Shown: in pieces, positions 1 through 64,000 of the stretch | How positions within the stretch are numbered: the first letter of the stretch is position 1 | Layout of the letters: the number at the start of each line of letters is the position of its first letter | NCBI RefSeq assembly: GCF_030684215.1 | Contig: NZ_JAUXOV010000071.1 | Coordinates: forward strand, 1 to 64,000 | Reading direction: 5' to 3' | Source: Pseudotabrizicola sp. | GTDB taxonomy: Bacteria > Pseudomonadota > Alphaproteobacteria > Rhodobacterales > Rhodobacteraceae | Length of the DNA stretch: 64,000 nucleotides | Notes under the pieces: generated by a model | What the model saw: only the letters and a program-made list of their open reading frames with translations | The model's database searches: none | What the model was told of the DNA's origin: nothing | Program-made: the position numbers and the translations under genes

Positions 1-3
1 GAC

Positions 4-52
4 TGAACTGATGCGGTGGATGCCCCCACCCGCCGGCATCGGATAGCATGAC
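4..52 (+). repeat. Left arm of 49-bp inverted repeat
   Basis: It pairs with 1417-1465 in reverse complement at 47 of 49 positions; the differences are at 41 and 46. It ends about 33 bp before the transposase start codon. Confidence 0.85.
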
Positions 53-84
53 GGTTGTATATTCGCTTAGTGGAGGGCACATCG

Positions 85-1137
85 ATGACATCAAAGATCA
101 GTATTTTGGCGATCGACTTGGCAAAAGGCAGTTTTCAGGTCTGTGCAGTTGGGCTTGATGGGATGGTTGTTTTCAACCGCGCTATGTCGAGAACGCGTTT
201 GGCAACGCTGTTGGCTGACCACCCTGCCTGCACTGTGGCAATGGAGGCTTGTGCCACCTCGCATCACTGGGGAGGTTTGCGCAAAGCCACGGCCATAAGG
301 TTCGGCTTGTACCAGCTGCTTACGTGAAGCCGTTCGTAAAACGCCAGAAGAATGACCGCGCGGATGCAGAAGCCATTGCGGAGGCGGCCTTGCGACCAAC
401 CATGCGGTTTGTGGCAGTAAAGAGCGCGGCAACCCAAGGTCGTGCTGTCGCATTCCGAACGCATCAATGTATGGTTCGACAGCGGACGCAGCTGATCAAC
501 GCCCTGCGCGGCCATTTGGCTGAATTTGGGTTGGTCGCACCCAAAGGCCCCGCAAGTCTCAAGCTGCTTGAGAACGCCCTTGCTGACGAGAACACAGACC
601 TGCCCGAGCCGGTCCGACACATGGGGTCGATCTATGTTGAGCAGATTGCGCATCTCACCGAAGTCGTTGACCGGCTTTCCGATGAGTTGGAAACCTCATC
701 GAAGACAGATGAACAATTGCGCAGGCTTTGCACTATCCCCGGTATCGGCCCTGTCACCGCCGGCGCTGTCGCGGCATTCGCCCCTGATCTTGATACATTT
801 GACAGCGGCCGCAACTTCGCCGCTTGGCTGGGCGTGCGGTCCGTCACTCGGACGGATCGCGTTTCGGCCCGCACTGCCGCGACAAAGGTCAACGGGCGGA
901 AAAGCCAGACTGGGATCGGTCAGCAAAATGGGGCAAACCGACATCCGTAGATTGCTGATCGTTGGTGCCATGAGCGTAATCCGCTGGGTAGTTCGCAGAG
1001 GCGGCAGTGCAAACCGCTGGTTGGCCGCACTGGTGGCACGCAAACCAAAGATGGTCGCCGCCGTTGCCTTGGCGAACAAGATGGCGCGGATGATCTGGGC
1101 ACTTTCGACAAAGAAGGAGAATTATCGAATGGCGTGA
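85..1137 (+). pseudogene. IS110-family transposase, broken by two frameshifts
   Basis: The IS110 transposase (DEDD-type catalytic domain, then an IS116/IS110/IS902 C-terminal domain) is spread over three frames. The N-terminus starts at ATG 85 after a GGAGGG ribosome site and reads DLAKGSFQVCAVG, ending MEACATSHHWG. The reading then moves near 265-275 into a second frame with RFAQSHGHKVRLVPAAYVKPF, KNDRADAEA and IPGIGPVTAGA. Near 840-895 it moves to a third frame with STGGKARLGSVSKMGQ and DIRRLLIVGAMS, ending at 1137. About 40 bases look inserted after the AAWLG segment. The protein cannot be made intact without frameshifting at both places, so this is a dead or dying copy. Confidence 0.9.
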
Positions 1138-1416
1138 CCTAACCCCGAAAAGGAGAAAGGCACGGCATGGCCGCAAGGCCAGGGTGAGCGATCGACGAGG
1201 AGTATGCGATACGGACTTCGAAGTTCAAGGCAGGGAAATTCAGACCCGGGGCTCGAGCGCTTGCAGCTCTCTGAACCGATGTGAACCCAGCCTTCCGAAC
1301 AGCATACCGGCCCGTGGCGTCATAGAGGGCCACACTCAGAGGCCTGACACACGTCCGATCGAAGACCCCGCAGAAAATCAAAGATAGTGCTTGCCAAACA
1401 GGGGGCATCCACACAC
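1138..1416 (+). other. 3' non-coding segment of the IS110 element
   Basis: About 280 bp between the transposase stop and the right repeat arm has no convincing reading frame. IS110-family elements encode a structured bridge RNA in a non-coding end: upstream of the transposase in the IS110 group and, as I recall, downstream in the IS1111 group. The 5' flank here is only about 33 bp, so this segment is the only room for such an RNA. No RNA fold was computed; the link is inference. Confidence 0.3.
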
Positions 1417-1465
1417 GTCATGGTATCAGATGCCGGCGGGTGGGGGCATCCACCGCATCAGTTCA
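1417..1465 (-). repeat. Right arm of 49-bp inverted repeat
   Basis: Reverse complement of 4-52 with two mismatches. A partial direct copy of its core (gggggcatccac) also occurs at 1401-1412. Confidence 0.85.
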
Positions 1466-1980
1466 CCTGGCCAGCGCCGAAGTCGTCCCGCTCACCCTGC
1501 GCGAACCATGCCCTTGGCTCGCGGCGGCCCGATGCGGATCGTCGAGATCTTCCGGCGGGGCGCGATGACACAGTCACGCGCACCACCACGGGAGCAGGTC
1601 ACTCCGGGCGTCTCTGCCAGTTGGAAACGAGGGCGTTCCATCCCTTGCAAGCCAAGATTGCACCAACGTCAAGCGGCAAGAACTCTCCGGCTGCGTCAAC
1701 ATCACACCGTCGCTGTTCCTCTGATAGGGAAACGGTGCCACCTTCACCACTCTTTACCCATAGACAGAGCCCGGTCCGCGCAGCTGCTTTCCTTAGGCAG
1801 TCTTTTGCATACGGGGAATGGCGAAAGGTATCGCCATTTGTCTCAAACCCTTTTTCAGCATTTGAAAGGTTCCGACAAAACGATGTCCCGCTCTGTGTTT
1901 CATGTCGGTATAAAGGCGGGAAAGTTTGCTAAAGAAGCCTGACTGGGTATTGAGACCCATCAAATAAGCCGAGGTTTGCC
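1466..1980. other. 515 bp without a recognisable gene
   Basis: Two overlapping plus-strand frames run through here, but their arginine- and proline-rich translations match no family I know. The last 60 bases hold the leader of the lactate dehydrogenase gene. The segment may include further insertion-sequence debris; nothing specific was recognised. Confidence 0.5.
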
Positions 1981-2979
1981 ATGCGTGTCGATGTATTCAG
2001 CACCAAGCCCCACGACCGGTCCCTGCTGAGCCTCGCCGCCGAGGGGCAGGCGCTGGAGTTGAACTTTCACGAAGCGCGCCTGAACAAGGACACCGCCCGG
2101 CTGGCGGAAAGCGCAGAGGTGGTCTGTGCCTTCGTCAATGACGATTTGGGCGCCGAGGTGATCGCCGAGCTTGCCGCTTTGGGCGTGCGGATGATCGCGC
2201 TGCGCTCGGCCGGATTCAACCATGTCGATCTGATCGCCGCGCAGGCTGCCGGGATTGCTGTGGCCCGTGTGCCCGCCTATTCCCCACATGCAGTCGCCGA
2301 ACATACGGTCGCCCTGATCCTTGCGCTGAACCGCAAGACGCATCGCGCCTACAATCGGGTGCGCGAAGGAAACTTTGCGCTGGATGGGCTGATGGGCTTT
2401 GACATGCATGGCAAGGTGGCGGGCATTGTCGGCACCGGGCTGATCGGCACGGTTCTGGCGCGCATCCTGCGTGGCTTTGGCTGCGAAGTGCTGGCCTGCG
2501 ATCCCCAGCCCAGTGCCGAATGCGAGGCCTTGGGTGTGGCCTACGTTCCGATGGACCAGCTTCTGAAACGCTCTGACATCATCACGCTGCAATGCCCACT
2601 CACCCCTGCAACGCATCATCTGATCAATGACGCGGCCATCGCCGCCATGAAGCCGGGGGTCATGCTGATCAACACCTCGCGCGGCGCGGTGATTGACACC
2701 CGCGCCGCGATCCGGGGGCTGAAATCGGAGCAGATCGGGGCGCTTGGGCTGGATGTGTATGAAGAGGAAGGCGATCTGTTCTTTGAAGATCTCTCGGACA
2801 GTTTCATCCCGGATGATGTCTTTGCGCGGCTGCTGACCTTTCCCAATGTGCTGATCACGGGTCATCAAGGCTTTTTCACGCGCGAGGCGCTGGAGGCGAT
2901 CGCCGAAATTACCGTCGCCAATATCACAGTCTTTCGGCAAAGTGGGGTGCCGCTTCATCCAGTTTCCCGGCCGGATTGA
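1981..2979 (+). CDS. ldhA: D-lactate dehydrogenase (2-hydroxyacid dehydrogenase family)
   Basis: An NAD-dependent enzyme of 332 aa, close in length and motif order to the fermentative D-lactate dehydrogenase LdhA of E. coli (329 aa). It interconverts pyruvate and D-lactate in the cytoplasm. Visible features are an N-terminal catalytic half with CAFVNDDLG and LRSAGFNHVDL, the Rossmann motif GIVGTGLIG near residue 146, the substrate Arg in NTSRGAVID, the catalytic Glu in DVYEEEGDLFFED and the catalytic His in TGHQGFFT. The ATG at 1981 follows GAGG at a suitable distance. The lactate permease gene begins one base after the stop, so the two are surely co-transcribed and point to lactate exchange with the medium. 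Confidence 0.93.
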   Translation: MRVDVFSTKPHDRSLLSLAAEGQALELNFHEARLNKDTARLAESAEVVCAFVNDDLGAEVIAELAALGVRMIALRSAGFNHVDLIAAQAAGIAVARVPAYSPHAVAEHTVALILALNRKTHRAYNRVREGNFALDGLMGFDMHGKVAGIVGTGLIGTVLARILRGFGCEVLACDPQPSAECEALGVAYVPMDQLLKRSDIITLQCPLTPATHHLINDAAIAAMKPGVMLINTSRGAVIDTRAAIRGLKSEQIGALGLDVYEEEGDLFFEDLSDSFIPDDVFARLLTFPNVLITGHQGFFTREALEAIAEITVANITVFRQSGVPLHPVSRPD

Positions 2980-2980
2980 G

Positions 2981-4447
2981 ATGCCAACCGCGCTGGCGGC
3001 CCTGCCGATCGTTGTTGTGGTCCTGACGATGGCCCTTCTGCACTGGCGCGCGGCGCTGGCCGGTGCGGTCGGGCTTTGCGTGGCACTGGCGGTGATCCTG
3101 GGGGGCAACGGTTTATCTGGTGGTGCCGTGATGGTTGCCGGGGTCGCCGCAGAGGCCGCAAGCAGCACGCTTACCATTTTGTGGATCATCTTGCCTGCTC
3201 TGGTGATATACGAGGTTCAATCGCAGTCCGGCGCTTTAGAGCGGATACGCCTTGCCCTCACGCGGCTCAGCGATGACCGCGCGGTTCAGGCCCTGCTGAT
3301 TGCGTGGTTCTTCGGGCTGTTTATGGAGGGGGCCGCAGGGTTCGGGGCGCCTGTGGCGTTGGCTGCTCCGCTCTTGGTCGGCCTCGGCTTCACGCCGGTC
3401 AGGGCCGTGACGCTAGCGCTTTTGGGGCATGCGGCAGGTGTGTCGTTCGGGGCAGTCGGCACGCCCGCACTGGCACAGATTGGCCTGCTCGGCCTGCCCG
3501 GATCACAGTTGGCAGCGCTGACCATGATGGTGCATGCACTGCCTCTTTGCGTGCTGTCGCTTTGGGTGATGCGTTTGGCAACTGATGTGCCACTGACACG
3601 CAGGCATGTGGGGATCGCACTCCTTGCGGCCCTGTGTTTCCTGTTGCCCGCACTGCTGCTGGCCGGGCTGGCCGGGCCGGAATTGCCCACGCTGGGGGGC
3701 GCCCTCGCCGGCGGGGCGATCTTTGCCGTGGTCATGCGGTCTCTACACCTGAAGCGGATCGATGAGGGGAAGTGGAGGTTAAGCGATCTGGCCCCGTATC
3801 TGCTGATTGTCGCGCTGGTCCTGCTGACACGGCTGCTTCCGCCTGTGCAGGTCGCGTTGTCCAGCCTGTGGTTGGGGTGGGAGTGGTTGGGCTATTCCGG
3901 CGGTTTCGCACCCTTTTATCACCCCGGCACTATGCTGGCGGCGGGTTTGGTAGCCGGGGCGTTGTTGACCGGTCGCGGGGCATTGTTGGGGCCAGCCCTT
4001 GGCGCAGCCCTGCGCAGGCTTGCCCCTGTCGCATTGGCGCTTCTGGTGATGCTCGCCCTGGCGCGGTTGATGGTGCATGGCGGCCTGATTGCCCAGCTTG
4101 CCGGGGCGGCGTCACAGGCCGGGGCGCTGTGGCCGCTGCTTTCGCCGTTCATCGGCATGCTTGGAACTTTTGTCAGTGGTTCGGCCACAGCTTCTAACAT
4201 CCTGTTTACGGACTTTCAGGCAGCGACGGCGCGCGCCCTCGACCTGCCGGTGGTGCTGATGGCAGCGGCACAAGGCGTCGGGGCAGCCATTGGGAATGCG
4301 ATCGCGCCGCACAACATCATTGCGGGCGCGGCAACAGTCGGCCTTTCGGGGCGGGACGGAGAGGTGCTTGCCCGCACCCTGATCCCGGTTCTGACCTACA
4401 CCACATTTGTAGGGATCATAGTCTTCATCGCCTCACGGCAGTTTTGA
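2981..4447 (+). CDS. lctP: L-lactate permease (LctP) family transporter
   Basis: A very hydrophobic 488-aa protein with about a dozen membrane segments, matching the LctP family of lactate/glycolate:proton symporters. The family signature is in FMEGAAGFGAPVALAAPLLV (near residue 110-130), followed by GHAAGVSFGAVGTP; a second glycine-rich motif near the C-terminus includes FVSGSATASNILF and AAQGVGAAIGNAIAPHN. It is somewhat shorter than the E. coli protein (about 550 aa). The ATG at 2981 is preceded by the ldhA stop (TGAGATG), giving translational coupling. Substrate stereochemistry is not readable; the neighbour suggests D- or DL-lactate. Confidence 0.88.
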   Translation: MPTALAALPIVVVVLTMALLHWRAALAGAVGLCVALAVILGGNGLSGGAVMVAGVAAEAASSTLTILWIILPALVIYEVQSQSGALERIRLALTRLSDDRAVQALLIAWFFGLFMEGAAGFGAPVALAAPLLVGLGFTPVRAVTLALLGHAAGVSFGAVGTPALAQIGLLGLPGSQLAALTMMVHALPLCVLSLWVMRLATDVPLTRRHVGIALLAALCFLLPALLLAGLAGPELPTLGGALAGGAIFAVVMRSLHLKRIDEGKWRLSDLAPYLLIVALVLLTRLLPPVQVALSSLWLGWEWLGYSGGFAPFYHPGTMLAAGLVAGALLTGRGALLGPALGAALRRLAPVALALLVMLALARLMVHGGLIAQLAGAASQAGALWPLLSPFIGMLGTFVSGSATASNILFTDFQAATARALDLPVVLMAAAQGVGAAIGNAIAPHNIIAGAATVGLSGRDGEVLARTLIPVLTYTTFVGIIVFIASRQF

Positions 4448-4737
4448 CATTGCTTGGCTTCAACATGACGCAAATGCTTGCAACGCCACAAAAGACGTCA
4501 AGGCTTTGACCAGCCAAACGTTTCCACCTGATATACTTTTCGATGTTTGGACAGATTTCCGGCTGGTTCAAGCTACTGCCTGCTCCTGCTGGTCGGCTTC
4601 TATACTGTTTAAGCAGACACCGGCACGCGCTTGGGATCCGGTAGATAGACGCACGCATTCTTCAAGGATTACCAAGCAAGGCGCCTACAGATCTAGGGGC
4701 TGTTCATAACCATGAGCTTGCGGTCCCGTCCACATAC
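4448..4737. other. Intergenic, convergent gene ends, no gene seen
   Basis: 290 bp between the lactate permease and the 3' end of the glucan synthase. Short frames exist on both strands without family resemblance or a good ribosome-binding site. No clear terminator hairpin was found by eye. Confidence 0.5.
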
Positions 4738-7700
4738 TCAGGCATCCCGGCGCCCGAGGACGATATTCAAGCGGTGTTTACCGTCTTGCAACGCAATTAT
4801 CAGTCCATTTTCCGCCACAGTCAGTTCTGTGCCGTTCAAGTCTGCAGATCGGATTCCGGCCCCACAGCCGTCAGGATTGTGGATTGACACGGCATAGTGC
4901 GCCGCGTCCAGAGTGATGTTCACGGTAAGCTCGGGCCAGAATTTCGGAAGGGACGGATTCAAGCAAAGGGTTCCGCCGTTGCGGGTAAGACCGACGATCC
5001 CCTCGATGCCGGCGCGATACATCCAGCCGGCCGACCCCGTATACCAGGTCCAGCCACCGCGACCGGTGTGGGGTGGCGTGGAATAAACATCGGCCGCAAC
5101 GACGTAGGGTTCAACCTTATAGCGGTCTGCATCGGGGCGGGTCAGAGCATGGTTGATCGGGTTCAGCATCGCGAACAGCTCGTGCGCGGCATCCCCGTCG
5201 CCAAGCTTTGCGTGCGCAAGGATCGCCCACATCGCGGCGTGGCTGTATTGGCCGCCGTTCTCGCGCAGGCCGGGTGGGTAGCCTTTGATGTAACCGGGGT
5301 CCAACGGAGTACGGTCGAAAGGCGGCGCAAAAAGCAGCGCAAGACCGGGATCGGGACGGATGAGGTGTGTCGTCATCGAGGCCATCGCGGTACGCGCACG
5401 GACTGGGTCGGCGGCCCCGGACAGGACAGCCCATGATTGTGCGATGCTGTCGATGCGGCATTCGTCTGAGCTTGCCGAACCGAGCAAGGTGCCATCGTCG
5501 AAGGTGCCGCGCCGGTACCACTCCCCATCCCAGCCGTCTTTCTCGATAGCGTCCAGAACCGATCTTGCGTGGGTGCGCCAGCGCTTGGCACGGCCCGGGT
5601 CGCGGGCATCGGCCAGCGGGGCCATCAGGTCGATTGTCGCGATCAAAAGCCAGCCAAGCCAGACACTCGTGCCCTTGCCGCCTTCGCCCACGCGGTTCAT
5701 CCCGTCGTTCCAGTCGCCGGTGCCGATCAGGGGCATTCCATTCTGGCCCGTCAGCGCGATGGCCTGGTCCAGCCCCCGGGCGCAGTGTTCAAATAGGCTT
5801 GCGGTGTCTTCGGACACCTGAGGTTGGAAGAAGTCATCATGCGCCCCTGGTGGTACCTGCGGGCCCTGCAGGAACGGCACTTCTTCGTTCAGGATCGACG
5901 TGTCACCCGATACAGCAATGTAGCGCGTGACGCCGTAGCCAAGCCACACGCGGTCGTCCGAGATGCGGGTACGTACGCCCTGACCGGAATGTGGCAACCA
6001 CCAGTGCTGCACGTCTCCCTCGGGGAATTGGCGGGCGGCAGCGCGCAAAAGGTGCGCGCGCGTCATCTCGGGACGCGCGAAAGTCAGCGCCATGCCATCC
6101 TGCAACTGGTCGCGAAAACCATAGGCTCCACTGGCCTGATAGAACCCAGCCCGCGCCCAGATACGGCAGGCAAGTGTCTGGTACATGAGCCAGCCGTTCA
6201 GCAGGATGTCCATCGCCCGGTCAGGGGAGCGGATCTGAACGCTACCGAGAAGCCCGCTCCAATGGTCTTTTACCGCAGACAGAAGGTCATCAGAATCGAC
6301 CAAGCGCAATCGTTGGATCAGGGCACTGGCGGTCGTGTCGCTGTCTGTCTGACCGATCAGGAAGGTAAGTGACACCGTTTCACCGGGGCGGAGGGTGACC
6401 CGGCGCTGCAAGGCGGCGCAGGGGTCGAGCGCCGGGCCGGTCTTGCCTGAAAGAGGTGCGTTGTGGATGCCAGCCGGAGCGGCATGCGAACCACCAGTCC
6501 CGATGAACTCGGCCCGGTCGGCGGTCAGGCTGGACACGCCTGCCCCGAAATCGGCAAAAGCGACGCGACCCGGAAAGGCGGTGCTGAATGTGTTCTGCGC
6601 CAGAATCGCCCCGGTCGCAGGATCAATGCGCGTGAGGATATAGGGCGCGCTTGCCCCCCGCGACGTGCCCAGCACCCATTCTGCGTAGGCCGTGACCGCA
6701 AGGGTGCGCGTCGTGGTGCCGTTGTTGCGCAGGTGAAGGCGGGTGATCTTGGCGGGCGCATCCAGCGGAACGAACTGGGTCATGTCGGCCGCGATGTCAT
6801 GCGCATTGTGCTGGAAGCGGGAATAGCCAAAGCCGTGGCGTGCGATGTAAGTGTCAGGTCCGCGAATCGGCAGGGCTGTTGGTGTCCAGACCTGACCGCT
6901 CTCCAGATCATGCAGATAGATCGCTTCGCCGGACGGGTCGGTGACAGGGTCGTTCGACCACGGAGTGATCTGATTCTCGCGGCTGTTTTCCGACCAGACG
7001 TGGCCATTCCCTTCTGCTGAGACCTGAAACCCGAAGCTTGGGTTGGCGACAACGTTGATCCAGGGGGCCGGAGTGGTGCGCCCGCCCTGAAGGATGGTCA
7101 CATATTCGCGCCCGTCCAGACCGAAGCCGCCGATGCCGTTGAAGAATTCAAGTTGCGGCAATTCGGGCGGTGGCGATGACGGACTTGGCGCAGTCAGGCT
7201 GGCAGCCATCGGCACCGGCACCGGCACCGGAAGGGGTGAAAGGCGCGACAATTGGCTGGCAAGATCACCCCGGCTTGCAACAAGGACCGCGCGCGCCACC
7301 GAAACAAGGTGCTCTCTTGCGCCGGGATTGAGAAGGTCGGCGCGCAACGCGTGGATCGTGCCGTTGACCGGGGCGTGGATGCCAATGGCCCGCGGGCGGG
7401 AGCGCGCGGCACGCACGGCGCTGTCGATGGCGATCTGCAGATCCTGCACATACGATGAGGTCCGGTCGTTGAGCACGACAAGATCCACTGCATGCTGGTG
7501 CATCTGCCAGTACTCATGGGCGCTGATTGCCTGATGTAGGACGGAAATGTCTGCGGAATCGTCAATCCGCAACAACACGATCGGCAGGTCCCCCGATATG
7601 CTCAACGCCCAGAGCGCGGACTGCGGCGCCGCGCCCGCAATAATCTGGGCAGGCGAAGCGCGCAGCCGGGCGTCGTTGCGGATGAGCATGCCGCCCAAAG

Positions 7701-10700
7701 TCTGGAAGTCGGCCGCGTCGGCGTGGGTGATGCCAAGGTGACGCAACTGGACCTGCGCTTGTGTCCAGGCGAGGGTGGCTGCGCGCGCGAAAGCCGAGGG
7801 GTCGCGGTGTCGATCCACCAGGTCGAGAAGCGCATCCGGCGTATCGGCAACCATTGTCCAGAAGGTCACGCGGGTGGTGCCGCCAGCCGGAATACTGATC
7901 CGGCGACGGATAGAGAAGATCGGGTCCAGAACTGTCCCGGTTGTCCCGGACAGGGGCTGGTCCATCATCGCCGCCGAGGCAATGTCGTGCCCGCGCCCGA
8001 TGAATTTCGCGCGGTCCGTCTCGATCTGGATCGGGGCGGTGTCTTCGCCCTCTACCACCGCGATATGCGCAGCCCAGACCTCAGGGTCAGAGGGTGAACG
8101 CCGGCGGCGGGTGGCGATGACCACACCCAGTTCGGGCAGGAAGTCCGTCACCACGAACATCTTGGAGAAAGCCGGATGTGCCTGATCAGCCGCTGGCGGA
8201 GCGAGCACCAGTTCTGCGTAGGATGTCACATCGATTTCCCGGGCGCGCCGCCCGCTGTTGGTCAGGGTGACGCGCCGGGCCTCGGCATCGTCTTCGGCTG
8301 AGACAACAACTTCGGTCAGGGTCGTCAGCTGCGGCATATGGTGGGTGAAGGCCGCGTGGTGTTCGCAAAATACGGCACGGTGACTGTCGGTCTTGGCCCG
8401 TGTTGGCTGGACGCCAGCCGACCAGACTTCGCCTGAAGCCGTGTCGCGCAGGAACAGGAAAGACCCATGCGCTGCCTGAGCCGCCTCGGGCCGCCAGCGG
8501 GTAATCGCCATGTCGCGCCAGCGGCTGAACCCTTCGCCGGTTGCGGTCAGCATCACGCCATAGTTGCCGTTGGACAGAAGATGAGCCGTTGGCGCATCCG
8601 TGGCCGGGCTTTCATAGGCCCGGACAGCCGGTGTGTCGTGATTTTCAACAGGGGCGACCAGCACCTCGGTCGCTCGCGGTGGCGCACTGGCGACATCACG
8701 GGGAACCCGCTCTTGCAGCAGTAGTTCAGCGCCCTGAATCATCGGTTCGGCATGGAACCTGTCCCGCAGGCGACCATTCTGAAGGATGTTGGCAATGGCG
8801 GTGATCGTCATGCCCTGATGATGCGCCATGAAGCTGCGGACGATGGACCGCGTTTCACCGGACTGCAGGCGCGAGGGTGTGAAGTCTACCGCCTCGTAAA
8901 AGCCGTAGCGCCCCTCGGCGCCAATGTCTGCAAGAACGGCATAGTTTTGCGCCGCCGCGACCGGGTCGATCATCGCAGCCAGCGCTGTTGCATAGGGCGC
9001 GATTACACGGTTCTCGCTGAGACCGCGTTTCAGACCCAGACCCGGCACCCCGAAGTTGGAGTATTGATAGGTCATCTCAAGGTCGCGGGCGTTGTAGGAA
9101 GATTCGGATATTCCCCAAGGGATGCTTAACCCTGCCGCGTAACTGCGCTGACGGGCGACGACCAGCCGTGTGGTCTGTTCCAGCACAGATCCTGCCGGAG
9201 CGCGCATCACAAGCGATGGCATCAGGTATTCGAACATGCTGCCCGACCAAGAGATCAGCGCAGCAGCCGATCCGATCGGCGTTGTCGGGCGGCCCAGGTG
9301 GAACCAGTGCCGGGTGGCCACATCGCCTTTGGCAATGGCAAAAAGGCTCGCCAGCCGCGCTTCAGAGGCAAGTAGGTCGTAACAGTTGGTATCCAGCCGG
9401 TTGGTCGCCACGGAAAAGCCGATGGAGAGCAGCTTTCGGTCCGGGTCGAGAAGGAAAGTGAAGTCCATCTCTAGTGCAAGGCTGCGGCAAAGCGACTCGA
9501 CATCCCGCAGAAGCTGGGTATCGCCGGACCCGGTCTGATCTGACAGGTGATCGGCAAGTGTGGATTGCATCGCGAGCGTCCAGAACTTCGCCTCGGAAGG
9601 CGTGTCGCCGCTCAGGCGCACGGCGTTGCCCATCTGCGCTGTCAGCGTTGCGAGGGGCGTCGCCGGATCTGCCGCCGCCGCAGCGATCGCCGTAAGCGTG
9701 CGGATGAGGTCCAATTGGTCGGCATCCCGCCCAAGCGAGCGGCGGACAAGAATTGCACAATCGCCCATCGCCTGACGTACGGCCCCGTCTTCGCGCACGG
9801 GCTGCGCGGCCCAGGCGCGACAGGACTGCGCCACCGCGATCAGATGCCCCGCAAGATTTCCACTATCAACCGAGGACACATAGGCCGGATCCAATACGCG
9901 CAGGTCTCGGGTGTCGTGCCAATTGTAGAGATGGCCGCGAAAGCGTGGCATGCGCTGCATGGTCTGAAGCGTGTCGAGCATCCGCTGCAAGGCCGTCTGT
10001 TGGCCGATCCAGCCCATATCATGCGCTGCGACTGTAGAGAGGAGATAAAGCCCGATGTTGGTGGGCGACGTCCGGGTTGCGATGGCGGGTCGCGGGGTTT
10101 CCTGAAAGTTGTCGGGAGGCAGAAAGTTTTCCTCCGGTGTGACGAAGGTCTCAAAATACCGCCAGGTTCGCCGGGCAATCAGCCGCAACTCTTGCGCCTG
10201 CACCTTGGACAGAGACGCTATGGGCAACGGCAGCCGCGGCAGGCTGATCACTCGGGCAAGGGCTGGCGCAGCGGCCCAGATCAGGCCGAACATTAGCGGC
10301 AGCGGCCAGACTTCCGGGTTCAGGACCCATGCCAAGACGCATGCGCCCACACCCAGCACCAGACCAGGCAGCATGGACAGATACTGTTGCATCAGGGTGG
10401 GACGCGCATGGCTGTTGGCCTTGGCTGCGGTCATCCATTCCAAAAGGTACCGGCGTGACACCAGAAGCCGCCATGCCGTCCGCAACACCGCGTCCATCAT
10501 TGTCGCAGCGGTGTTGGCAAGCAATGCCAAGCTGACTGCGATCTGGCCGACAGCGGTCAGGGCATCCGCCCGCAGTGCTGCGAAATGACTACTCAGGGTG
10601 ATGCCGCTGCGGGCTGGAAAGAAGTCGAAGGGCAATGACAAAAGACGCGGGAGCGCAAGCATCGACACGGTCAGCGCCGTCCACAGTGCGGCCAAGGGCA

Positions 10701-13215
10701 GCGGCAGCATCCAACCGGCCACAAGCGATAGCAGCGCCAGCGGTGCAAGCATCGACCGCCGCAGGTTATCGATCATTTTCCAGCGACTTATTGCCGGAAC
10801 GCCGCCCCGGTCGTGGCGATGGCGGCCGAAAATCCATGGCAGAAGTTGCCAATCGCCCCGTGCCCATCGATGCTGGCGGCGGATGTCGACATCGTAGCGC
10901 GCCGGATAATCCTCAACCACTTCGATATCCGAGACGAGTGCGGCCCGCGCAAAGGTTCCCTCGAACAAATCATGGCTCAGAAGCGTATTCTCGGGCACCC
11001 GACCGTCCAGCGCCGCGTCAAACGCGTCCACGTCATAGATGCCCTTGCCGGTGAACGTGCCCTCGCCGAACAGGTCCTGATAGACATCCGACGTCGCCGC
11101 TGCATATGGCTCAATCCCACCGGGGCTGGAGAAAAGCTGCTGATAGATTGATCCGTCCGGCCCGGTGGGCAAAGACGGGCTCACTCTGGGTTGCAATATG
11201 CCATAACCGCCTGTGACAGCGTGCTGTGTGGCGTCAAACCGAGCGCGGTTCATCGGATGCGCAATCTTGCCCACCAACTGTGCGACGGTCCCGCGCAATA
11301 GCCGGGTATCGGCGTCCAGTGTGATGACATAGCGGACATCGCCGGGCAGCGGACTGCTGACCACCGAGTAGCTGGTATCGGTCGCACCGCGCAGCAGGCG
11401 GTTCAACTCGGTCAGCTTTCCGCGCTTGCGTTCCCATCCCATCCAGACGCCCTCGGACGGATTCCACAGACGACGGCGGTGCAGGAAGAAGAAGCGGTCG
11501 CTGCCCTCGCTTGGGTAGCGCGCATTGAGGTGCGCAATTGCATCGGACGCGGCAGTGACAAGCGCGGTATCTTCAGAAGCCACCTCTGTGACAGAGTCCG
11601 GCGCATCCGAGAGCAAGGCATAATGCACGGCCCCACCGGCACTAGACAAATGATGAACCTCAAGCCGCTCAATCTGCTCCGCGATATCGTCGGTATTGCG
11701 CAGCAAGACCGGGACGGCGACCAGAGTGCGCAGATGCAGCGGAATGCCTGTCGACAGATCGAACCCCGGAAGGGGTCTGGGCGACACCGTACGGGTGATG
11801 AGTGTATTGACGATTGCCGTCGCCAAATCCACAGCAAGCCAGAACCCGACCATCGCCAGCGCCAGAACGCCGAGCGGGCCAACCCCCGCAGTCGCCATCT
11901 CCGCCAACGGTGGGATGAAGATCACCACAGCCACCAAAACGATGGCCCCCAGATAGCCGCCCAACCCCCATCTTCCAACCCGGCGAAACAGCGACAGTCG
12001 AGCGGGCGGACGGAACCTGATCGCGGTCTCAAGCTCTCGGCGACCCTCTCCGATCAGCCAGTATCCTGCATCCCGCCGATGCTCGTCTTCACCCTTCCCG
12101 GCAAGGGCAAGGGCAGTGTCGGCCACCTCGCCTTCAGTCAGCGGCGCATTATGTGCAAGAATTTCGATTTCGGTCCGATAGCGGTTGCGCGTGGCAAAAT
12201 CCATCGCGGCATAGGTGGGATTGTCCCGTAACCGTGCATCGACCAGACTCACGTCCTCGAAAAAATCGGCCCAGTCCATCTCTGAAGCAAGACGGATCGA
12301 CGTAACGATGTTGCGCATGGTCACGTTCGACGCGCCAAGCCGAGCCTGAGTGTTGGCAATCACCTCATCAACCGACGTACCCTGGCGGGTCAGACGATCT
12401 TCCAGCCAGCCCAAAAGGGGTGTCTGCAACGGATCAAGGCCCCGAAGCCGCTTGGCGATCTGGCCAGCGACAATTTCCGGCAGCGCTCTCGATTCATAAG
12501 GCGCTACGACCCTTTGCATGACGGATAGCGCGGTTTCTCCGTGCGTCTGCGACGCGCTCAACGCCGCATCGACCATCGCGTCCGCCTGAAGGCGCTTCGA
12601 GTGCCCCTCGACGATCTGTAGCGCAAGACGGCGCATATTCTCGATCAGGACAATACGGAGTGTAATGGCCACGGCCCAGAGTTCGCCGATCATCAGTGGC
12701 TGGACGTGCTGATACGCTTTGACATAGCGTGCCAGGATCGGCCCGGACATCAGGCTGTCGGTATGGGCGACATAGGCCCACGTCAGGCCAAACACCCTCG
12801 GGTAGCCCGCAAACGGCCCCTCGGCGAGCTTCGGTAGCTGACGATAATACCCCGGCGGAAGGTCGTCGTGGATCTGGCGAAGCTGCTGTTCAACCAAGTG
12901 GAAGTTGTCCAGAAGCCACTCAGCCGCCGGGGCAATCACCTGCCCGGACTGCACCGCTTGTGCACAGCTCCGGTAGGCCTGCAGAAGAATGTCGCCATTC
13001 TCCCTTACCCTGCGGCTAAGCGGCTGGACCCGCAGGGCCTTGCCCGTGGTTATCAGCTGGGCTGCCGCCAAGCTTTGCGCGTGATGCTCAAGACGCTCGG
13101 TACCGAAAAGGTCAGACCGGATCGGAGCGCTGTCATCCCAGACGTCGGGAACCGCCTTAAAGCGCACACCCATCGACGCCTGCATGAGGCGGAACTTCCC
13201 TTGCCAATCTGTCAC
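4738..13215 (-). CDS. ndvB: Cyclic beta-(1,2)-glucan synthase
   Basis: A 2825-aa inner-membrane enzyme, the usual size of the Cgs/NdvB/ChvB family (about 2830-2870), which makes periplasmic cyclic beta-1,2-glucans from UDP-glucose for osmotic adaptation and host interaction. In order: an N-terminal helical part (1-410), membrane segments (about 415-475), a GT84 domain with DADTRLL near 632 and RRQHRWARGDWQL near 782, more membrane segments (about 820-985), a glycoamylase-like middle domain (about 1030-1500; NIGLYLLSTVAAHDMGWI, GSMFEYLMPSL) and a long GH94 phosphorylase-like C-terminus with DWNDGMNRVGEGGKGTS near 2508. The start is a GTG whose GTGA overlaps the stop of the mini-ORF upstream. 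No frameshift seen; the gene looks intact although IS remnants lie on both sides of the locus. Confidence 0.95.
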   Translation of the reverse strand: MTDWQGKFRLMQASMGVRFKAVPDVWDDSAPIRSDLFGTERLEHHAQSLAAAQLITTGKALRVQPLSRRVRENGDILLQAYRSCAQAVQSGQVIAPAAEWLLDNFHLVEQQLRQIHDDLPPGYYRQLPKLAEGPFAGYPRVFGLTWAYVAHTDSLMSGPILARYVKAYQHVQPLMIGELWAVAITLRIVLIENMRRLALQIVEGHSKRLQADAMVDAALSASQTHGETALSVMQRVVAPYESRALPEIVAGQIAKRLRGLDPLQTPLLGWLEDRLTRQGTSVDEVIANTQARLGASNVTMRNIVTSIRLASEMDWADFFEDVSLVDARLRDNPTYAAMDFATRNRYRTEIEILAHNAPLTEGEVADTALALAGKGEDEHRRDAGYWLIGEGRRELETAIRFRPPARLSLFRRVGRWGLGGYLGAIVLVAVVIFIPPLAEMATAGVGPLGVLALAMVGFWLAVDLATAIVNTLITRTVSPRPLPGFDLSTGIPLHLRTLVAVPVLLRNTDDIAEQIERLEVHHLSSAGGAVHYALLSDAPDSVTEVASEDTALVTAASDAIAHLNARYPSEGSDRFFFLHRRRLWNPSEGVWMGWERKRGKLTELNRLLRGATDTSYSVVSSPLPGDVRYVITLDADTRLLRGTVAQLVGKIAHPMNRARFDATQHAVTGGYGILQPRVSPSLPTGPDGSIYQQLFSSPGGIEPYAAATSDVYQDLFGEGTFTGKGIYDVDAFDAALDGRVPENTLLSHDLFEGTFARAALVSDIEVVEDYPARYDVDIRRQHRWARGDWQLLPWIFGRHRHDRGGVPAISRWKMIDNLRRSMLAPLALLSLVAGWMLPLPLAALWTALTVSMLALPRLLSLPFDFFPARSGITLSSHFAALRADALTAVGQIAVSLALLANTAATMMDAVLRTAWRLLVSRRYLLEWMTAAKANSHARPTLMQQYLSMLPGLVLGVGACVLAWVLNPEVWPLPLMFGLIWAAAPALARVISLPRLPLPIASLSKVQAQELRLIARRTWRYFETFVTPEENFLPPDNFQETPRPAIATRTSPTNIGLYLLSTVAAHDMGWIGQQTALQRMLDTLQTMQRMPRFRGHLYNWHDTRDLRVLDPAYVSSVDSGNLAGHLIAVAQSCRAWAAQPVREDGAVRQAMGDCAILVRRSLGRDADQLDLIRTLTAIAAAAADPATPLATLTAQMGNAVRLSGDTPSEAKFWTLAMQSTLADHLSDQTGSGDTQLLRDVESLCRSLALEMDFTFLLDPDRKLLSIGFSVATNRLDTNCYDLLASEARLASLFAIAKGDVATRHWFHLGRPTTPIGSAAALISWSGSMFEYLMPSLVMRAPAGSVLEQTTRLVVARQRSYAAGLSIPWGISESSYNARDLEMTYQYSNFGVPGLGLKRGLSENRVIAPYATALAAMIDPVAAAQNYAVLADIGAEGRYGFYEAVDFTPSRLQSGETRSIVRSFMAHHQGMTITAIANILQNGRLRDRFHAEPMIQGAELLLQERVPRDVASAPPRATEVLVAPVENHDTPAVRAYESPATDAPTAHLLSNGNYGVMLTATGEGFSRWRDMAITRWRPEAAQAAHGSFLFLRDTASGEVWSAGVQPTRAKTDSHRAVFCEHHAAFTHHMPQLTTLTEVVVSAEDDAEARRVTLTNSGRRAREIDVTSYAELVLAPPAADQAHPAFSKMFVVTDFLPELGVVIATRRRRSPSDPEVWAAHIAVVEGEDTAPIQIETDRAKFIGRGHDIASAAMMDQPLSGTTGTVLDPIFSIRRRISIPAGGTTRVTFWTMVADTPDALLDLVDRHRDPSAFARAATLAWTQAQVQLRHLGITHADAADFQTLGGMLIRNDARLRASPAQIIAGAAPQSALWALSISGDLPIVLLRIDDSADISVLHQAISAHEYWQMHQHAVDLVVLNDRTSSYVQDLQIAIDSAVRAARSRPRAIGIHAPVNGTIHALRADLLNPGAREHLVSVARAVLVASRGDLASQLSRLSPLPVPVPVPMAASLTAPSPSSPPPELPQLEFFNGIGGFGLDGREYVTILQGGRTTPAPWINVVANPSFGFQVSAEGNGHVWSENSRENQITPWSNDPVTDPSGEAIYLHDLESGQVWTPTALPIRGPDTYIARHGFGYSRFQHNAHDIAADMTQFVPLDAPAKITRLHLRNNGTTTRTLAVTAYAEWVLGTSRGASAPYILTRIDPATGAILAQNTFSTAFPGRVAFADFGAGVSSLTADRAEFIGTGGSHAAPAGIHNAPLSGKTGPALDPCAALQRRVTLRPGETVSLTFLIGQTDSDTTASALIQRLRLVDSDDLLSAVKDHWSGLLGSVQIRSPDRAMDILLNGWLMYQTLACRIWARAGFYQASGAYGFRDQLQDGMALTFARPEMTRAHLLRAAARQFPEGDVQHWWLPHSGQGVRTRISDDRVWLGYGVTRYIAVSGDTSILNEEVPFLQGPQVPPGAHDDFFQPQVSEDTASLFEHCARGLDQAIALTGQNGMPLIGTGDWNDGMNRVGEGGKGTSVWLGWLLIATIDLMAPLADARDPGRAKRWRTHARSVLDAIEKDGWDGEWYRRGTFDDGTLLGSASSDECRIDSIAQSWAVLSGAADPVRARTAMASMTTHLIRPDPGLALLFAPPFDRTPLDPGYIKGYPPGLRENGGQYSHAAMWAILAHAKLGDGDAAHELFAMLNPINHALTRPDADRYKVEPYVVAADVYSTPPHTGRGGWTWYTGSAGWMYRAGIEGIVGLTRNGGTLCLNPSLPKFWPELTVNITLDAAHYAVSIHNPDGCGAGIRSADLNGTELTVAENGLIIALQDGKHRLNIVLGRRDA

Positions 13216-13406
13216 TTAGCGGGTGTCTTGATCTCGGAATCCGTGACAGCAAAGACTTGGGTGTCTGCGATACCCGGCGTTGTGTCGTCACGGCGTTTGA
13301 GCGTGCGGACCGACCCTTCGCGGGCTGCAATACGGTCGTCGCCCCAGTCAGCACGAATGCGGCGGGTCATCACCGCCCATTTGCTTTCGATCTGATCCCA
13401 TTTCAT
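13212..13406 (-). CDS. CsbD-like small protein, coupled to ndvB
   Basis: A 64-aa hydrophilic protein with a good ribosome site (AAAGGA) before its ATG. The N-terminus MKWDQIESKWAVMTRRIRA resembles the start of CsbD-family stress proteins (typically NWDxIEGxW), but the rest (RTLKRRDDTTPGIADTQ) does not follow the family. Its TGA overlaps the GTG start of the glucan synthase by three bases, so ribosomes finishing here could begin ndvB. It may act mainly as a translation leader or as a small cytoplasmic partner; the function is unknown. Confidence 0.65.
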   Translation of the reverse strand: MKWDQIESKWAVMTRRIRADWGDDRIAAREGSVRTLKRRDDTTPGIADTQVFAVTDSEIKTPAK

Positions 13407-13601
13407 GGCTTCTATCCTTTCAGGTCATGGCAGTGCCCACGTCTTGACGTCGCTCGAGACTGAACGCCCCACGCTGTCATCAGGTTCCGTCTTCGAAGCG
13501 CCGTCTTTGTAAAGGCCAGCAGGTGAGAAATCCTGATCGGGCTTCACTCGTTTCGTGTCATTCCCACACTTTCGGCGATGCATTCTTGCAGGCCGAAAAA
13601 T

Positions 13602-14537
13602 TCACGAATCCAATACTGTCTTGCTATAGTGAGAGTGTAGCACGACTCGTCGCTGCGGGGTAGGTGAATGCGATCCGGCATATTCGGCGACAGCATTTTC
13701 TTGCCGGGTCACATCTTGGCGCGCCAGTGACGCGGCAAGCAGCCCGTCGTGGTTGCCGCAATCATGGCGGGTTCCACTGAACCTGAACGCGACGACGGGA
13801 ATGGCGCGACCAGAAATCGCGATGGCATCGGTCAGTTGAACCTCGCCGCCCTTTCCGCTTGGGGTATTGTCCAACACATCGAAAATCAGCGGATCAAGGA
13901 TGTATCGGCCGACCGCCGCATAGGATGACGGCGCGGTTCCGGGCGCCGGTTTTTCGACCATTCCAGACACTGGCAGACACCTGTCCCTGGGCAATCCGCC
14001 CAGCCGAAAGATACCGTATTGCGACGTTTCCTCAGCCTTAACTTGCATCGCGGCGACCATGTGACCGGACGCGTACTGCGACGACATTTCGGAAAGACAG
14101 TTGGGGCCCATGACAATGTCATCGGGAAGCAGCACCGCAAAGGGACCGGGCAGTGTGACGTCCCTACAGCAAAGGACAGCATGCCCCAACCCGAGCGGGC
14201 GGTCCTGAAAAACGTACATAATTTGCGGGCCAGTCTTGATTTTCGGGCCGATCGTGATTTGCGGGCCAGTCTTTTGTGCAGCACTGGATGACTCGTCATG
14301 CCCTGCGGTTTGGAGATTTTTACTGGCCAGGTAGGCCTGAATCGCAACCTTTGCAGTGCTGATTACGACTACAATCCGCTCTGCACCCAGGCCGATGGCT
14401 TCCTCGATGGCGAAGTCCAGCACCACGCGGTCGTAGACCGGCAAAAGCTCTTTTGCCGTCACTTTGGTCGCAGGCAACAGGCGGGTACCAAGACCCGCGG
14501 CTGGAATGATGACAGTCCTGATAGATGTGTCCGACAT
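13602..14537 (-). CDS. galU: UTP-glucose-1-phosphate uridylyltransferase
   Basis: A 311-aa nucleotidyltransferase that makes UDP-glucose from UTP and glucose-1-phosphate. The family signature is present at the N-terminus as PAAGLGTRLLPATKVTAKELLP, with DFAIEEAIGLG, PLGLGHAV, LLPDDI, VEKP and GTRHDCGN in the expected order. It is slightly divergent (KVTAKELLP for the usual KAMPKEMLP; GTRHDCG for GKRFDCG). Around residues 88-106 a hexapeptide repeat (TGPQIT, IGPKIK, TGPQIM) replaces the normal variable loop and comes from an 18-bp tandem repeat. The start was set at the MSDTSIRT methionine, where the family begins. UDP-glucose is the donor for the glucan synthase 400 bp downstream on the same strand. 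Confidence 0.9.
   Translation of the reverse strand: MSDTSIRTVIIPAAGLGTRLLPATKVTAKELLPVYDRVVLDFAIEEAIGLGAERIVVVISTAKVAIQAYLASKNLQTAGHDESSSAAQKTGPQITIGPKIKTGPQIMYVFQDRPLGLGHAVLCCRDVTLPGPFAVLLPDDIVMGPNCLSEMSSQYASGHMVAAMQVKAEETSQYGIFRLGGLPRDRCLPVSGMVEKPAPGTAPSSYAAVGRYILDPLIFDVLDNTPSGKGGEVQLTDAIAISGRAIPVVAFRFSGTRHDCGNHDGLLAASLARQDVTRQENAVAEYAGSHSPTPQRRVVLHSHYSKTVLDS
14221..14274. repeat. Three 18-bp tandem repeats inside galU
   Basis: The units are atttgcgggccagtcttg, attttcgggccgatcgtg and atttgcgggccagtcttt. The outer two differ at the last base only and the middle one is diverged. The array stays in frame and encodes three six-residue units. Confidence 0.9.
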
Positions 14538-14604
14538 GCCTGACTCCAGTGTTTGAATGTGTTCGCACTGACAAACACGACTGGTGCCCAGAAGGTTCCC
14601 TTGT

Positions 14605-14842
14605 GGGGCGCACTGTTGCACAAATCAGCTTATGGCCGAGCGTCCCCCTCCCCTGCATAACCCCCCCTCACAGCTTCTGTGACAGGTATGCCAAGCGCGG
14701 CGACGCGGACCAGGAACTGTCCGTCCTGACGATCAAAGTCCCTAGCGCTCAGGCGACGGCCCGGCAGTTTAACACAGTGCATCTTCGTTTCGACGCAGCT
14801 TCGGCAGTGATACGACACTGGATTCGCGAGATGAATCCCTGA
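14605..14842 (-). pseudogene. Remnant of IS5-family transposase 3' end
   Basis: The minus-strand translation contains VETKMHCVKLPGRRLSARDFD followed by FLVRVAALGIPVTEAV, which I recognise as the C-terminal tail of IS5-type transposases common in Rhodobacteraceae. The residues normally between RVA and ALGIPVTE are partly missing. The motif cactgttgcacaaatc at 14611-14626 resembles the terminal repeat of such elements. The rest of the element is gone. It lies 68 bp upstream of galU, so it now forms part of that gene's leader or promoter region. Confidence 0.6.
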
Positions 14843-15001
14843 TGGAAACAGTGCAACAGTGGCCTGCCCCATGGTCACGACCCAAGTCTTTCGGCCCTGA
14901 CCGTATACCCGATCGGTAGAGCAACAAGTGTGTTTACGCTTGTGCAATTACCGCGACGCAGCCTTGAGCAACCAGGCGGATGCCCCAACTGAATTTCAGA
15001 G

Positions 15002-15481
15002 TTGACGACCGATCCATCTCAGAATAGTAATCCACTTGGATGTTATTTGGATGATTTAATGCCAGCCCTACAAAAGACAACAGCCGAACCCCGCCCCAAT
15101 GACAGTGAAAAGGTCACGATCAACCTTGGTCACATCGAGGCTGGGCAGATCGAGCTGCTGGTTCTGGAGGGGTTCTACGCCAACCGGTCGGACTTTATTC
15201 GAACGGCGATCCGCAACTTGATCGACAAGCATGCTGTCGCAGTCGAACAGGCAATGGCGCGGCGGCGCGTGGTGCTTGGCTTGCACCGCTTTACGAAGTC
15301 GGAACTTGAGGCTCTGCTATCAAGGGGCGAAGCGCTGGAAATCAGAGTGCTTGGCCTCGCAGTGATAGAGCCAGACGTCCCTGTCGATCTTGCCCGTGCC
15401 ACCATTCTTTCGGTGTCGGTCTTGGGTGCGTTTCAGTGCAGTGCCGCTGTGAAGTCGGCGCTTTCAGATCGAATGTCCTGA
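15002..15481 (+). CDS. Ribbon-helix-helix (CopG/MetJ-like) regulator
   Basis: A protein of up to 159 aa. The core around residues 37-80 (EKVTINLGHIEAGQIELL, then FYANRSDFIRTAIRNLID) has the beta-strand plus two-helix pattern of ribbon-helix-helix DNA-binding proteins, here with a long C-terminal extension of unknown role. The start is uncertain: the longest frame begins at TTG 15002, while the first ATG is at 15059 and lacks a clear ribosome site. It lies 24 bp ahead of the esterase gene and probably shares its transcript, so local regulation of that gene is plausible but unproven. Confidence 0.75.
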   Translation: MTTDPSQNSNPLGCYLDDLMPALQKTTAEPRPNDSEKVTINLGHIEAGQIELLVLEGFYANRSDFIRTAIRNLIDKHAVAVEQAMARRRVVLGLHRFTKSELEALLSRGEALEIRVLGLAVIEPDVPVDLARATILSVSVLGAFQCSAAVKSALSDRMS

Positions 15482-15504
15482 CCCCTTATTCTGGAAAGAC
15501 CGCA

Positions 15505-16683
15505 ATGAACCGCAAATTCCTGGCTGGCATGGCCGAGGCAACGGCGTTGACGCGCGCTGGTAAATTGACCGACGCGACTGAAGTACTGCAACGCATGCTG
15601 CAAGGCAGCACCGACGAACATCACGGGTCCGTGGAAGATGCTACGGCAGACGGCGATATCATCGACGGTGTCTTTACTGTTGCGGCCGACCCCCTCCGGG
15701 AGCCCGCCGGGAAAGGCACCGCACCCAAACCTGATCAAGGTGCAGCCACCCCAAAGCCGCGCAAACCGCTTGGTGCGACCTTGCGTGACATTTCGCGTGG
15801 CGGAATGCCGGATACGGGCCACCGAACAGCGCGACCGCTTGGGAAGGATGCTAATTTTACCCTGCATAGGCACAACAGTGCGGCAGGTTCGCGTGATTTC
15901 ATGGTGTTCTTGCCCCACCCAATGCCGACGACTCCTTGCCCGGTTGTTGTGATGCTGCACGGTTGCACCCAATCGCCACAGGACTTTGCTGACGGCACCC
16001 AGATGAACGCGCTTGCCCATTCTGAGGGGGTAATCGTCGTATATCCGGCCCAGCCAGTCGGGGCGAATATGAACAAATGCTGGAACTGGTTCCGGCCAGA
16101 AGATCAGCAGCGCGAGACTGGCGAGTTGGCCATTGTTGCGGCAATCACCCGCGACGTGCTTTTGGCCCAAAATGCAGATCCGGCTCGGGTGTATGTGGCA
16201 GGTTTGTCGGCTGGCGGGGCGGCGGCGGTTTTGCTGGCCCAGGCTTACCCCGATCTGTTTGCGGCTGTTGGCGTTCATTCCGGCCTCGCAGCGGGTGCTG
16301 CAACGGATATGCCGCAAGCCTTTGCGGCCATGCGCAATGGCGCGTCAGGAACAGTGACGCAACACAAAATCCCGACAATTGTGTTCCACGGAACGGCCGA
16401 TACCACGGTCCATATCGACAATGCCCATGCAGTGGTCGAACAGGCGCAACGCGGTCTGGGGGGCAAGCGCAGCACCACCAAATCCACTCCGGCCAACGGC
16501 AGGTCATATGATCGAACCATCCTGAAGTCAGCCGAAGGCACAACCCTGGGCGAAGTATGGCTGATCCATGGGGCGGGCCATGCCTGGGCGGGGGGTAGCA
16601 CGGCAGGCAGCTTTACCGACCCCAAAGGTCCCGATGCCAGCGCTGAAATGCTGCGCTTTTTTGCGCAACATCGCCGCGACTGA
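15505..16683 (+). CDS. PHB depolymerase family esterase
   Basis: A 392-aa alpha/beta hydrolase of the type 1 PHB depolymerase (esterase PHB) family. After a low-complexity N-terminal 110 residues beginning MNRKFLAGMAEATALTRAGK come VVMLHGCTQSPQDFADGTQM (oxyanion region), WNWF, the nucleophile elbow AGLSAGGAAA, the Asp region FHGTADTTV and the His motif GAGHAWAGGS. These give the Ser-Asp-His triad. No signal peptide is evident, so an intracellular or non-classically exported short-chain polyhydroxyalkanoate or carboxylester hydrolase is likely. The ATG at 15505 follows GGAAAG. The substrate cannot be told from sequence. Confidence 0.88.
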   Translation: MNRKFLAGMAEATALTRAGKLTDATEVLQRMLQGSTDEHHGSVEDATADGDIIDGVFTVAADPLREPAGKGTAPKPDQGAATPKPRKPLGATLRDISRGGMPDTGHRTARPLGKDANFTLHRHNSAAGSRDFMVFLPHPMPTTPCPVVVMLHGCTQSPQDFADGTQMNALAHSEGVIVVYPAQPVGANMNKCWNWFRPEDQQRETGELAIVAAITRDVLLAQNADPARVYVAGLSAGGAAAVLLAQAYPDLFAAVGVHSGLAAGAATDMPQAFAAMRNGASGTVTQHKIPTIVFHGTADTTVHIDNAHAVVEQAQRGLGGKRSTTKSTPANGRSYDRTILKSAEGTTLGEVWLIHGAGHAWAGGSTAGSFTDPKGPDASAEMLRFFAQHRRD

Positions 16684-16773
16684 CCGACCGACATTCCGGC
16701 CAGAACGCCAGATTCAACAGCGCGAGGCCAGATTGGTGCGCTGAGGGGATGGAACCGTTCGGGAGGTCACGAG

Positions 16774-16801
16774 TTGAGTGCTTATGAAACCAGCCTTTAA
16801 A
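16774..16801 (+). promoter_or_regulatory. Candidate sigma-70 promoter for the 24-aa gene
   Basis: TTGAGT at 16774-16779 and TTTAAA at 16796-16801 are 16 bp apart and lie 25 bp upstream of the ATG at 16827. Both boxes match the consensus only moderately. Confidence 0.3.
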
Positions 16802-16826
16802 AGGGCGCGTACACTCAAGGATTACC

Positions 16827-16901
16827 ATGAACAGCATCATCTACCTAGTCGGCCTTGTTGTCGTCGTCCTCGCCGTTCTTTCCCTTTTCGGTCTGCGTTG
16901 A
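16827..16901 (+). CDS. 24-aa hydrophobic mini-protein
   Basis: A reading frame of 24 codons starting at ATG 16827, with AAGGA seven bases upstream. It encodes MNSIIYLVGLVVVVLAVL followed by a short SLFGLR tail: one membrane helix with a basic C-terminus. Similar single-helix mini-proteins starting MNSxIYxVGLxVVV are, to my memory, common in Rhodobacteraceae and are usually annotated as hypothetical. The next gene begins 22 bp after its stop with its own AAGGA site, so the two membrane proteins are likely co-expressed. The function is unknown. Confidence 0.7.
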   Translation: MNSIIYLVGLVVVVLAVLSLFGLR

Positions 16902-16922
16902 TCGCACAAGAAGGATCAGAAG

Positions 16923-17942
16923 ATGGAAAGAACTGAACAGATGACCCAAGCCTCGGCACCGTCAAAGTCGCTTGAAGGGTCTTATATCGACTGGGCTGCC
17001 ATTTTCGGCGGCGGCGTAGTCGCAGTGGCCGTCGGGTCGGTGTTTGCGGGCTTTGGCGCCGTGCTGGGACTGTCAACAATTTCTGCAGAACCGGGCAAAG
17101 GCAGCTTCAGCTTTATGCTGGTGATCAGTGCCCTCTGGATCATTGCAACTTTGGTCAGCAGCTATGCGGCTGGTGGCTATATCGCAGGACGGATGCGTCG
17201 GCGGGTCGACAGTGTAGGTGCAGACGAAGTCACCGTGCGCGACGGGATCAACGGGCTTGTGGTCTGGGGATTAGGGATCGTTGCTTCGTTATTCTTGTTG
17301 GGAGCGGCGGTGTCAACAACGGTTTCCGCCGTCGGATCCGCCGCCACGACGGTGGGTGCTGTCGCCGGTGACGTTGCAACAGCAACCGGATCAGTGGTTG
17401 GTGGCGTTGCCGAAGGGGCAGTCTCTGCCGCCGGTGCGATGGTTCCCGAACAAGCCGTGCAAAACCCGATGGCTTATGTCAGCGACACCTTGCTGCGCCC
17501 GGCTCAGGCGACTGCTGGCACCAACGCACCTGAAACGGTCGCACGCGAAACAGCGTCAATCATGGGAAACATTGCTCTGACGGGTGAGGTTTCAGATGCC
17601 GAACGCAGTTATCTGATCAGTGCTGTGGTCGCAAACACTTCTGTTTCGCAGCCAGAGGCCACGACCCGCGTCGACAACGCCATCGCCACTGCACAGAAGA
17701 CCCGCGCCGATGCGATCCAGACCGCAGAAACGGCCAAGGCCGAAGCCGACCGTTTGGTCGAAGACGCCAGGCAAGCAGCTATTGACGCGGCAGAAGTTGC
17801 CCGCGTCAGTGCAATCCTGACGGCTTTCATTCTGGCCGCCGCTGCAATGGTTGCCGCCGCTGCCGCCTACGTTGGAGCCGTGCGTGGAGGTCGCCACCGC
17901 GACGAAGGCCGCATCTTTGGCGGCTTTGCATACCGAGGGTAA
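16923..17942 (+). CDS. Multi-pass membrane protein of unknown function
   Basis: A 339-aa protein with an N-terminal membrane hairpin (FGGGVVAVAVGSVFAGFGA, then a second helix and YAAGGYIAGRMRRRVD), a third helix (VVWGLGIVASLFLLGAAV), a long Ala/Val/Thr-rich region, an alpha-helical charged stretch (TAQKTRADAIQTAETAKAEA, about 260-295) that may form a coiled coil, and a last helix (ILTAFILAAAAMVAAAAAY). The first part resembles YrzE/TIGR04086-type membrane proteins, but only loosely. A ribosome site AAGGA precedes ATG 16923. It ends at a strong hairpin. I cannot assign a function. Confidence 0.8.
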   Translation: MERTEQMTQASAPSKSLEGSYIDWAAIFGGGVVAVAVGSVFAGFGAVLGLSTISAEPGKGSFSFMLVISALWIIATLVSSYAAGGYIAGRMRRRVDSVGADEVTVRDGINGLVVWGLGIVASLFLLGAAVSTTVSAVGSAATTVGAVAGDVATATGSVVGGVAEGAVSAAGAMVPEQAVQNPMAYVSDTLLRPAQATAGTNAPETVARETASIMGNIALTGEVSDAERSYLISAVVANTSVSQPEATTRVDNAIATAQKTRADAIQTAETAKAEADRLVEDARQAAIDAAEVARVSAILTAFILAAAAMVAAAAAYVGAVRGGRHRDEGRIFGGFAYRG

Positions 17943-17960
17943 CTCTTGCTTTTTCCGAGC

Positions 17961-17992
17961 AATTTGGCCGCTGCGCAAGCAGCGGCCAAATT
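17961..17992 (+). terminator. Perfect 14-bp stem hairpin after the membrane gene
   Basis: aatttggccgctgc, a four-base loop gcaa, and gcagcggccaaatt form a perfect stem 18 bp after the stop codon. The following ttgtttg is only weakly T-rich. Confidence 0.75.
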
Positions 17993-18111
17993 GTTTGAAA
18001 TGCTTTGTGGCACCAAGCCAGGCGGATGAAACGATGAAGCCGTCACGGTTCCCGGCGCGATGCTCCCTCTCGTGCATGCAAACATGCACTGCCGGGCAAT
18101 GGGTCACCGAA

Positions 18112-18366
18112 ATGCCCGAGATCGGCACCATCTCCGGCGAAGAGGCTGCGGCACTCACTGGAGGTCACCGGGCCCTGCGGCACGTGATGTTCCAAGCGGC
18201 ACTGGTCGCGGCACATCACAACCCAAGCCTGAAATCCTGCGCGGATCACCTCTGCAAGGCTGGCAAGCCGCACAAGGTCATCATCACCGCCCTCTCCACA
18301 AAGCTCGTCACCATCGCGAACGCCCTGTGCAAGGGCCGTCAGAAATGGACCGCCGCAACGGCGTGA
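18112..18366 (+). pseudogene. C-terminal remnant of an IS110-family transposase
   Basis: The translation EIGTISGEEAAALTGGHRA, then LRHVMFQAALVAAHHNPSLK, FADxL-like SCADHLCKAGKPHKVIITAL and TIANALCKGRQKW, is the C-terminal domain of an IS110/IS116/IS902 transposase. The normal segment after AAALxG (PxxRDSG and following residues) is deleted, joining directly to GGHRALRH. The catalytic N-terminal domain is absent. The sequence differs from the copy at the window start, so it belongs to another IS110 element. Confidence 0.85.
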
Positions 18367-18435
18367 GAGATACAGTTGCTTCTAGATGCGGCGCCGCCAA
18401 AAGCTGTCGACCTGCTTTGGTCAAACGGAAACTTA

Positions 18436-18834
18436 TCAGTCGTGCACTTCTGCGGATGACCTACTGTCGCTCAAAAGCAAGCGCGTCATCATGTCGATAA
18501 TTTCATGTTCGTTATAGGGTTTTGAGGAGAACAGGCTCCCCGATGGCAGGCTGCTTTCTTGAAGAATCGTCATGCCAGACGCGACGAGCAGCTTCACGGG
18601 AGGCCATCGGTCACGGATGTAATGCGAGAGCTTGATGCCATCCATCGTGCCGGGCATTTGCACATCGGTAAAGACCAGATCGATGTCATCTCGCGATTCC
18701 AGAATGCGGATGGCTTCGGCTGCATCACAGGCTTCCAGCGCCTCGTAACCGGCAGAGCGAACAAGGTCGAGGGCCCCCATCCGAATGAGCGCATTGTCTT
18801 CGACCACGAGGACCACAGCCTTACCGTTTTTCAT
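18436..18834 (-). CDS. Stand-alone response regulator receiver
   Basis: A 132-aa CheY-like receiver with no output domain: VVLVVEDNALIRMGALDLV (acidic pair), the phospho-acceptor Asp in DLVFTDVQMPG, the Thr/Ser switch in LLVASGM and the conserved Lys in SSKPYN. The ATG at 18834 was chosen; an upstream TTG would add six residues. It follows the HisKA_2 histidine kinase by 75 bp on the same strand. Such receiver-only partners usually pass phosphate on or bind another protein; the output is unknown. Confidence 0.88.
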   Translation of the reverse strand: MKNGKAVVLVVEDNALIRMGALDLVRSAGYEALEACDAAEAIRILESRDDIDLVFTDVQMPGTMDGIKLSHYIRDRWPPVKLLVASGMTILQESSLPSGSLFSSKPYNEHEIIDMMTRLLLSDSRSSAEVHD

Positions 18835-18909
18835 CTGCTTCTCGTCTCTCAAAATTAAAGGCCCGCAGGCTTTGACAGTAAACCAAAGCGCGTCAGCATC
18901 TTTTGGTTC

Positions 18910-19962
18910 CTACGCAACGGAGCGGATGCCTTCTTGGTGATCGGCACTCCCACGATGACTGATCGTGACAGCAGTGCCCGGATTTGCTTCGCTCATCTGA
19001 AGTTCGCACTTCAGGTTCTTGGTCAGTGCTTCCACAATCCCGGTTCCAAGGCCTGCTTTAGGCGCGCTGCTGCCCGCTTGCATGCCGATGCCATTGTCCG
19101 TGACTGATAAGGTCCAGTTGCTGCCTTTTGCAAGGTAGCCAACTTCGATCCTGCCCGTCGCCTGATCAGGGAACGCGTGCTTGAGCGCGTTGATCACCAG
19201 TTCGGTGACAATGAGCCCCAGACTGACGGAAACCTCTGCTTTTACGGCACTGTCATCGGCGATGACTGAAATCGAGAGGCGATCAGGGTCAGCAATCATT
19301 GATGCGCCGAGGCTGTCGCAAAGTTGCGTCAGATAGGTGCGTATCCCGACCTCGCCGCCAAGGGAGGTTGAAAGCTGCTTTTGCACCGCTGCAATCGACA
19401 TGACCCGGTGATGGGCATTGTGAAGGTGACCGCGCACCTCTTCGGACAGCACCTTTCGTGCGCTCTGCATCAGAACGCTGGCAATGATCTGCAGGCTGTT
19501 CGCAACCCGATGCTGGACTTCCTGAAGCAGAATTGCCTTTTCCCGAACCAGATCGTCTTTGATGCGCGCTTCGGCACGCATGTCCGTCACATCGGTCACC
19601 GCAAGCAGCATCCGGATACGATCCTTGTCGCCGTCATCCAAAGTGCAGGCGTTGACGACCAGGTTCCGTATCTTCCTGTCCTGCCGAATGAGGTCAATCT
19701 CGTAGGCTTCGATATGCGCACTTCCCGCAGCGGTCGCCTTCAGCAGCGAGGCAAGATTCGGCATCGCCCACTCTCCGTTTCCTACTGCGCTGAGATGCCT
19801 GCCGGGAAGCGTCACCGGATCAATCTCAAAAGCCCGGCAAAATGAAGCGCTTGCAGCGATGATCACCTGATCTGCGGAAAGAAAAAGCAAAGGCTCATGT
19901 GAGGAGACCACCACGGCAAGTGTGCTCGCCGCTTCGAGGTGGTCAAAAGATGTCTTGGACAT
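18910..19962 (-). CDS. PAS-domain sensor histidine kinase, HisKA_2 type
   Basis: A 350-aa kinase with no membrane segment. An N-terminal PAS-like sensor (about 15-130; EPLLFLSADQVIIAASASFC, MLLAVTDVTDMRAEA) is followed by a HisKA_2 dimerisation region with the phospho-His in LLQEVQHRVANSLQIIASVL and an HATPase domain with ELVINALKHAF (N box), SVTDNGIGM (G1) and GLGTGIVEAL (G2). This is the family of soluble LovK/PhyR-like and light- or redox-sensing kinases; the PAS domain lacks the flavin-binding Cys motif that I would look for in a LOV domain. The ATG at 19962 has AGAGGA upstream. Its likely partner is the receiver immediately downstream. Confidence 0.88.
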   Translation of the reverse strand: MSKTSFDHLEAASTLAVVVSSHEPLLFLSADQVIIAASASFCRAFEIDPVTLPGRHLSAVGNGEWAMPNLASLLKATAAGSAHIEAYEIDLIRQDRKIRNLVVNACTLDDGDKDRIRMLLAVTDVTDMRAEARIKDDLVREKAILLQEVQHRVANSLQIIASVLMQSARKVLSEEVRGHLHNAHHRVMSIAAVQKQLSTSLGGEVGIRTYLTQLCDSLGASMIADPDRLSISVIADDSAVKAEVSVSLGLIVTELVINALKHAFPDQATGRIEVGYLAKGSNWTLSVTDNGIGMQAGSSAPKAGLGTGIVEALTKNLKCELQMSEANPGTAVTISHRGSADHQEGIRSVA

Positions 19963-20184
19963 GTCAGAAGTCCTCTTGGGCCGAAAACTCGCGGAGCGAG
20001 CCAAAATTCGGCAGAAACGCAGTCAAAAGGCACGCCCTCAACTAACGATCAACCCAGACGTATCACATCGTTCCCAGGCCGGCACTACACTTAATCGGCC
20101 GGGGGAGGAGATAGCTGAACAGAACACGCCGATGTCCGCCTCACGAGCGATGTGGCACCTCAAACAAAGCCCTCCCCAAACGCA

Positions 20185-20214
20185 AAACGCCCACCCCTCT
20201 CGGGGCGGGCGTTT
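20185..20214 (-). terminator. Terminator of rpsO
   Basis: On the minus strand a 13-bp stem (aaacgcccgcccc with ggggtgggcgttt, one G-T pair) closes a four-base loop and ends in TTTT. It starts 26 bases after the rpsO stop. Confidence 0.85.
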
Positions 20215-20239
20215 CCGTATTCGGTCGCTCAGGCCGCGC

Positions 20240-20509
20240 TTAGCGGCGCAGGCCGAGGCGGGCGATCAGGGCGGTGTAGCGTGCCTCTTCCTTGCCTTTC
20301 AGATAGTCCAGCAACTTGCGGCGCTGGGCGACCATCATCAAAAGACCACGACGCGAGTGGTTGTCTTTCTTGTGGCTCTTGAAATGCTCGGTCAGGGTCG
20401 CGATGCGCGACGACAGGATGGCCACCTGAACTTCCGGCGAGCCGGTGTCGTGTTCTTTGGTGGCGTATTCCTTGATCAGGCGGGCTTTTTCTTCGACGGT
20501 GATCGACAT
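20240..20509 (-). CDS. rpsO: 30S ribosomal protein S15
   Basis: An 89-aa protein, the standard S15 length, with the family pattern [20 protein letters not shown] and [21 protein letters not shown]15 binds the central domain of 16S rRNA early in small-subunit assembly. The ATG at 20509 has GGAGAT at good spacing. In many proteobacteria rpsO sits between truB and pnp; here truB and rbfA are nearby (22.5-24.6 kb) but DUF1643 and an RTX-repeat gene intervene. Confidence 0.97.
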
Positions 20510-20809
20510 CGGATATCTCCTTGAGCAGAAGGGTGACGGTGCGAGCCGGGATGTCGTCCAGCAAGACCATTGGGCCCCGAAAACATCGGGGATGGGAGCG
20601 TATAGGAGAAAACCGGCGCAAAGAAAAGCCCTCATGTGCGGGGGAGCTTTGGTCACGCAAGGCAGCGTTAACGATGCGCCCAGAATTCGCGACGGCACCC
20701 TGTCAGAACTCAACGATTCGTGATATGGATACTGGAAGAGTTTTCGTTTGCAATCGAGGGGTTGCACGGCGAATTGGTTAACGTGCAGGTTGCGGCAAGG
20801 GATTGGCTG

Positions 20810-21868
20810 ATGTTGGCATTGCTGGCAATTATGGGTGCCTTGGGCGCAGGCCTTCTCGCTGATGGTCTCCTGCGCACCTCGGGTGCCGAGGAAGACGCCG
20901 AACCAGAGGCGGATGATCAAGACCCGTCAGCCGAAGGAGAAGACGAAAATGCTTCGCTAGGTTGGCTCCTTGCCGATACAGATACAGATACATCAAACGG
21001 AACACGATCCGGCTATGTTGATGACGGAATGCCCGTTTCGGATGACATAGCAGAACCAGAGGCGGCACCGGTCGCCCTTACGGGCGACGGTGGGGCCAAT
21101 ATTCTAAGTGGCGGGGCCGGAAATGACACGCTGTCCGGCGGTGGCGGCGATGACCAACTTGTCGGACGCGGCGGCAATGACAGACTGTCGGGCGGTTCAG
21201 GACGTGATCATCTGGATGGAGGCGACGGCGATGACAGCCTGTTTGGTCAGGGCGGCAATGATGTCCTGATCGGCGGGGCGGGCGATGATCTACTTTTTGG
21301 TGGCAGGGGCGCGGATCACCTTGCCGGTGGTGAGGGCAATGACCATCTGATCGGTGGCGGCGGGGCCGATACGCTGATGGGCGGCGAAGGTCACGATACG
21401 CTTGATGGCGGCATGGGCCGCGACTGGCTGGCGGGCGGAGCCGGAAATGACCTGCTGATCGGCGGCGGATCGCAAGACACGCTGGATGGCGGATCTGGGA
21501 ATGACACGCTATGGGGTGGGTTCGAAGGACGCAGTGATGCCGCGGTGGATGTGCTGAACGGTGGCGCGGGCGACGACTTCATAGGCATCGGCCCAGGCGA
21601 CATCGCCATGGGTGGGTCCGGTTCCGATACCTTCCAGCTGCAAGATTTCGCACCCGGCCTGCCAGTGTCGGAGATAGTGGATTACAGCCCCGACGAAGAT
21701 CAAATTGTGGTGGTCTATGACCAACTGCAGCATCCACTCCCTGCCCTATCGGCAGAACCCGTTGACGGAACAGATGATGTAACTCTGTTGCTCGACGGTG
21801 TCGCAGTGGCCCTGATCCGCAACGCTGTAGGGCTCGACCTGTCATTGATCCAACTACAGCCTTCCTGA
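20810..21868 (+). CDS. RTX-type calcium-binding repeat protein
   Basis: A 352-aa acidic protein. The N-terminus [20 protein letters not shown] forms one membrane helix or uncleaved signal, then comes an Asp/Glu-rich spacer (about 22-85), about seventeen GGxGxDxL nonapeptide repeats (about 92-275) that wind into a calcium-binding beta-roll, and a C-terminal domain ([11 protein letters not shown], then VVVYDQL). Repeats of this kind mark substrates of type I secretion, but no ABC/membrane-fusion/TolC genes are in the window. The ATG at 20810 has AAGGGA at good spacing and is preferred to the GTG at 20720. Role unknown; extracellular or surface location is inferred. Confidence 0.85.
21083..21640 (+). 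repeat. RTX nonapeptide-coding repeat array
   Basis: Degenerate 27-bp units encoding GGxGxDxLx. Typical copies read [18 protein letters not shown] and GGEGNDHLI. The last units are separated by an insertion ([13 protein letters not shown]). Confidence 0.85.
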
Positions 21869-21887
21869 ACGCAAGACAGGCCTGCAG

Positions 21888-22418
21888 TCAGTCCCACAGT
21901 TCAGGCTGCTGAGCGTAGGCGATATACAAAGGATGCTTGGGTTGACCCGAGGCTGTCATCCCCAAATGCCATAACGGCTGCCCAGTGCCGCGCAATAATC
22001 GCGCCACAGCGTCTCCCCGCCCCAGATGCAGACCGTGGCCACCCCAAGCACAGACCACCCGACCGGGCTGCCAGTCCACTACGCTCGACAGGATCGCCAT
22101 GTCATTGCCTGGCCCGACCGGATCCTCAAAGGCCCGCATCACCTTTGGGTCTGTCGCGCGAAAGCCGAAGATGTTCACAACACGGAATGCTCCAAACCCC
22201 AGCGCACGCGCACGACGCTCACAGCGCTCCACCGTCGGGTCGTTTTGTACCTCGGTCGCAGTCGACGGATTAAGCATCACAAACAACGCCCGCTCACCCC
22301 CCCGGTCCCAGACCCTGGTCAACAGATAGCGATAGCGCTCGCAGGGTGAATATACCGCCTCCGATGCAGCTTCCCCCTTCAGATGCTGCCGTACAATCAG
22401 TCCCACATTTCTTTGCAT
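21888..22418 (-). CDS. DUF1643 domain protein
   Basis: A 176-aa protein with DUF1643 hallmarks: AVYSPCERYRYLLTRVW, FVMLNPSTATEVQNDPTVER, RVVNIFGFRATDP, VCAWGGHG and HLGMTASGQPKHPLY. The family is widespread and uncharacterised; its conserved Asn, Thr and Arg residues suggest a nucleotide- or sugar-related enzyme, but nothing is proven. The ATG at 22418 was chosen because GGAAAG lies upstream and the family starts near here. Confidence 0.88.
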   Translation of the reverse strand: MQRNVGLIVRQHLKGEAASEAVYSPCERYRYLLTRVWDRGGERALFVMLNPSTATEVQNDPTVERCERRARALGFGAFRVVNIFGFRATDPKVMRAFEDPVGPGNDMAILSSVVDWQPGRVVCAWGGHGLHLGRGDAVARLLRGTGQPLWHLGMTASGQPKHPLYIAYAQQPELWD

Positions 22419-22499
22419 TTGCTGCTTTCCAAATACTCCCGCGCGGAGCGCCCCCACCGCGCCGCGCTCACCCTCGTCAAAAGGCCTGGCTGTGGCAAC

Positions 22500-22534
22500 G
22501 CCGTCATGCGGGGCTCGATGCCCCGCATGACGGC
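22500..22534. terminator. Perfect 15-bp hairpin downstream of truB
   Basis: gccgtcatgcggggc and its exact complement enclose a five-base loop, starting eight bases past the truB stop. No T-run follows on the minus strand, so it may slow transcription or stabilise the 3' end rather than act as a classical terminator. Confidence 0.6.
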
Positions 22535-22541
22535 CACCGGC

Positions 22542-23447
22542 TTATGTGTTGAACACCCGGTTCGGGTGCAGTTCTCCAGCCTTGTAGATGCCAACCGCCA
22601 CCGCGCGGCCTTGGTAACTCGCCCAAGCCTCGTCCCCCCAGTCCACGCTAGAGGTCAGCACCATTCCCGGATTGCCATTGCGCAAACGCGCGGCGCCTTC
22701 GGGCGTGGCGGGCAACTCGGGAAGGTCGGTCAAACCCAGTTCCAGCGGGAGCAGCAGGGCGTCGATTTCATCTGTTCGGGCAAGGCGGTCGATGTCTTCC
22801 AGCGTCGCCGCCCCAGTCACCTCAAACGGGCCGGACCAAACCCGACGCAGCCAAGCCACATGGCCAAGACAGCCCAAAGCCTGCCCCAGATCGCGCGCAA
22901 CCGACCGCACATAACCGCCTTTGCCGCAGATCATTTCCAGATCAACATGGTCGGCATCGGGCCGTGACAGCACCGCCAGCTTTTCCACCCACAAGGGACG
23001 GGCCACAAGATCCATCTCGATCCCTTCGCGCGCCAGATCATAGGCGCGTTCACCATCGACCTTTACCGCAGACACCTGCGGCGGCACCTGCATGATGTCG
23101 CCGCGAAATGCCGCCAAAGCCACCTCGATTGCGGCATCATCCGGCCGCACATCGCGTGTTTCCAGCACAGTGCCAGAGGCATCATCGCTGCTGGTCGCCG
23201 CGCCGAAGGCCACCCGGAAGTGATAGCATTTCAGCCCATCGGTGACAAAAGGCACCGTCTTTGTCGCCTCACCCAAAGCAATCGCCAGAACGCCAGTGGC
23301 GTCCGGGTCAAGCGTACCGGCATGACCCGCCTTTTGCGCCTGAAACGCCCATTTCACCTTATTGACAACAGTGGTCGATCCAACCCCTGCCGGTTTATCG
23401 ATGATGACCCAGCCGGACACAGCCCGGCCCTTTTTCACGCGGCCCAT
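22542..23447 (-). CDS. truB: tRNA pseudouridine(55) synthase
   Basis: A 301-aa TruB that converts U55 in the T loop of tRNAs to pseudouridine. Motifs are [17 protein letters not shown], the catalytic Asp in [25 protein letters not shown] and [14 protein letters not shown]. The ATG at 23447 (MGRVKKG) matches the family start; the longer frame is not credible. The stop of the upstream gene is four bases away, so truB is the last gene of an rbfA/NAGPA-like/truB operon. Confidence 0.96.
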
Positions 23448-23451
23448 GTTT

Positions 23452-24177
23452 TCAGTCCTTGTTGACGACGGTGCCGACCATCGGTCCCATGGCAAAGCCA
23501 AGGTCGTTGCGCCGGACTGCAGGCGCGTAAAGACGCGAGATCTTACCATCAAAATACAGCGCATCGGGGAGGCCGAGCGCATCGCGGAAGAACCGGGCGA
23601 ATCGGTGGAAGTTCACCCGGTCGTTGGAAATGACGAACACCGCGCGTGTGCCATCGGCGCTGACACCCACGCCGTTGCGGATAAAGGTGCTGTCGCTGTC
23701 GGGGATCAAGCGTGGGTGCAGCGCTCCATCTATCACCAGCATCGGGCCAGATTGTGTTGCATAGCTGCATTTGGGCGGCGTGGCGGAAAACGCGCGGCTT
23801 TCGACCACGGAAAACCGTTCGCCAATGCAGAATACGCCATTGGGCAGCAGGCCAAAATTTCCCGGCCCCTGTGCTGTCACGATATCCGACTGCGTGCTCC
23901 CTTGCTCGATCAGCAGGCCCACAGGCGCACGGTTCGGGTGATACATGCCCGCATTCATCGCAAAGCCAAGCGTCTTGCCCTCAGCCGCCAAGGCGGCGTT
24001 CACCGCATTGAAGCTGCCCAAAGGGCCAGAGGGACCAGAGTGGAACAAACGCAGATCTTCGCCCACTCTCACTTCACAGGCAGTAAAAGACGTATCCTCA
24101 AAGCGCTGAATTTCGCAAACAGCCGAATCCGCCACCTGCGGCAGCAGGAAGGCGAACAAGGCGGCAAGACGCAGCAT
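23452..24177 (-). CDS. Phosphodiester glycosidase (NAGPA/DUF2233) family protein, exported
   Basis: A 241-aa protein with an N-terminal signal peptide ([19 protein letters not shown]), so it acts in the periplasm or outside. The body has the NAGPA-like motifs [67 protein letters not shown] and [12 protein letters not shown]. The eukaryotic relative removes GlcNAc from a phosphodiester; bacterial substrates are largely unknown. It sits between rbfA and truB with 3-4 bp gaps, an unexpected place for an envelope enzyme. Confidence 0.87.
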
Positions 24178-24180
24178 CGC

Positions 24181-24612
24181 TCAGACGTCCCCGTTGGCGT
24201 CACCTTCGTCATCCGGCGACGACAGGTCTTTCACAACCTTTGGATCGGCAAACAAGCGGCGGGTTTCATCCAGGCGGTCAAAGGTCTCGTCCGGGCGGAA
24301 GCGCAGATCAGGCGCGTATTTCAGGGTCAGTTGCGACGCGACGCGGTGGCGCAGTTCTCCCTTGTTCCGGGCGAGGGCGGCAATCGCATCCTCAACCGGG
24401 ACCGATCCCATCAGAGGCATGATATAGACCGTCGCCACCTTAAGATCGTTGGAGCACGACACCTCGCCCACGGTGATCGACATGCGATTCAGGTCTGGGT
24501 CGTGGATTTCGCTGCGGTTCAGCACATCGGCCAGCGTGCGGCGGATAAGTTCGCCGACACGAAGCTGGCGTTGATTGGGGCCATCGCCCGAGGAATTGCG
24601 TTTATTCGACAT
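24181..24612 (-). CDS. rbfA: 30S ribosome-binding factor A
   Basis: A 143-aa RbfA, a cold-shock and maturation factor that binds pre-30S subunits near 16S rRNA helix 1. Recognised by [19 protein letters not shown], the type II KH-like core with [20 protein letters not shown], and [22 protein letters not shown] (first part). It is longer at the C-terminus by an acidic tail ([13 protein letters not shown]). The ATG at 24612 is 98 bp from the divergent dapB start, so the two genes share a promoter region. Confidence 0.95.
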
Positions 24613-24710
24613 GGGGGCCACATAAGCTGTTTTTACCCGCCCCGCAACGGCGGGCTTTTGTCGCGCGCGCCAACACGCTACACCGCGCGGGCGCAACTGG
24701 GAGAACCACC

Positions 24711-25520
24711 ATGCAGACCTTGCCAGGAATCGTCGTCACTGGGGCATCGGGCCGGATGGGGCAAATGCTGATCCGAACGATTGCGGCGTCGGACAAGGCG
24801 CGGCTGGTCGGCTGTCTGGAGCGGTCGGGCCATGCGTGGATCGGCCGCGACATAGGTGACTGTATGGGCGGCGCGTCCATCGGGGTTCTGGTGACTGATG
24901 ACCCGCTGGAGGCCTTTGCCCGGGCGCAGGGGGTCATCGACTTTACCGCGCCCGCAGCCACTGTCGAATTTGCGGCGCTGGCAGCACAAGCGCGTGCGGT
25001 GCATGTGATCGGCACAACAGGGCTTGAGCCGGGCCATATCGCCGCAATCGATGCTGCGGCACGCCACGCGGTGATCGTACGGGCGGGAAATATGAGCCTT
25101 GGAGTCAACCTGCTGGTACGGCTGACGCAAAAGGTAGCGCAGGCGCTGGATGCCGATTGGGATGTCGAGGTGGTCGAGGCGCATCACCGGATGAAGGTGG
25201 ATGCACCGTCAGGCACCGCGCTGATGCTGGGTCAGGCGGCGGCGGACGGGCGCGGAGTGACGCTTGATCAGGCCATGGTGTCGGGGCGAGACGGGATCAC
25301 CGGCGCACGCGAGCGGGGCACCATCGGGTTTTCCGCGATTCGCGGTGGCGATGTGGTGGGCGAGCATGACGTGATCTTTGCCGCCGATGGCGAGCGGATT
25401 GTGCTGCGCCATCTGGCCACCGACCGCACGATTTTCGCCCGTGGCGCGCTTAAGGCAGCGCTGTGGGGCCAGACACAAAAGCCCGGTCACTATGATATGA
25501 TGGATGTTCTGGGGCTTTAA
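24711..25520 (+). CDS. dapB: 4-hydroxy-tetrahydrodipicolinate reductase
   Basis: A 269-aa DapB, NAD(P)H-dependent reduction step of the diaminopimelate/lysine pathway. Features are the dinucleotide motif [28 protein letters not shown], the conserved [16 protein letters not shown], the active-site segment [18 protein letters not shown] and a C-terminal RGALKAALW. The ATG at 24711 follows GAGAACC. This makes lysine, while the saccharopine dehydrogenase pair at 43-46 kb would degrade or interconvert it. Confidence 0.97.
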
Positions 25521-25587
25521 CGCTGGACAGTGTGAACCAAACGCCCCCGACGCTCGTATACGAAAAGTATCGTCCATCGAGGTTGCC

Positions 25588-25950
25588 ATGCACCGTGTTC
25601 TTCTCGCCCTGCTGATCTGCGTCCTCCCAGCCCTTACCTTGGCCAATACGGCCGGGCCAATTCGCGACAAGACGGCGTTTCTATCCTTTGTGCAGGGCAA
25701 AGAGCTGCGGATCGGGTTGTATAACCTGTCGCTAAAAGTGACGCCGGATGGCAAGATCACTGGATCGGCGCTGGGTTGGGGCATCAGTGGCAACTGGGTC
25801 TGGCAGGATGGATACTTTTGCCGCGACATGGATTGGAGCGGCTATGCCATACCCTTCAACTGCCAGTTGGTCGAAGCCATGGATGCCAGCCGCTTGCGCT
25901 TTACCTCGGACAAGGGGCAAGGCCAGTCAGCCTCGTTTCGGCTGCGATAA
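25588..25950 (+). CDS. Small exported protein next to dapB
   Basis: A 120-aa protein with a clear signal peptide (MHRVLLALLICVLPALTLA) and a compact mature part of about 100 residues containing LKVTPDGKITGSALGWGISG, WVWQDGYFCRD and a second Cys in PFNCQLVEA, which could form a disulfide. Relatives in Rhodobacteraceae are, as I recall, sometimes mislabelled dihydrodipicolinate reductase because of this neighbourhood. The fold suggests a small beta-barrel; no function is known. It lies 67 bp after dapB and ends four bases from the convergent SDHAF4-like gene. Confidence 0.8.
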   Translation: MHRVLLALLICVLPALTLANTAGPIRDKTAFLSFVQGKELRIGLYNLSLKVTPDGKITGSALGWGISGNWVWQDGYFCRDMDWSGYAIPFNCQLVEAMDASRLRFTSDKGQGQSASFRLR

Positions 25951-25953
25951 GGC

Positions 25954-26142
25954 TTAGAAGTCGATGGCCAGACCCTTTTTCTCCCAATCGCCATAGCGCA
26001 CGGGTTCGGGGCCATCTCTGCCCCCAAGCTCTTTCGGCAGCGTCATCGCTTCGGCATGCCGTCGGCGCTCTTCTGCTTCGGCAAGGGCGCGCTTGGCGGC
26101 TGGGGGAAGATCAACGGGGGGCAAATCGGGTGTATCGGTCAT
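25954..26142 (-). CDS. DUF1674 / SDHAF4-like succinate dehydrogenase assembly factor
   Basis: A 62-aa protein with a Pro/Ala/Glu-rich N-terminus (PPAAKRALAEAEERR) and the conserved C-terminal signature KELGGRDGPEPVRYGDWEKK. DUF1674 includes eukaryotic SDHAF4, which protects flavinylated SdhA before complex II assembly; the bacterial role is inferred by homology. It is divergent from rsmB, 72 bp away, an arrangement I recall as common in Rhodobacterales. Confidence 0.88.
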   Translation of the reverse strand: MTDTPDLPPVDLPPAAKRALAEAEERRRHAEAMTLPKELGGRDGPEPVRYGDWEKKGLAIDF

Positions 26143-26214
26143 GGCGGCTTTCCTGTCTGTGCTTCTTGATATACGGCGTTTGACCAGCGAGACAAGAAGC
26201 AGGGGCGTCGCAGG

Positions 26215-27465
26215 ATGAAGGCCGGAACCGAAAGCGTGACCGCACGCAGTGCCGCCGTGGGTGTGCTGAACGCCGTGCTGGGCGAAGGCATGATGCTGTC
26301 ACAGGTGGCGCTGCCTGATGGCCTGTCGGGGCCGGATCGCGCGCGGGCCGAGCGGTTGGCGGCGCAGGTGCTGCGCCAGATGGACCGGATTGACCGGGTG
26401 CTGAAGCCGTTGCTGCGCAAGGTGCCCCCTTTGGCGGTGCTGAACATTCTGCGGCTGGCGGTGTGGGAACGCGCGGACGGTGCCGCAGCACATGGCGTGG
26501 TGAATGAGGCGGTGGCGTTGGCGCGCCGCGGCAAGCGCACCACGCATCTGTCGGGGCTGGTGAATGCGGTGCTGCGCGCTCTGCCGGAGTTGGTCGATCT
26601 GGCCGCCCTGCCCGCGCCCCAACTGCCGCGCTGGATCCGGCAGCCGCTGGTGCATGCGTATGGGCGTGAAGTGGTAAGCGCCATTGAGGCCGTGCAGGCG
26701 CAGGTGCCGCCGGTGGACATCACACCAAAGGCAGGCGCTACTGCGCTGCCAGAGGGCGAGCTTTTGCCAACGGGCAGCATCCGGCTGGCCAGTGGCGGGC
26801 AGATCACCCAACTGCCGGGCTATGCGAGCGGCGACTGGTGGGTGCAGGATGCAGCGGCGGCCATGGCGGTGCGGCTGATGGGCGTGCAAAAGGGTGAGGC
26901 GGTGCTGGATATCTGCGCCGCCCCGGGTGGCAAAACGCTGCAACTGGCAGATACCGGGGCTGTGGTGACCGCGCTGGACATCTCTTCGCCCCGCATGGCG
27001 CGGGTGGCGGAAAATCTGGCGCGCACTGGTCTGAGTGCTGCGCTGGTGGTCGCGGATGCACTGCATTGGGCGCCCGAGGATAAGTTTGACGCGGTTTTGC
27101 TGGATGCGCCCTGCTCGGCAACAGGGACACTGCGGCGGCACCCGGATCTGCCGTTCATCAAGGACGGGTCGGAAGTTGAAGGGCTGGTTGCGCTGCAAGC
27201 GGCGCTGATCGACCGGGCGTTGGGATGGCTGAAACCGGGCGGGCGGCTGGTGTATTGCACCTGCTCGCTGCTGCCTGCAGAGGGCGAAAACCAGTTGGCG
27301 GCGGCGTTGCTGCGGCACCCGGGGCTGCGCGTTCAGCGACCAGCCCTGCCTTGGGTGCAGGCGGAATGGATTACCGAGCAAGGCGCAGTCCGGTTGCGGC
27401 CCGATCTGTGGGCCGAGCGCGGCGGGATGGACGGGTTCTTCATAGCCACGCTCATCGCTCCCTGA
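26215..27465 (+). CDS. rsmB: 16S rRNA (cytosine(967)-C5)-methyltransferase
   Basis: A 416-aa RsmB/Fmu-type enzyme. An N-terminal NusB-like RNA-binding domain (1-140; RAERLAAQVLRQMDRIDRVL, HGVVNEAV) precedes a Rossmann methyltransferase with the SAM motif DICAAPGGKTLQLA, LDISSPRMARV, the motif IV catalytic Cys in DAPCSATGTLRRHPDL and the motif VI Cys in YCTCSLLPAEGENQ. It methylates C967 of 16S rRNA. Starting at ATG 26215 gives the normal family N-terminus. Confidence 0.94.
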   Translation: MKAGTESVTARSAAVGVLNAVLGEGMMLSQVALPDGLSGPDRARAERLAAQVLRQMDRIDRVLKPLLRKVPPLAVLNILRLAVWERADGAAAHGVVNEAVALARRGKRTTHLSGLVNAVLRALPELVDLAALPAPQLPRWIRQPLVHAYGREVVSAIEAVQAQVPPVDITPKAGATALPEGELLPTGSIRLASGGQITQLPGYASGDWWVQDAAAAMAVRLMGVQKGEAVLDICAAPGGKTLQLADTGAVVTALDISSPRMARVAENLARTGLSAALVVADALHWAPEDKFDAVLLDAPCSATGTLRRHPDLPFIKDGSEVEGLVALQAALIDRALGWLKPGGRLVYCTCSLLPAEGENQLAAALLRHPGLRVQRPALPWVQAEWITEQGAVRLRPDLWAERGGMDGFFIATLIAP

Positions 27466-27488
27466 CGGTCAAGGCGATGGAAGACCGG

Positions 27489-28229
27489 CTATTTACGCGG
27501 TGCAAACATCCGGTAATAGGCCCAATCGGGCAAGAATTGCGACAGCCGGAACAGCCAGGAAAACATCAACGGAAAGCTTTTCTTGAACGTGTCGCTGTTC
27601 ATGTGTTCGAACATCTCGCGCGCGGCCTCTTCCGGTTCCATCAGGAAGGGCATTGAGAAATCGTTCTTGTCGGTCAGCCGGGTGCGGATAAAGCCAGGGT
27701 TGGCCACCTGCACATCAATGCCGCTGTCCCGCAGGTCGGCATAAAGACATTCCGCCAGCGACATGACCCCGGCCTTCGAGGCGGTGTAGCCAATCGAACC
27801 CGGCAAACCACGAAACCCGGAAAGGGAGCCGGTGATCACCACATGCCCCGATCCGCGAGCCACCATACCGGGCAAAACAACCCCGATCACGCGGGCGCAG
27901 CCGGTGAAATTCACGTCGCACATCGCCTCGACTTCATCAGCCTTCCACTCTTGTGCTTTGGTCGGCCAATAGACCCCTGCAAGATATACCACGCCATCTA
28001 CCGGCCCGATCTGATCGGCGGCGGCCTGCACAGAAGCACGGTCGGCTACATCACAGGCAACGGCGCTGCCTTTGCCTGCCAGTGTGGCCACGGCTGCGGT
28101 AAGACGATCTTGTGAACGGGCAGACAGGATCACCTCGGCCCCGGCGCGTGAGAGCATCTGGGCCAGAGCAAGGCCAAGGCCCTCGGACGCGCCCACGAGC
28201 CAGTAGCGTTTTCCTGTCCAGTCTCTCAT
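27489..28229 (-). CDS. Short-chain dehydrogenase/reductase of the sigma-E island
   Basis: A 246-aa classical SDR: NAD(P) motif LVGASEGLGLALA, CDVADRAS, the conserved VYLAGV, catalytic Ser in ITGSLSG and YTASKAG (Tyr and Lys). Substrate unknown. The ATG at 28229 has AAGGAG nine bases upstream. It is the last gene of a minus-strand set that in Rhodobacter sphaeroides (RSP_1091 to RSP_1087, as I recall) belongs to the RpoE singlet-oxygen regulon. Here a 133-bp gap separates it from the transporter gene. Confidence 0.9.
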   Translation of the reverse strand: MRDWTGKRYWLVGASEGLGLALAQMLSRAGAEVILSARSQDRLTAAVATLAGKGSAVACDVADRASVQAAADQIGPVDGVVYLAGVYWPTKAQEWKADEVEAMCDVNFTGCARVIGVVLPGMVARGSGHVVITGSLSGFRGLPGSIGYTASKAGVMSLAECLYADLRDSGIDVQVANPGFIRTRLTDKNDFSMPFLMEPEEAAREMFEHMNSDTFKKSFPLMFSWLFRLSQFLPDWAYYRMFAPRK

Positions 28230-28362
28230 CGTTTGTATCTCCTTCATCCGGCGTCCATGAGCATATTCTGTATAAACGGGTGCGGTTGGTGATGGTTCCG
28301 CTGAAGGCCGACGCCACGGCCTGTTACATCAAGGTTGTGTCCCCTCGCCCTCGGGTCAAGCC

Positions 28363-29631
28363 TTATGCGTGGGTTTCGGCTGTTTCGGCTGTTTCAGTTG
28401 TGACCAGAAGCGCCATGGCAATAAGTTTGAGCGCGCAAGGCAGTGCGGCGTAGAGCAGGGACAAGGCCAAAAGCGCATCGGGCGGGTTGTCTGTGCCCGG
28501 GGTGAAGCCTGCGGCAGACAGCGCGGGCAGAAGCGTAGCTGCGGCCAGGGCAAGCGAAAGCTTGGACATAAAGGACCACAAGCCGAACGCTGCGCCCTCG
28601 CCCTTGCCAAGGGCAGACAGGCGGCGTGCGAACAGGGCAGGCAACAGGGTAAGGTCGGCACCCAGCGCGGCACCGGATGCCGCACAGATCACGGCAAAGG
28701 GCAACGCATCGCCTTCGCGCAAGGCGACAGCCCAGAGGAAGGCGGCGATGGCCAGCGCCATGGCGGCCAGCAGGCTGCGCTTTGCGCCAAAGCGGGCGGC
28801 GCTCCGGCTCCAAAACGGGGCAGAGGCGGCGGCGGAGAGGAAGAACAACAAAAGCAACGGGCCCTCAAGACCGGGGGCGCCAAGGCGGCTTTCGACGAAA
28901 AAAAGGAACAGGGTGGAGGTCACGGCCACAGGGGCCGCGTTCAGCAGCGCGATCAGTAAAAGACGGCGCGAGAGCGGGTCGGCGAGAATGGGGCGGAACA
29001 GGCCGACGGCATCGGCAGGGGTCTGCGTTGCCGGGGCGGCGGTCCATTCACGGCGCATCGTGACCACGGCGACGAGCGCAAGCAAGGCGAAGCCAGCGGC
29101 AAAGCCGGTGAAGGGGCGGTCCGTAAAGCTGCCAAGCACCACCGGCGCAACGGCGGCAAGCGAAACGCCCAAAAGCGACCCGGTTTCCCGCCAGCCCGCA
29201 AGCCGGAAGTGGCCAGTGGGGCCAAGCAGGGCAGCTTTTTCGACGCCTTGGGCGTAGAAAACGATGGTGAGAAACGAAAACCCGCTGAACAGCAGCGCAA
29301 GGGTTATGGCGAACCATGCCAACGGCGCTATGGGCGGGGCAATGGCGAAAAGGCCAATCATTGCAAGGGCCATCACCATAGCCGCCCCCCAGACCAAAGC
29401 CGCGCGGCGCTTGCGCCCCGCCTCGGCCAGCCAGCCCAACAGGGGGTCTTGGACCACATCAATCAGACGCAGCGCGGCAAGGGTTAGCCCAAGTGCAGTC
29501 AAGCTGGTGCCGTAGGTGTCAACATAGAATTTGGGCGCGTGAATATAGATCGGCAAGCCTGCAGCGGCGATCATGGCCGCGAACAGCGACCATGGCCAAA
29601 GCGGCGGCCAGAGCGGGGCAGCTTTGGTCAT
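28363..29631 (-). CDS. MFS/GPH-type transporter of the sigma-E island
   Basis: A 422-aa membrane protein with about twelve helices. Its N-terminal motif YGTSLTALGLTLAALRLIDV followed by QDPLLGWLAE recalls the glycoside-pentoside-hexuronide (GPH) cation symporter branch of the major facilitator superfamily. The transported compound is unknown; in this operon a lipid or stress metabolite is as likely as a sugar. The ATG overlaps the stop of the DUF1365 gene (ATGA), so translation is coupled. The C-terminus ends in a short TTETAETAETHA repeat. Confidence 0.87.
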   Translation of the reverse strand: MTKAAPLWPPLWPWSLFAAMIAAAGLPIYIHAPKFYVDTYGTSLTALGLTLAALRLIDVVQDPLLGWLAEAGRKRRAALVWGAAMVMALAMIGLFAIAPPIAPLAWFAITLALLFSGFSFLTIVFYAQGVEKAALLGPTGHFRLAGWRETGSLLGVSLAAVAPVVLGSFTDRPFTGFAAGFALLALVAVVTMRREWTAAPATQTPADAVGLFRPILADPLSRRLLLIALLNAAPVAVTSTLFLFFVESRLGAPGLEGPLLLLFFLSAAASAPFWSRSAARFGAKRSLLAAMALAIAAFLWAVALREGDALPFAVICAASGAALGADLTLLPALFARRLSALGKGEGAAFGLWSFMSKLSLALAAATLLPALSAAGFTPGTDNPPDALLALSLLYAALPCALKLIAMALLVTTETAETAETHA

Positions 29632-30380
29632 CTGGTGACGTCTTCGGCCGGGGGCTTGGGGTGGCTGCGGAACTTTGCGCCCTTGATCGCCAGTTTCAGT
29701 GCCTGCCAATGGATCAGCGCCAACACCCGGCGCGAGCCAAACGGGCGGCGCAGGCAGGCGCGCAGAATGCCCGTGTTGGTCAAGGGCACACGGGCGCCGG
29801 TCAGGTTGGTAAACAACCCGCCACCCGGAGTGGTGTAGTCGATCCAGATGCCGATACGGTCGTCGGTGATGTCAAAGCGGAACGCATAGCCGCCCTCGAT
29901 CGGTTGAAAGGGTGAGACATAGAAGATCTTGCGCGCGCTGAGTGTATCCTCGCGGGTGATCGGGCCATGGTTGTCGTGATGCGCAAGGTAGGAGTGGCGG
30001 TCGCCATAGGTGTTCGACACTTCGGCAATCACCGTGCGCAGATCGCCCGCCGCATCATAGCACAACCAGAACGAGACCGGGTTGAAGACATGCCCCAGAA
30101 TGCGCGGCTGAGCCATCAGGATAATGCGGGCGGGTGTTGGAAGGTTGTGCGTGGCCAGCACCTCGCGCACCCATGCCGACCCCCTGCCCTGCCCCGGCAG
30201 CCCGCCATGGTCAGTGTCCCAAAGCGCAGTCAGGTTGCGGCGGTTGCGACCAAAAAGGCTTGGCCCATCTGCGGGGGCCTCGACATCAAGGGCAATGTAA
30301 TCAACGGTATAGCGAAAGCTGTTCTGGACCGCGCCCTTGCGGCCATGAAACGTCTGACCGTGGATCATATCCACTGTCAT
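29628..30380 (-). CDS. DUF1365 family protein
   Basis: A 250-aa protein with DUF1365 motifs GQTFHGRKGAVQNSFRYTV, the conserved NPVSFWLCYD, VIAEVSNTYGDRHSYL, KIFYVSPFQPIEGGY and IHWQALKLAIKGAKF. Bacteria nearly always carry it beside an FAD-dependent amine-oxidase-like gene and often a cyclopropane-fatty-acid synthase-like gene. As I recall, the R. sphaeroides homologue is needed for ChrR turnover after singlet oxygen, and the group is linked to modified membrane fatty acids. The biochemical step is not established from this sequence. It overlaps both neighbours by four bases. Confidence 0.9.
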   Translation of the reverse strand: MTVDMIHGQTFHGRKGAVQNSFRYTVDYIALDVEAPADGPSLFGRNRRNLTALWDTDHGGLPGQGRGSAWVREVLATHNLPTPARIILMAQPRILGHVFNPVSFWLCYDAAGDLRTVIAEVSNTYGDRHSYLAHHDNHGPITREDTLSARKIFYVSPFQPIEGGYAFRFDITDDRIGIWIDYTTPGGGLFTNLTGARVPLTNTGILRACLRRPFGSRRVLALIHWQALKLAIKGAKFRSHPKPPAEDVTR

Positions 30381-31669
30381 ACGGTCATGCCAGACGCGCT
30401 TCGGTGGCCCATTGCGGTCACCGCATCCACTGCGCTGCCGATACCATCTTCATGGAAGCCGTTTTTCATCCACGCGCCACAGAACCATGTGTTTGCGGTG
30501 CCGTTCATCATTCGGATAGCCCCTTGGGCCGCCAGCGCCGCCGCATCATAGACCGGGTGGCGGAAGGTGACACTGTCATAAATGCACTCATCCCGGATCG
30601 CGCGGTTGCTGTTGAGCGTTACAAAATGCGGATCATCCTGCGGGATGGGTTGCAGGCTGTTCATCCAATAGGTCAGGTCGATGCGGTCGCCTGGCCCGCC
30701 TTTTGGCTCAACATAGGCCCAGCTTGACCAGGTCTTGCGCAGCCGCGGCATCAGGCTCTCGTCGCAGTGCAACACGGCTTCATTCGACTGATAACGCACG
30801 GCCCCCAAGCTGGCGCGTTCGGCGGCAGAAGCATCGGACAGCAGCGCCAATGCATCATCGGAATGGGTCGCAAAAATGACGTCATCAAACGATTCCCATT
30901 CCGAGCCGTGAGGGCGGACCTGAACGCCGCCATCGCCCCGCTGCACAGCCGCAATGGTGGCCCCAAGCCGCAGATCTACGCCCTGCCGCACCAGTGCGGC
31001 CTGAAGGCGCTGCACATATTGCACCGAGCCGCCCTGAACGGTGAACCATTGGTGCTGGCCTTCGGTATGCAAAAGCCGGTGGTTGTTGAAAAACCGGATC
31101 ATCGCATCCGCTGGAAAATCGAGGATACCCTTGGTCGGCGTCGACCAGATCGCCCCCGAGAACGGGGTGATGTAATAGTCGCGGAAATAATCCCCAGTGC
31201 CAAGCGCCGCCAGCAGATCGCGGATCACCATACCGGGCTTGGCGACTGACACCGCGTGCTTGTTGAACCGCAGAATATCGCGGATCATACCGATAAACTT
31301 CGGGTTCAGCAGGTTTTTGCGCTGGGCGAACAGGGTATCAAGATTGGCCAGCGCATATTCGATGCGGCCACCGTCAATGCTGGCGCCAAAGCTCATTGTG
31401 CTTCTGGCCGTGGGCACGTCGAGTTTTTCAAACAACCGGACGAGATGCGGATAGTTGACATGGTTGAAAACGATAAATCCGGTATCCACCGGCTGATCCC
31501 CGCGCTTGCCTGCCATAACAGTGCGGGCATGCCCTCCAAGTCGCCGCTCAGCCTCGAACAACACGACATGGTTAGCATCACCCAGCATATGGGCAGCAGA
31601 CATACCAGTGATGCCCCCCCCGATCACGGCAATGCGGCGCGGAGCAGAGGCGGCGGTCTCGAATGGCAT
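30377..31669 (-). CDS. FAD-dependent oxidoreductase (amine-oxidase-like) of the sigma-E island
   Basis: A 430-aa flavoprotein. The dinucleotide motif is RIAVIGGGITGMSAAHML near residue 12-29, followed by FEAERRLGGHARTV and VDTGFIVFN, and a C-terminal FAD contact NTWFCGAWMKNGFHEDG. The family comprises amine oxidase-, desaturase- and squalene-associated enzymes; the homologue in R. sphaeroides sits in the same operon. The ATG at 31669 gives the standard short leader before the Rossmann motif; longer frames run into the promoter region. First gene of the minus-strand stress operon, divergent from rpoE. Confidence 0.9.
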   Translation of the reverse strand: MPFETAASAPRRIAVIGGGITGMSAAHMLGDANHVVLFEAERRLGGHARTVMAGKRGDQPVDTGFIVFNHVNYPHLVRLFEKLDVPTARSTMSFGASIDGGRIEYALANLDTLFAQRKNLLNPKFIGMIRDILRFNKHAVSVAKPGMVIRDLLAALGTGDYFRDYYITPFSGAIWSTPTKGILDFPADAMIRFFNNHRLLHTEGQHQWFTVQGGSVQYVQRLQAALVRQGVDLRLGATIAAVQRGDGGVQVRPHGSEWESFDDVIFATHSDDALALLSDASAAERASLGAVRYQSNEAVLHCDESLMPRLRKTWSSWAYVEPKGGPGDRIDLTYWMNSLQPIPQDDPHFVTLNSNRAIRDECIYDSVTFRHPVYDAAALAAQGAIRMMNGTANTWFCGAWMKNGFHEDGIGSAVDAVTAMGHRSASGMTV

Positions 31670-31696
31670 AGGACGGCTTTCTTTGTTCGTTTTGCG

Positions 31697-31725
31697 GTTA
31701 TACGCACAGATCGTCGCGCAGATCA
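31697..31725 (-). promoter_or_regulatory. Candidate sigma-E promoter for the FAD/DUF1365 operon
   Basis: On the minus strand TGATCT and TATAAC are 17 bp apart, about 28 bp before the FAD-gene ATG. The -35 differs by one base from TGATCC recorded for R. sphaeroides sigma-E promoters. Confidence 0.45.
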
Positions 31726-31790
31726 CTTGTCCAGTTGCAGCGCCCACGCAGGATTGACAACGATTGTACGAAAACCAGATTGCTGAAATG

Positions 31791-31819
31791 TGATCCAACC
31801 TAAGACATGCCGCGTAGAC
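31791..31819 (+). promoter_or_regulatory. Candidate autoregulatory sigma-E promoter of rpoE-chrR
   Basis: TGATCC at 31791-31796 matches the -35 element of R. sphaeroides RpoE promoters exactly. A TAGAC -10-like element follows after 18 bp (31815-31819). This placement makes the ATG at 31807 lie inside the promoter and argues for the start at 31903. Confidence 0.6.
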
Positions 31820-31902
31820 AGAGTATGATGTTCGATGCAATTGCACCCCAGAAAGCGTATGCAACTGTCAACCCTCGGCTTTACGCTGCGGGCGATAGGT
31901 GT

Positions 31903-32493
31903 ATGACGCCGAAAAAGGGGAACCTGCGTTTGACAGCAGATGCCGAACAAATCGATTGGTCAGCCCTTGTTTTCCGGGTGCGTGACGATCAGGACAAGGT
32001 GGCTTTTGCTGCCCTGTTTCGGCATTTTGCGCCACGGGTAAAGGCGTTCTTGATGAAATCAGGGGCAAGTGAAGCCTTGGCCGAAGAATGTGCGCAGGAT
32101 GTTATGGCCACGCTTTGGCAAAAGGCGCGGCTGTTTGATGCAGAGCGGGCATCGGTGGCCACTTGGGTCTTCACCATCGCCCGAAACCGACGGATCGACG
32201 CGCTGCGCAAATCGCGTCGCCCCGAGCCAGAAGAATTACCATGGGGACCAGAACCCGAACCCGATCAGGCCGAGGTGCTTGAGGCTCAGCAAGAAACCGA
32301 ACGCTTAGGCACTGCGCTGGCACAATTGCCCTTGAAGCAGCGCGTTTTGATTGAACGGGCCTATTTTGGCGACCTGTCGCACAGTGAAATTGCGGCCGAA
32401 ACCGGCTTACCGCTGGGAACAATCAAATCGCGGATACGACTGGCGCTGGAACGGCTGCGCCATCAGATGGATGTGAAGGCAACGGATAAATGA
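31903..32493 (+). CDS. rpoE: ECF sigma factor RpoE (ECF11, singlet-oxygen response)
   Basis: A 196-aa extracytoplasmic-function sigma factor. Region 2 has FAALFRHFAPRVKAFLMKSG and EECAQDVMATLWQKA, then VFTIARNRRIDALRK; region 4 has LPLKQRVLIERAYFGDLSHS and the helix-turn-helix ETGLPLGTIKSRIRLALERL. Length and sequence pattern match R. sphaeroides RpoE closely. It directs RNA polymerase to stress genes when ChrR is degraded. I chose ATG 31903 (AGGT upstream) rather than 31807, because the longer frame starts inside the promoter and adds a tail absent from the family. The chrR start overlaps its stop by four bases (ATGA). Confidence 0.95.
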   Translation: MTPKKGNLRLTADAEQIDWSALVFRVRDDQDKVAFAALFRHFAPRVKAFLMKSGASEALAEECAQDVMATLWQKARLFDAERASVATWVFTIARNRRIDALRKSRRPEPEELPWGPEPEPDQAEVLEAQQETERLGTALAQLPLKQRVLIERAYFGDLSHSEIAAETGLPLGTIKSRIRLALERLRHQMDVKATDK

Positions 32494-33134
32494 AGATCAA
32501 ACATCACATGTCGGATGAATTGTTGATGGCCTATGCGGCAGCAGAATTGCCGGAAGCATTCAACCTTGTAATTGCAGCACATCTTTCGATGTGTGACGAA
32601 TGCCGCGCGCGGTCGATGGCCTTTGACGCCCTTGGCGGGGCGGTGATTGAAGACAGCACCTGCGACATGTCGGCGGGCAGTCTTGAGACGTGCCTGGCGC
32701 GGATCGGCGCCATGTCGCAAACCGATGCCCCGTTGGCACGGCGGCAGGACAGTGTTTTGCCCGCCCCTTTGATGGATTATGTGGGCGGCGGGGTAGATTC
32801 GGTCAAATGGCGCCCGCTGGGCATGGGGGTGCGCCAAGCGATCTTGCGCACGGGTGACAAAGGGGCTTCTGCGCGGCTTTTGTACATTCCCGCCGGGGCT
32901 TCAATGCCGGATCACGGACATAACGGGCTGGAACTGACCTTGGTCTTGCAAGGTGCGTTCCGCGATGAGGCAGATCGTTTTGCCCGCGGCGATGTTGAAA
33001 TTGCCGACGCGTCGGTCGAGCATACCCCGGTTGCCGAAGCGGGAGAGGCTTGTATTTGCTTGGTGGCAACCCAAGGTTCGTTGAAGTTCACCGCCCTTCT
33101 GCCGCGTCTGGCACAGCCGTTCTTCCGGATCTGA
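32490..33134 (+). CDS. chrR: Zinc anti-sigma factor ChrR
   Basis: A 214-aa two-domain anti-sigma factor that holds RpoE inactive. The N-terminal zinc anti-sigma domain keeps all four ligands of the R. sphaeroides protein: His6, His31, Cys35 and Cys38 (AAHLSMCDECRA). The C-terminal cupin-like domain keeps His142, His144, Glu148 and His178 (MPDHGHNGLELTLVLQGAF and VEHTP), one position later than in R. sphaeroides, plus the CxC pair in ACICLVAT. The set predicts a fully functional singlet-oxygen and peroxide responsive switch. Its TGA abuts the rmuC stop on the other strand with no gap. Confidence 0.95.
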   Translation: MKIKHHMSDELLMAYAAAELPEAFNLVIAAHLSMCDECRARSMAFDALGGAVIEDSTCDMSAGSLETCLARIGAMSQTDAPLARRQDSVLPAPLMDYVGGGVDSVKWRPLGMGVRQAILRTGDKGASARLLYIPAGASMPDHGHNGLELTLVLQGAFRDEADRFARGDVEIADASVEHTPVAEAGEACICLVATQGSLKFTALLPRLAQPFFRI

Positions 33135-34295
33135 TCACTCGGCCGCGCTGGGGGCAATCACTGGTGTGGACGGGGTATTGGCGATTTCCTCAAAGTCAAA
33201 ATTGTCCAGACGGCGGGCGCGTTTGGTGGCTTTGTCAGAGCTGATCTTGATTTCCTCGATGTCTTTTGCCGCCTGCACAAAATGCCGGTCAAGGTTTTCG
33301 ACACGTGTGCCCAGACGGTCGACATCGGCATAAAGCAACGCCAGTTCCTTGCGGATCGCGCCCGCCTGCTCACGCATCCGGGCATCTTTCAGCACCGCGC
33401 GCATGGTGTTCAGCGTGGCCATGCAGGTGGTGGGCGACACAATCCAGACCTTTACCGCAAAGCCTTCGCGGACGATTTCGGGGAAGTTCGAATGTAGTTC
33501 GGCATAAACAGCCTCGGACGGCAGGAACATCAAAGCGCCGTCGGCAGTTTCCCCTTCGATGATGTATTTCTCGGCGATGGCGCGGATGTGCTGGCGCACT
33601 GCACCGCGCATCAGGGTTGCTGCTTCTTGTGCCTGCCGGGGGTTTTCGGCGCGGCGGATCGCCTCATACGCCTCAAGCGGGAATTTCGCGTCAATAACGA
33701 TTGGTCCGGGAGGTTGCGGTAAATGGATCAGGCAATCGGCGCGGCGGTTGTTCGAAAGCGTGGCCTGCATGGTGTAGGCGTCTTTCGGCAAGGCTTTTTG
33801 CACGATGTCATGCAACTGGATTTCACCAAAGGCACCACGCGTTTGCTTGTTGGACAAGATATCTTGCAGGCTGAGCACATTGCCCGACAGTTTCTCGATA
33901 TTCGCCTGCGCTTTGTCGATGGTCTCCAGCCGTTGCTGCAATTCGCCCAAAGACCGCGCCGTCCGGGTAGAGGTGCCGTGCAGGCTTTCACCCATCTGGC
34001 GCGAAACTTCGGCAAGGCGCTGCTCCATCACTTGCAACATTGCGGTTTGGGAAACGGCCTGTGCCTCGGACACATGGTGCAGGCCACCCGCCAATCGTTC
34101 CTGGCCGTCACCCAAATTTTGCACGCGCTGCGCCAGCCAGCCAATTTCGCGCATCAGGGGTTCGGCCATGGTCGCCGACCGCCCCGCTGTACGCAAGATA
34201 AGGGCAAGGAATATCAAAAGGATCAGCGCCGCACCGCCAAGAACCAGCACCTCGGGGTCGGTGATTGCAAAAGTCTGGCCAAAAAGAGTGATCAT
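33135..34295 (-). CDS. rmuC: DNA recombination protein RmuC
   Basis: A 386-aa RmuC-family protein: N-terminal membrane anchor (LVLGGAALILLIFLALIL), a coiled-coil stretch (about 50-130; GELQQRLETIDKAQANIEKL) and the RmuC nuclease-like domain with GAFGEIQLHDIVQ, VIDAKFPLEAYEAI, the DALMF-like GALMFLPSEAVYAEL and VWIVSPTTCMATLNTM. It limits inversion-type rearrangements in E. coli by an unknown route. Its ATG overlaps the mutL stop (ATGA), so it is co-translated with a mismatch-repair gene. Confidence 0.93.
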   Translation of the reverse strand: MITLFGQTFAITDPEVLVLGGAALILLIFLALILRTAGRSATMAEPLMREIGWLAQRVQNLGDGQERLAGGLHHVSEAQAVSQTAMLQVMEQRLAEVSRQMGESLHGTSTRTARSLGELQQRLETIDKAQANIEKLSGNVLSLQDILSNKQTRGAFGEIQLHDIVQKALPKDAYTMQATLSNNRRADCLIHLPQPPGPIVIDAKFPLEAYEAIRRAENPRQAQEAATLMRGAVRQHIRAIAEKYIIEGETADGALMFLPSEAVYAELHSNFPEIVREGFAVKVWIVSPTTCMATLNTMRAVLKDARMREQAGAIRKELALLYADVDRLGTRVENLDRHFVQAAKDIEEIKISSDKATKRARRLDNFDFEEIANTPSTPVIAPSAAE

Positions 34296-36106
34296 CTGCG
34301 CCCGAACAACCGCTCAATATCGTGGAGTTTCAGTTCAACATAGGTAGGGCGGCCATGGTTGCACTGGCCCGAATGCGGTGTCGCCTCCATCTCGCGCAAA
34401 AGCGCGTTCATTTCCTCGGCCCGCATCTGTCGGCCCGAACGGACAGAGCCGTGGCAGGCCATCCGCGACAACACCGCATCAATTTTTGCGCGGAGAAGGT
34501 GGGTTTGGCCGGCGTCGGCCAGTTCATCAAGCACGTCGCGGATCAGCGCAGCGGCGTTGACTGTGCCAAGAACAGCCGGAGTTTCGCGCACCGCGATAGC
34601 ATTGCCGCCAAACGGTTCAATCACCAGCCCGATTTCGGCCAGCGTGGGCGCAGCATCAAGCAGGCGCGTGGCATCGGTTGCGGACATTTCCACGATCTCT
34701 GGGATCAAAAGCGCCTGTGCGGCGATTCCAGTATCGGCCATCTGGCGTTTGAGGCGTTCATAGACCAGCCGTTCATGCGCGGCGTGCTGATCAACAATGA
34801 CGATACCCGTCTCGGTTTGGGCGATGATATAGTTTTCATGCAGCTGTGCACGGGCCGCACCAAGCGGGTGGCTCTCATCGCGCGGCTCGTTGCGATCTTC
34901 GATCCGTGCCGTCGGCATTTCGGCAAAGCCCGAAGCGGGGTCGGGTGCCTGAAAGGCAAAGGCGCGGGCAAAACTGGCCTGCGAGGGGCGGTCCATCTGA
35001 TAAACACGCGGCGGCTCGGGGCGCATGGCGGCAAGGGTTTCCGTGGCCACGGTGGTAGAAGCGCGGTGACCTGCGCCCGAAAGTGCTGAGCGCAGGCCGG
35101 TGATGATCAGGCTACGGGCGGCGTCGGGTTCACGGAAGCGGACCTCGGCCTTGGCGGGGTGGACGTTCACATCCACTCGTTCTGGGTCGCACGACAGGTT
35201 CAGCACGGCGGCCGGGTGGCGGTCGCGTGACAGGAAATCGAAATAGGCAACCCTCAGCGCGCCCAAAAGCAGCTTGTCCAGCACCGGGCGGCCATTGACG
35301 AAGACAAATTGCTGTGCCGATGAGCCGCGCGAATAGGTGGGCAAAGCAGCATATCCGGTCAGGTGCAGCCCATCGCGGGGAACGTCGATGCGCAGGGCAT
35401 TGCTTGTGAAATCTGCGCCCAGAATGCCGGTCAAGCGACCGTGTAGCGCGTCAAAGAAATCGCCCGATTGCGGGTCAGCACGAAACAGTGTGCGGCTGTC
35501 ACCGTTTGATACTTCGGTCAGGGTAAAGCCGACATGCGGTTCGGCCATGGCCAGCCGCCGCAGCACCTCGGCGATCGTCTGCGCCTCTGCCCGGTCGGTG
35601 CGCAGGAATTTCAGCCGCGCAGGTGTGGCGTAGAACAGATCGCGCAGTTCAACCACAGTGCCACGAGTCAGCGCTGCAGGGCGCACACCGGCCATACGCC
35701 CCCCGGCGACAGTGATCTGCGCTGCATCTTGGCCCGCCGCGCGGGAGGTGAGGGTCAGGCGACCCACAGCACCCAGCGAAGCCAGCGCCTCACCGCGAAA
35801 GCCAAAGCTGTGGATGTTCAGAAGGTCTGATCCGTCGATCTTTGACGTGGCATGCCGGGCAATGGCAAGCGGCAGATCGGCGGCGGTCATGCCGCAGCCG
35901 TCGTCTGTCACCCGGATAAGCGTCTTGCCACCATCGGCAAATTCCACCGTGATGCGGGTGGCCCCCGCGTCGAGCGCGTTTTCCACCAGTTCTTTGACCG
36001 CAGAGGCCGGACGTTCGACCACCTCTCCCGCGGCGATGCGGTTGATTGAAGCCTCGTCCAGCGGCCGGATGACCGGGCGGTCCATGGATATGTTGGGGGT
36101 CGCCAT
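34292..36106 (-). CDS. mutL: DNA mismatch repair protein MutL
   Basis: A 604-aa MutL. The N-terminal GHKL ATPase has NRIAAGEVVERPASAVKELV, ENALDAGAT, DDGCGM and TSKI...SFGFRGEALAS. The C-terminal domain keeps the metal-binding endonuclease motif DQHA(x)2E(x)4E as DQHAAHERLVYE, plus ACHGSVRSG and CNHGRPT, so this is a nicking MutL rather than the E. coli type that depends on MutH. ATG 36106 was preferred since a G-rich site lies at proper distance; ATG 36112 would add two residues. Confidence 0.95.
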   Translation of the reverse strand: MATPNISMDRPVIRPLDEASINRIAAGEVVERPASAVKELVENALDAGATRITVEFADGGKTLIRVTDDGCGMTAADLPLAIARHATSKIDGSDLLNIHSFGFRGEALASLGAVGRLTLTSRAAGQDAAQITVAGGRMAGVRPAALTRGTVVELRDLFYATPARLKFLRTDRAEAQTIAEVLRRLAMAEPHVGFTLTEVSNGDSRTLFRADPQSGDFFDALHGRLTGILGADFTSNALRIDVPRDGLHLTGYAALPTYSRGSSAQQFVFVNGRPVLDKLLLGALRVAYFDFLSRDRHPAAVLNLSCDPERVDVNVHPAKAEVRFREPDAARSLIITGLRSALSGAGHRASTTVATETLAAMRPEPPRVYQMDRPSQASFARAFAFQAPDPASGFAEMPTARIEDRNEPRDESHPLGAARAQLHENYIIAQTETGIVIVDQHAAHERLVYERLKRQMADTGIAAQALLIPEIVEMSATDATRLLDAAPTLAEIGLVIEPFGGNAIAVRETPAVLGTVNAAALIRDVLDELADAGQTHLLRAKIDAVLSRMACHGSVRSGRQMRAEEMNALLREMEATPHSGQCNHGRPTYVELKLHDIERLFGRR

Positions 36107-36157
36107 GTTCATACCCCCAAGTTTAGCATCACTCGTCCTTAAGGGCCATAGATTCGG

Positions 36158-37468
36158 TCAATCGGTCGAGCCAACACCTTCGGGCTGGCCCACAACCACA
36201 AAGCGCAAATCTGCCTCGCGGAACAAGGTTGCCGCTACCCGCGCCACGTCTTCCATCGTGACCGCTTCCACCTTGGCGTTGCGGGTTTTCGGGTAGTCCG
36301 GCGCAAGGCCAATCATCTGCATCCCGACCAGCATCGCCGCAATAGGCCTGTTGCCATCGAAACGGAGCGGGTAATTGCCTGTCAGGTAGGTCTTGGTGTT
36401 TTCCAGCTCAGCCGCAGTTACACCATCGGTGGCAATCTTGCGCCATTCGTCGCGGATAACGTCAATCGCCTGCCCCACGGTGCCATTGGCCGAGGAAAAC
36501 TGCCCCATCAGCAATTCGGCTTGATCGTAGCCCAGCAAATAGCTGCCGATACCATAGGTCAGGCCGCGACGATCACGCACTTCGGACATCAACCGCGCCG
36601 AAAACCGCCCGCCGCCCAGAATTTCGTTCAGGATGGAGGCCGCGAAAAAGTCGGGGTCATCGCGTTTGATACCCTGATGGCCAAAGATCACGGTCGATTG
36701 CGGGCCGGGGAAATCCTGAACTGTAATGCCCCCTGTCAACGCCATCGGCGCGCGGTCTGGCAGTGGTGCGCCCGTGGCAGGCAGAGCCCCCAGCAGCGTG
36801 TCCAGCAAAGGGCCAAGCTCTGCCGCCGAAATATCGCCCGCCGCCGAGACATAGATCCGGTCAAGCGCAATAGAGGCGCGGTGCGCGTCCAGTATGTCAT
36901 CGCGGGTCAGCGCAGTGACGGACTCCTCCGTGCCATCGCCGGTGCTGGCATAGGGGTGATCGCCGTAAGCCATTTCGCGCAGGCGACGGCTGGCAAGCGT
37001 GCCGGGATTCTTGGCATCTTGCCGCAAGCCTGCAAGCACCTGGCCCCGCACCCGGTCAAGCGCGTCTTGGTCAAAGCGCGGCTCCACCAAGGCGCGGCGC
37101 AACAGATCAACGGCCTCGTCCCGGTTTTCGGTCAGAAAGCGGGCCGACACGCCAACGGAATCCTGATCCGAGGAAAAGCTGAAACTGGCGGCCAAAGAAT
37201 CGCGGGCGCGGGCGAAACCGACAGAGTCGAGATCACCGGTGCCTTCCTCGATCATGGCTGTCATCAGGTTGACCGCGCCGCGCTTGCCAGGCATGTCCAA
37301 CGCAGTGCCCCCCCGAAAGCGAATTTCCAGCGCAGTAAAAGGAATGCCCGGCTCTTCGACCAGCCAAGCGGTGATACCACCCGGCGAAGTCACGGTCTGG
37401 ATGTCAATTTCGGCGCGGGCGGGCAGTGCAAAGGCCACCAACAGGGCCGCGAGTTTAAACATATTCAT
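36158..37468 (-). CDS. M16 family peptidase-like protein, non-catalytic partner
   Basis: A 436-aa exported M16-family protein with a signal peptide (FKLAALLVAFALPARA). The position of the zinc motif HxxEH reads AVNLMTAMIEEGTG, so the catalytic His residues are absent, as expected for the substrate-binding subunit of an M16B pair. The family fold is shown by SVGVSARFLTENRDEAVDLL, RRLREMAYGDHPYA and a RxxY-like RRGLTYGIGSYL near the C-terminus. The upstream gene encodes the catalytic partner and overlaps it by four bases. Confidence 0.9.
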   Translation of the reverse strand: MNMFKLAALLVAFALPARAEIDIQTVTSPGGITAWLVEEPGIPFTALEIRFRGGTALDMPGKRGAVNLMTAMIEEGTGDLDSVGFARARDSLAASFSFSSDQDSVGVSARFLTENRDEAVDLLRRALVEPRFDQDALDRVRGQVLAGLRQDAKNPGTLASRRLREMAYGDHPYASTGDGTEESVTALTRDDILDAHRASIALDRIYVSAAGDISAAELGPLLDTLLGALPATGAPLPDRAPMALTGGITVQDFPGPQSTVIFGHQGIKRDDPDFFAASILNEILGGGRFSARLMSEVRDRRGLTYGIGSYLLGYDQAELLMGQFSSANGTVGQAIDVIRDEWRKIATDGVTAAELENTKTYLTGNYPLRFDGNRPIAAMLVGMQMIGLAPDYPKTRNAKVEAVTMEDVARVAATLFREADLRFVVVGQPEGVGSTD

Positions 37469-38796
37469 TGCGCGGCCTCTTCAGTGGGCATCAGCCATCC
37501 GGTCACTGCGCGGTTGCGGTTCAGCACCTCACGCGCGGCATCTTGCACCTGTTCGGGAGTCACCGCATCCAGCACGGCAGGCCAGTCCTGCACATCCTGC
37601 ACGGTCAGACCAACGGCCAAGGCTTCGCCATAGCGGCGGGCAAGTCCATCAACGTTGTCGCGGGCATAGATCTGATTGGCGCGGATCTGGGTCTTGATCC
37701 GGGCGAAGTCTTCGGCATCCGGTCCCGCGTCAACGAAATCGGCGATCACAGCATCCATCGCAGCTTCAGCCGTGGCCAGATCAACACCCGGCATCGGCAC
37801 CACAAGCAGCCCGAATGTGGACTCGTCCAACCCCGTCCCGTCATAGAATGCCGAGGAATACACCGCCACCGGATTTGCCCCGAATTGCAACGCCTGCGCA
37901 AAGAGCGAGGTCTGCCCAGAGCCGCCCAGAATCTCGGCCAGAATGGTCAGCGCAGCGGCCTTTTCCTGATCGCCCGGATCGCGTTCCGGGGCAAGATAGC
38001 TGCGCAACACATATGGCTCTGACACACGCTGATCGGTCAGCGTCATGCGACGTTCCGCGATTTGCGGCGGCTCAGCCGGGCGTTTCCGGTCGGTGATGGC
38101 ATCAGATGGTGCCAACGGGCCGTAATGCCTTTGCGCCATCTCGCGCACGGCTTCGGGCGTCACATCACCTGCGACCACCAGAATAGCGTTATTTGGCGCA
38201 TAAAAGCGCGTGTAGTGATCCAAGGCCGCCTGACGGTCGAGCGTCTCCATCTCGTGCAGCCAGCCAATGATGGGAATGCCGTAGGGATGGTTCAAAAACT
38301 GGGCGGCGCGCATTTGTTCTTGCAACAGCGCCCCCGGGCTGCTGTCTGTGCGTTGCTTGCGCTCTTCGATAATCACCGCGCGTTCTGTCGTGATATCATC
38401 TTCGGAAATCTGCAGGTTGCGCATCCGATCAGCCTCTAGCCGCATCATCAGAACAAGACGGTCTGCCGCAACGCGCTGAAAATAGGCAGTATAATCCCAG
38501 CTGGTAAACGCGTTGTCATTGCCGCCCTGCGCCTCGACCGTGGCCGAGAATTCTCCGGGTGCAAGCGTATCGGTGCCCTTGAACATCAGGTGCTCCAGAA
38601 AATGCGCAATGCCGGAACGGCCGGGCGCCTCGTCCGCTGCGCCGGTGCGATACCAGACCATTTGGGTAACAACCGGGGCGCGGTGATCTTCGATCACCAC
38701 CACCTCCAGCCCGTTATCGAGACGAAAGGTGGTGACATCTTCGGCCAGAAGCGGTGTGGCGGCCAAAAGGCATAGCGCAAGTGTGCGACGCAGCAT
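37465..38796 (-). CDS. M16 family zinc metallopeptidase, catalytic subunit
   Basis: A 443-aa exported peptidase with a signal peptide (LALCLLAATPLLA) and the inverted zinc motif HxxEH in SGIAHFLEHLMFKGT near residue 65-79, followed by the third ligand Glu region ITTERAVIIEERKQR. Typical M16B (mitochondrial processing peptidase-like) periplasmic enzyme, probably acting on peptides or misfolded envelope proteins together with the downstream partner. A reliable physiological substrate is not known for this clade. Confidence 0.92.
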   Translation of the reverse strand: MLRRTLALCLLAATPLLAEDVTTFRLDNGLEVVVIEDHRAPVVTQMVWYRTGAADEAPGRSGIAHFLEHLMFKGTDTLAPGEFSATVEAQGGNDNAFTSWDYTAYFQRVAADRLVLMMRLEADRMRNLQISEDDITTERAVIIEERKQRTDSSPGALLQEQMRAAQFLNHPYGIPIIGWLHEMETLDRQAALDHYTRFYAPNNAILVVAGDVTPEAVREMAQRHYGPLAPSDAITDRKRPAEPPQIAERRMTLTDQRVSEPYVLRSYLAPERDPGDQEKAAALTILAEILGGSGQTSLFAQALQFGANPVAVYSSAFYDGTGLDESTFGLLVVPMPGVDLATAEAAMDAVIADFVDAGPDAEDFARIKTQIRANQIYARDNVDGLARRYGEALAVGLTVQDVQDWPAVLDAVTPEQVQDAAREVLNRNRAVTGWLMPTEEAAQ

Positions 38797-38895
38797 TGCG
38801 GAGAATTCCTTGATGGTTATACAACAAAGCTACGCGGCGGCGCGCAATGCGCAAGCCCTGCTTACGGCAAAGTGACCAAGGCAGACCTGCGCAGA

Positions 38896-39414
38896 CTATT
38901 CGCCCTTTTTCGGCGGCGGTGCAGACGGGGTCCGGACACCGCGCTGACGCCAGCGCCACAGTTCGGCGTGCTGATCAAGCTGCTGATCCTCATAGGCGCG
39001 GTAATAGACGTTCACGTTGAACAGGCGTTCCAGAATACGGCCATTGTTGTCACGCCGCCATTGCAGATCCTCTGCCGCGACGGTCTGCCGAATGCCCGCT
39101 GCAATGCCAAAGCGCGACACATGACTGACCAACCCGGCATCAAGTCCTGCCCCTGCACCCGGACGGCCACCAAGCGCGATGATCGCATCCGCTTCTGGCG
39201 TGGGGTCTGTGCGGTTGCTTCCGCCCAGCGTTGGTTCAGGCAATTGCGCAAGGTCGGTCGGCATTTCCAAAGGCTTGGGTGGCAGAATGCCGAACTCATC
39301 CGGGCCAGAGGTCGACGAGCGCACATTCATCAGTTGGGGTGGCTTATCACCATTGCCGCAACCAGCAAGAATCGCCGCGCATGTCATCGCGAGGATTATC
39401 CGTGCTGTCTGCAT
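38896..39414 (-). CDS. DUF3035 lipoprotein
   Basis: A 172-aa lipoprotein with a signal ending in the lipobox LAGC (AAILAGCGNGDKPP). The mature part is proline-rich (EFGILPPKPLEMPTDLAQLP) and hydrophilic, as in DUF3035 proteins of Rhodobacteraceae, and ends in a basic VRTPSAPPPKKGE tail. The ATG at 39414 was chosen because GGAGG is five bases away; an ATG three bases upstream and a TTG at 39429 are alternatives. It lies between lspA, whose enzyme processes lipoproteins, and the M16 peptidases. Confidence 0.82.
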   Translation of the reverse strand: MQTARIILAMTCAAILAGCGNGDKPPQLMNVRSSTSGPDEFGILPPKPLEMPTDLAQLPEPTLGGSNRTDPTPEADAIIALGGRPGAGAGLDAGLVSHVSRFGIAAGIRQTVAAEDLQWRRDNNGRILERLFNVNVYYRAYEDQQLDQHAELWRWRQRGVRTPSAPPPKKGE

Positions 39415-39468
39415 CATCGCCTCCACCAAGTCAGTCGTTCATGTTCTTAGCGCAATCGTCACCCCGCG

Positions 39469-39969
39469 TCACGGGGTCTTTCGGCGCGGTTTGCGAGGTG
39501 TCTTATCTTTGCCGCCTCCGGTGAACAGTACCAGCCCTGCAGCGCCCGCAAAGATCGCAATATCAGCCACGTTGAACGCATAAGGGTTTTCAATCCCGCA
39601 GCAGGACATGTTCAGAAAATCGGCCACTGCGCCGTAGATAATTCGGTCAATCACATTGCCCAGCGCACCGCCAACCAGCAGCCCCGCCGAGATTTGCGCC
39701 CAGCGCCCCGGATTTTCCCGCCCCACCCAGACCCAGACCCAAGCCGAAATTGCCAGTGAAATCAGGATCAGACCCCAGCGCACCAGATCGGCATCATTGG
39801 CCAGCAGGCCAAAGTTGATCCCCCGGTTCCACGCCATGCGGAACACGAGGAAAGGCGGCACCACCTCGATCACGCCACGCTCGATCAGGTTAAGGCCCTG
39901 AACAACGGCCAGCTTTGAAAGCTGGTCAAGGACAAAGGTTGTAATCGCTGTGATGGTGGCTGTACGCAT
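39469..39969 (-). CDS. lspA: Prolipoprotein signal peptidase II
   Basis: A 166-aa inner-membrane aspartyl peptidase that cuts the signal from lipidated prolipoproteins. Four membrane segments are evident, and the two catalytic Asp motifs are present: [13 protein letters not shown] and [14 protein letters not shown] Lys/Arg-rich C-terminal tail ([11 protein letters not shown]) is typical for the group. Three bases separate its start from the stop of purH. Confidence 0.95.
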
Positions 39970-39972
39970 GAG

Positions 39973-41562
39973 TCAGTGCCGGAAATGGCGCATGCCGGTG
40001 AAGACCATAGCAAGGCCCGCTTCATCCGCGGCGGCAATCACTTGTGCATCGTTCATGCTGCCGCCGGGTTGGATGACCGCTGTCGCCCCAGCCTCGGCCA
40101 CTGTCAGCAAGCCGTCGGGAAAGGGGAAGAACGCGTCAGAGGCGACGGCAGAGCCAATGGTCAGCGGCTGCGGCAGGCCCAGCGCCTCGGCCATGTCCTG
40201 CGCCTTGCGCGCGGCGATACGGGTGCTGTCGACCCGACTCATCTGCCCGGCCCCGACACCGACCGTTGCTACGTCCTTGACGTAGACAATGGCGTTGGAT
40301 TTTACGTGTTTGGCGACTTTCCACGCAAACAGCAGGTCGGCCATTTCCGCATCTGACGGCGCGCGTTTGGTCACCACCTTCAGATCGGCGGGGTTGATCC
40401 AGCCGTTATCACGGTCCTGCACCAGCATCCCGCCCGACACCTGTTTAAAGGCAAGGCCACCTGCGCGCGGATCGGGCAGGCCCGCCGTTGTCAGCAAGCG
40501 CAGGTTTTTCTTGGCCGCAAAGATCGCGCGGGCCTCATCACTCGCGCCCGGTGCGATGACGACTTCGGTGAATATCTTGACGATCTCCTCCGCCGTTTCA
40601 GCATCAAGCGGTTGGTTCAGCGCGATAATCCCGCCAAAGGCAGAGGTCTGATCGCAGTGATAGGCACGCAGATAGGCATCTTTCAGGCTGCTTGCCCGCC
40701 CCACGCCGCTGGGGTTTGCGTGTTTGATGATCGCGCAGGCGGGGCCTTGATCGGGGGCGAATTCGGCTACCAGTTCAAAGGCGGCGTCAGTGTCATTGAT
40801 GTTGTTGTAGGACAATTCCTTGCCCTGCCACTGGCGAGCAGTAGAGACGCCTTCGCGCTTTGACCCATCGGTATAGAACGCCGCCATCTGGTGCGGGTTT
40901 TCGCCATAGCGCAGGGTTTGCGCCAGTTTGCCCGCAAAAGAACGGTTGCGTGGGGCCTTTTCCTTGATCTCGCCCGCAAGCCAAGTGCTGACAGCGGTGT
41001 CATAGGCGGCGGTCTTAGCATAAGCTGACAGTGCCAGCTTCTGGCGGAAGGCAAGGCCGGTCGCGCCGTCCTGTGCTTTCAACTGGTCCAGCAGCGGGGT
41101 GTAGTCGGCCGGATCTGTGACCACCGCCACAAACTTGTGGTTCTTTGCCGCCGCCCGGATCATGGCCGGGCCGCCGATGTCGATGTTTTCGATGCAGGTG
41201 GCGTGGTCAGCACCCTTGGCCACTGTCTCCTCGAACGGATACAGGTTGACGATAAGCAGGTCGATCGGTTCGATCCCGTGGGCGGCCATGGCGACAAGAT
41301 GTTCATCATCATCGCGCAAGGCCAGCAACCCGCCATGCACCAAAGGGTGCAGCGTTTTCACCCGGCCATCCATCATTTCGGGAAAGCCCGTCACGTCAGA
41401 CACATCGCGGACCGGCAGGCCTGCGGTGCGTAGCATCCCCGAGGTGCCGCCCGTAGAAATCAGCTCCACCCCCATGGCGTGCAGCGCGCGCGCAAAGTCC
41501 AGAAGGCCCGATTTGTCAGAGACGGAAATCAGCGCGCGGCCGATAGGGACGAGGTTGGTCAT
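39973..41562 (-). CDS. purH: Bifunctional AICAR transformylase / IMP cyclohydrolase
   Basis: A 529-aa PurH catalysing the last two steps of IMP synthesis. The N-terminal MGS-like cyclohydrolase domain (1-200) has [43 protein letters not shown] and NLYPFEETV. The C-terminal transformylase domain has [47 protein letters not shown] and [10 protein letters not shown]. The ATG at 41562 gives the standard length. Confidence 0.97.
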
Positions 41563-41576
41563 GGGCAGCCCTTTGG

Positions 41577-43325
41577 TCAGAGGGGGACCGGGGTGTCATC
41601 GCGGTCCAGATCGCGGATGGCCAGCGGAGTATCCTGTGCTTTGGCCAAGGTCCAGCCGATACGGGTCTCAATCTCGGCCGCATGACCGGAAAGCACGATC
41701 TGTTTGGTCGCACGCGGCTTTAGACGGCCACGTTCCAGATAAACCGACGGCTCCAGCGCCAATTTGGCGCGGCTGTCATGGCGGAACACCCATATTTCGC
41801 CTGATTTCAGGGCGATCGATATAGCATTGCCTCCCATGTCGAGGGTCGAATCAGTGTCGGGGTGCAGGTGAAAGCGGATCGAAAACGGCACGCCCTGCAA
41901 TCCGGTCGCGGTCAGCACCCGTTCAAACCGGGCTTTGCCCTGTGAGTTCAGGGAGATAAGCGTATCGACCCCGGCGATATGACGCCCGTCGATAGACAGT
42001 GCCAGATCGCGCGCATGGGTAAGCCCATGGGTAAGCGCCCAGCCATCATGGGCGGCATGCAAAGCGGCCCCTTCGGCTGTGGACTGTTGGCGCAAGGTCA
42101 ACACAGTGGCACGTTCTGCCAGTATCTCGCCCTCACCCGCCCCAAAGCGGGACGAAGACGCGCCGTCGATGCCCAGCGTGGAATGCGAGGGGGTTGCCCG
42201 CCCTGCCCTCCGCCATTCCGTGCCAAAGGGCGCGCCCGATCCGCAGTTGACCACCAGCGGTCTGCGGCCTGACGTCACCTCCATTGCGAGGGTGGAGGCG
42301 TGGGCCGATCCGCCCGCACGCCCGCCGGGGGGCGCTGCGGCATCGAGCAGAATCGAGGTGCGCGCGAATGACAGACGCACATAGCCCATAGCCGGGGCGT
42401 TGCCGTGGCCCAGTGCCTTGTGCGGGCGAATTCCTGCACTGGCAAGTGCCTGGTCCAGCCGCCCTTCGGCCCCTTTGCCCCCGCCATGAAATCGCGCCAG
42501 TCCGCCATCGGCATGACGCAACGCACGCAAGGTGGGGGCGATGCGTTCAATAGCGTCAAGGTGCTCGTCGGGCACCGGGTGGCCTGCCTCGGTCAGGGCA
42601 AGTGCGGCCCAGTTCAACAGGGTGAACACCTCCAGCAGTTCTTCGGGGTTTCGGGTGGTGATACCACCACCTGCATCCACTTCGGTCTTGGCTTCAACAG
42701 CCAGCGCGGCAACGGCAGGAGAGACCAGAGACTCCATCCCGATCAACGACAAGCCTGCATAAACCAGCCCGGTCAAGGCCTCGAACCGCGGCAGGCCGGG
42801 GGCGGCTTTTGACCAATGGCGCGACAAATAGCGGGTCTGCACGGTCAGTGCCCGGTAATAGGCGTCGGTTGCACCTCTGTCCGCACCGTTCAACAAGAAC
42901 AGCGCATGGTGAATCCAACGGATCACCCGCCGCCCGGTCAGGTTTGGCGTCCAGCCGGGACCACGGCCCGCGCCAAAACGATCAATCCACTCATGGGTCC
43001 AGTTCTGCGCTCGGCTGCGGGCCTGCGCATCGCCCAGCGCAGCCAGATCGTCAAGCCAGCCAAAGCCTTGAAGTTCCGCAGCAAAATCGACATCGGGTGG
43101 GGCAATATCCCACAATCCAGTGCCGGGGGCTTCAATCAGGTGGCCAGAGAACAGGTAGTTACCCGCCACCAACTGCCGTCCCTTGGCAAACAGCCCAATC
43201 GAGCGCGGTTCGGGCGACGAGGTGAACCCCTGCGCCATAGGGCCACGCGCTGCGCGCCACACGGCAAGCCGCGCGCGCCAACCGCCCGCGCCAAAGCCAC
43301 CATGAGATGCGCGATATGTCGCCAT
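41577..43325 (-). CDS. Heparinase II/III family protein
   Basis: A 582-aa protein of the heparinase II/III family. An N-terminal alpha/alpha-toroid-like half (about 20-330; [46 protein letters not shown]) precedes a beta-sandwich half with the family core [34 protein letters not shown] and [12 protein letters not shown]. No signal peptide is visible, which is usual for this Rhodobacterales clade beside purH. Members are polysaccharide lyases or relatives; substrate unknown. The gene is 14 bp upstream of purH and presumably co-transcribed. Confidence 0.88.
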
Positions 43326-43420
43326 TTGGTTCCGCCCGCCCTGCCCGCCCGGATTCCCGGTGCTTGTCAGCGCGCAGCATAGCCGATGCGCGGGGCGTCT
43401 GTCACCCCACGCTTCACGGG

Positions 43421-44572
43421 CTAGCCCAGATGATCAACCCGCTGAAGATACTGCACCAACCCCTGCACCTGATCCATCCAGACCGCGATCAGTTTCGGGT
43501 CATGCGGGGCTGCATGCACACCCGCCGGAATTTCGCGGCTTGCCACCGCCTCAACCCCCAATGACACCGGGACCGAGACCAGACGACCCATCGCGGTGCC
43601 GCGCGCATCGCCTGCAGCATCCATCGCCCATGTTTCATGGAACACCGGGCGGCCATCGCGTTCCGCCTTCAGGCTGACGAACAGCACCACGCGGTCGGGT
43701 TCCCCCGGCGCATAGGAATTGTCTTTCAGAAGCACATTGGCGCGGGTGGTCAGGGCGGTGTCGATCTCGGCAGGGGTCAATCCTTCCAGTCCTTCGATCT
43801 CGGCAAAGATCGGCGCCCATGCGTCGGCCCAGCCGTTCAGGCGGATGGTGCCGCGCACAAAATCGCGCAGTTTCCATGCCGGATCAAAGCGGTAGTCGGC
43901 GATAAAGGGCAGGCTGTCGCGGTTTGGATAAACCTCAAAGCTCTCCGGCTGCGGCAGCGGGGCATCATAAGCGGTGATCGCATCCCAAGGCCGATTGACT
44001 CGCAGTTCCGAGAAGTTGCGCAAAGAGCGCGAGGGCGAGCGCAGGGCTTTCAGCACACCCGCCGGGGCCCATGAGAATTTGTAGCGAAAAGCGTTGGCCA
44101 GTTTGGGCACACCACCACAATAGCTGGTGAAGCTAAGCACGTTATCGGCGTGATAGGCGGGGCTGGCGCGGTAGCGCGCCACCAGATCATGCGCCATCAG
44201 GTGGTCAATGCCAGGATCAAGTCCGATTTCATTCAGCGAAACGAGGCCCTTTTCGCGAAACTGTGCATCCAGCGCACGCATGTCCGGCGCGATATAGCTG
44301 GAGGAGACAAAGTTCGCCCCTTTTTCCAGACAGAGCTGCGCAATCGGCACATGCTGATCGGCGGGCAGCATGGAAATGGCGATGTCGCCGGGCTGCAGGG
44401 CATCGGCCAGCGCCTGCGTGGTAAAGGCGCGGATGTCGGTGGCGATATCGCCCACCGCTTCACGCGCTTTGTCGACCGTGCGGTTCCACACCACAACCTT
44501 GTTGCCGCCGTCAATCAGCCGCCGCAGACCGGGGATTGAGGACAGACCCGTGCCGCACCAATGAATTGTCAT
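43421..44572 (-). CDS. Saccharopine dehydrogenase/reductase family protein
   Basis: A 383-aa protein of the saccharopine reductase (LYS9-like) family: HWCGTGLSSIPGLRRLIDG at the N-terminal nucleotide site, SMLPADQHVPIAQLCLEKG, SSYIAPDMRALD, LNEIGLDPGIDHLMAHDL and TSYCGGVPKLANAF. In fungi this enzyme joins aminoadipate semialdehyde and glutamate to saccharopine; in some bacteria the pair works in lysine breakdown. It lies 12 bp after the lysine-forming partner gene, so the two likely form a saccharopine pathway unit. Confidence 0.88.
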   Translation of the reverse strand: MTIHWCGTGLSSIPGLRRLIDGGNKVVVWNRTVDKAREAVGDIATDIRAFTTQALADALQPGDIAISMLPADQHVPIAQLCLEKGANFVSSSYIAPDMRALDAQFREKGLVSLNEIGLDPGIDHLMAHDLVARYRASPAYHADNVLSFTSYCGGVPKLANAFRYKFSWAPAGVLKALRSPSRSLRNFSELRVNRPWDAITAYDAPLPQPESFEVYPNRDSLPFIADYRFDPAWKLRDFVRGTIRLNGWADAWAPIFAEIEGLEGLTPAEIDTALTTRANVLLKDNSYAPGEPDRVVLFVSLKAERDGRPVFHETWAMDAAGDARGTAMGRLVSVPVSLGVEAVASREIPAGVHAAPHDPKLIAVWMDQVQGLVQYLQRVDHLG

Positions 44573-44584
44573 ATCCGTATCCCC

Positions 44585-45634
44585 TTAGACAGTTGCGATA
44601 TGGCGGTCATATTCCGCCTTTGCCCGCCCCCAGACGCCCGCATCAAGTGCAGTCAGCGTCAGCAGGCTGGGCAAAAGTTGGGCTGCGTAATCCTCGCTTG
44701 ATTCCACGGGCAGCAAGGAGGGCAGGTTGTCGATGGCAGTCACATCCAGCGGTGGATTTTGCGCCACTCGCAGCGCAGGCGCGGCCCAGTCGGTCGCGCG
44801 GTCATAGACCTTGATCGGCGAGAAATCCGAGGTGGGATCGCAGGCGATGTCACCGATCACGGTCAGCGCGCGGGATTCGGCTTTGGCGCTTGCGGGCACA
44901 AAGACCGGGCAACCGGGGCGGGCGAGGATGCAGTTCAGGAAAATCTCATGCTGAAGCACCTCGGGGAATGGACCGCCGTGCGCGGTTTCGGCCATGTCCC
45001 ATTTGGTAACCTTGACGCCAAGGGCTTCGCACAGGTCACTTGCCCCGGTGCCAACCCGACCCAGCGCACCGATGACAATGGCGCGGGGGCGCAGCATCGT
45101 GTGCATTTCATCCGCCAGATCATCCAGCAGCGCCTGACGCCCCGGATATTTGGCGACAGGGCCGACCAGTTCGCCGCGCTGTTGGGCAGCCCATGTTTTC
45201 AGCGCCACAGCGGCCCCGGCATAACCCGCCCAATAGCCAAAGGCGGCGACACGGCGACCGTCTTCATTCACCAGATATTCCAGATCATACAGCGTGCCAC
45301 CGCCTGCCTTGAAGCGTTTCAAAAGCGCGCGCCCGGCGGGTTGGCCCTTGTAGGCATGACCAAACATGATGTGGCGGTGCGGCAGCGGAGTGCCGTCTTC
45401 GGGCAGTTCTTTCAGGCCAAAGATGATGGCGTCAGCGGGAGCCTGAGGCCATGAGTTTTTTTCGGCAATCTGGCATCCCGCCTGCACATAGCCATCAAGC
45501 GGAATCGCGCGAACGGATGATTTCTCGACCGTCACCCGCAGCCCGGCCTGCACCAATGCGGCGGCACCGCTTGGTGTAAGGCCCACACGTTCTTCATTCG
45601 GGCGCTGTTCGGCCCGGACCCAAAGATGTGTCAT
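44585..45634 (-). CDS. Saccharopine dehydrogenase (NAD+, L-lysine-forming type)
   Basis: A 349-aa LYS1-like enzyme of the alanine dehydrogenase/PNT N-terminal superfamily. It has WVRAEQRPNEERVGLTPSGA, LKELPEDGTPLPHRHIMFGH, YDLEYLVNEDGRRVAAFGYW, VIGALGRVGTGA and GDIACDPTSDFSPI. It converts saccharopine to lysine and 2-oxoglutarate or the reverse. The start at 45634 (MTHLWVRA) fits the family and its ATG overlaps the stop of the WGR gene (ATGA). Confidence 0.9.
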   Translation of the reverse strand: MTHLWVRAEQRPNEERVGLTPSGAAALVQAGLRVTVEKSSVRAIPLDGYVQAGCQIAEKNSWPQAPADAIIFGLKELPEDGTPLPHRHIMFGHAYKGQPAGRALLKRFKAGGGTLYDLEYLVNEDGRRVAAFGYWAGYAGAAVALKTWAAQQRGELVGPVAKYPGRQALLDDLADEMHTMLRPRAIVIGALGRVGTGASDLCEALGVKVTKWDMAETAHGGPFPEVLQHEIFLNCILARPGCPVFVPASAKAESRALTVIGDIACDPTSDFSPIKVYDRATDWAAPALRVAQNPPLDVTAIDNLPSLLPVESSEDYAAQLLPSLLTLTALDAGVWGRAKAEYDRHIATV

Positions 45635-45852
45635 TCGGTTGTTCCTTCGATAACATAGCCGCGCCTCATCGCCCGTTTGCGCCACCGCTCGGCGGCCATG
45701 CAGGCATCGCGCAGGTTTGAGAACCAGACCAGCAGATGTTGGCCGCCCCGTCCCTTTGGCCCCCATTCGCGCATGACGGAATACTCGCCAAACAGGTTAT
45801 ATGCAACCTCGACCCGGTAGAAGCGGGCGCGGCGTTGGGCGGTGCGGGTCAT
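45631..45852 (-). CDS. WGR-domain mini-protein
   Basis: A 73-aa protein that is essentially one WGR domain: RFYRVEVAYNLFGEYSVMREWGPKG (first 20 residues carry the fold entry), RREWGxxGRxGQ-like REWGPKGRGGQHLLVWFS, then a helix rich in Ala/Arg (DACMAAERWRKRAMRRGY). WGR domains occur in poly(ADP-ribose) polymerases and in small bacterial proteins and are thought to bind nucleic acid. It is the first gene of the minus-strand saccharopine unit and overlaps the next gene by four bases. Function unknown. Confidence 0.85.
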   Translation of the reverse strand: MTRTAQRRARFYRVEVAYNLFGEYSVMREWGPKGRGGQHLLVWFSNLRDACMAAERWRKRAMRRGYVIEGTTE

Positions 45853-45936
45853 GAGAAAGGTCAGCAAAAGGCAGCCTCCATCTGGTCTTTCGGGTTCAGA
45901 GTTATCAGATATGACAGCGGGAAAAAGGAGAAAGCG

Positions 45937-46872
45937 ATGCGCAACGGGATGCTTGCACTGGTGATTGCTGCCTTGGCCGGGGGGGCATGGTGGTTGTGGC
46001 AGGGGCGTTTGGCCAAGCCGCTGACAGCCGATGCGCTGGCCACGCGGCTGGCAGTGCCTTTGGCTGCGCCAGAGGGACCGCTGGCGGTCTATCACCTTGG
46101 GCATTCGCTGGTCGGGCGCGATATGCCCGCCCTTCTGGCACAGATGGCGGGGCATGATCACGCCAGCCAATTGGGGTGGGGCAGCAGCCTGAAAGACCAT
46201 TGGCACGACGAAGTGGCCGGGTTTGAGACCGAAAACGCCCATGCACGACATCGCCCGGCAGGGCAGGCGCTGGACAGTGGCGACTATCAGGTGGTGGTGC
46301 TGACAGAGATGGTCGAGATCCGCGATGCCATCCGCTATCATGACAGCGCGCAACATCTGGCGCTGTGGGCACAGCGTGCACGCAAAGCGCGGCCCGATGT
46401 GCGGCTGTATCTGTATGAGACTTGGCATCGTACCGATGACTCCGAGGGTTGGTTGGCGCGGATCGACGCTGACAGCGCGCGCTATTGGCAGGGCGATGTG
46501 CTGGCTGGCGCGATGGCGCAGGAGGGTGTGGGCGCGATCTATGTCATACCAGGAGGCCCTGTGATGGCAGCGGTGGTCCGCGCAATTGACGCCGGGCAGG
46601 TGCCGGGACTGACCACGCGCGACGATCTGTTTGCCAGCGATGAGGTAGGGGCTGTCGATTCGATCCACTTCAACGATGCTGGCGCTTATCTCATGGCGCT
46701 GACCCATTATGCGGTGATCTATCAGCGCAACCCCAAGGGATTGCCCCACAATCTGACCCGCGCCGATGGGGCCCCGATCACAGCACTGTCAGAAGACACC
46801 GCGCGGGCGCTGCAACGGATAGTCTGGGACACGGTTTTTCGCTATGGTCTGACAGGCATGTCAAACGGTTAA
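45937..46872 (+). CDS. Membrane-anchored SGNH-like hydrolase
   Basis: A 311-aa protein with one N-terminal membrane helix (MLALVIAALAGGAWWLW) and a domain that resembles SGNH/GDSL esterases. The nucleophile motif is YHLGHSLVGRDMPALL near residue 54-60 (GHSL for GDSL), the Asp-x-x-His block is AVDSIHFNDAGAYLMAL near 241-245, and a LYLYETWH strand lies between. The same layout occurs at the start of the next gene, so the two are paralogous. AAAAAGGAGAAAG precedes ATG 45937. Location inferred as periplasmic face of the inner membrane; possible role in glycan deacylation. Confidence 0.78.
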   Translation: MRNGMLALVIAALAGGAWWLWQGRLAKPLTADALATRLAVPLAAPEGPLAVYHLGHSLVGRDMPALLAQMAGHDHASQLGWGSSLKDHWHDEVAGFETENAHARHRPAGQALDSGDYQVVVLTEMVEIRDAIRYHDSAQHLALWAQRARKARPDVRLYLYETWHRTDDSEGWLARIDADSARYWQGDVLAGAMAQEGVGAIYVIPGGPVMAAVVRAIDAGQVPGLTTRDDLFASDEVGAVDSIHFNDAGAYLMALTHYAVIYQRNPKGLPHNLTRADGAPITALSEDTARALQRIVWDTVFRYGLTGMSNG

Positions 46873-46881
46873 GGTGATCAA

Positions 46882-49452
46882 GTGGGCTTTTTTGCGCTGT
46901 TGACGGATGTTCTGTTCGTGGGTCACAGTCTTGTCGGCCCCGATCTGCCCCCATTGGTCGAGGGTGGATTGCGGCTGATGGAACAGCCCGCGACGGTTTC
47001 AGCGCAGATCATCAACGGCGCGCCTTTGCGCTTCAATCTGCAAAACTCGGCCACCGCCGAAGGGGTGGATGCCCGTGCCGAACTGGCCAAGGGCAAGACC
47101 AAGGTGCTGATCCTGACCGAAGCGATACCGCTGGCCGAACATCTGCGCTGGAGCGACACGCCGGGGGCTATTGCCGCTTTTGCCGGGTTGGCGCGGGCTG
47201 GCAACCCGGATGTACGGGTGTTCGTCTACGAGACATGGCACAGCCGCAATTCCAGCACACCCGTTGAGGGCGACACCAATGCGACCCTGCCATGGCGCGA
47301 ACGACTGACGGCGGACCTGCCGCAGTGGGAAGGGGCCTTGCGCGCATCAGGGGCGGATGTGGCGCTGATCCCTGCCGGGCAAGCGATGGCACTGCTGTCG
47401 GATGCGGTAGCAGCTGGCACGGTGCCGGGTGTGGCGACGATGGATACCTTCTTTTCCGACGACATCCATCTTTCGGATAAGGGCAAGTATTTCGTGGCAC
47501 TGGTGCATATCGCCGCGATCACCGGAGCCTCGCCCGAAGGGTTGCCCGCGCAGATGACCCGCACATGGCGAAGCCGCGATGCGGTGATTGGCGACGATCT
47601 GGCCGCGGTGTTGCAGCGTCTGGCATGGCAGGCCGTGAGCGGCTACGCGCCCGTCGCTGTCTCCGACACAACGGCAGAGGCGGCGCCACAGCCGGTGGCG
47701 AAACCGGAACCAGAGCCGATGGCTGAGGCCACGACCGTTCCCGCTGTGGTAGAGCCGGTGGCGGCGACTGCTGTGCCAGAACCAGCGCCCCCCGCAATGA
47801 TGACCGCAACGGATACAGCAGCATTGACGCCGATCACCAACCCAAACCTTGCTCTGGGATTGCATGGCATCACCGATTGGTCAGTGCAGCAGCCATTCCT
47901 TGATGTGATGAAAACCGCCCGCGACTGGACCGGGCATCTGCCCGGCCAATATGGCGGCTGGGACCATGACCGGATGGCGGCGGCGGGAGTGTTGGGGCCG
48001 AACGGCTGGCCCACAGCGATTCCGCCCGAAATCACCGGTCTGTCCACGCTTGTCATGGTGGATCTGCCAGCCGATGCGGCTGGCGTTGCAGGGCACTATC
48101 TGGTCACCTATGCGGGCAAGGGCGATCTGCGCATAGATGGGCGCGCACAGAATGTGGTGTATGCGGACGGCACCGCGCAGTTTGATTTCACCCCCGGAGA
48201 GGGCGGGGTGTTTCTGCATCTGGATGCCATCAACGCGGCGGACCCGATCCGCGACATCGTCATCGTGCGCGAAGATCGCGCGGCGCTTTTGGCTGACGGG
48301 GCTGTGTTCAACCCCGATTGGCTGGCACGGCTGCGCGGGGCAAAAACCATCCGTCTGATGGACTGGATGCGCACCAATGACAGCAAACTCGCGCAGTTGG
48401 AGGATCGACCAAAGCCGCAAGATTACACTTGGACGCGGATCGGTGCTCCGATTGAGGTGATGGTGGCGCTGGCCAATGAATTGGACGCAAACCCTTGGTT
48501 TACGATGCCGCATCTGTCGTCAGATGAACTGGTCAGGTTCTACGCCACCGCCGCACGCGATGGGCTTGAACCGGGCTTGGTGGCCCATGTCGAGTTTTCT
48601 AACGAGGTCTGGAACTGGCAGTTTGATCAGGCGGCCTGGGCCGAAGAACAGGGACGCGCACGCTGGGGGGGCGACTCGAAATGGGTGCAGTATTACGCCC
48701 ACCGCGCAGGCGAGGTGGCAACAATCTGGACCGATGTCTTCGGGGCCGAGTCAGACAAACGGTTGGTGAGGATTCTGGCCACTCAGACCGGATGGCTGGG
48801 GCTGGAGGATCAGATTCTGACCGCAGCGGATGTGGTGGCCGAAACCGGAACGGCACCGGCCACGCTATTTGATGCTTATGCTATCACCGGTTATTTCAGC
48901 GCCCTTTTGGGCAGCGACGAAAAGGCTGCAATGGTGCGCGGCTGGATCGCCGAGTCAGAGGCGGCGGCACGCACAGTCGCACAGGCGCAGGGCTTGCAGG
49001 GGGTTGCGGCAGAGGCATTTGTCGCATCTCACCGCTTTGATGCGGCGGTGGCCTTTGCCTTACCGGAACTGGAAAGCGGTGCGATCAGTGGCAATGCCGA
49101 GGATAGCGTGACCGATTTCCTGACCCGCATTCTGCCGCATCAAGCACAGGCAGCCGCAGCCCATGGCCTGCGGCTGATGATGTATGAAGGCGGCAGTCAT
49201 GTGGTGGGCAACGGTGCGCAGGTTGATGATGATGCGATGACCGCTTTTTTCGTGCATCTGAACTACACTCCCGAAATGGCACAGCTTTATGACCGCGTTC
49301 TGAAAGGCTGGGCGGCGGTGACTCCAGAGCCGTTCAACGCCTTTGTCGATTTGGCCAGCCCCGGCAAATGGGGCAGTTGGGGGGCCATGCGGCACTTGGG
49401 CGATGACAACCCGCGCTGGCAGGTGCTTGCCAAAGGGTGCCTTGATTGCTGA
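46882..49452 (+). CDS. SGNH-like / putative clan GH-A glycoside hydrolase fusion
   Basis: An 856-aa two-domain protein. Residues 1-255 repeat the SGNH-like domain of the upstream gene (VLFVGHSLVGPDLPPLVEGG, FVYETWHSRN, DDIHLSDKGKYFVALVH). A Pro/Ala/Glu/Val linker (about 260-312) follows. Residues 315-856 contain GLHGITDWSVQQPFLDVMK, a beta-rich insert, then a TIM-barrel-like part with LMDWMRTND, the Asn-Glu pair of clan GH-A enzymes in VEFSNEVWNWQF (N574, E575) and a candidate nucleophile in MMYEGGSH (E769). I recall this C-terminal type in Roseobacter proteins without a characterised member. The start is GTG 46882, ten bases after the previous stop; no signal peptide is visible. Its stop overlaps the next gene. 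Confidence 0.72.
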   Translation: MGFFALLTDVLFVGHSLVGPDLPPLVEGGLRLMEQPATVSAQIINGAPLRFNLQNSATAEGVDARAELAKGKTKVLILTEAIPLAEHLRWSDTPGAIAAFAGLARAGNPDVRVFVYETWHSRNSSTPVEGDTNATLPWRERLTADLPQWEGALRASGADVALIPAGQAMALLSDAVAAGTVPGVATMDTFFSDDIHLSDKGKYFVALVHIAAITGASPEGLPAQMTRTWRSRDAVIGDDLAAVLQRLAWQAVSGYAPVAVSDTTAEAAPQPVAKPEPEPMAEATTVPAVVEPVAATAVPEPAPPAMMTATDTAALTPITNPNLALGLHGITDWSVQQPFLDVMKTARDWTGHLPGQYGGWDHDRMAAAGVLGPNGWPTAIPPEITGLSTLVMVDLPADAAGVAGHYLVTYAGKGDLRIDGRAQNVVYADGTAQFDFTPGEGGVFLHLDAINAADPIRDIVIVREDRAALLADGAVFNPDWLARLRGAKTIRLMDWMRTNDSKLAQLEDRPKPQDYTWTRIGAPIEVMVALANELDANPWFTMPHLSSDELVRFYATAARDGLEPGLVAHVEFSNEVWNWQFDQAAWAEEQGRARWGGDSKWVQYYAHRAGEVATIWTDVFGAESDKRLVRILATQTGWLGLEDQILTAADVVAETGTAPATLFDAYAITGYFSALLGSDEKAAMVRGWIAESEAAARTVAQAQGLQGVAAEAFVASHRFDAAVAFALPELESGAISGNAEDSVTDFLTRILPHQAQAAAAHGLRLMMYEGGSHVVGNGAQVDDDAMTAFFVHLNYTPEMAQLYDRVLKGWAAVTPEPFNAFVDLASPGKWGSWGAMRHLGDDNPRWQVLAKGCLDC

Positions 49453-50264
49453 GCGTGATCATCCCGGCCTCGAACGAGGCTGGCTATATTGGCGATTGTC
49501 TGACGCATCTGTGCGCCTCGGACGCGGCGGCGGTGCAGGTGGTTGTGGTGGCAAATGGCTGCCGCGATGATACCGCCGATGTGGCGCGGGCGGTGCTGGC
49601 CACACATCTGCCGCAAGACTGGTCCAGCCGGGTGCTGGAACTGGCGCAGGGCTCAAAACCCGGCGCGCTGAATGCGGGCGATGCGGCGGCGCTGCATCCG
49701 CTGCGGGTCTATCTGGATGCAGATGTAATTGTATCATCGGGGCTGCTGGGGGCGCTTGCCAACGCTTTGGGAACCGATGCGCCACTCTATGCCAGTGGCA
49801 CGCCGGTTATTTCGCGAGCAAAAAGCGCGGTGACCCGTGCCTATGCCCGGTTCTGGCAAAAGCTGCCGTTTAACCAGACCGCGGCCCCCGGCTACGGGCT
49901 GTTTGCGGTGAATGCGGCAGGGCGGGCGCGCTGGGGCGTGTTTCCGGCGATCATCTCGGACGATACTTTTGTGCGGTTGCAGTTTTTGCCGGCTGAGAGG
50001 GTTCAGGTTTCAGACACCTATATCTGGCCCATGATCGAAGGCTTTTCGGCATTGGTGCGTGTGCGCCGGCGTCAGGATGCCGGGGTGCGCGAACTGGAAG
50101 CGCAAAACCCCGGTCTGCTGACACGGGAAGGCAAGCCCAAGCTGACCAAGGCCGCGCTGATTCGGCTGGCGTTGGCAGACCCTGTGGGCTTTACCTGTTA
50201 TGCCGCCGTGTCGCTGGCGGTGCGGACTAAGCGGGGCAGCGCGGGGTTTACGCGGGGACGGTAG
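49446..50264 (+). CDS. Family 2 glycosyltransferase
   Basis: A 272-aa soluble GT2 enzyme. MLSVIIPASNEAGYIGDCL opens the GT-A fold, VVVANGCRDDTADVARAV follows, the metal-binding DxD is in RVYLDADVIVSSGLL, and APGYGLFAVNAAGRARWGVF with IISDDTFVRLQF mark the acceptor side. The start codon TTG at 49446 overlaps the stop of the glycoside-hydrolase-like gene by seven bases, so the three genes from 45937 form one transcript. No membrane helix is evident. It would transfer a sugar to a glycan or lipid acceptor; donor unknown. Confidence 0.86.
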   Translation: MLSVIIPASNEAGYIGDCLTHLCASDAAAVQVVVVANGCRDDTADVARAVLATHLPQDWSSRVLELAQGSKPGALNAGDAAALHPLRVYLDADVIVSSGLLGALANALGTDAPLYASGTPVISRAKSAVTRAYARFWQKLPFNQTAAPGYGLFAVNAAGRARWGVFPAIISDDTFVRLQFLPAERVQVSDTYIWPMIEGFSALVRVRRRQDAGVRELEAQNPGLLTREGKPKLTKAALIRLALADPVGFTCYAAVSLAVRTKRGSAGFTRGR

Positions 50265-50270
50265 ACGCGC

Positions 50271-51059
50271 CTAAAGATCAAAGGTGGCAAACACCGGCAC
50301 ATGATCGGACGGTTGCAGCCAGCCGCGCACCGGGCGCAGGATGCGGCTGGAATGCGCGGCAGTGGCGATATCGGGCGTGGCCCAGATATGGTCCAGCCTG
50401 CGGCCCTTGTCTGCCGCATCCCAGTCGGCGGCGCGGTAGGACCACCAGCTATACAGCAACCCGTCGGGAATATCCTTGCGGGTGATGTCCTGCCAAGCCC
50501 CCGCCTCCATCACCTGAATGAGATGTTCGACCTCAACCGGGGTGTGGCTGACGATTTTCAACAGGGCTTTGTGGCTCCAGACATCATCCTCGCGCGGGGC
50601 GATGTTCAGGTCGCCCACAAGGATAGAGCGGTCGGGCTTGTCCCAGCGGCACCATTCGCGCATGTCGGTCAGGAAATCGAGCTTTTGCCCGAACTTGGCG
50701 TTCACCTCACGGTCGGGAATGTCGCCACCTGCAGGGACATAGCAGTTGTGGATGGTCACGCCGTTTTCCAACCGGGCCGCCACATGGCGGGCATGGCCCA
50801 TGGCGGCAAAGTCACGCTCGCCTGCATCCATGATCGGCAGCTTGGAGATAATCGCAACGCCGTTATACCCTTTTTCCCCCCGTGCCACCATGTAGCGGTA
50901 GCCAAGTGCCTGAAACTGTTCGACCGGGATTTTCTCGACCGGGCTTTTGCATTCCTGCAGGCACAGAATGTCAGGAGATTCCTCGGCCATCAGGCGGGCG
51001 ACCAGACCTTCGCGCAAGCGGACGGAATTGATGTTCCAGGTGGCGAGGGTGAAGGTCAT
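50271..51059 (-). CDS. xth: Exodeoxyribonuclease III
   Basis: A 262-aa AP endonuclease/3'-5' exonuclease of the exonuclease III family. Motifs are LATWNINSVRLRE, CLQECKSPVEKIPVEQFQAL (catalytic Glu), GYNGVAII, GDLNIAPREDDVW (Asp and Asn), SWWSYRAADWDAADKGRRLD and the final catalytic His in PSDHVPVFATF. It repairs abasic sites. Convergent with the glycosyltransferase, seven bases apart. Confidence 0.95.
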   Translation of the reverse strand: MTFTLATWNINSVRLREGLVARLMAEESPDILCLQECKSPVEKIPVEQFQALGYRYMVARGEKGYNGVAIISKLPIMDAGERDFAAMGHARHVAARLENGVTIHNCYVPAGGDIPDREVNAKFGQKLDFLTDMREWCRWDKPDRSILVGDLNIAPREDDVWSHKALLKIVSHTPVEVEHLIQVMEAGAWQDITRKDIPDGLLYSWWSYRAADWDAADKGRRLDHIWATPDIATAAHSSRILRPVRGWLQPSDHVPVFATFDL

Positions 51060-51164
51060 GCGTGTCTCCTTTTGTTGGGCGCAGATTAGGGGGCTCGGGG
51101 GGGCATCTCAACCCTTGTCGTGGCCGGGCACTTACGCAAAGCTGCGCAAAACAAGGGGGCGAGC

Positions 51165-52385
51165 ATGCTGCTGACACAGAACCGCAATTACCGATTGGTG
51201 TTTTCGGCATCGGTCGTGTCAAACCTTGGAGACGGGGTGCTGGCGCTGGCGCTGCCTTGGCTGGCGACCGTTCTGACCCGCGATGCTATGCTGGTGGCGC
51301 TGGTTGCAATGGCGCAGCGTTTGCCATGGCTGCTGTTTGCATTACCGGCTGGGGTGTGGACCGACCGGGTCGACCATCGCGGGTTGATTTGGCGCGCAGA
51401 TGCGTTGCGGGCGGTCATGGCGGCGGGCATCCTGATGCTGGCGCTGTCGGCAACCCCGGATCAGGCGCTGCTGATCTGGCCGCTGGCGCTGCTGGCGTTC
51501 CTTTTGGGCGCGGTCGAGGTGATCCGGGACAATGCGGCGCAAACCATCCTGCCATCGGTGGTGGCAAGCGCCGATCTGGAGCGTGCCAATGGCCAGATGT
51601 GGAGCGCGGAAAAGGTGACGGGTGAGTTCATCGGCCCGCCACTAGCTGGGGTGCTGATCGGGGTGGGGCTGGCGGTGCCGTTCGGGTTTGATGTGCTGAC
51701 CTTTGCGCTGTCGGCGGTGCTGATCTGGCTGATCGCGATGCCCCCGCGCGTTCTGCCGGTGCCACAGGCTTTTTGGCCAGCGCTGCGTGAGGGGATCGTG
51801 TGGATCAAGGGGCAGCCAGTGATCCTGACGCTGGCGCTGATGCTGGGGGCGGTGAACTTCCTGCATATGGGTGCGTTCACCATGCTGGTGCTGTATTCTC
51901 AGGAGGTGCTTGAACTGGGGCCCGCTGGCCACGGGCTGCTGCTGACCGTTGGCGCGGCGGGTGGTGTGATGGGCGGACTGATTGCACCTGCAATTGCCAC
52001 GCGGCTGGGGATGAAGGCCAGTCTGCTGCTGGCACTGGTGGGATTTGGGGCAAATTATGCCATTTTGGCGGTCTTGCCGACTATCATATCTGCCGGGGTG
52101 GCGATGTTTGTCGGGGCGGCCGCATCGATGCTGTGGAACGTGGTCACGGTGTCTTACCGCCAACGCATCATCCCTGCGGGCATTCTGGGCCGGGTAAACA
52201 GCATTTACCGCTTTTTCGGCTGGGGCTCGATGCCCTTTGGGGCGCTCGCGGGCGGGCTGATCGTGACGTGGGGCGAGGTTGGACTGGGCCGCGACATGGC
52301 GCTGCGCCTGCCCTTTGTGGTGGCGGCTACGGGCATGGCGCTGGTGGCAGTGGTAGCAGTTGCCCGTATCCCCCGGAAGGTATGA
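51165..52385 (+). CDS. Major facilitator superfamily transporter
   Basis: A 406-aa membrane protein with about twelve helices. N-terminal motif NYRLVFSASVVSNLGDGVLA and PAGVWTDRVDHRGLIWRADA fit the MFS drug/permease branch that includes macrolide and enterobactin exporters (MFS_3 type). LYSQEVLELGPAGHGLLLTV and GRVNSIYRFFGWGSMPFGAL are typical of this group. Substrate unknown. The ATG at 51165 follows AGGGGG; an upstream in-frame start is less likely. A strong hairpin lies 17 bp past the stop. Confidence 0.86.
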   Translation: MLLTQNRNYRLVFSASVVSNLGDGVLALALPWLATVLTRDAMLVALVAMAQRLPWLLFALPAGVWTDRVDHRGLIWRADALRAVMAAGILMLALSATPDQALLIWPLALLAFLLGAVEVIRDNAAQTILPSVVASADLERANGQMWSAEKVTGEFIGPPLAGVLIGVGLAVPFGFDVLTFALSAVLIWLIAMPPRVLPVPQAFWPALREGIVWIKGQPVILTLALMLGAVNFLHMGAFTMLVLYSQEVLELGPAGHGLLLTVGAAGGVMGGLIAPAIATRLGMKASLLLALVGFGANYAILAVLPTIISAGVAMFVGAAASMLWNVVTVSYRQRIIPAGILGRVNSIYRFFGWGSMPFGALAGGLIVTWGEVGLGRDMALRLPFVVAATGMALVAVVAVARIPRKV

Positions 52386-52402
52386 ACATGGGAGATCACA
52401 GA

Positions 52403-52425
52403 GCCCGGCCAAAAAAAGGCCGGGC
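52403..52425. terminator. Hairpin between convergent MFS and regulator genes
   Basis: gcccggcc and ggccgggc form a perfect stem around seven A residues. A third partial copy (ggcccggcc) follows at 52430-52438. No T-run on either strand directly after the stem. Confidence 0.55.
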
Positions 52426-52490
52426 ACAAGGCCCGGCCAGGTCCAACAGGGAGGTGCCGTGCCATAACCCCGACACGACAAGGGGAACTC

Positions 52491-52521
52491 TTGTCATCAA
52501 TCTCAACCTTAAAGGTATAAT
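52491..52521 (+). promoter_or_regulatory. Sigma-70-like promoter facing into the regulator gene
   Basis: TTGTCA at 52491 and a perfect TATAAT at 52516-52521 are 19 bp apart. Just downstream a six-codon frame ATGGCGACAATAGGACGTTAG (52531-52551) ends at the regulator's 3' end. Spacing is wide; promoter activity is a guess. Confidence 0.25.
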
Positions 52522-52548
52522 AAGGGTGAACATGGCGACAATAGGACG

Positions 52549-53235
52549 TTAGGCCACCAGACGATATCCGCCGCTTTCTGTGACCAAAATGCGCGCATTT
52601 GAGGGATCTGGTTCGATCTTTTGCCGCAAACGATAAATATGGGTTTCAAGCGTATGGGTCGTGACCCCCGCGTTATAGCCCCAGACTTCGTGCAGCAGAA
52701 CGTCGCGAGCAACAACCCCAGATTGCGCGCGATACAGGAATTTCAAGATGTTAGTCTCTTTCTCGGTGAGACGGATTTTCTTTTCTTTTTCATCCAGCAG
52801 CATTTTTTGCGCGGGCTTGAACGTGTATGGCCCAAGCTGGAAGATTGCGTCTTCGGATTGCTCATGCTGGCGCAATTGCGCACGGATACGGGCCAGCAGA
52901 ACGGGAAACTTGAACGGCTTGGTCACATAATCATTCGCGCCGGCGTCAAGACCAAGGATCGTGTCCGAATCACTGTCATGCCCGGTCAGCATGAGGATCG
53001 GGCATTTCACGCCTTGCTTGCGCATCCGGCGGCACAATTCGCGACCGTCAGTATCGGGCAGGCCGACATCAAGGATGACCAGATCGTAAAGCGCGGCTTT
53101 CGCCTTTTCCATGCCCTCGGCGCCATTGCTGGCCTCAAACACGTCGAAATCTTCGGTCATGACGAGTTGCTCGCTCAGCGCTTCGCGCAGGTCGTCATCG
53201 TCATCCACCAGCAGGATCTTGCGCAGTTGCGCCAT
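52549..53235 (-). CDS. cenR: OmpR-family response regulator, CenR-like
   Basis: A 228-aa two-domain regulator. The receiver has ILLVDDDDDLREALSEQL, the phospho-Asp in DLVILDVGLPDTDG, LMLTGHDSDSDTILGLDAG and NDYVTKPFKF. The OmpR winged helix has RLTEKETNILKFLYRAQ and TTHTLETHIYRLRQKIEPD. The receiver pattern closely follows CenR of Caulobacter and R. sphaeroides, an essential envelope regulator paired with kinase CenK; no kinase gene is near. Assignment to CenR is from memory of the sequence and is likely but not certain. Confidence 0.88.
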   Translation of the reverse strand: MAQLRKILLVDDDDDLREALSEQLVMTEDFDVFEASNGAEGMEKAKAALYDLVILDVGLPDTDGRELCRRMRKQGVKCPILMLTGHDSDSDTILGLDAGANDYVTKPFKFPVLLARIRAQLRQHEQSEDAIFQLGPYTFKPAQKMLLDEKEKKIRLTEKETNILKFLYRAQSGVVARDVLLHEVWGYNAGVTTHTLETHIYRLRQKIEPDPSNARILVTESGGYRLVA

Positions 53236-53388
53236 GGGGGCCTCCTTTTATTCGTCTGGGGTATCACATGCGCGTGCATCGCGCTCTCGACAAGAATTGT
53301 AACCTTTGGCTCACGCGGACGTGTCGGCTGCTGTGGATATGTTTCAATTCTGTAATTCCCCGGCTAGAGATAAGCGCAGGAGAGTGCC

Positions 53389-54477
53389 ATGACCCTTGCC
53401 CCGACCATCACTGAACGACTGAACCGTGCGCGGGGCGATCTGCGTATGGGGGTGCCAGTCGTGCTGTCCGGGGGCGGACGCGCCGCACTGGTGGTCGCAG
53501 TAGAAGCGCTGACGGCAGAGCGACTGGCGGGGTTGCGTGAATTGGGCGTGGCGGAACTGGCGCTGACGGCGCGGCGGGCAGAAACGCTGAAAGCGCGCGC
53601 CTATGATGGTGATCTGGCGCGGATCATGGTTCCTTTGGATGCCGGGGTGGCATGGTTGCGCGCGCTGGCTGACCCGGCGGATGATCTGCGGATGCCGATG
53701 AAAGGGCCGCTGCGGTCTGTACGTGAGGGCGGGCCAGATTTGCACCGTGCCGCTGTCGCTCTGGCCAAATCGGCGCATCTGCTGCCTGCGGCTCTGCTGG
53801 TGACCGTGCCGAACGGGCTGGCCTTGGCGGCGGAACTGGGGCTGACCTTTCTGCCGATGGATGCGGTGGCCCCTGCCCTGCTGGAACTGTCGCCGCTGCA
53901 CGCGGTGACGTCTGCCCGGTTGCCGATGATGGCCTCTGACGCGGGGCGGGTTCATATTTTCCGCCCCGAGGATGGGGGCGATGAGCATTACGCGATTGAG
54001 ATCGGCCAACCGGATCGCAATGCTCCGGTTCTGGCGCGTCTGCATTCGGCCTGTTTCACAGGTGACGTGCTTGGCAGTCTGAAATGCGATTGTGGGCCAC
54101 AGTTGCGCGCGGCCTTGGCGCAGATGGGTGCCGAAGGCGCTGGGGTGCTGCTTTACCTCAACCAAGAGGGGCGCGGGATTGGGCTGGCCAACAAGATGCG
54201 CGCCTATTCCTTGCAGGATCAGGGGTTTGATACGGTCGAGGCCAACCACCGCCTTGGGTTTGAAGATGACGAGCGCGATTTCCGCATAGGCGCGGATATC
54301 CTGCGGCGAATGGGGTTTTCATCGGTGCGGCTGTTGACCAACAACCCGAAAAAGCTGGCGATGATGGAGTCTTGTGGCGTGAAGGTCGTGGAACGGGTAC
54401 CTTTGCAGGTCGGCAAGACAGCGCAGAATGCTGAATATCTGGCCACCAAGGCTGCGAAATCGGGGCACCTTTTGTGA
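53389..54477 (+). CDS. ribA: GTP cyclohydrolase II with extended N-terminus
   Basis: A 362-aa enzyme for the first step of riboflavin synthesis. The catalytic half (about 190-362) has the zinc ligands in HSACFTGDVLGSLKCDCGPQL, the active-site LNQEGRGIGLANKMRAYSLQ, TVEANHRLGFEDDERDF and LTNNPKKLAMMESCGV. The first 185 residues are an extra domain, Ala/Leu-rich, without the DHBP synthase motifs of RibBA, and like the N-terminal extension (GTP_CH_N type) found in some bacteria. The downstream gene begins inside the ribA stop (GTGA). Confidence 0.93.
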   Translation: MTLAPTITERLNRARGDLRMGVPVVLSGGGRAALVVAVEALTAERLAGLRELGVAELALTARRAETLKARAYDGDLARIMVPLDAGVAWLRALADPADDLRMPMKGPLRSVREGGPDLHRAAVALAKSAHLLPAALLVTVPNGLALAAELGLTFLPMDAVAPALLELSPLHAVTSARLPMMASDAGRVHIFRPEDGGDEHYAIEIGQPDRNAPVLARLHSACFTGDVLGSLKCDCGPQLRAALAQMGAEGAGVLLYLNQEGRGIGLANKMRAYSLQDQGFDTVEANHRLGFEDDERDFRIGADILRRMGFSSVRLLTNNPKKLAMMESCGVKVVERVPLQVGKTAQNAEYLATKAAKSGHLL

Positions 54478-54977
54478 CACCGCTGGATCTGATGGTCACC
54501 CGACAGGGCGCGTGGTTTATGGGGCGTCATTTCCCCTGCTCGGTTGGACGCGGCGGCATTGTGCCCGCGCGCGCCAAGCGTGAAGGCGATGGGGCCACAC
54601 CTGCGGGGGTGCATCGGTTTGTGGGCATGCTCTATCATCCCGCCCGCCTGACCCCACCGGCCGATTGGGCCCTGCCCACCGCCCCTGCCGACCGCTGGTC
54701 GGACGACAGCGCGGACCCCGACTATAACCTGATGGTCCGCCTGCCCCATGCATTCAGCCATGAGCGGTTGCAACGGCCCGACCCGCTGTATGATCTGATC
54801 ATGATCACCGACTGGAACTGGCCGCAGGCTGAACCGGGGCGCGGATCTGCTATTTTTGTGCATACTTGGCGCAGCCCGCGCTTTCCCACGGCAGGCTGTG
54901 TGGCCTTTGCGCGGGCTGATCTGCTGTGGATCGCCGCGCGGATACGGCATCAGAGCCGCTTGATCATCCGCGTCTAA
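54474..54977 (+). CDS. L,D-transpeptidase (YkuD) family protein
   Basis: A 167-aa protein with the YkuD catalytic pattern near the C-terminus: AIFVHTWRSPRFPTAGCVAF, containing the His and the nucleophile Cys in the T-x-G-C-V form. RHFPCSVGRGGIVPARAKRE and GDGATPAGVHRFVGML are also typical. It has no signal peptide and no LysM domain, unlike classical peptidoglycan cross-linkers, so its site of action is unclear. It starts with GTG that overlaps the ribA TGA, giving coupled translation with a vitamin gene of unrelated role. Confidence 0.85.
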   Translation: MTPLDLMVTRQGAWFMGRHFPCSVGRGGIVPARAKREGDGATPAGVHRFVGMLYHPARLTPPADWALPTAPADRWSDDSADPDYNLMVRLPHAFSHERLQRPDPLYDLIMITDWNWPQAEPGRGSAIFVHTWRSPRFPTAGCVAFARADLLWIAARIRHQSRLIIRV

Positions 54978-55038
54978 AGCTCTTTCCAAACCGCTTTGGA
55001 TTGCCTAGTCTGCCGTCACGAACAGTGGGAGGACGACG

Positions 55039-56925
55039 ATGGCCAAAGCAACCGCAACGGCGGATGACGAGATTTTCGCGCTGCGGCTGGAACGGTCTGC
55101 CCCCGATATTTGGCCCATGCTCGACGCGCTTTATGGCCGCCACCCCGCCTTTGACGCTTTTCGCGCTAACCTATTGAAGACACTAAAAAAGGCTTGGGAT
55201 GCCCGGCCCGTCGATCTGAAACGGCTGGACCTGAAGCGCGACCTTGAACCCGATTGGTTCCAGCGCCCGGATATGGCGGGATATGTGTTCTACATCGACC
55301 GTTTCGCGGGGAACTTGCGCGGGGTGCTGGACAAGCTGGATTACTTGACCGATCTGGGCATCACCTATATTCACTTCATGCCCTGCCTGAAGCCACGCCC
55401 CGGTGACAGTGACGGCGGCTATTCGGTGATGGATTACCGTCAGATCAACCCAGCCTATGGCACGATGGCAGAGTTTGAACAGGTGACTGCCGCATTGCGG
55501 GCGCGAGGCATGTCGGCTTGTATTGATCTGGTGCTGAATCACACGGCCAAAGAACATGCTTGGGCAAAAAAGGCCGCAAAGGGCGATGCGCGCTATCAGG
55601 ATTACTACCTGATGTTTGACACGCCCGAGATGCCTGACCGCTATTCCGAAACACTGGTCGAGGTGTTTCCCGACAATGCGCCGGGAAATTTCACCCATTA
55701 CCCCGACCTTGGCAAATGGATCTGGACCACGTTCAACGAACACCAGTGGGATCTGAACTGGGCCAATCCGCAGGTGTTTCTGGAAATCGTCGAGATCATG
55801 CTGCATCTGGCCAATCGCGGTGTCGATGTGCTGCGGCTGGATGCGGTGGCCTTCATGTGGAAGCGGCTTGGCACGCGCTGTCAGTCAGAGCCAGAGGTGC
55901 ATATGCTGCTTCAGGCCCTGCGCGCGTGCAGTCGCATTGCGGCCCCGGCGGTGATTCATCTGGAGGAGGCAATCGTCGCCCCGTCCGAAATGCTGCCCTA
56001 TCTCGGGCGCGGGCAACATGATGGCAAGGAAGGAAACCTTGCTTATCACAACAGCCTGATGGTGCAATTCTGGGGGGCACTGGCCACGCGCGATACGCGG
56101 TTGATGGGGCATGTCCTGTCAACCCATTTCCCCGAAACCCTGCGCAATGCGACCTATGCCACCTATATCCGCTGCCATGATGATATCGGCTGGGCGGTGA
56201 CGGATGAGGACGCAGCAGCGGTCGGCATGTCTGGCCCGGCGCATCGGGGGTTCTTGTCCGAGTTTTATGAGGGCGGGTTTCCCGGCTCATTCGCCACGGG
56301 CGCGCTGTTTCAGGTGAATGAGGCGACGGGCGATAAACGGATTTCGGGCAGCTTTGCCTCGCTCGCCGGGTTGGAGCAGGCGCAGAAACTGGGCGATGTG
56401 GCAGGGGTGGAAATGGCGGTGCAGCGGATGCTGCTGGGCCATGCGCTGATTGCCAGTTTTGGTGGTATCCCCTTGATTTATATGGGGGATGAACTGGCCC
56501 TACCCAATGATTACAGCTATCTGGACACGCCCGAACACGTCCATGACAGCCGCTGGATTCACCGCCCGCGCATGGATTGGCAGGCGGTGGCGCAGCGGCA
56601 CGATGGCACCAGCCCCTCGGCGCAGGTGTTCTGGGGCACGCGGCATATTTTGGCGCGCAGGCGGGCGGTGGCGGGGCTGCATGCTGGCAATGGCACGCGG
56701 GTGGTGTTCCCCGATGCGGGCGGCGTATTTGCCTTTCAGCGGCTGGCACCAACCGGAGTGGTGCTTTGCCTGTTCAACTTTACCGAACATTGGCAGCATA
56801 TTTCCGAAGATTGGGCGCGCGCACAAGGGGTTAGCCTGATGCACGACGCGCTGTCGGATCATCCGGTTGAAACGCATCATGGGGCCGTGGCCTTACCGCC
56901 CTATGCGCGGGTGTGGATGGTCTGA
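55039..56925 (+). CDS. Amylosucrase (GH13 subfamily 4)
   Basis: A 628-aa GH13 enzyme matching amylosucrase in length (about 630) and motif order. It uses sucrose to lengthen alpha-1,4-glucan. An N-terminal helical part (1-85) leads to the barrel with YVFYIDRFAGNLRGVLDKLD, GYSVMDYRQINPAYGT, DLVLNHTAKEH, the nucleophile in DVLRLDAVAFMWKRLGT (Asp268), the acid/base in HLEEAIVAPSEM (Glu310) and RCHDDIGWAVTDED. No signal peptide, as in other amylosucrases. The ATG at 55039 follows GGGAGG. Its TGA is immediately followed by the stop of the opposing gene. No sucrose uptake genes lie nearby. Confidence 0.92.
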   Translation: MAKATATADDEIFALRLERSAPDIWPMLDALYGRHPAFDAFRANLLKTLKKAWDARPVDLKRLDLKRDLEPDWFQRPDMAGYVFYIDRFAGNLRGVLDKLDYLTDLGITYIHFMPCLKPRPGDSDGGYSVMDYRQINPAYGTMAEFEQVTAALRARGMSACIDLVLNHTAKEHAWAKKAAKGDARYQDYYLMFDTPEMPDRYSETLVEVFPDNAPGNFTHYPDLGKWIWTTFNEHQWDLNWANPQVFLEIVEIMLHLANRGVDVLRLDAVAFMWKRLGTRCQSEPEVHMLLQALRACSRIAAPAVIHLEEAIVAPSEMLPYLGRGQHDGKEGNLAYHNSLMVQFWGALATRDTRLMGHVLSTHFPETLRNATYATYIRCHDDIGWAVTDEDAAAVGMSGPAHRGFLSEFYEGGFPGSFATGALFQVNEATGDKRISGSFASLAGLEQAQKLGDVAGVEMAVQRMLLGHALIASFGGIPLIYMGDELALPNDYSYLDTPEHVHDSRWIHRPRMDWQAVAQRHDGTSPSAQVFWGTRHILARRRAVAGLHAGNGTRVVFPDAGGVFAFQRLAPTGVVLCLFNFTEHWQHISEDWARAQGVSLMHDALSDHPVETHHGAVALPPYARVWMV

Positions 56926-57579
56926 TCAGCCATAGGTTCGCGCGCCGAAAATCGCGCTGCCAACCCGAATATGGGTGGCCCCATGCGCGATGGCGGTTTC
57001 AAAATCGCTGCTCATGCCCATCGACAGACCGGAAAGGTCGTTGCGGGCGGCGATCTGTGCCAGCAGCTTGAAATGGGGGGCCGCGTCTTCGGCTTCGGGG
57101 GGAATGCACATCAGCCCCTGAACCGGCAGATCCATGGCGCGGCATTGCGCGACAAATGCATCGGTATCATCCGGCAGAATGCCCGCTTTTTGCGGCTCGG
57201 CCCCGGTGTTTACCTGAACGAAAAGCTGCGGGCTGGCCGCTCGCGTCTGCGCCAGTTTTGCCAGCTTTTCCGCCAGCGACATCCGGTCAAGCGTGTGGAT
57301 GGCGTCAAACAGCTCAACGGCCAGCTTGGCCTTGTTGGTTTGCAGCGGGCCGATCATGTGGACTTGCACCGCACCAAAGCGGGCGCGCAGATCGGGCCAT
57401 TTTGCCTGTGCTTCCTGCACATAGTTTTCACCGAACAGACGGTGCCCCTGTTCCAGCACATCAACCACACGGTCCAGCGGCTGCACTTTTGACACGGCGA
57501 TCAACTGAACCGACCCCGGCGCGCGGTTTTGCGCGGCGCAGGCTGTCGTCAGACGGGACTGGATAGCGGCAAGTGACAT
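56926..57579 (-). CDS. YggS/PLPBP family pyridoxal-phosphate-binding protein
   Basis: A 217-aa member of the PLP homeostasis protein family. It has the PLP-Lys in LIAVSKVQPLDRV, GENYVQEAQAKW, HMIGPLQTNKAKLAVELFD, VNTGAEPQKAGILPDD, LMCIPPEAED, SMGMSSDFETAIAHGATHIR and VGSAIFGAR. It binds vitamin B6 without enzyme activity and affects amino-acid balance. The start at 57579 (MSLAAIQSR) fits the family; the longer frame is unlikely. Confidence 0.93.
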   Translation of the reverse strand: MSLAAIQSRLTTACAAQNRAPGSVQLIAVSKVQPLDRVVDVLEQGHRLFGENYVQEAQAKWPDLRARFGAVQVHMIGPLQTNKAKLAVELFDAIHTLDRMSLAEKLAKLAQTRAASPQLFVQVNTGAEPQKAGILPDDTDAFVAQCRAMDLPVQGLMCIPPEAEDAAPHFKLLAQIAARNDLSGLSMGMSSDFETAIAHGATHIRVGSAIFGARTYG

Positions 57580-57621
57580 GGAAACCCCTGGATTGATGCT
57601 GCATCCCCATAGCACAAAAGA

Positions 57622-57648
57622 AAAGAGCGGGCACGAGGCCCGCTCTTT
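57622..57648 (-). terminator. Terminator downstream of the porin gene
   Basis: An 11-bp perfect stem (aaagagcgggc with gcccgctcttt) around acgag, followed on the minus strand by TTCTTTTG. It starts 22 bases after the porin stop. Confidence 0.9.
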
Positions 57649-57670
57649 CCGTCGCAATGATCTGTTAAGA

Positions 57671-58612
57671 TCAGAACGAGAACTTGATGCCGAGGTCGGC
57701 GCGGATTTTCGAGCCTGCTACGTTGTTGTCAACTATGCCGCCCGAAAGGGTTGCGCCGCCGCCGAGAGCGTAGTCAGCACCGATGCCGTAGCCAGTTGCG
57801 CTAGCACCACCAATTTCGGTTTTCTTCACGTAGCCTTTAACGGTCAGAGCGTCGACTTTGTGGGTCACGCCGATACCGTAGTGCTTCAGACTGGCGAGCG
57901 TGCCCGAACCGTCGCCGTAGAAAGCTTTGACGGTGGTCGTGCCGAATGTGGCTTCGCCGCCAACGATCAGGTGCTTGGCGGAAGGGCCAGCGGTCGGATC
58001 AGCAACTTCGTAACCCAGCGAGACCGAGTAGCCATCAACGGCATACTTCACACCAACCGAGTAAGCTTGCACGCCGTCAACTGCAGCGTAGATGCCACCA
58101 GCGTTGGTTGCGCCATCGTTCATGCCCAAGGCAAAAGTCAGGCCACCGGTCGAATAGGTGTACAGAGCGCCTGGGTTGGTTGCCGAGGGGTAGAATGCGC
58201 CGTCACCGGTCAGGAACAAGGTGTCATTGTCGGAAGCATTCAGGGCAAGACCGCCGCTCAGATCCTGGAAACCAACTTCTGGCAGGTTGCCAACAACTTC
58301 TTCAGCAGCACCAACCACGTCACCCATGGTCAGCTTGCCGAAAGCGCCCGAGATGAACACGGAACCAGCAGAACCGTTCGAAGCAGGACCAGCGTCATGC
58401 ACGCCGAATTCACCACCGAATGCCAGACCCGAGTCGGTTTCGCCCGACATCGAGATCGTGGCGCGAACACGGCTGGAGAATTGCAGTTTGTTTGAAACAG
58501 CGTCACCGTTATAAACAACACCCATACGTGCGTTGCCCGACAGTTTCACTTCAGCAGCGGCGACGGTGGCGGTCATTGCCAGAACGGTCGTCGCGAGAAG
58601 AACTTTTTTCAT
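57671..58612 (-). CDS. Rhodobacter-type outer-membrane porin
   Basis: A 313-aa porin with a cleaved signal peptide (KKVLLATTVLAMTATVAAA, cut before EVKLSGNA). The mature chain is an antiparallel beta-barrel with the pattern of alternating hydrophobic and polar residues, conserved blocks MGVVYNGDAVSNKLQFSSR and SKIRADLGIKFSF as the last strand ending in Phe. Related to the 16-stranded porin of R. capsulatus. The start at 58612 was chosen at the signal peptide; a good terminator lies downstream. Highly expressed, which explains the strong promoter-like AT-rich leader. Confidence 0.92.
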   Translation of the reverse strand: MKKVLLATTVLAMTATVAAAEVKLSGNARMGVVYNGDAVSNKLQFSSRVRATISMSGETDSGLAFGGEFGVHDAGPASNGSAGSVFISGAFGKLTMGDVVGAAEEVVGNLPEVGFQDLSGGLALNASDNDTLFLTGDGAFYPSATNPGALYTYSTGGLTFALGMNDGATNAGGIYAAVDGVQAYSVGVKYAVDGYSVSLGYEVADPTAGPSAKHLIVGGEATFGTTTVKAFYGDGSGTLASLKHYGIGVTHKVDALTVKGYVKKTEIGGASATGYGIGADYALGGGATLSGGIVDNNVAGSKIRADLGIKFSF

Positions 58613-58881
58613 GTTATTCCCTCTTTCCTCAAGGTAAGCCCGCCGCAGGGGAATCCGCAGTCGGAATGATCGTGTTTTCCACCCAGACCCGCCTGATTGC
58701 AACGAAGACCGTATCTGCCGCCAAAAACCAAGGATGCGTGGTGCAGCAATGCCACAGATCGGTGACAGGCGGGGCGCGCCACACCTAATACAAGCCAGCC
58801 AGTCAGATGGCGGCTGTGAAAAGCCTTGGCACGCCCCAAGGCCTAGGCTAGACACCATCTAAAGAGATTGCGGGGGTGCAG

Positions 58882-59436
58882 ATGTTCTTTCACCGTCTGG
58901 CACGGGTTGTCATTTTGACCGGACTTGTCGGCGGGCTTTCAGCCTGCGGAAGCGGATTTGCCAGCGGCGACAGTGGCCTGTTCCGCCGGAACGCGCCCGG
59001 TATTCCCAGCGAACGCCAGCTTGACCAGAAAGCGCGCGCCGATGCCCAGCGTGAGGCGCTGGCCCGCGCATCTGGCGCAGATGAGCCAAGGTCGACCATC
59101 TGGGATCTGTTCGGCAACCGCGATGACCCGAACACGACGGTCGAGGTGAACAAATACCTGTGGCAGGCCAGCCTTGAAGTTCTGAACTTCCTTCCGATTG
59201 AATCTGTGGACCCGTTCACGGGCGTTATCTCGACCGGGTATGGCACGCCTCCGGGCGGTGGCCGCGCCTATCGCGCGACAGTTTATGTGCAAGACCCGGC
59301 GCTGGATGCCCGGTCGCTGCGTGTGGCCCTGCAAACGCGGGGCGGCGGCGCTGTTTCCGCAGAAACCGCGCGGTCGATCGAAGACGCGATCCTGACCCGC
59401 GCCCGGCAACTGCGCATCCGCGACAGCAAGCTGTAA
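58882..59436 (+). CDS. DUF3576 lipoprotein
   Basis: A 184-aa lipoprotein: signal with lipobox LSAC (VGGLSACGSGFASG), then QLDQKARADAQREAL and the DUF3576 core TIWDLFGNRDDPNTTVEVNK, YLWQASLEVLNFLP, VISTGYGTPPGG and RIRDSKL end. The family is found next to leuS in Rhodobacterales. ATG 58882 preferred; GTG 58876 is possible. Function unknown, location periplasm or outer membrane by lipobox. Confidence 0.88.
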   Translation: MFFHRLARVVILTGLVGGLSACGSGFASGDSGLFRRNAPGIPSERQLDQKARADAQREALARASGADEPRSTIWDLFGNRDDPNTTVEVNKYLWQASLEVLNFLPIESVDPFTGVISTGYGTPPGGGRAYRATVYVQDPALDARSLRVALQTRGGGAVSAETARSIEDAILTRARQLRIRDSKL

Positions 59437-59463
59437 GCTGTACACAGGCATCAAAGGCATATG

Positions 59464-59483
59464 CGGGGCGCTTCGGTGCCCCG
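59464..59483 (+). terminator. Terminator after the DUF3576 gene
   Basis: cggggcgc and gtgccccg pair (one G-T) around a UUCG tetraloop, followed by tttgttttttt. Strong intrinsic terminator 28 bp past the stop. Confidence 0.9.
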
Positions 59484-59605
59484 TTTGTTTTTTTGCGATC
59501 ACGACCGCGTGATCTGTCGGGTTGCGCGAAACTTATCACCAGTCTCGACTCGTTCCCCAGATGTCGGCGGCCAATGACGGCCAGCCATCACCCGGAGGAA
59601 GCCCT

Positions 59606-60145
59606 ATGAAATTGTCCCTTGCCGCCCTGCTGCTTACCCTTGCCACCCCGGCGCTTGCCGAGAACCCGATGGTTGGCGGTGCGCCGATGCTCGAGTCGAA
59701 GAATATCATTGAAAACGCGGTAAACTCTGCCGACCACACCACTTTGGTTGCAGCTGTGCAGGCCGCTGATCTGGTGGATGCGCTGCAAGGCCCCGGCCCG
59801 TTCACCGTGTTTGCGCCCGTGAACGCTGCCTTTGCCGCCCTGCCCGCCGGCACCGTTGACACGCTGTTGATGCCGGAAAACAAGCCGATGCTGACCAAGA
59901 TCCTGACCGCGCATGTGGTGTCGGGCAATCTGTCGGGTGCCGAAATCATGCGCCGCGCCAAGGCATCGAAAGACCGCTACTTCCACATGCAAACCCTGTC
60001 GGGCGATGCGCTGTCCGCCACCGTGCGTGGCAACAAACTGTATATCATTGATGAATCGGGCAATGCGTCGCAAGTAACCATCGGCGACGTGAACCAGTCG
60101 AACGGCGTGATTCATGTGGTGAACAAGGTGCTGTTGCCCAAGTAA
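59606..60145 (+). CDS. Fasciclin-domain secreted protein
   Basis: A 179-aa exported protein with a signal peptide (LSLAALLLTLATPALA) and one FAS1 domain: NIIENAVNSADHTTLVAAV, PGPFTVFAPVNAAFAALPAG, LTKILTAHVVSGNLSGAEIM, and the H2 motif NGVIHVVNKVLLP. FAS1 domains mediate adhesion; in Rhodobacteraceae these genes lie ahead of leuS. AGGAAG precedes ATG 59606. Confidence 0.94.
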   Translation: MKLSLAALLLTLATPALAENPMVGGAPMLESKNIIENAVNSADHTTLVAAVQAADLVDALQGPGPFTVFAPVNAAFAALPAGTVDTLLMPENKPMLTKILTAHVVSGNLSGAEIMRRAKASKDRYFHMQTLSGDALSATVRGNKLYIIDESGNASQVTIGDVNQSNGVIHVVNKVLLPK

Positions 60146-60194
60146 ATGATCCTGTGCCCTGTTATATCTGTGGGGTGAGTGTTTGCGTGTGTGT

Positions 60195-60225
60195 CGGGCG
60201 GCCGGTCGATCAGACCCGCCGCCCG
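60195..60225 (+). terminator. Terminator after the fasciclin gene
   Basis: cgggcggc with gccgcccg closes an inner ggtc/gacc stem, followed by tttgcctttgg. About 50 bp past the stop codon and 85 bp ahead of leuS. Confidence 0.75.
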
Positions 60226-60311
60226 TTTGCCTTTGGTGCAAGACTTGCCTGACCACTGGACCTTTTGCCCCGCATCGGTGTAACTCCGCGCATCACCCGG
60301 AGGTCTTTGTC

Positions 60312-62876
60312 ATGTTGCGCTACGAACCCGCCCAGATCGAACCCAAATGGCAAGCCGCCTGGGATGAGGCACAGGCCTTTCTGGCACGGCGCGATCCGGC
60401 CAAGCCGAAGTATTATGTGCTGGAGATGTTCCCCTATCCGTCGGGGCGCATCCACATGGGCCATGTGCGCAACTATACCATGGGCGATGTGGTGGCGCGG
60501 TATAAGTCAGCGCAGGGGTTTTCGGTACTGCATCCAATGGGTTGGGATGCATTCGGGATGCCTGCCGAGAATGCGGCGATGGAACGCGGCGGCCACCCGA
60601 AGGACTGGACCTATAGCAACATTGCCGACATGCGTGGCCAGATGATGCCGCTGGGTCTGTCGATTGACTGGACCCGCGAATTCGCCACCTGTGATCCGGA
60701 ATATTACGGCCAGCAACAGGCGATGTTCATCGACATGCTCAGCGCCGGGCTGGTCTACCGCAAGAATGCCGTGGTGAACTGGGACCCGGTCGATATGACC
60801 GTGCTGGCCAATGAACAGGTGATCGACGGCAAGGGCTGGCGGTCTGGGGCTGCGGTTGAACGGCGCGAACTGACACAGTGGTTTTTCAAGATCTCTGACT
60901 ATTCCGAGGAACTGCTGTCGGCGCTGGACGGCCTGACGCACTGGCCCGAAAAGGTGCGCCTGATGCAGGCGAATTGGATCGGGCGGTCGCGCGGGCTGCA
61001 ATTTGCCTTTGATACAGTAAGCGCGCCTGAGGGGTTTGAACGGCTGGAGGTGTACACAACCCGGCCCGACACGCTTATGGGGGCAAGTTTTGCGGCGATC
61101 TCCGCCGATCATCCTTTGGCCAAGGCCCTGGAATCCGATCCGAAAGTGGCGGCTTTCGTGGCAGAATGTCGCCGGGGTGGCACCTCGGCCGAAGAGGTCG
61201 AGACGGCAGAAAAGATCGGCTATGATACCGGTATCCGTGTCAAGCATCCGCTGAACCCAGATTGGGAATTGCCGGTCTGGATCGCGAATTTCATCCTGAT
61301 GGATTACGGCACCGGGGCAATCTTCGGCTGCCCGGCGCATGACCAGCGCGATTTTGACTTTGCGACCAAGTATGACCTGCCGATCAGTGCTGTGTTTCTG
61401 CCCGAAGAACGTGGCGAGGCAAGCGATGAGACCTTGGCCGAAGCGTTTGTGCCGATGAAATCAGAGCGCGTGCGCTATGTGCGTGGCTTTGCCGGGGATG
61501 GCCTGCAAACTGGCGACGCGGCAGTCGCCGCCGCGATTTCTCACGCTGAAGCAAATGGTTACGGCACCGGCGTCACCAAGTTCCGACTGCGTGACTGGGG
61601 CGTATCACGTCAGCGCTATTGGGGCTGCCCGATTCCGGTGGTTCATTGTGAGACCTGCGGCGTGGTGCCCGAGGCCAAGGAAAACCTGCCGATCCGCCTG
61701 CCCGATGACGTCAGTTTCGACGTGCCCGGCAACCCACTGGACCGTCACCCGACGTGGCGCAACTGCACTTGCCCGAAATGCGGCGCGGCGGCCCGGCGCG
61801 AAACCGATACCATGGATACCTTTGTCGATTCGTCCTGGTATTACGCCCGCTTCACCGCCCCACGCGCGGCAACGCCCACTTCGATGCCGGATGCCGACTA
61901 TTGGATGAATGTTGACCAATACATCGGCGGGATCGAGCACGCGATTCTTCACCTGCTGTATTCGCGCTTCTTTGCCCGCGCGATGGCCAAGACCGGGCAT
62001 CTGCCTGAGTCAGCGATTGAACCGTTCAATGCCCTGTTCACCCAAGGCATGGTCACGCACGAGATTTACAAAACCACCGACGCCAATGGCCGCCCGGTCT
62101 ATCACCTGCCCGAAGACATTGTGCGCACTGACGCGGGTGCCAGCCTAGCCGACGGCACGGTGGTAGAGGTGATTCCTTCGGCCAAGATGTCGAAATCCAA
62201 GAAGAATGTCGTTGATCCGATGAACATCATCGCGTCCTTCGGGGCCGATACCGCGCGCTGGTTCGTGTTGTCTGACAGCCCGCCAGAGCGGGATGTAGAG
62301 TGGACGTCCTCGGGCGCCGAAGCCGCGTTCAAGCATCTTTCGCGCGTCTGGACACTGTGTTCGCGAATTGGCGAGATGCCTGCCGATCATGTGGGTGAGG
62401 GCGACGACGATCTGCGCCGGGCCACGGCAAAGGCCATCGACGATGTGACCAAGGGAATCGACAGCTTTGCCTTTAACAAGGCGATCGCGGTGCTTTACGG
62501 GTTCACCAATACGCTGGCGCGCGCCAATGCCAGCACAGCCGTGATGAAAGAAGCCATCCGCACATTGGCGCAACTGATGCAGCCCATGGTCCCGCACATC
62601 GCAGAATCGGTCTGGGCCTATCAGGGTGGCCAAGGGCTGTGCTGCCAGGCAACCTGGCCAAAAGCAGACCCTGCGCTTCTGGTCGATGATACTGTCATTC
62701 TGCCCATCCAGATCAATGGCAAACGCCGGGCGGAAATCAGCGTGCCAAAGGATATGCCCGGATCAGAGGTTGAAAAGATTGCGCTCGCGAATGAGGATGT
62801 GATCAGGTTCCTTGCCGGTCAGCCGGTAAAGAAAATCATCGTCGTTCCGGGGCGTATCATAAATGTTGTTGCCTAA
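60312..62876 (+). CDS. leuS: Leucyl-tRNA synthetase
   Basis: An 854-aa class I synthetase that charges tRNA-Leu. The HIGH motif is in [24 protein letters not shown] is in [14 protein letters not shown], and the CP1 editing domain has [12 protein letters not shown] and [18 protein letters not shown] zinc-site-like pair of CxxC segments occurs at 540 nt distance in HCETCGVV and CTCPKCGA. The ATG at 60312 was chosen at [14 protein letters not shown]. The lptE start lies inside its last codons (14-bp overlap). Confidence 0.98.
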
Positions 62877-63348
62877 CCGCCGAACTGTGCTTTTTGCGCC
62901 ACTCGCCCTTGTGGCCTGTGGTTTTGCGCCCGCCTATGGTCCCGGTGGCGTGGCAGAGGGATTGCAAGGCCGGATCAGGGCTGCAGACCCCAAAGACAAG
63001 CTGGGCTTTGATCTGGTCGAACGGCTGGAGGAACGGCTGGGCCGACCTCAGGCGGCCCGCTTTGATCTGGCCTATACCATTGTGACCAAGGCCGAGACGC
63101 TGGGCGTTACCCCCGAAAATGCGATCACCCGCTATCACCTGACCGGATATATCGACTGGACCCTGACCAGCCGCGAATCTGGTCAGCGCGCGACAGGTGG
63201 GCGGGTGCAGGGCTTTGCCGGTTATTCTGCAACCGGCAGCACTGTTGCAGGGCTGACGGCAGAGCAAGACGCGGCCTTTCGGCTGATGCGCATGTTGGCC
63301 GATCAGATTGTCACCCGGTTGATTGCGACATCGGGCACTTGGGCATGA
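62863..63348 (+). CDS. lptE: LPS-assembly lipoprotein LptE
   Basis: A 161-aa lipoprotein with signal and lipobox VACG ([16 protein letters not shown]). The family start [10 protein letters not shown] is followed by [19 protein letters not shown] and [10 protein letters not shown], the usual alpha/beta pattern. It plugs the LptD barrel at the outer membrane. It overlaps leuS by 14 bp and holA by four bases (ATGA), the conserved leuS-lptE-holA order. Confidence 0.94.
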
Positions 63349-64000
63349 TCCTCAAGGGGATTGAGGCAAGCCGCTATTTCGCCAAGCCCGACCCATCCAA
63401 GGCCGGATTGCTCATCGCCGGAGCAGACCCGATGCGGGTCGCGCTGAAACGACAAGAGGTTATCGCCGCGTTGATCGGGCCAGAAGGCGAAGGCGAAATG
63501 CGCCTGACCCGCATTCAGGCGGCGGAATTGCGCAAGGATGGTGCCGCACTTTTGGATGCGGTCAAGGCGGTAGGCTTTTTTCCCGGCCCGCGCGTTGCCT
63601 TCGCCGAAGACGCAACCGATACCTTGGCCCCCACAATTGCAACGGCATTGAAAGACTGGAAGCCGGGTGACGCGACGATTGTTGTCACCGCAGGCAACCT
63701 GACCGCAAAATCTGCTCTCAAGGCGCTGTTTGAAAAACACCCGAATGCGTTTTGTGCGGTCCTGTATGACGACCCTCCCTCGCGTGAGGAAATTGAGGCG
63801 GCGCTGACAAAGGCCGGGCTGACCAGTATTGATCGCGAGGCGATGGCTGATCTGACCACTCTGGCCCGCGCGCTGGATCCGGGCGATTTCCGGCAAACGT
63901 TGGAAAAGATCGCCCTTTACAAATATGGCGACCCAACGCCCCTGACCCCTGCCGACGTAGCCGCCATGGCCCCAACCACGCTGGAGGCCGAGGTGGATGA
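63345..64000 (+). CDS. holA: DNA polymerase III delta subunit, partial at window end
   Basis: The first 218 codons of HolA, the clamp-loader wrench subunit. The frame is open to the end of the window. [17 protein letters not shown] starts the protein, AGLLIAGADPMRVALKRQEV is the P-loop-like region, followed by FFPGPRVAFAEDATDTL and TIVVTAGNLTAKSALKALF. Full length would be about 340 aa. It overlaps lptE by four bases. Confidence 0.92.
   Translation, partial: MILKGIEASRYFAKPDPSKAGLLIAGADPMRVALKRQEVIAALIGPEGEGEMRLTRIQAAELRKDGAALLDAVKAVGFFPGPRVAFAEDATDTLAPTIATALKDWKPGDATIVVTAGNLTAKSALKALFEKHPNAFCAVLYDDPPSREEIEAALTKAGLTSIDREAMADLTTLARALDPGDFRQTLEKIALYKYGDPTPLTPADVAAMAPTTLEAEVD

Follow-up and report, generated by a model that had tools for sequence, protein, structure and literature searches.

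The three genes at positions 45,937 to 50,264 are best read as belonging to a polysaccharide locus, usually one with coupled PKS and NRPS genes; they form a part of it that is conserved, co-inherited and, in this genome, detached. They lie in the window, the whole stretch of 64,000 nucleotides of Pseudotabrizicola sp. DNA that was analysed, which lies on contig C51 of a genome of 4.44 Mb and 81 contigs. Marine roseobacters have the parts united in one locus, and in Pseudotabrizicola and its kin the cassette is detached and sits at a housekeeping site. We put the probability at about 0.55 that the cassette is the module for maturation and for one glycosyl transfer in a polysaccharide pathway of Wzx type, to which a type I PKS and NRPS are usually coupled. 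This reading is built on the genes present, their adjacency and linkage, their co-occurrence across genomes, the predicted folds and the conserved catalytic residues.

The genes, domains and sites of the cassette are:

45937..46872 (+): SGNH1, 311 aa, putatively exported or membrane-anchored, DUF4886-like SGNH protein; ATG start
46105..46107 (+): codon of SGNH1 Ser57 (GHSL), kept in 33/33 aligned sequences
46657..46668 (+): SGNH1 Asp241-x-Ile-His244; Asp, Ile and His each kept in 33/33 aligned sequences
46882..49452 (+): SGNH2-GH, 856 aa, two domains; GTG start; query protein for the 80 loci
46882..47661 (+): SGNH2 domain, about residues 1-260, SGNH1 paralogue (BLASTP, Foldseek)
46927..46929 (+): codon of SGNH2 Ser16, kept in 54/54 aligned sequences
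47458..47469 (+): SGNH2 Asp193-x-x-His196; Asp in 53/54 (one Glu), His in 54/54
47662..47835 (+): Pro/Ala/Glu-rich linker of SGNH2-GH; pLDDT below 50 for residues 261-307
47836..49449 (+): GH domain, predicted clan GH-A-like barrel with a beta-sandwich part (structure model, Foldseek)
48604..48606 (+): codon of Glu575 (Ser-Asn-Glu; presumed acid/base), 54/54 and 36/36
49186..49188 (+): codon of Glu769 (Tyr-Glu-Gly-Gly; presumed nucleophile), 54/54 and 36/36
49446..50264 (+): GT2 glycosyltransferase, 272 aa; TTG start within the end of SGNH2-GH; PF00535

The open reading frames were as the preliminary description had them, with SGNH1, SGNH2-GH and GT2 adjacent, a 9-bp gap, a 7-bp overlap, and GTG and TTG starts. 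An AGGAG-type ribosome site was seen by eye directly 5' of SGNH1. When the three proteins were scanned against Pfam and NCBIfam, no family rose above its cut-off except for GT2, which passed the glycosyltransferase family 2 profile PF00535 at 58.6 bits (cut-off 23.3) and is indeed the glycosyltransferase claimed to overlap the end of SGNH2-GH. Promoter and terminator scans gave counts near those of shuffled sequence (2 vs 1.3 and 5 vs 3.9). Elsewhere in the window, a short protein encoded 5' of SGNH1 (45631-45877, minus strand) resembles by eye a WGR-domain protein, and a 2825-aa open reading frame (4738-13215, minus strand) resembles, again by eye, an NdvB-type cyclic beta-glucan synthase. 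Positions 52412-52485 (minus strand) match the Rfam family SorX (RF02784), a small RNA of singlet-oxygen resistance, at 81.6 bits (gathering cut-off 46.6), adjoining a response-regulator-like gene.

Both neighbours had been said to carry the same SGNH-like domain. BLASTP aligned the two at 32% identity over 276 columns with E 2e-34, which rules out chance similarity, and a comparison of SGNH2-GH with its own whole genome matched only itself and SGNH1 (E 4e-29). SGNH1 had also been described as membrane-anchored; hydropathy confirmed the hydrophobic N-terminal stretch, and the anchor itself is putative. An Arg-Arg motif with hydrophobic residues is found in 37 of the 68 SGNH1 N-terminal stretches examined, the window's not being among them. 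In the model of SGNH2-GH (pLDDT 88.3) the SGNH2 domain has a predicted fold whose best Foldseek match is the DUF4886 structure 4i8i (E 7e-8), followed by SGNH/GDSL enzymes and acetyltransferases such as PatB. The likeness to DUF4886 (PF16227) extends to SGNH1, as 10 of 33 SGNH1 homologues match that family at E up to 0.1 (best 1.5e-4), but the window's SGNH1 scores 11.8 bits, under the curated cut-off of 26.7, and SGNH2-GH has no match. DUF4886 has no known function according to the accessible part of PMC9487903.

Catalytic residues were counted in 33 SGNH1 sequences aligned from 71 loci and 54 SGNH2-GH sequences from 80. The block I Ser is kept throughout (Ser57 in 33/33, Ser16 in 54/54), and in the model strand 10-14 precedes Ser16. 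The block V Asp-x-x-His is kept in both proteins, with Asp241 and His244 in 33/33, Asp193 in 53/54 and His196 in 54/54. In the predicted SGNH fold the conserved Ser, Asp and His occupy the positions of blocks I and V, which may allow a Ser-His catalytic geometry. By eye, the consensus of the aligned sequences shows no block III Asn, the corresponding residues being Thr-Glu-Ala or Thr-Glu-Met. This Asn is an oxyanion-hole feature of the SGNH superfamily in the accessible part of PMC9487903; another oxyanion donor may take its place here.

The preliminary description had SGNH2 fused to a glycoside-hydrolase-like domain, and this domain does have a predicted clan GH-A-like structure, although it has no Pfam family. 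The model of the GH domain, made with 36 sequences (pLDDT 92.8, pTM 0.92), matched 7pr9, which we take to be GH79 heparanase, at E 7.5e-5 and 6d25 at E 2.4e-4 in Foldseek, with only three matches below 0.001. The matches are clan GH-A structures (GH79, GH51, GH1 and GH10), with TM-scores of just 0.30-0.36 by query length. Clan GH-A enzymes carry one Glu after strand 4, preceded by Asn, and a second Glu on strand 7. The model is a barrel with Asn574-Glu575 after strand 4 and Glu769 on strand 7; all three residues are invariant (54/54), and both Glu are also invariant in the second alignment (36/36). The likeness to clan GH-A glycosidases such as 7pr9 and 6d25 (GH51) therefore lies in the predicted barrel fold and the placement of the two Glu, while the GH domain differs in having neither a PDB relative by sequence profile nor a Pfam family. 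A Pfam scan of the 36 members matched no glycosidase family, and the PDB sequence searches returned two weak matches in one and none by the GH-domain profile. The model suggests a putative, unclassified family of clan GH-A in which the presumed-catalytic Glu are invariant. Two relatives combine this GH domain with RTX repeats, and a protein from a Paracoccus plasmid has it together with RTX repeats and GH16 (L130, L094 and L135). A C-terminal Cys-x-x-Cys (49437-49449 in the window) was present in 31 of the 54 aligned SGNH2-GH homologues, all on the window's side of the family; it is absent on the roseobacter side.

A scan of species genomes with SGNH2-GH gave 255 relatives, and the best 80 of these 255 were kept as loci. 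Among these best 80, all three genes lie within 100 bp of one another in 67 Rhodobacterales loci, a conserved neighbourhood as opposed to the scattered homologues that would have refuted the preliminary description. An SGNH1 homologue was found in 71 of the 80 and a GT2 homologue in 77, and because the loci were found with the window's SGNH2-GH these adjacency counts are conditional on that gene. The spacing between SGNH1 and SGNH2-GH is -4 bp in 39/71 loci and +9 in 6/71, and that between SGNH2-GH and GT2 is -7 in 33/77 and +5 in 22/77. Stop read-through fusing SGNH1 to SGNH2-GH was considered, as the two share a frame in the window, but was rejected: the 4-bp overlap in 39/71 loci puts them in different frames there. 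Nine of the 80 loci lack SGNH1, and in each of the eight such genomes searched (L046 was left out) the sole match is the SGNH2 domain. The nearest relatives share 80-84% identity and come from Pseudotabrizicola species and from a strain catalogued under Pseudorhodobacter sp. Three loci were set aside before trimming, L027 and L046 because they are broken or contain N and L008 because no motif was found in it; this left 77 SGNH2-GH homologues, 53 of which were aligned together with the window's.

ORF clustering and a per-locus gene table showed two main settings of the cassette across the 80 loci. In 38 of them the fetched flanks place it between PKS/NRPS genes upstream and a set of glycosyltransferase (GT), Wzx, Wzz and sugar-transferase genes downstream. 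The larger locus comprises a type I PKS, NRPS, a PPTase, further glycosyltransferases, Wzx, Wzz, a kinase-like ATPase and an undecaprenyl-phosphate sugar transferase. Within these 38 loci, one of which (L068) ends 2.4 kb downstream, the PPTase was found in 30, GT4 in 38, Wzx in 33, Wzz in 37, the kinase-like ATPase in 36 and the sugar transferase in 37. Their hosts are Leisingera, Phaeobacter, Sulfitobacter, Tritonibacter and kin. A record titled Nocardioides marinus DP1N28-1 (L040) carries a full roseobacter-type locus and falls inside Leisingera on the GH tree; it is probably misnamed.

The second setting is that of the window's relatives, where the flanks are housekeeping genes. By-eye assignment, used for these among other gene names, gave a hepII-like gene in 27 of the 80 loci, purH in 25, lysDH in 25, sacDH in 24 and xth in 19. 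Loci L019 and L022 have housekeeping genes on one flank and Wzz, ATPase and sugar transferase on the other. On a GH tree made by a quick method, the PKS label required 3 changes against a shuffled mean of 26.2, and the detached label 7 against 23.2. Genome G126 carries in one run SGNH1, an unfused GH, GT2, sugar transferase, ATPase, Wzz, Wzx, GT4s, both NRPS, GT2b and PKS; its formyl-transferase NRPS is present in two copies (its contigs C6 and C47). Parasedimentitalea plasmid pW43C carries, in this order, PKS, GT2, NRPS, a hypothetical gene in the place of SGNH1, SGNH2-GH, GT2 and GT.

The remaining parts are present in the window's own genome, where the set is spread over three contigs (C51, C56 and C73). 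A Wzx query matched C73 at 60% identity and a Wzz query matched C56 at 43%. C56 holds a GT4, a sugar transferase, Wzz, the ATPase, a Wzy-like protein, a second GT4, a 2157-aa PKS, GT2b, a 1502-aa NRPS and a PPTase, and C73 holds Wzx and a 1312-aa NRPS. The Pfam and NCBIfam scans gave the PKS the domains KS, AT, KR, DH, ACP and TE. The first NRPS, on C56, combines a formyl transferase and a carrier with an adenylation domain that a MupA/Atu3671-type monooxygenase interrupts; the same scans found no condensation domain in it. The second NRPS, on C73, has condensation, adenylation, carrier and TE domains. The C56 sugar transferase matched the WbaP and EPS transferase models at 253 and 231 bits, under their cut-offs, and the Wzy-like protein (510 aa) matched PF04932 at 24.4 bits, under the cut-off of 31.7. 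Outer-membrane export genes are located elsewhere, and this counts, like the Wzy-like match below its cut-off and the spread over three contigs, against the favoured reading. A stand-alone three-gene pathway was rejected in view of the recurrence of the larger locus, whose set the window's genome also holds. Of the undescribed polysaccharide pathway that the preliminary description had drawn from the cassette, the link to polysaccharide genes stands, while the three genes are one module of a larger locus rather than the pathway itself.

Co-inheritance was surveyed in 394 genomes of the family, with GH counted at E 1e-3 and NRPS at E 1e-150. SGNH2-GH matched in 150 and the NRPS in 142; 136 genomes had both, 14 GH only, 6 NRPS only and 238 neither, giving an odds ratio of 385 (Fisher p 1.7e-80, in a test that ignores kinship). 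For the 122 genomes with both places listed, the distance between the two was at most 30 kb in 89 and 41 to 585 kb on a shared contig in 6, and in 27 they were on different contigs, by a count in which places were typed by hand and second places of some genomes were left out. A class-wide draw of 289 genomes had the GH domain in 6, at least three of them in the window's family.

Five of the 14 GH-only genomes were inspected. In G097 a PKS, GT2b, Wzx and GT2 adjoin the GH. In G104 Wzx, Wzz, the ATPase, the sugar transferase, GTs and GT2 lie near it, PKS and NRPS are absent within 20 kb, and the NRPS is unmatched genome-wide at E 1e-150. G104 is a hint that the GH goes with the polysaccharide set also where such an NRPS is missing, and it speaks against an obligatory PKS-NRPS coupling. 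G077 has only GTs, G193 has a PPTase and a sugar-kinase-like gene, and G215 has nothing of the set except a weak AMP-binding match. Among other loci, only SGNH1 and GT2 stood alongside the GH within 20 kb in L095 and L097, and none of the set neighbours was found in 20 kb at L098 (the second GH copy of genome G161) or L133. These isolated copies likewise count against the favoured reading. Two genomes of other families, G602 and G647, had within 20 kb nothing of the set beyond an AMP-binding match; by eye, nucleotide-sugar genes are present in G647.

In the polysaccharide pathway that we favour, the undecaprenyl-phosphate sugar transferase would load the first sugar, and the cassette GT2 with the other transferases would build the repeat unit. 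The PKS-NRPS would supply an acyl or acyl-aminoacyl group for the glycan, Wzx would flip it, and Wzz with the kinase-like ATPase would set the chain length. The SGNH domains may remove or transfer ester groups via Ser-His-Asp, and the GH-A domain may trim or cut the backbone via its two Glu. From these genes we infer the substrates, the reactions, the order of the steps and the place where SGNH2-GH acts. A bolder version, which we hold tentatively, is that the widespread orphan PKS-NRPS of Rhodobacterales decorates a surface polysaccharide with a formylated polyketide-aminoacyl group instead of making a diffusible metabolite; a new GH-A family and the SGNH pair would mature this glycoconjugate, and in the Pseudotabrizicola lineage the pathway would be operated from three genome places. 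Its standing is slightly lowered by G104, which has the polysaccharide set and the GH but no such NRPS match.

Could the product instead be a small molecule? The PKS, NRPS and PPTase occur together in 30 of the 38 roseobacter-type loci, and thioesterase domains end both the PKS and the second NRPS, as would suit a glycosylated polyketide-peptide small molecule or a glycolipid, with a Wzx-like exporter and SGNH and GH domains trimming acyl or sugar groups. Mycobacterial glycopeptidolipids are a precedent. We consider this unlikely, as Wzz, the kinase-like ATPase and the undecaprenyl-phosphate sugar transferase, which are typical of polymers, are present in 36-37 of the 38 loci, and G104 joins the polymer set to the GH without such an NRPS. 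It seems more doubtful still that the detached cassette of the window's lineage lost its service to the PKS-NRPS and was co-opted for another glycan, in its own turnover or in scavenging. The cassette does sit amid housekeeping genes in many related loci, and the 8/8 genomes whose cassette lacks SGNH1 have it nowhere else. Against this, the window's genome and detached relatives such as G121, G178, G247, G380 and G382 retain both GH and NRPS, and the catalytic residues remain invariant.

By inspection and hydropathy, SGNH2-GH has no recognisable signal peptide, which makes periplasmic action a poor fit. All 77 trimmed homologues have their N-terminus at the opening strand of the SGNH fold, and in 67 of them the first 9 residues contain neither Lys nor Arg. 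These features would suit a cytoplasmic enzyme that clears stalled lipid-linked or free oligosaccharide intermediates, leaving SGNH1 alone to edit the exported polymer. This is possible but on balance doubtful. Hydropathy fails to set SGNH2-GH apart (1.84 in the window, vs 2.01 for SGNH1), and among 11 GH proteins outside the clade 8 have by eye a signal peptide or anchor and 3 have none (L098 and both of L100). Some GH relatives also carry RTX repeats, a feature of secreted proteins. From these signal peptides, anchors and repeats, the sequences suggest that the ancestral GH enzyme was probably secreted. Export of SGNH2-GH together with SGNH1 does not hold as a general rule, since the Arg-Arg motif is found in 37 of the 68 SGNH1 stretches and not in the window's, and SGNH2-GH is kept without SGNH1 in 8/8 searched genomes whose cassette lacks SGNH1.

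The PKS-NRPS half of the locus has probably been met before, judging by description rather than gene by gene. In the accessible text, Phaeobacter inhibens is credited with one PKS and three NRPS genes, of which Inhi_1972/_1974 are the probable counterpart (PMC4062626), four genomes with a conserved NRPS-like/type I PKS cluster (PMC10608839), and Tritonibacter with clusters like none known (PMC11225332); that of PMC4359443 holds nothing specific on a roseobacter PKS/NRPS cluster. As far as the accessible parts of these papers go, SGNH and GH genes and a polysaccharide product go unmentioned. The titles and abstract openings found, in a search with most subscription journals outside its scope, likewise contain no tie of PKS/NRPS to polysaccharide genes. 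As far as the literature searched shows, then, the polysaccharide link is undescribed, while the NRPS/PKS half is already listed as an orphan cluster.

Among known polysaccharide systems, the rkp and wcb capsule clusters are alike in having a type I PKS inside them (RkpA/WcbR; PMC3908369, accessible part). They differ in that NRPS, PPTase, Wzx and Wzz accompany the PKS here. Export in the rkp and wcb systems is by an ABC transporter, and the set found here matches the Wzx/Wzy type in its sugar transferase, Wzx, Wzz and kinase, divided between C56 and C73 in the window's genome and held in one locus in most of the 38. Glycosidase and carbohydrate esterase activities also stand side by side in exopolysaccharide synthesis operons, as with PgaB, PelA and PslG. 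Those editing hydrolases differ from SGNH2-GH in fold and family, and are exported. Roseobacter genome papers class what is probably the same NRPS/PKS cluster as a secondary-metabolite cluster without an assigned product. Both genomic position and phyletic distribution link this cluster to polysaccharide genes and to the cassette (136/394 genomes with both GH and NRPS), which suggests that the orphan cluster serves a decorated surface polysaccharide, and makes a cell-surface product directly testable.
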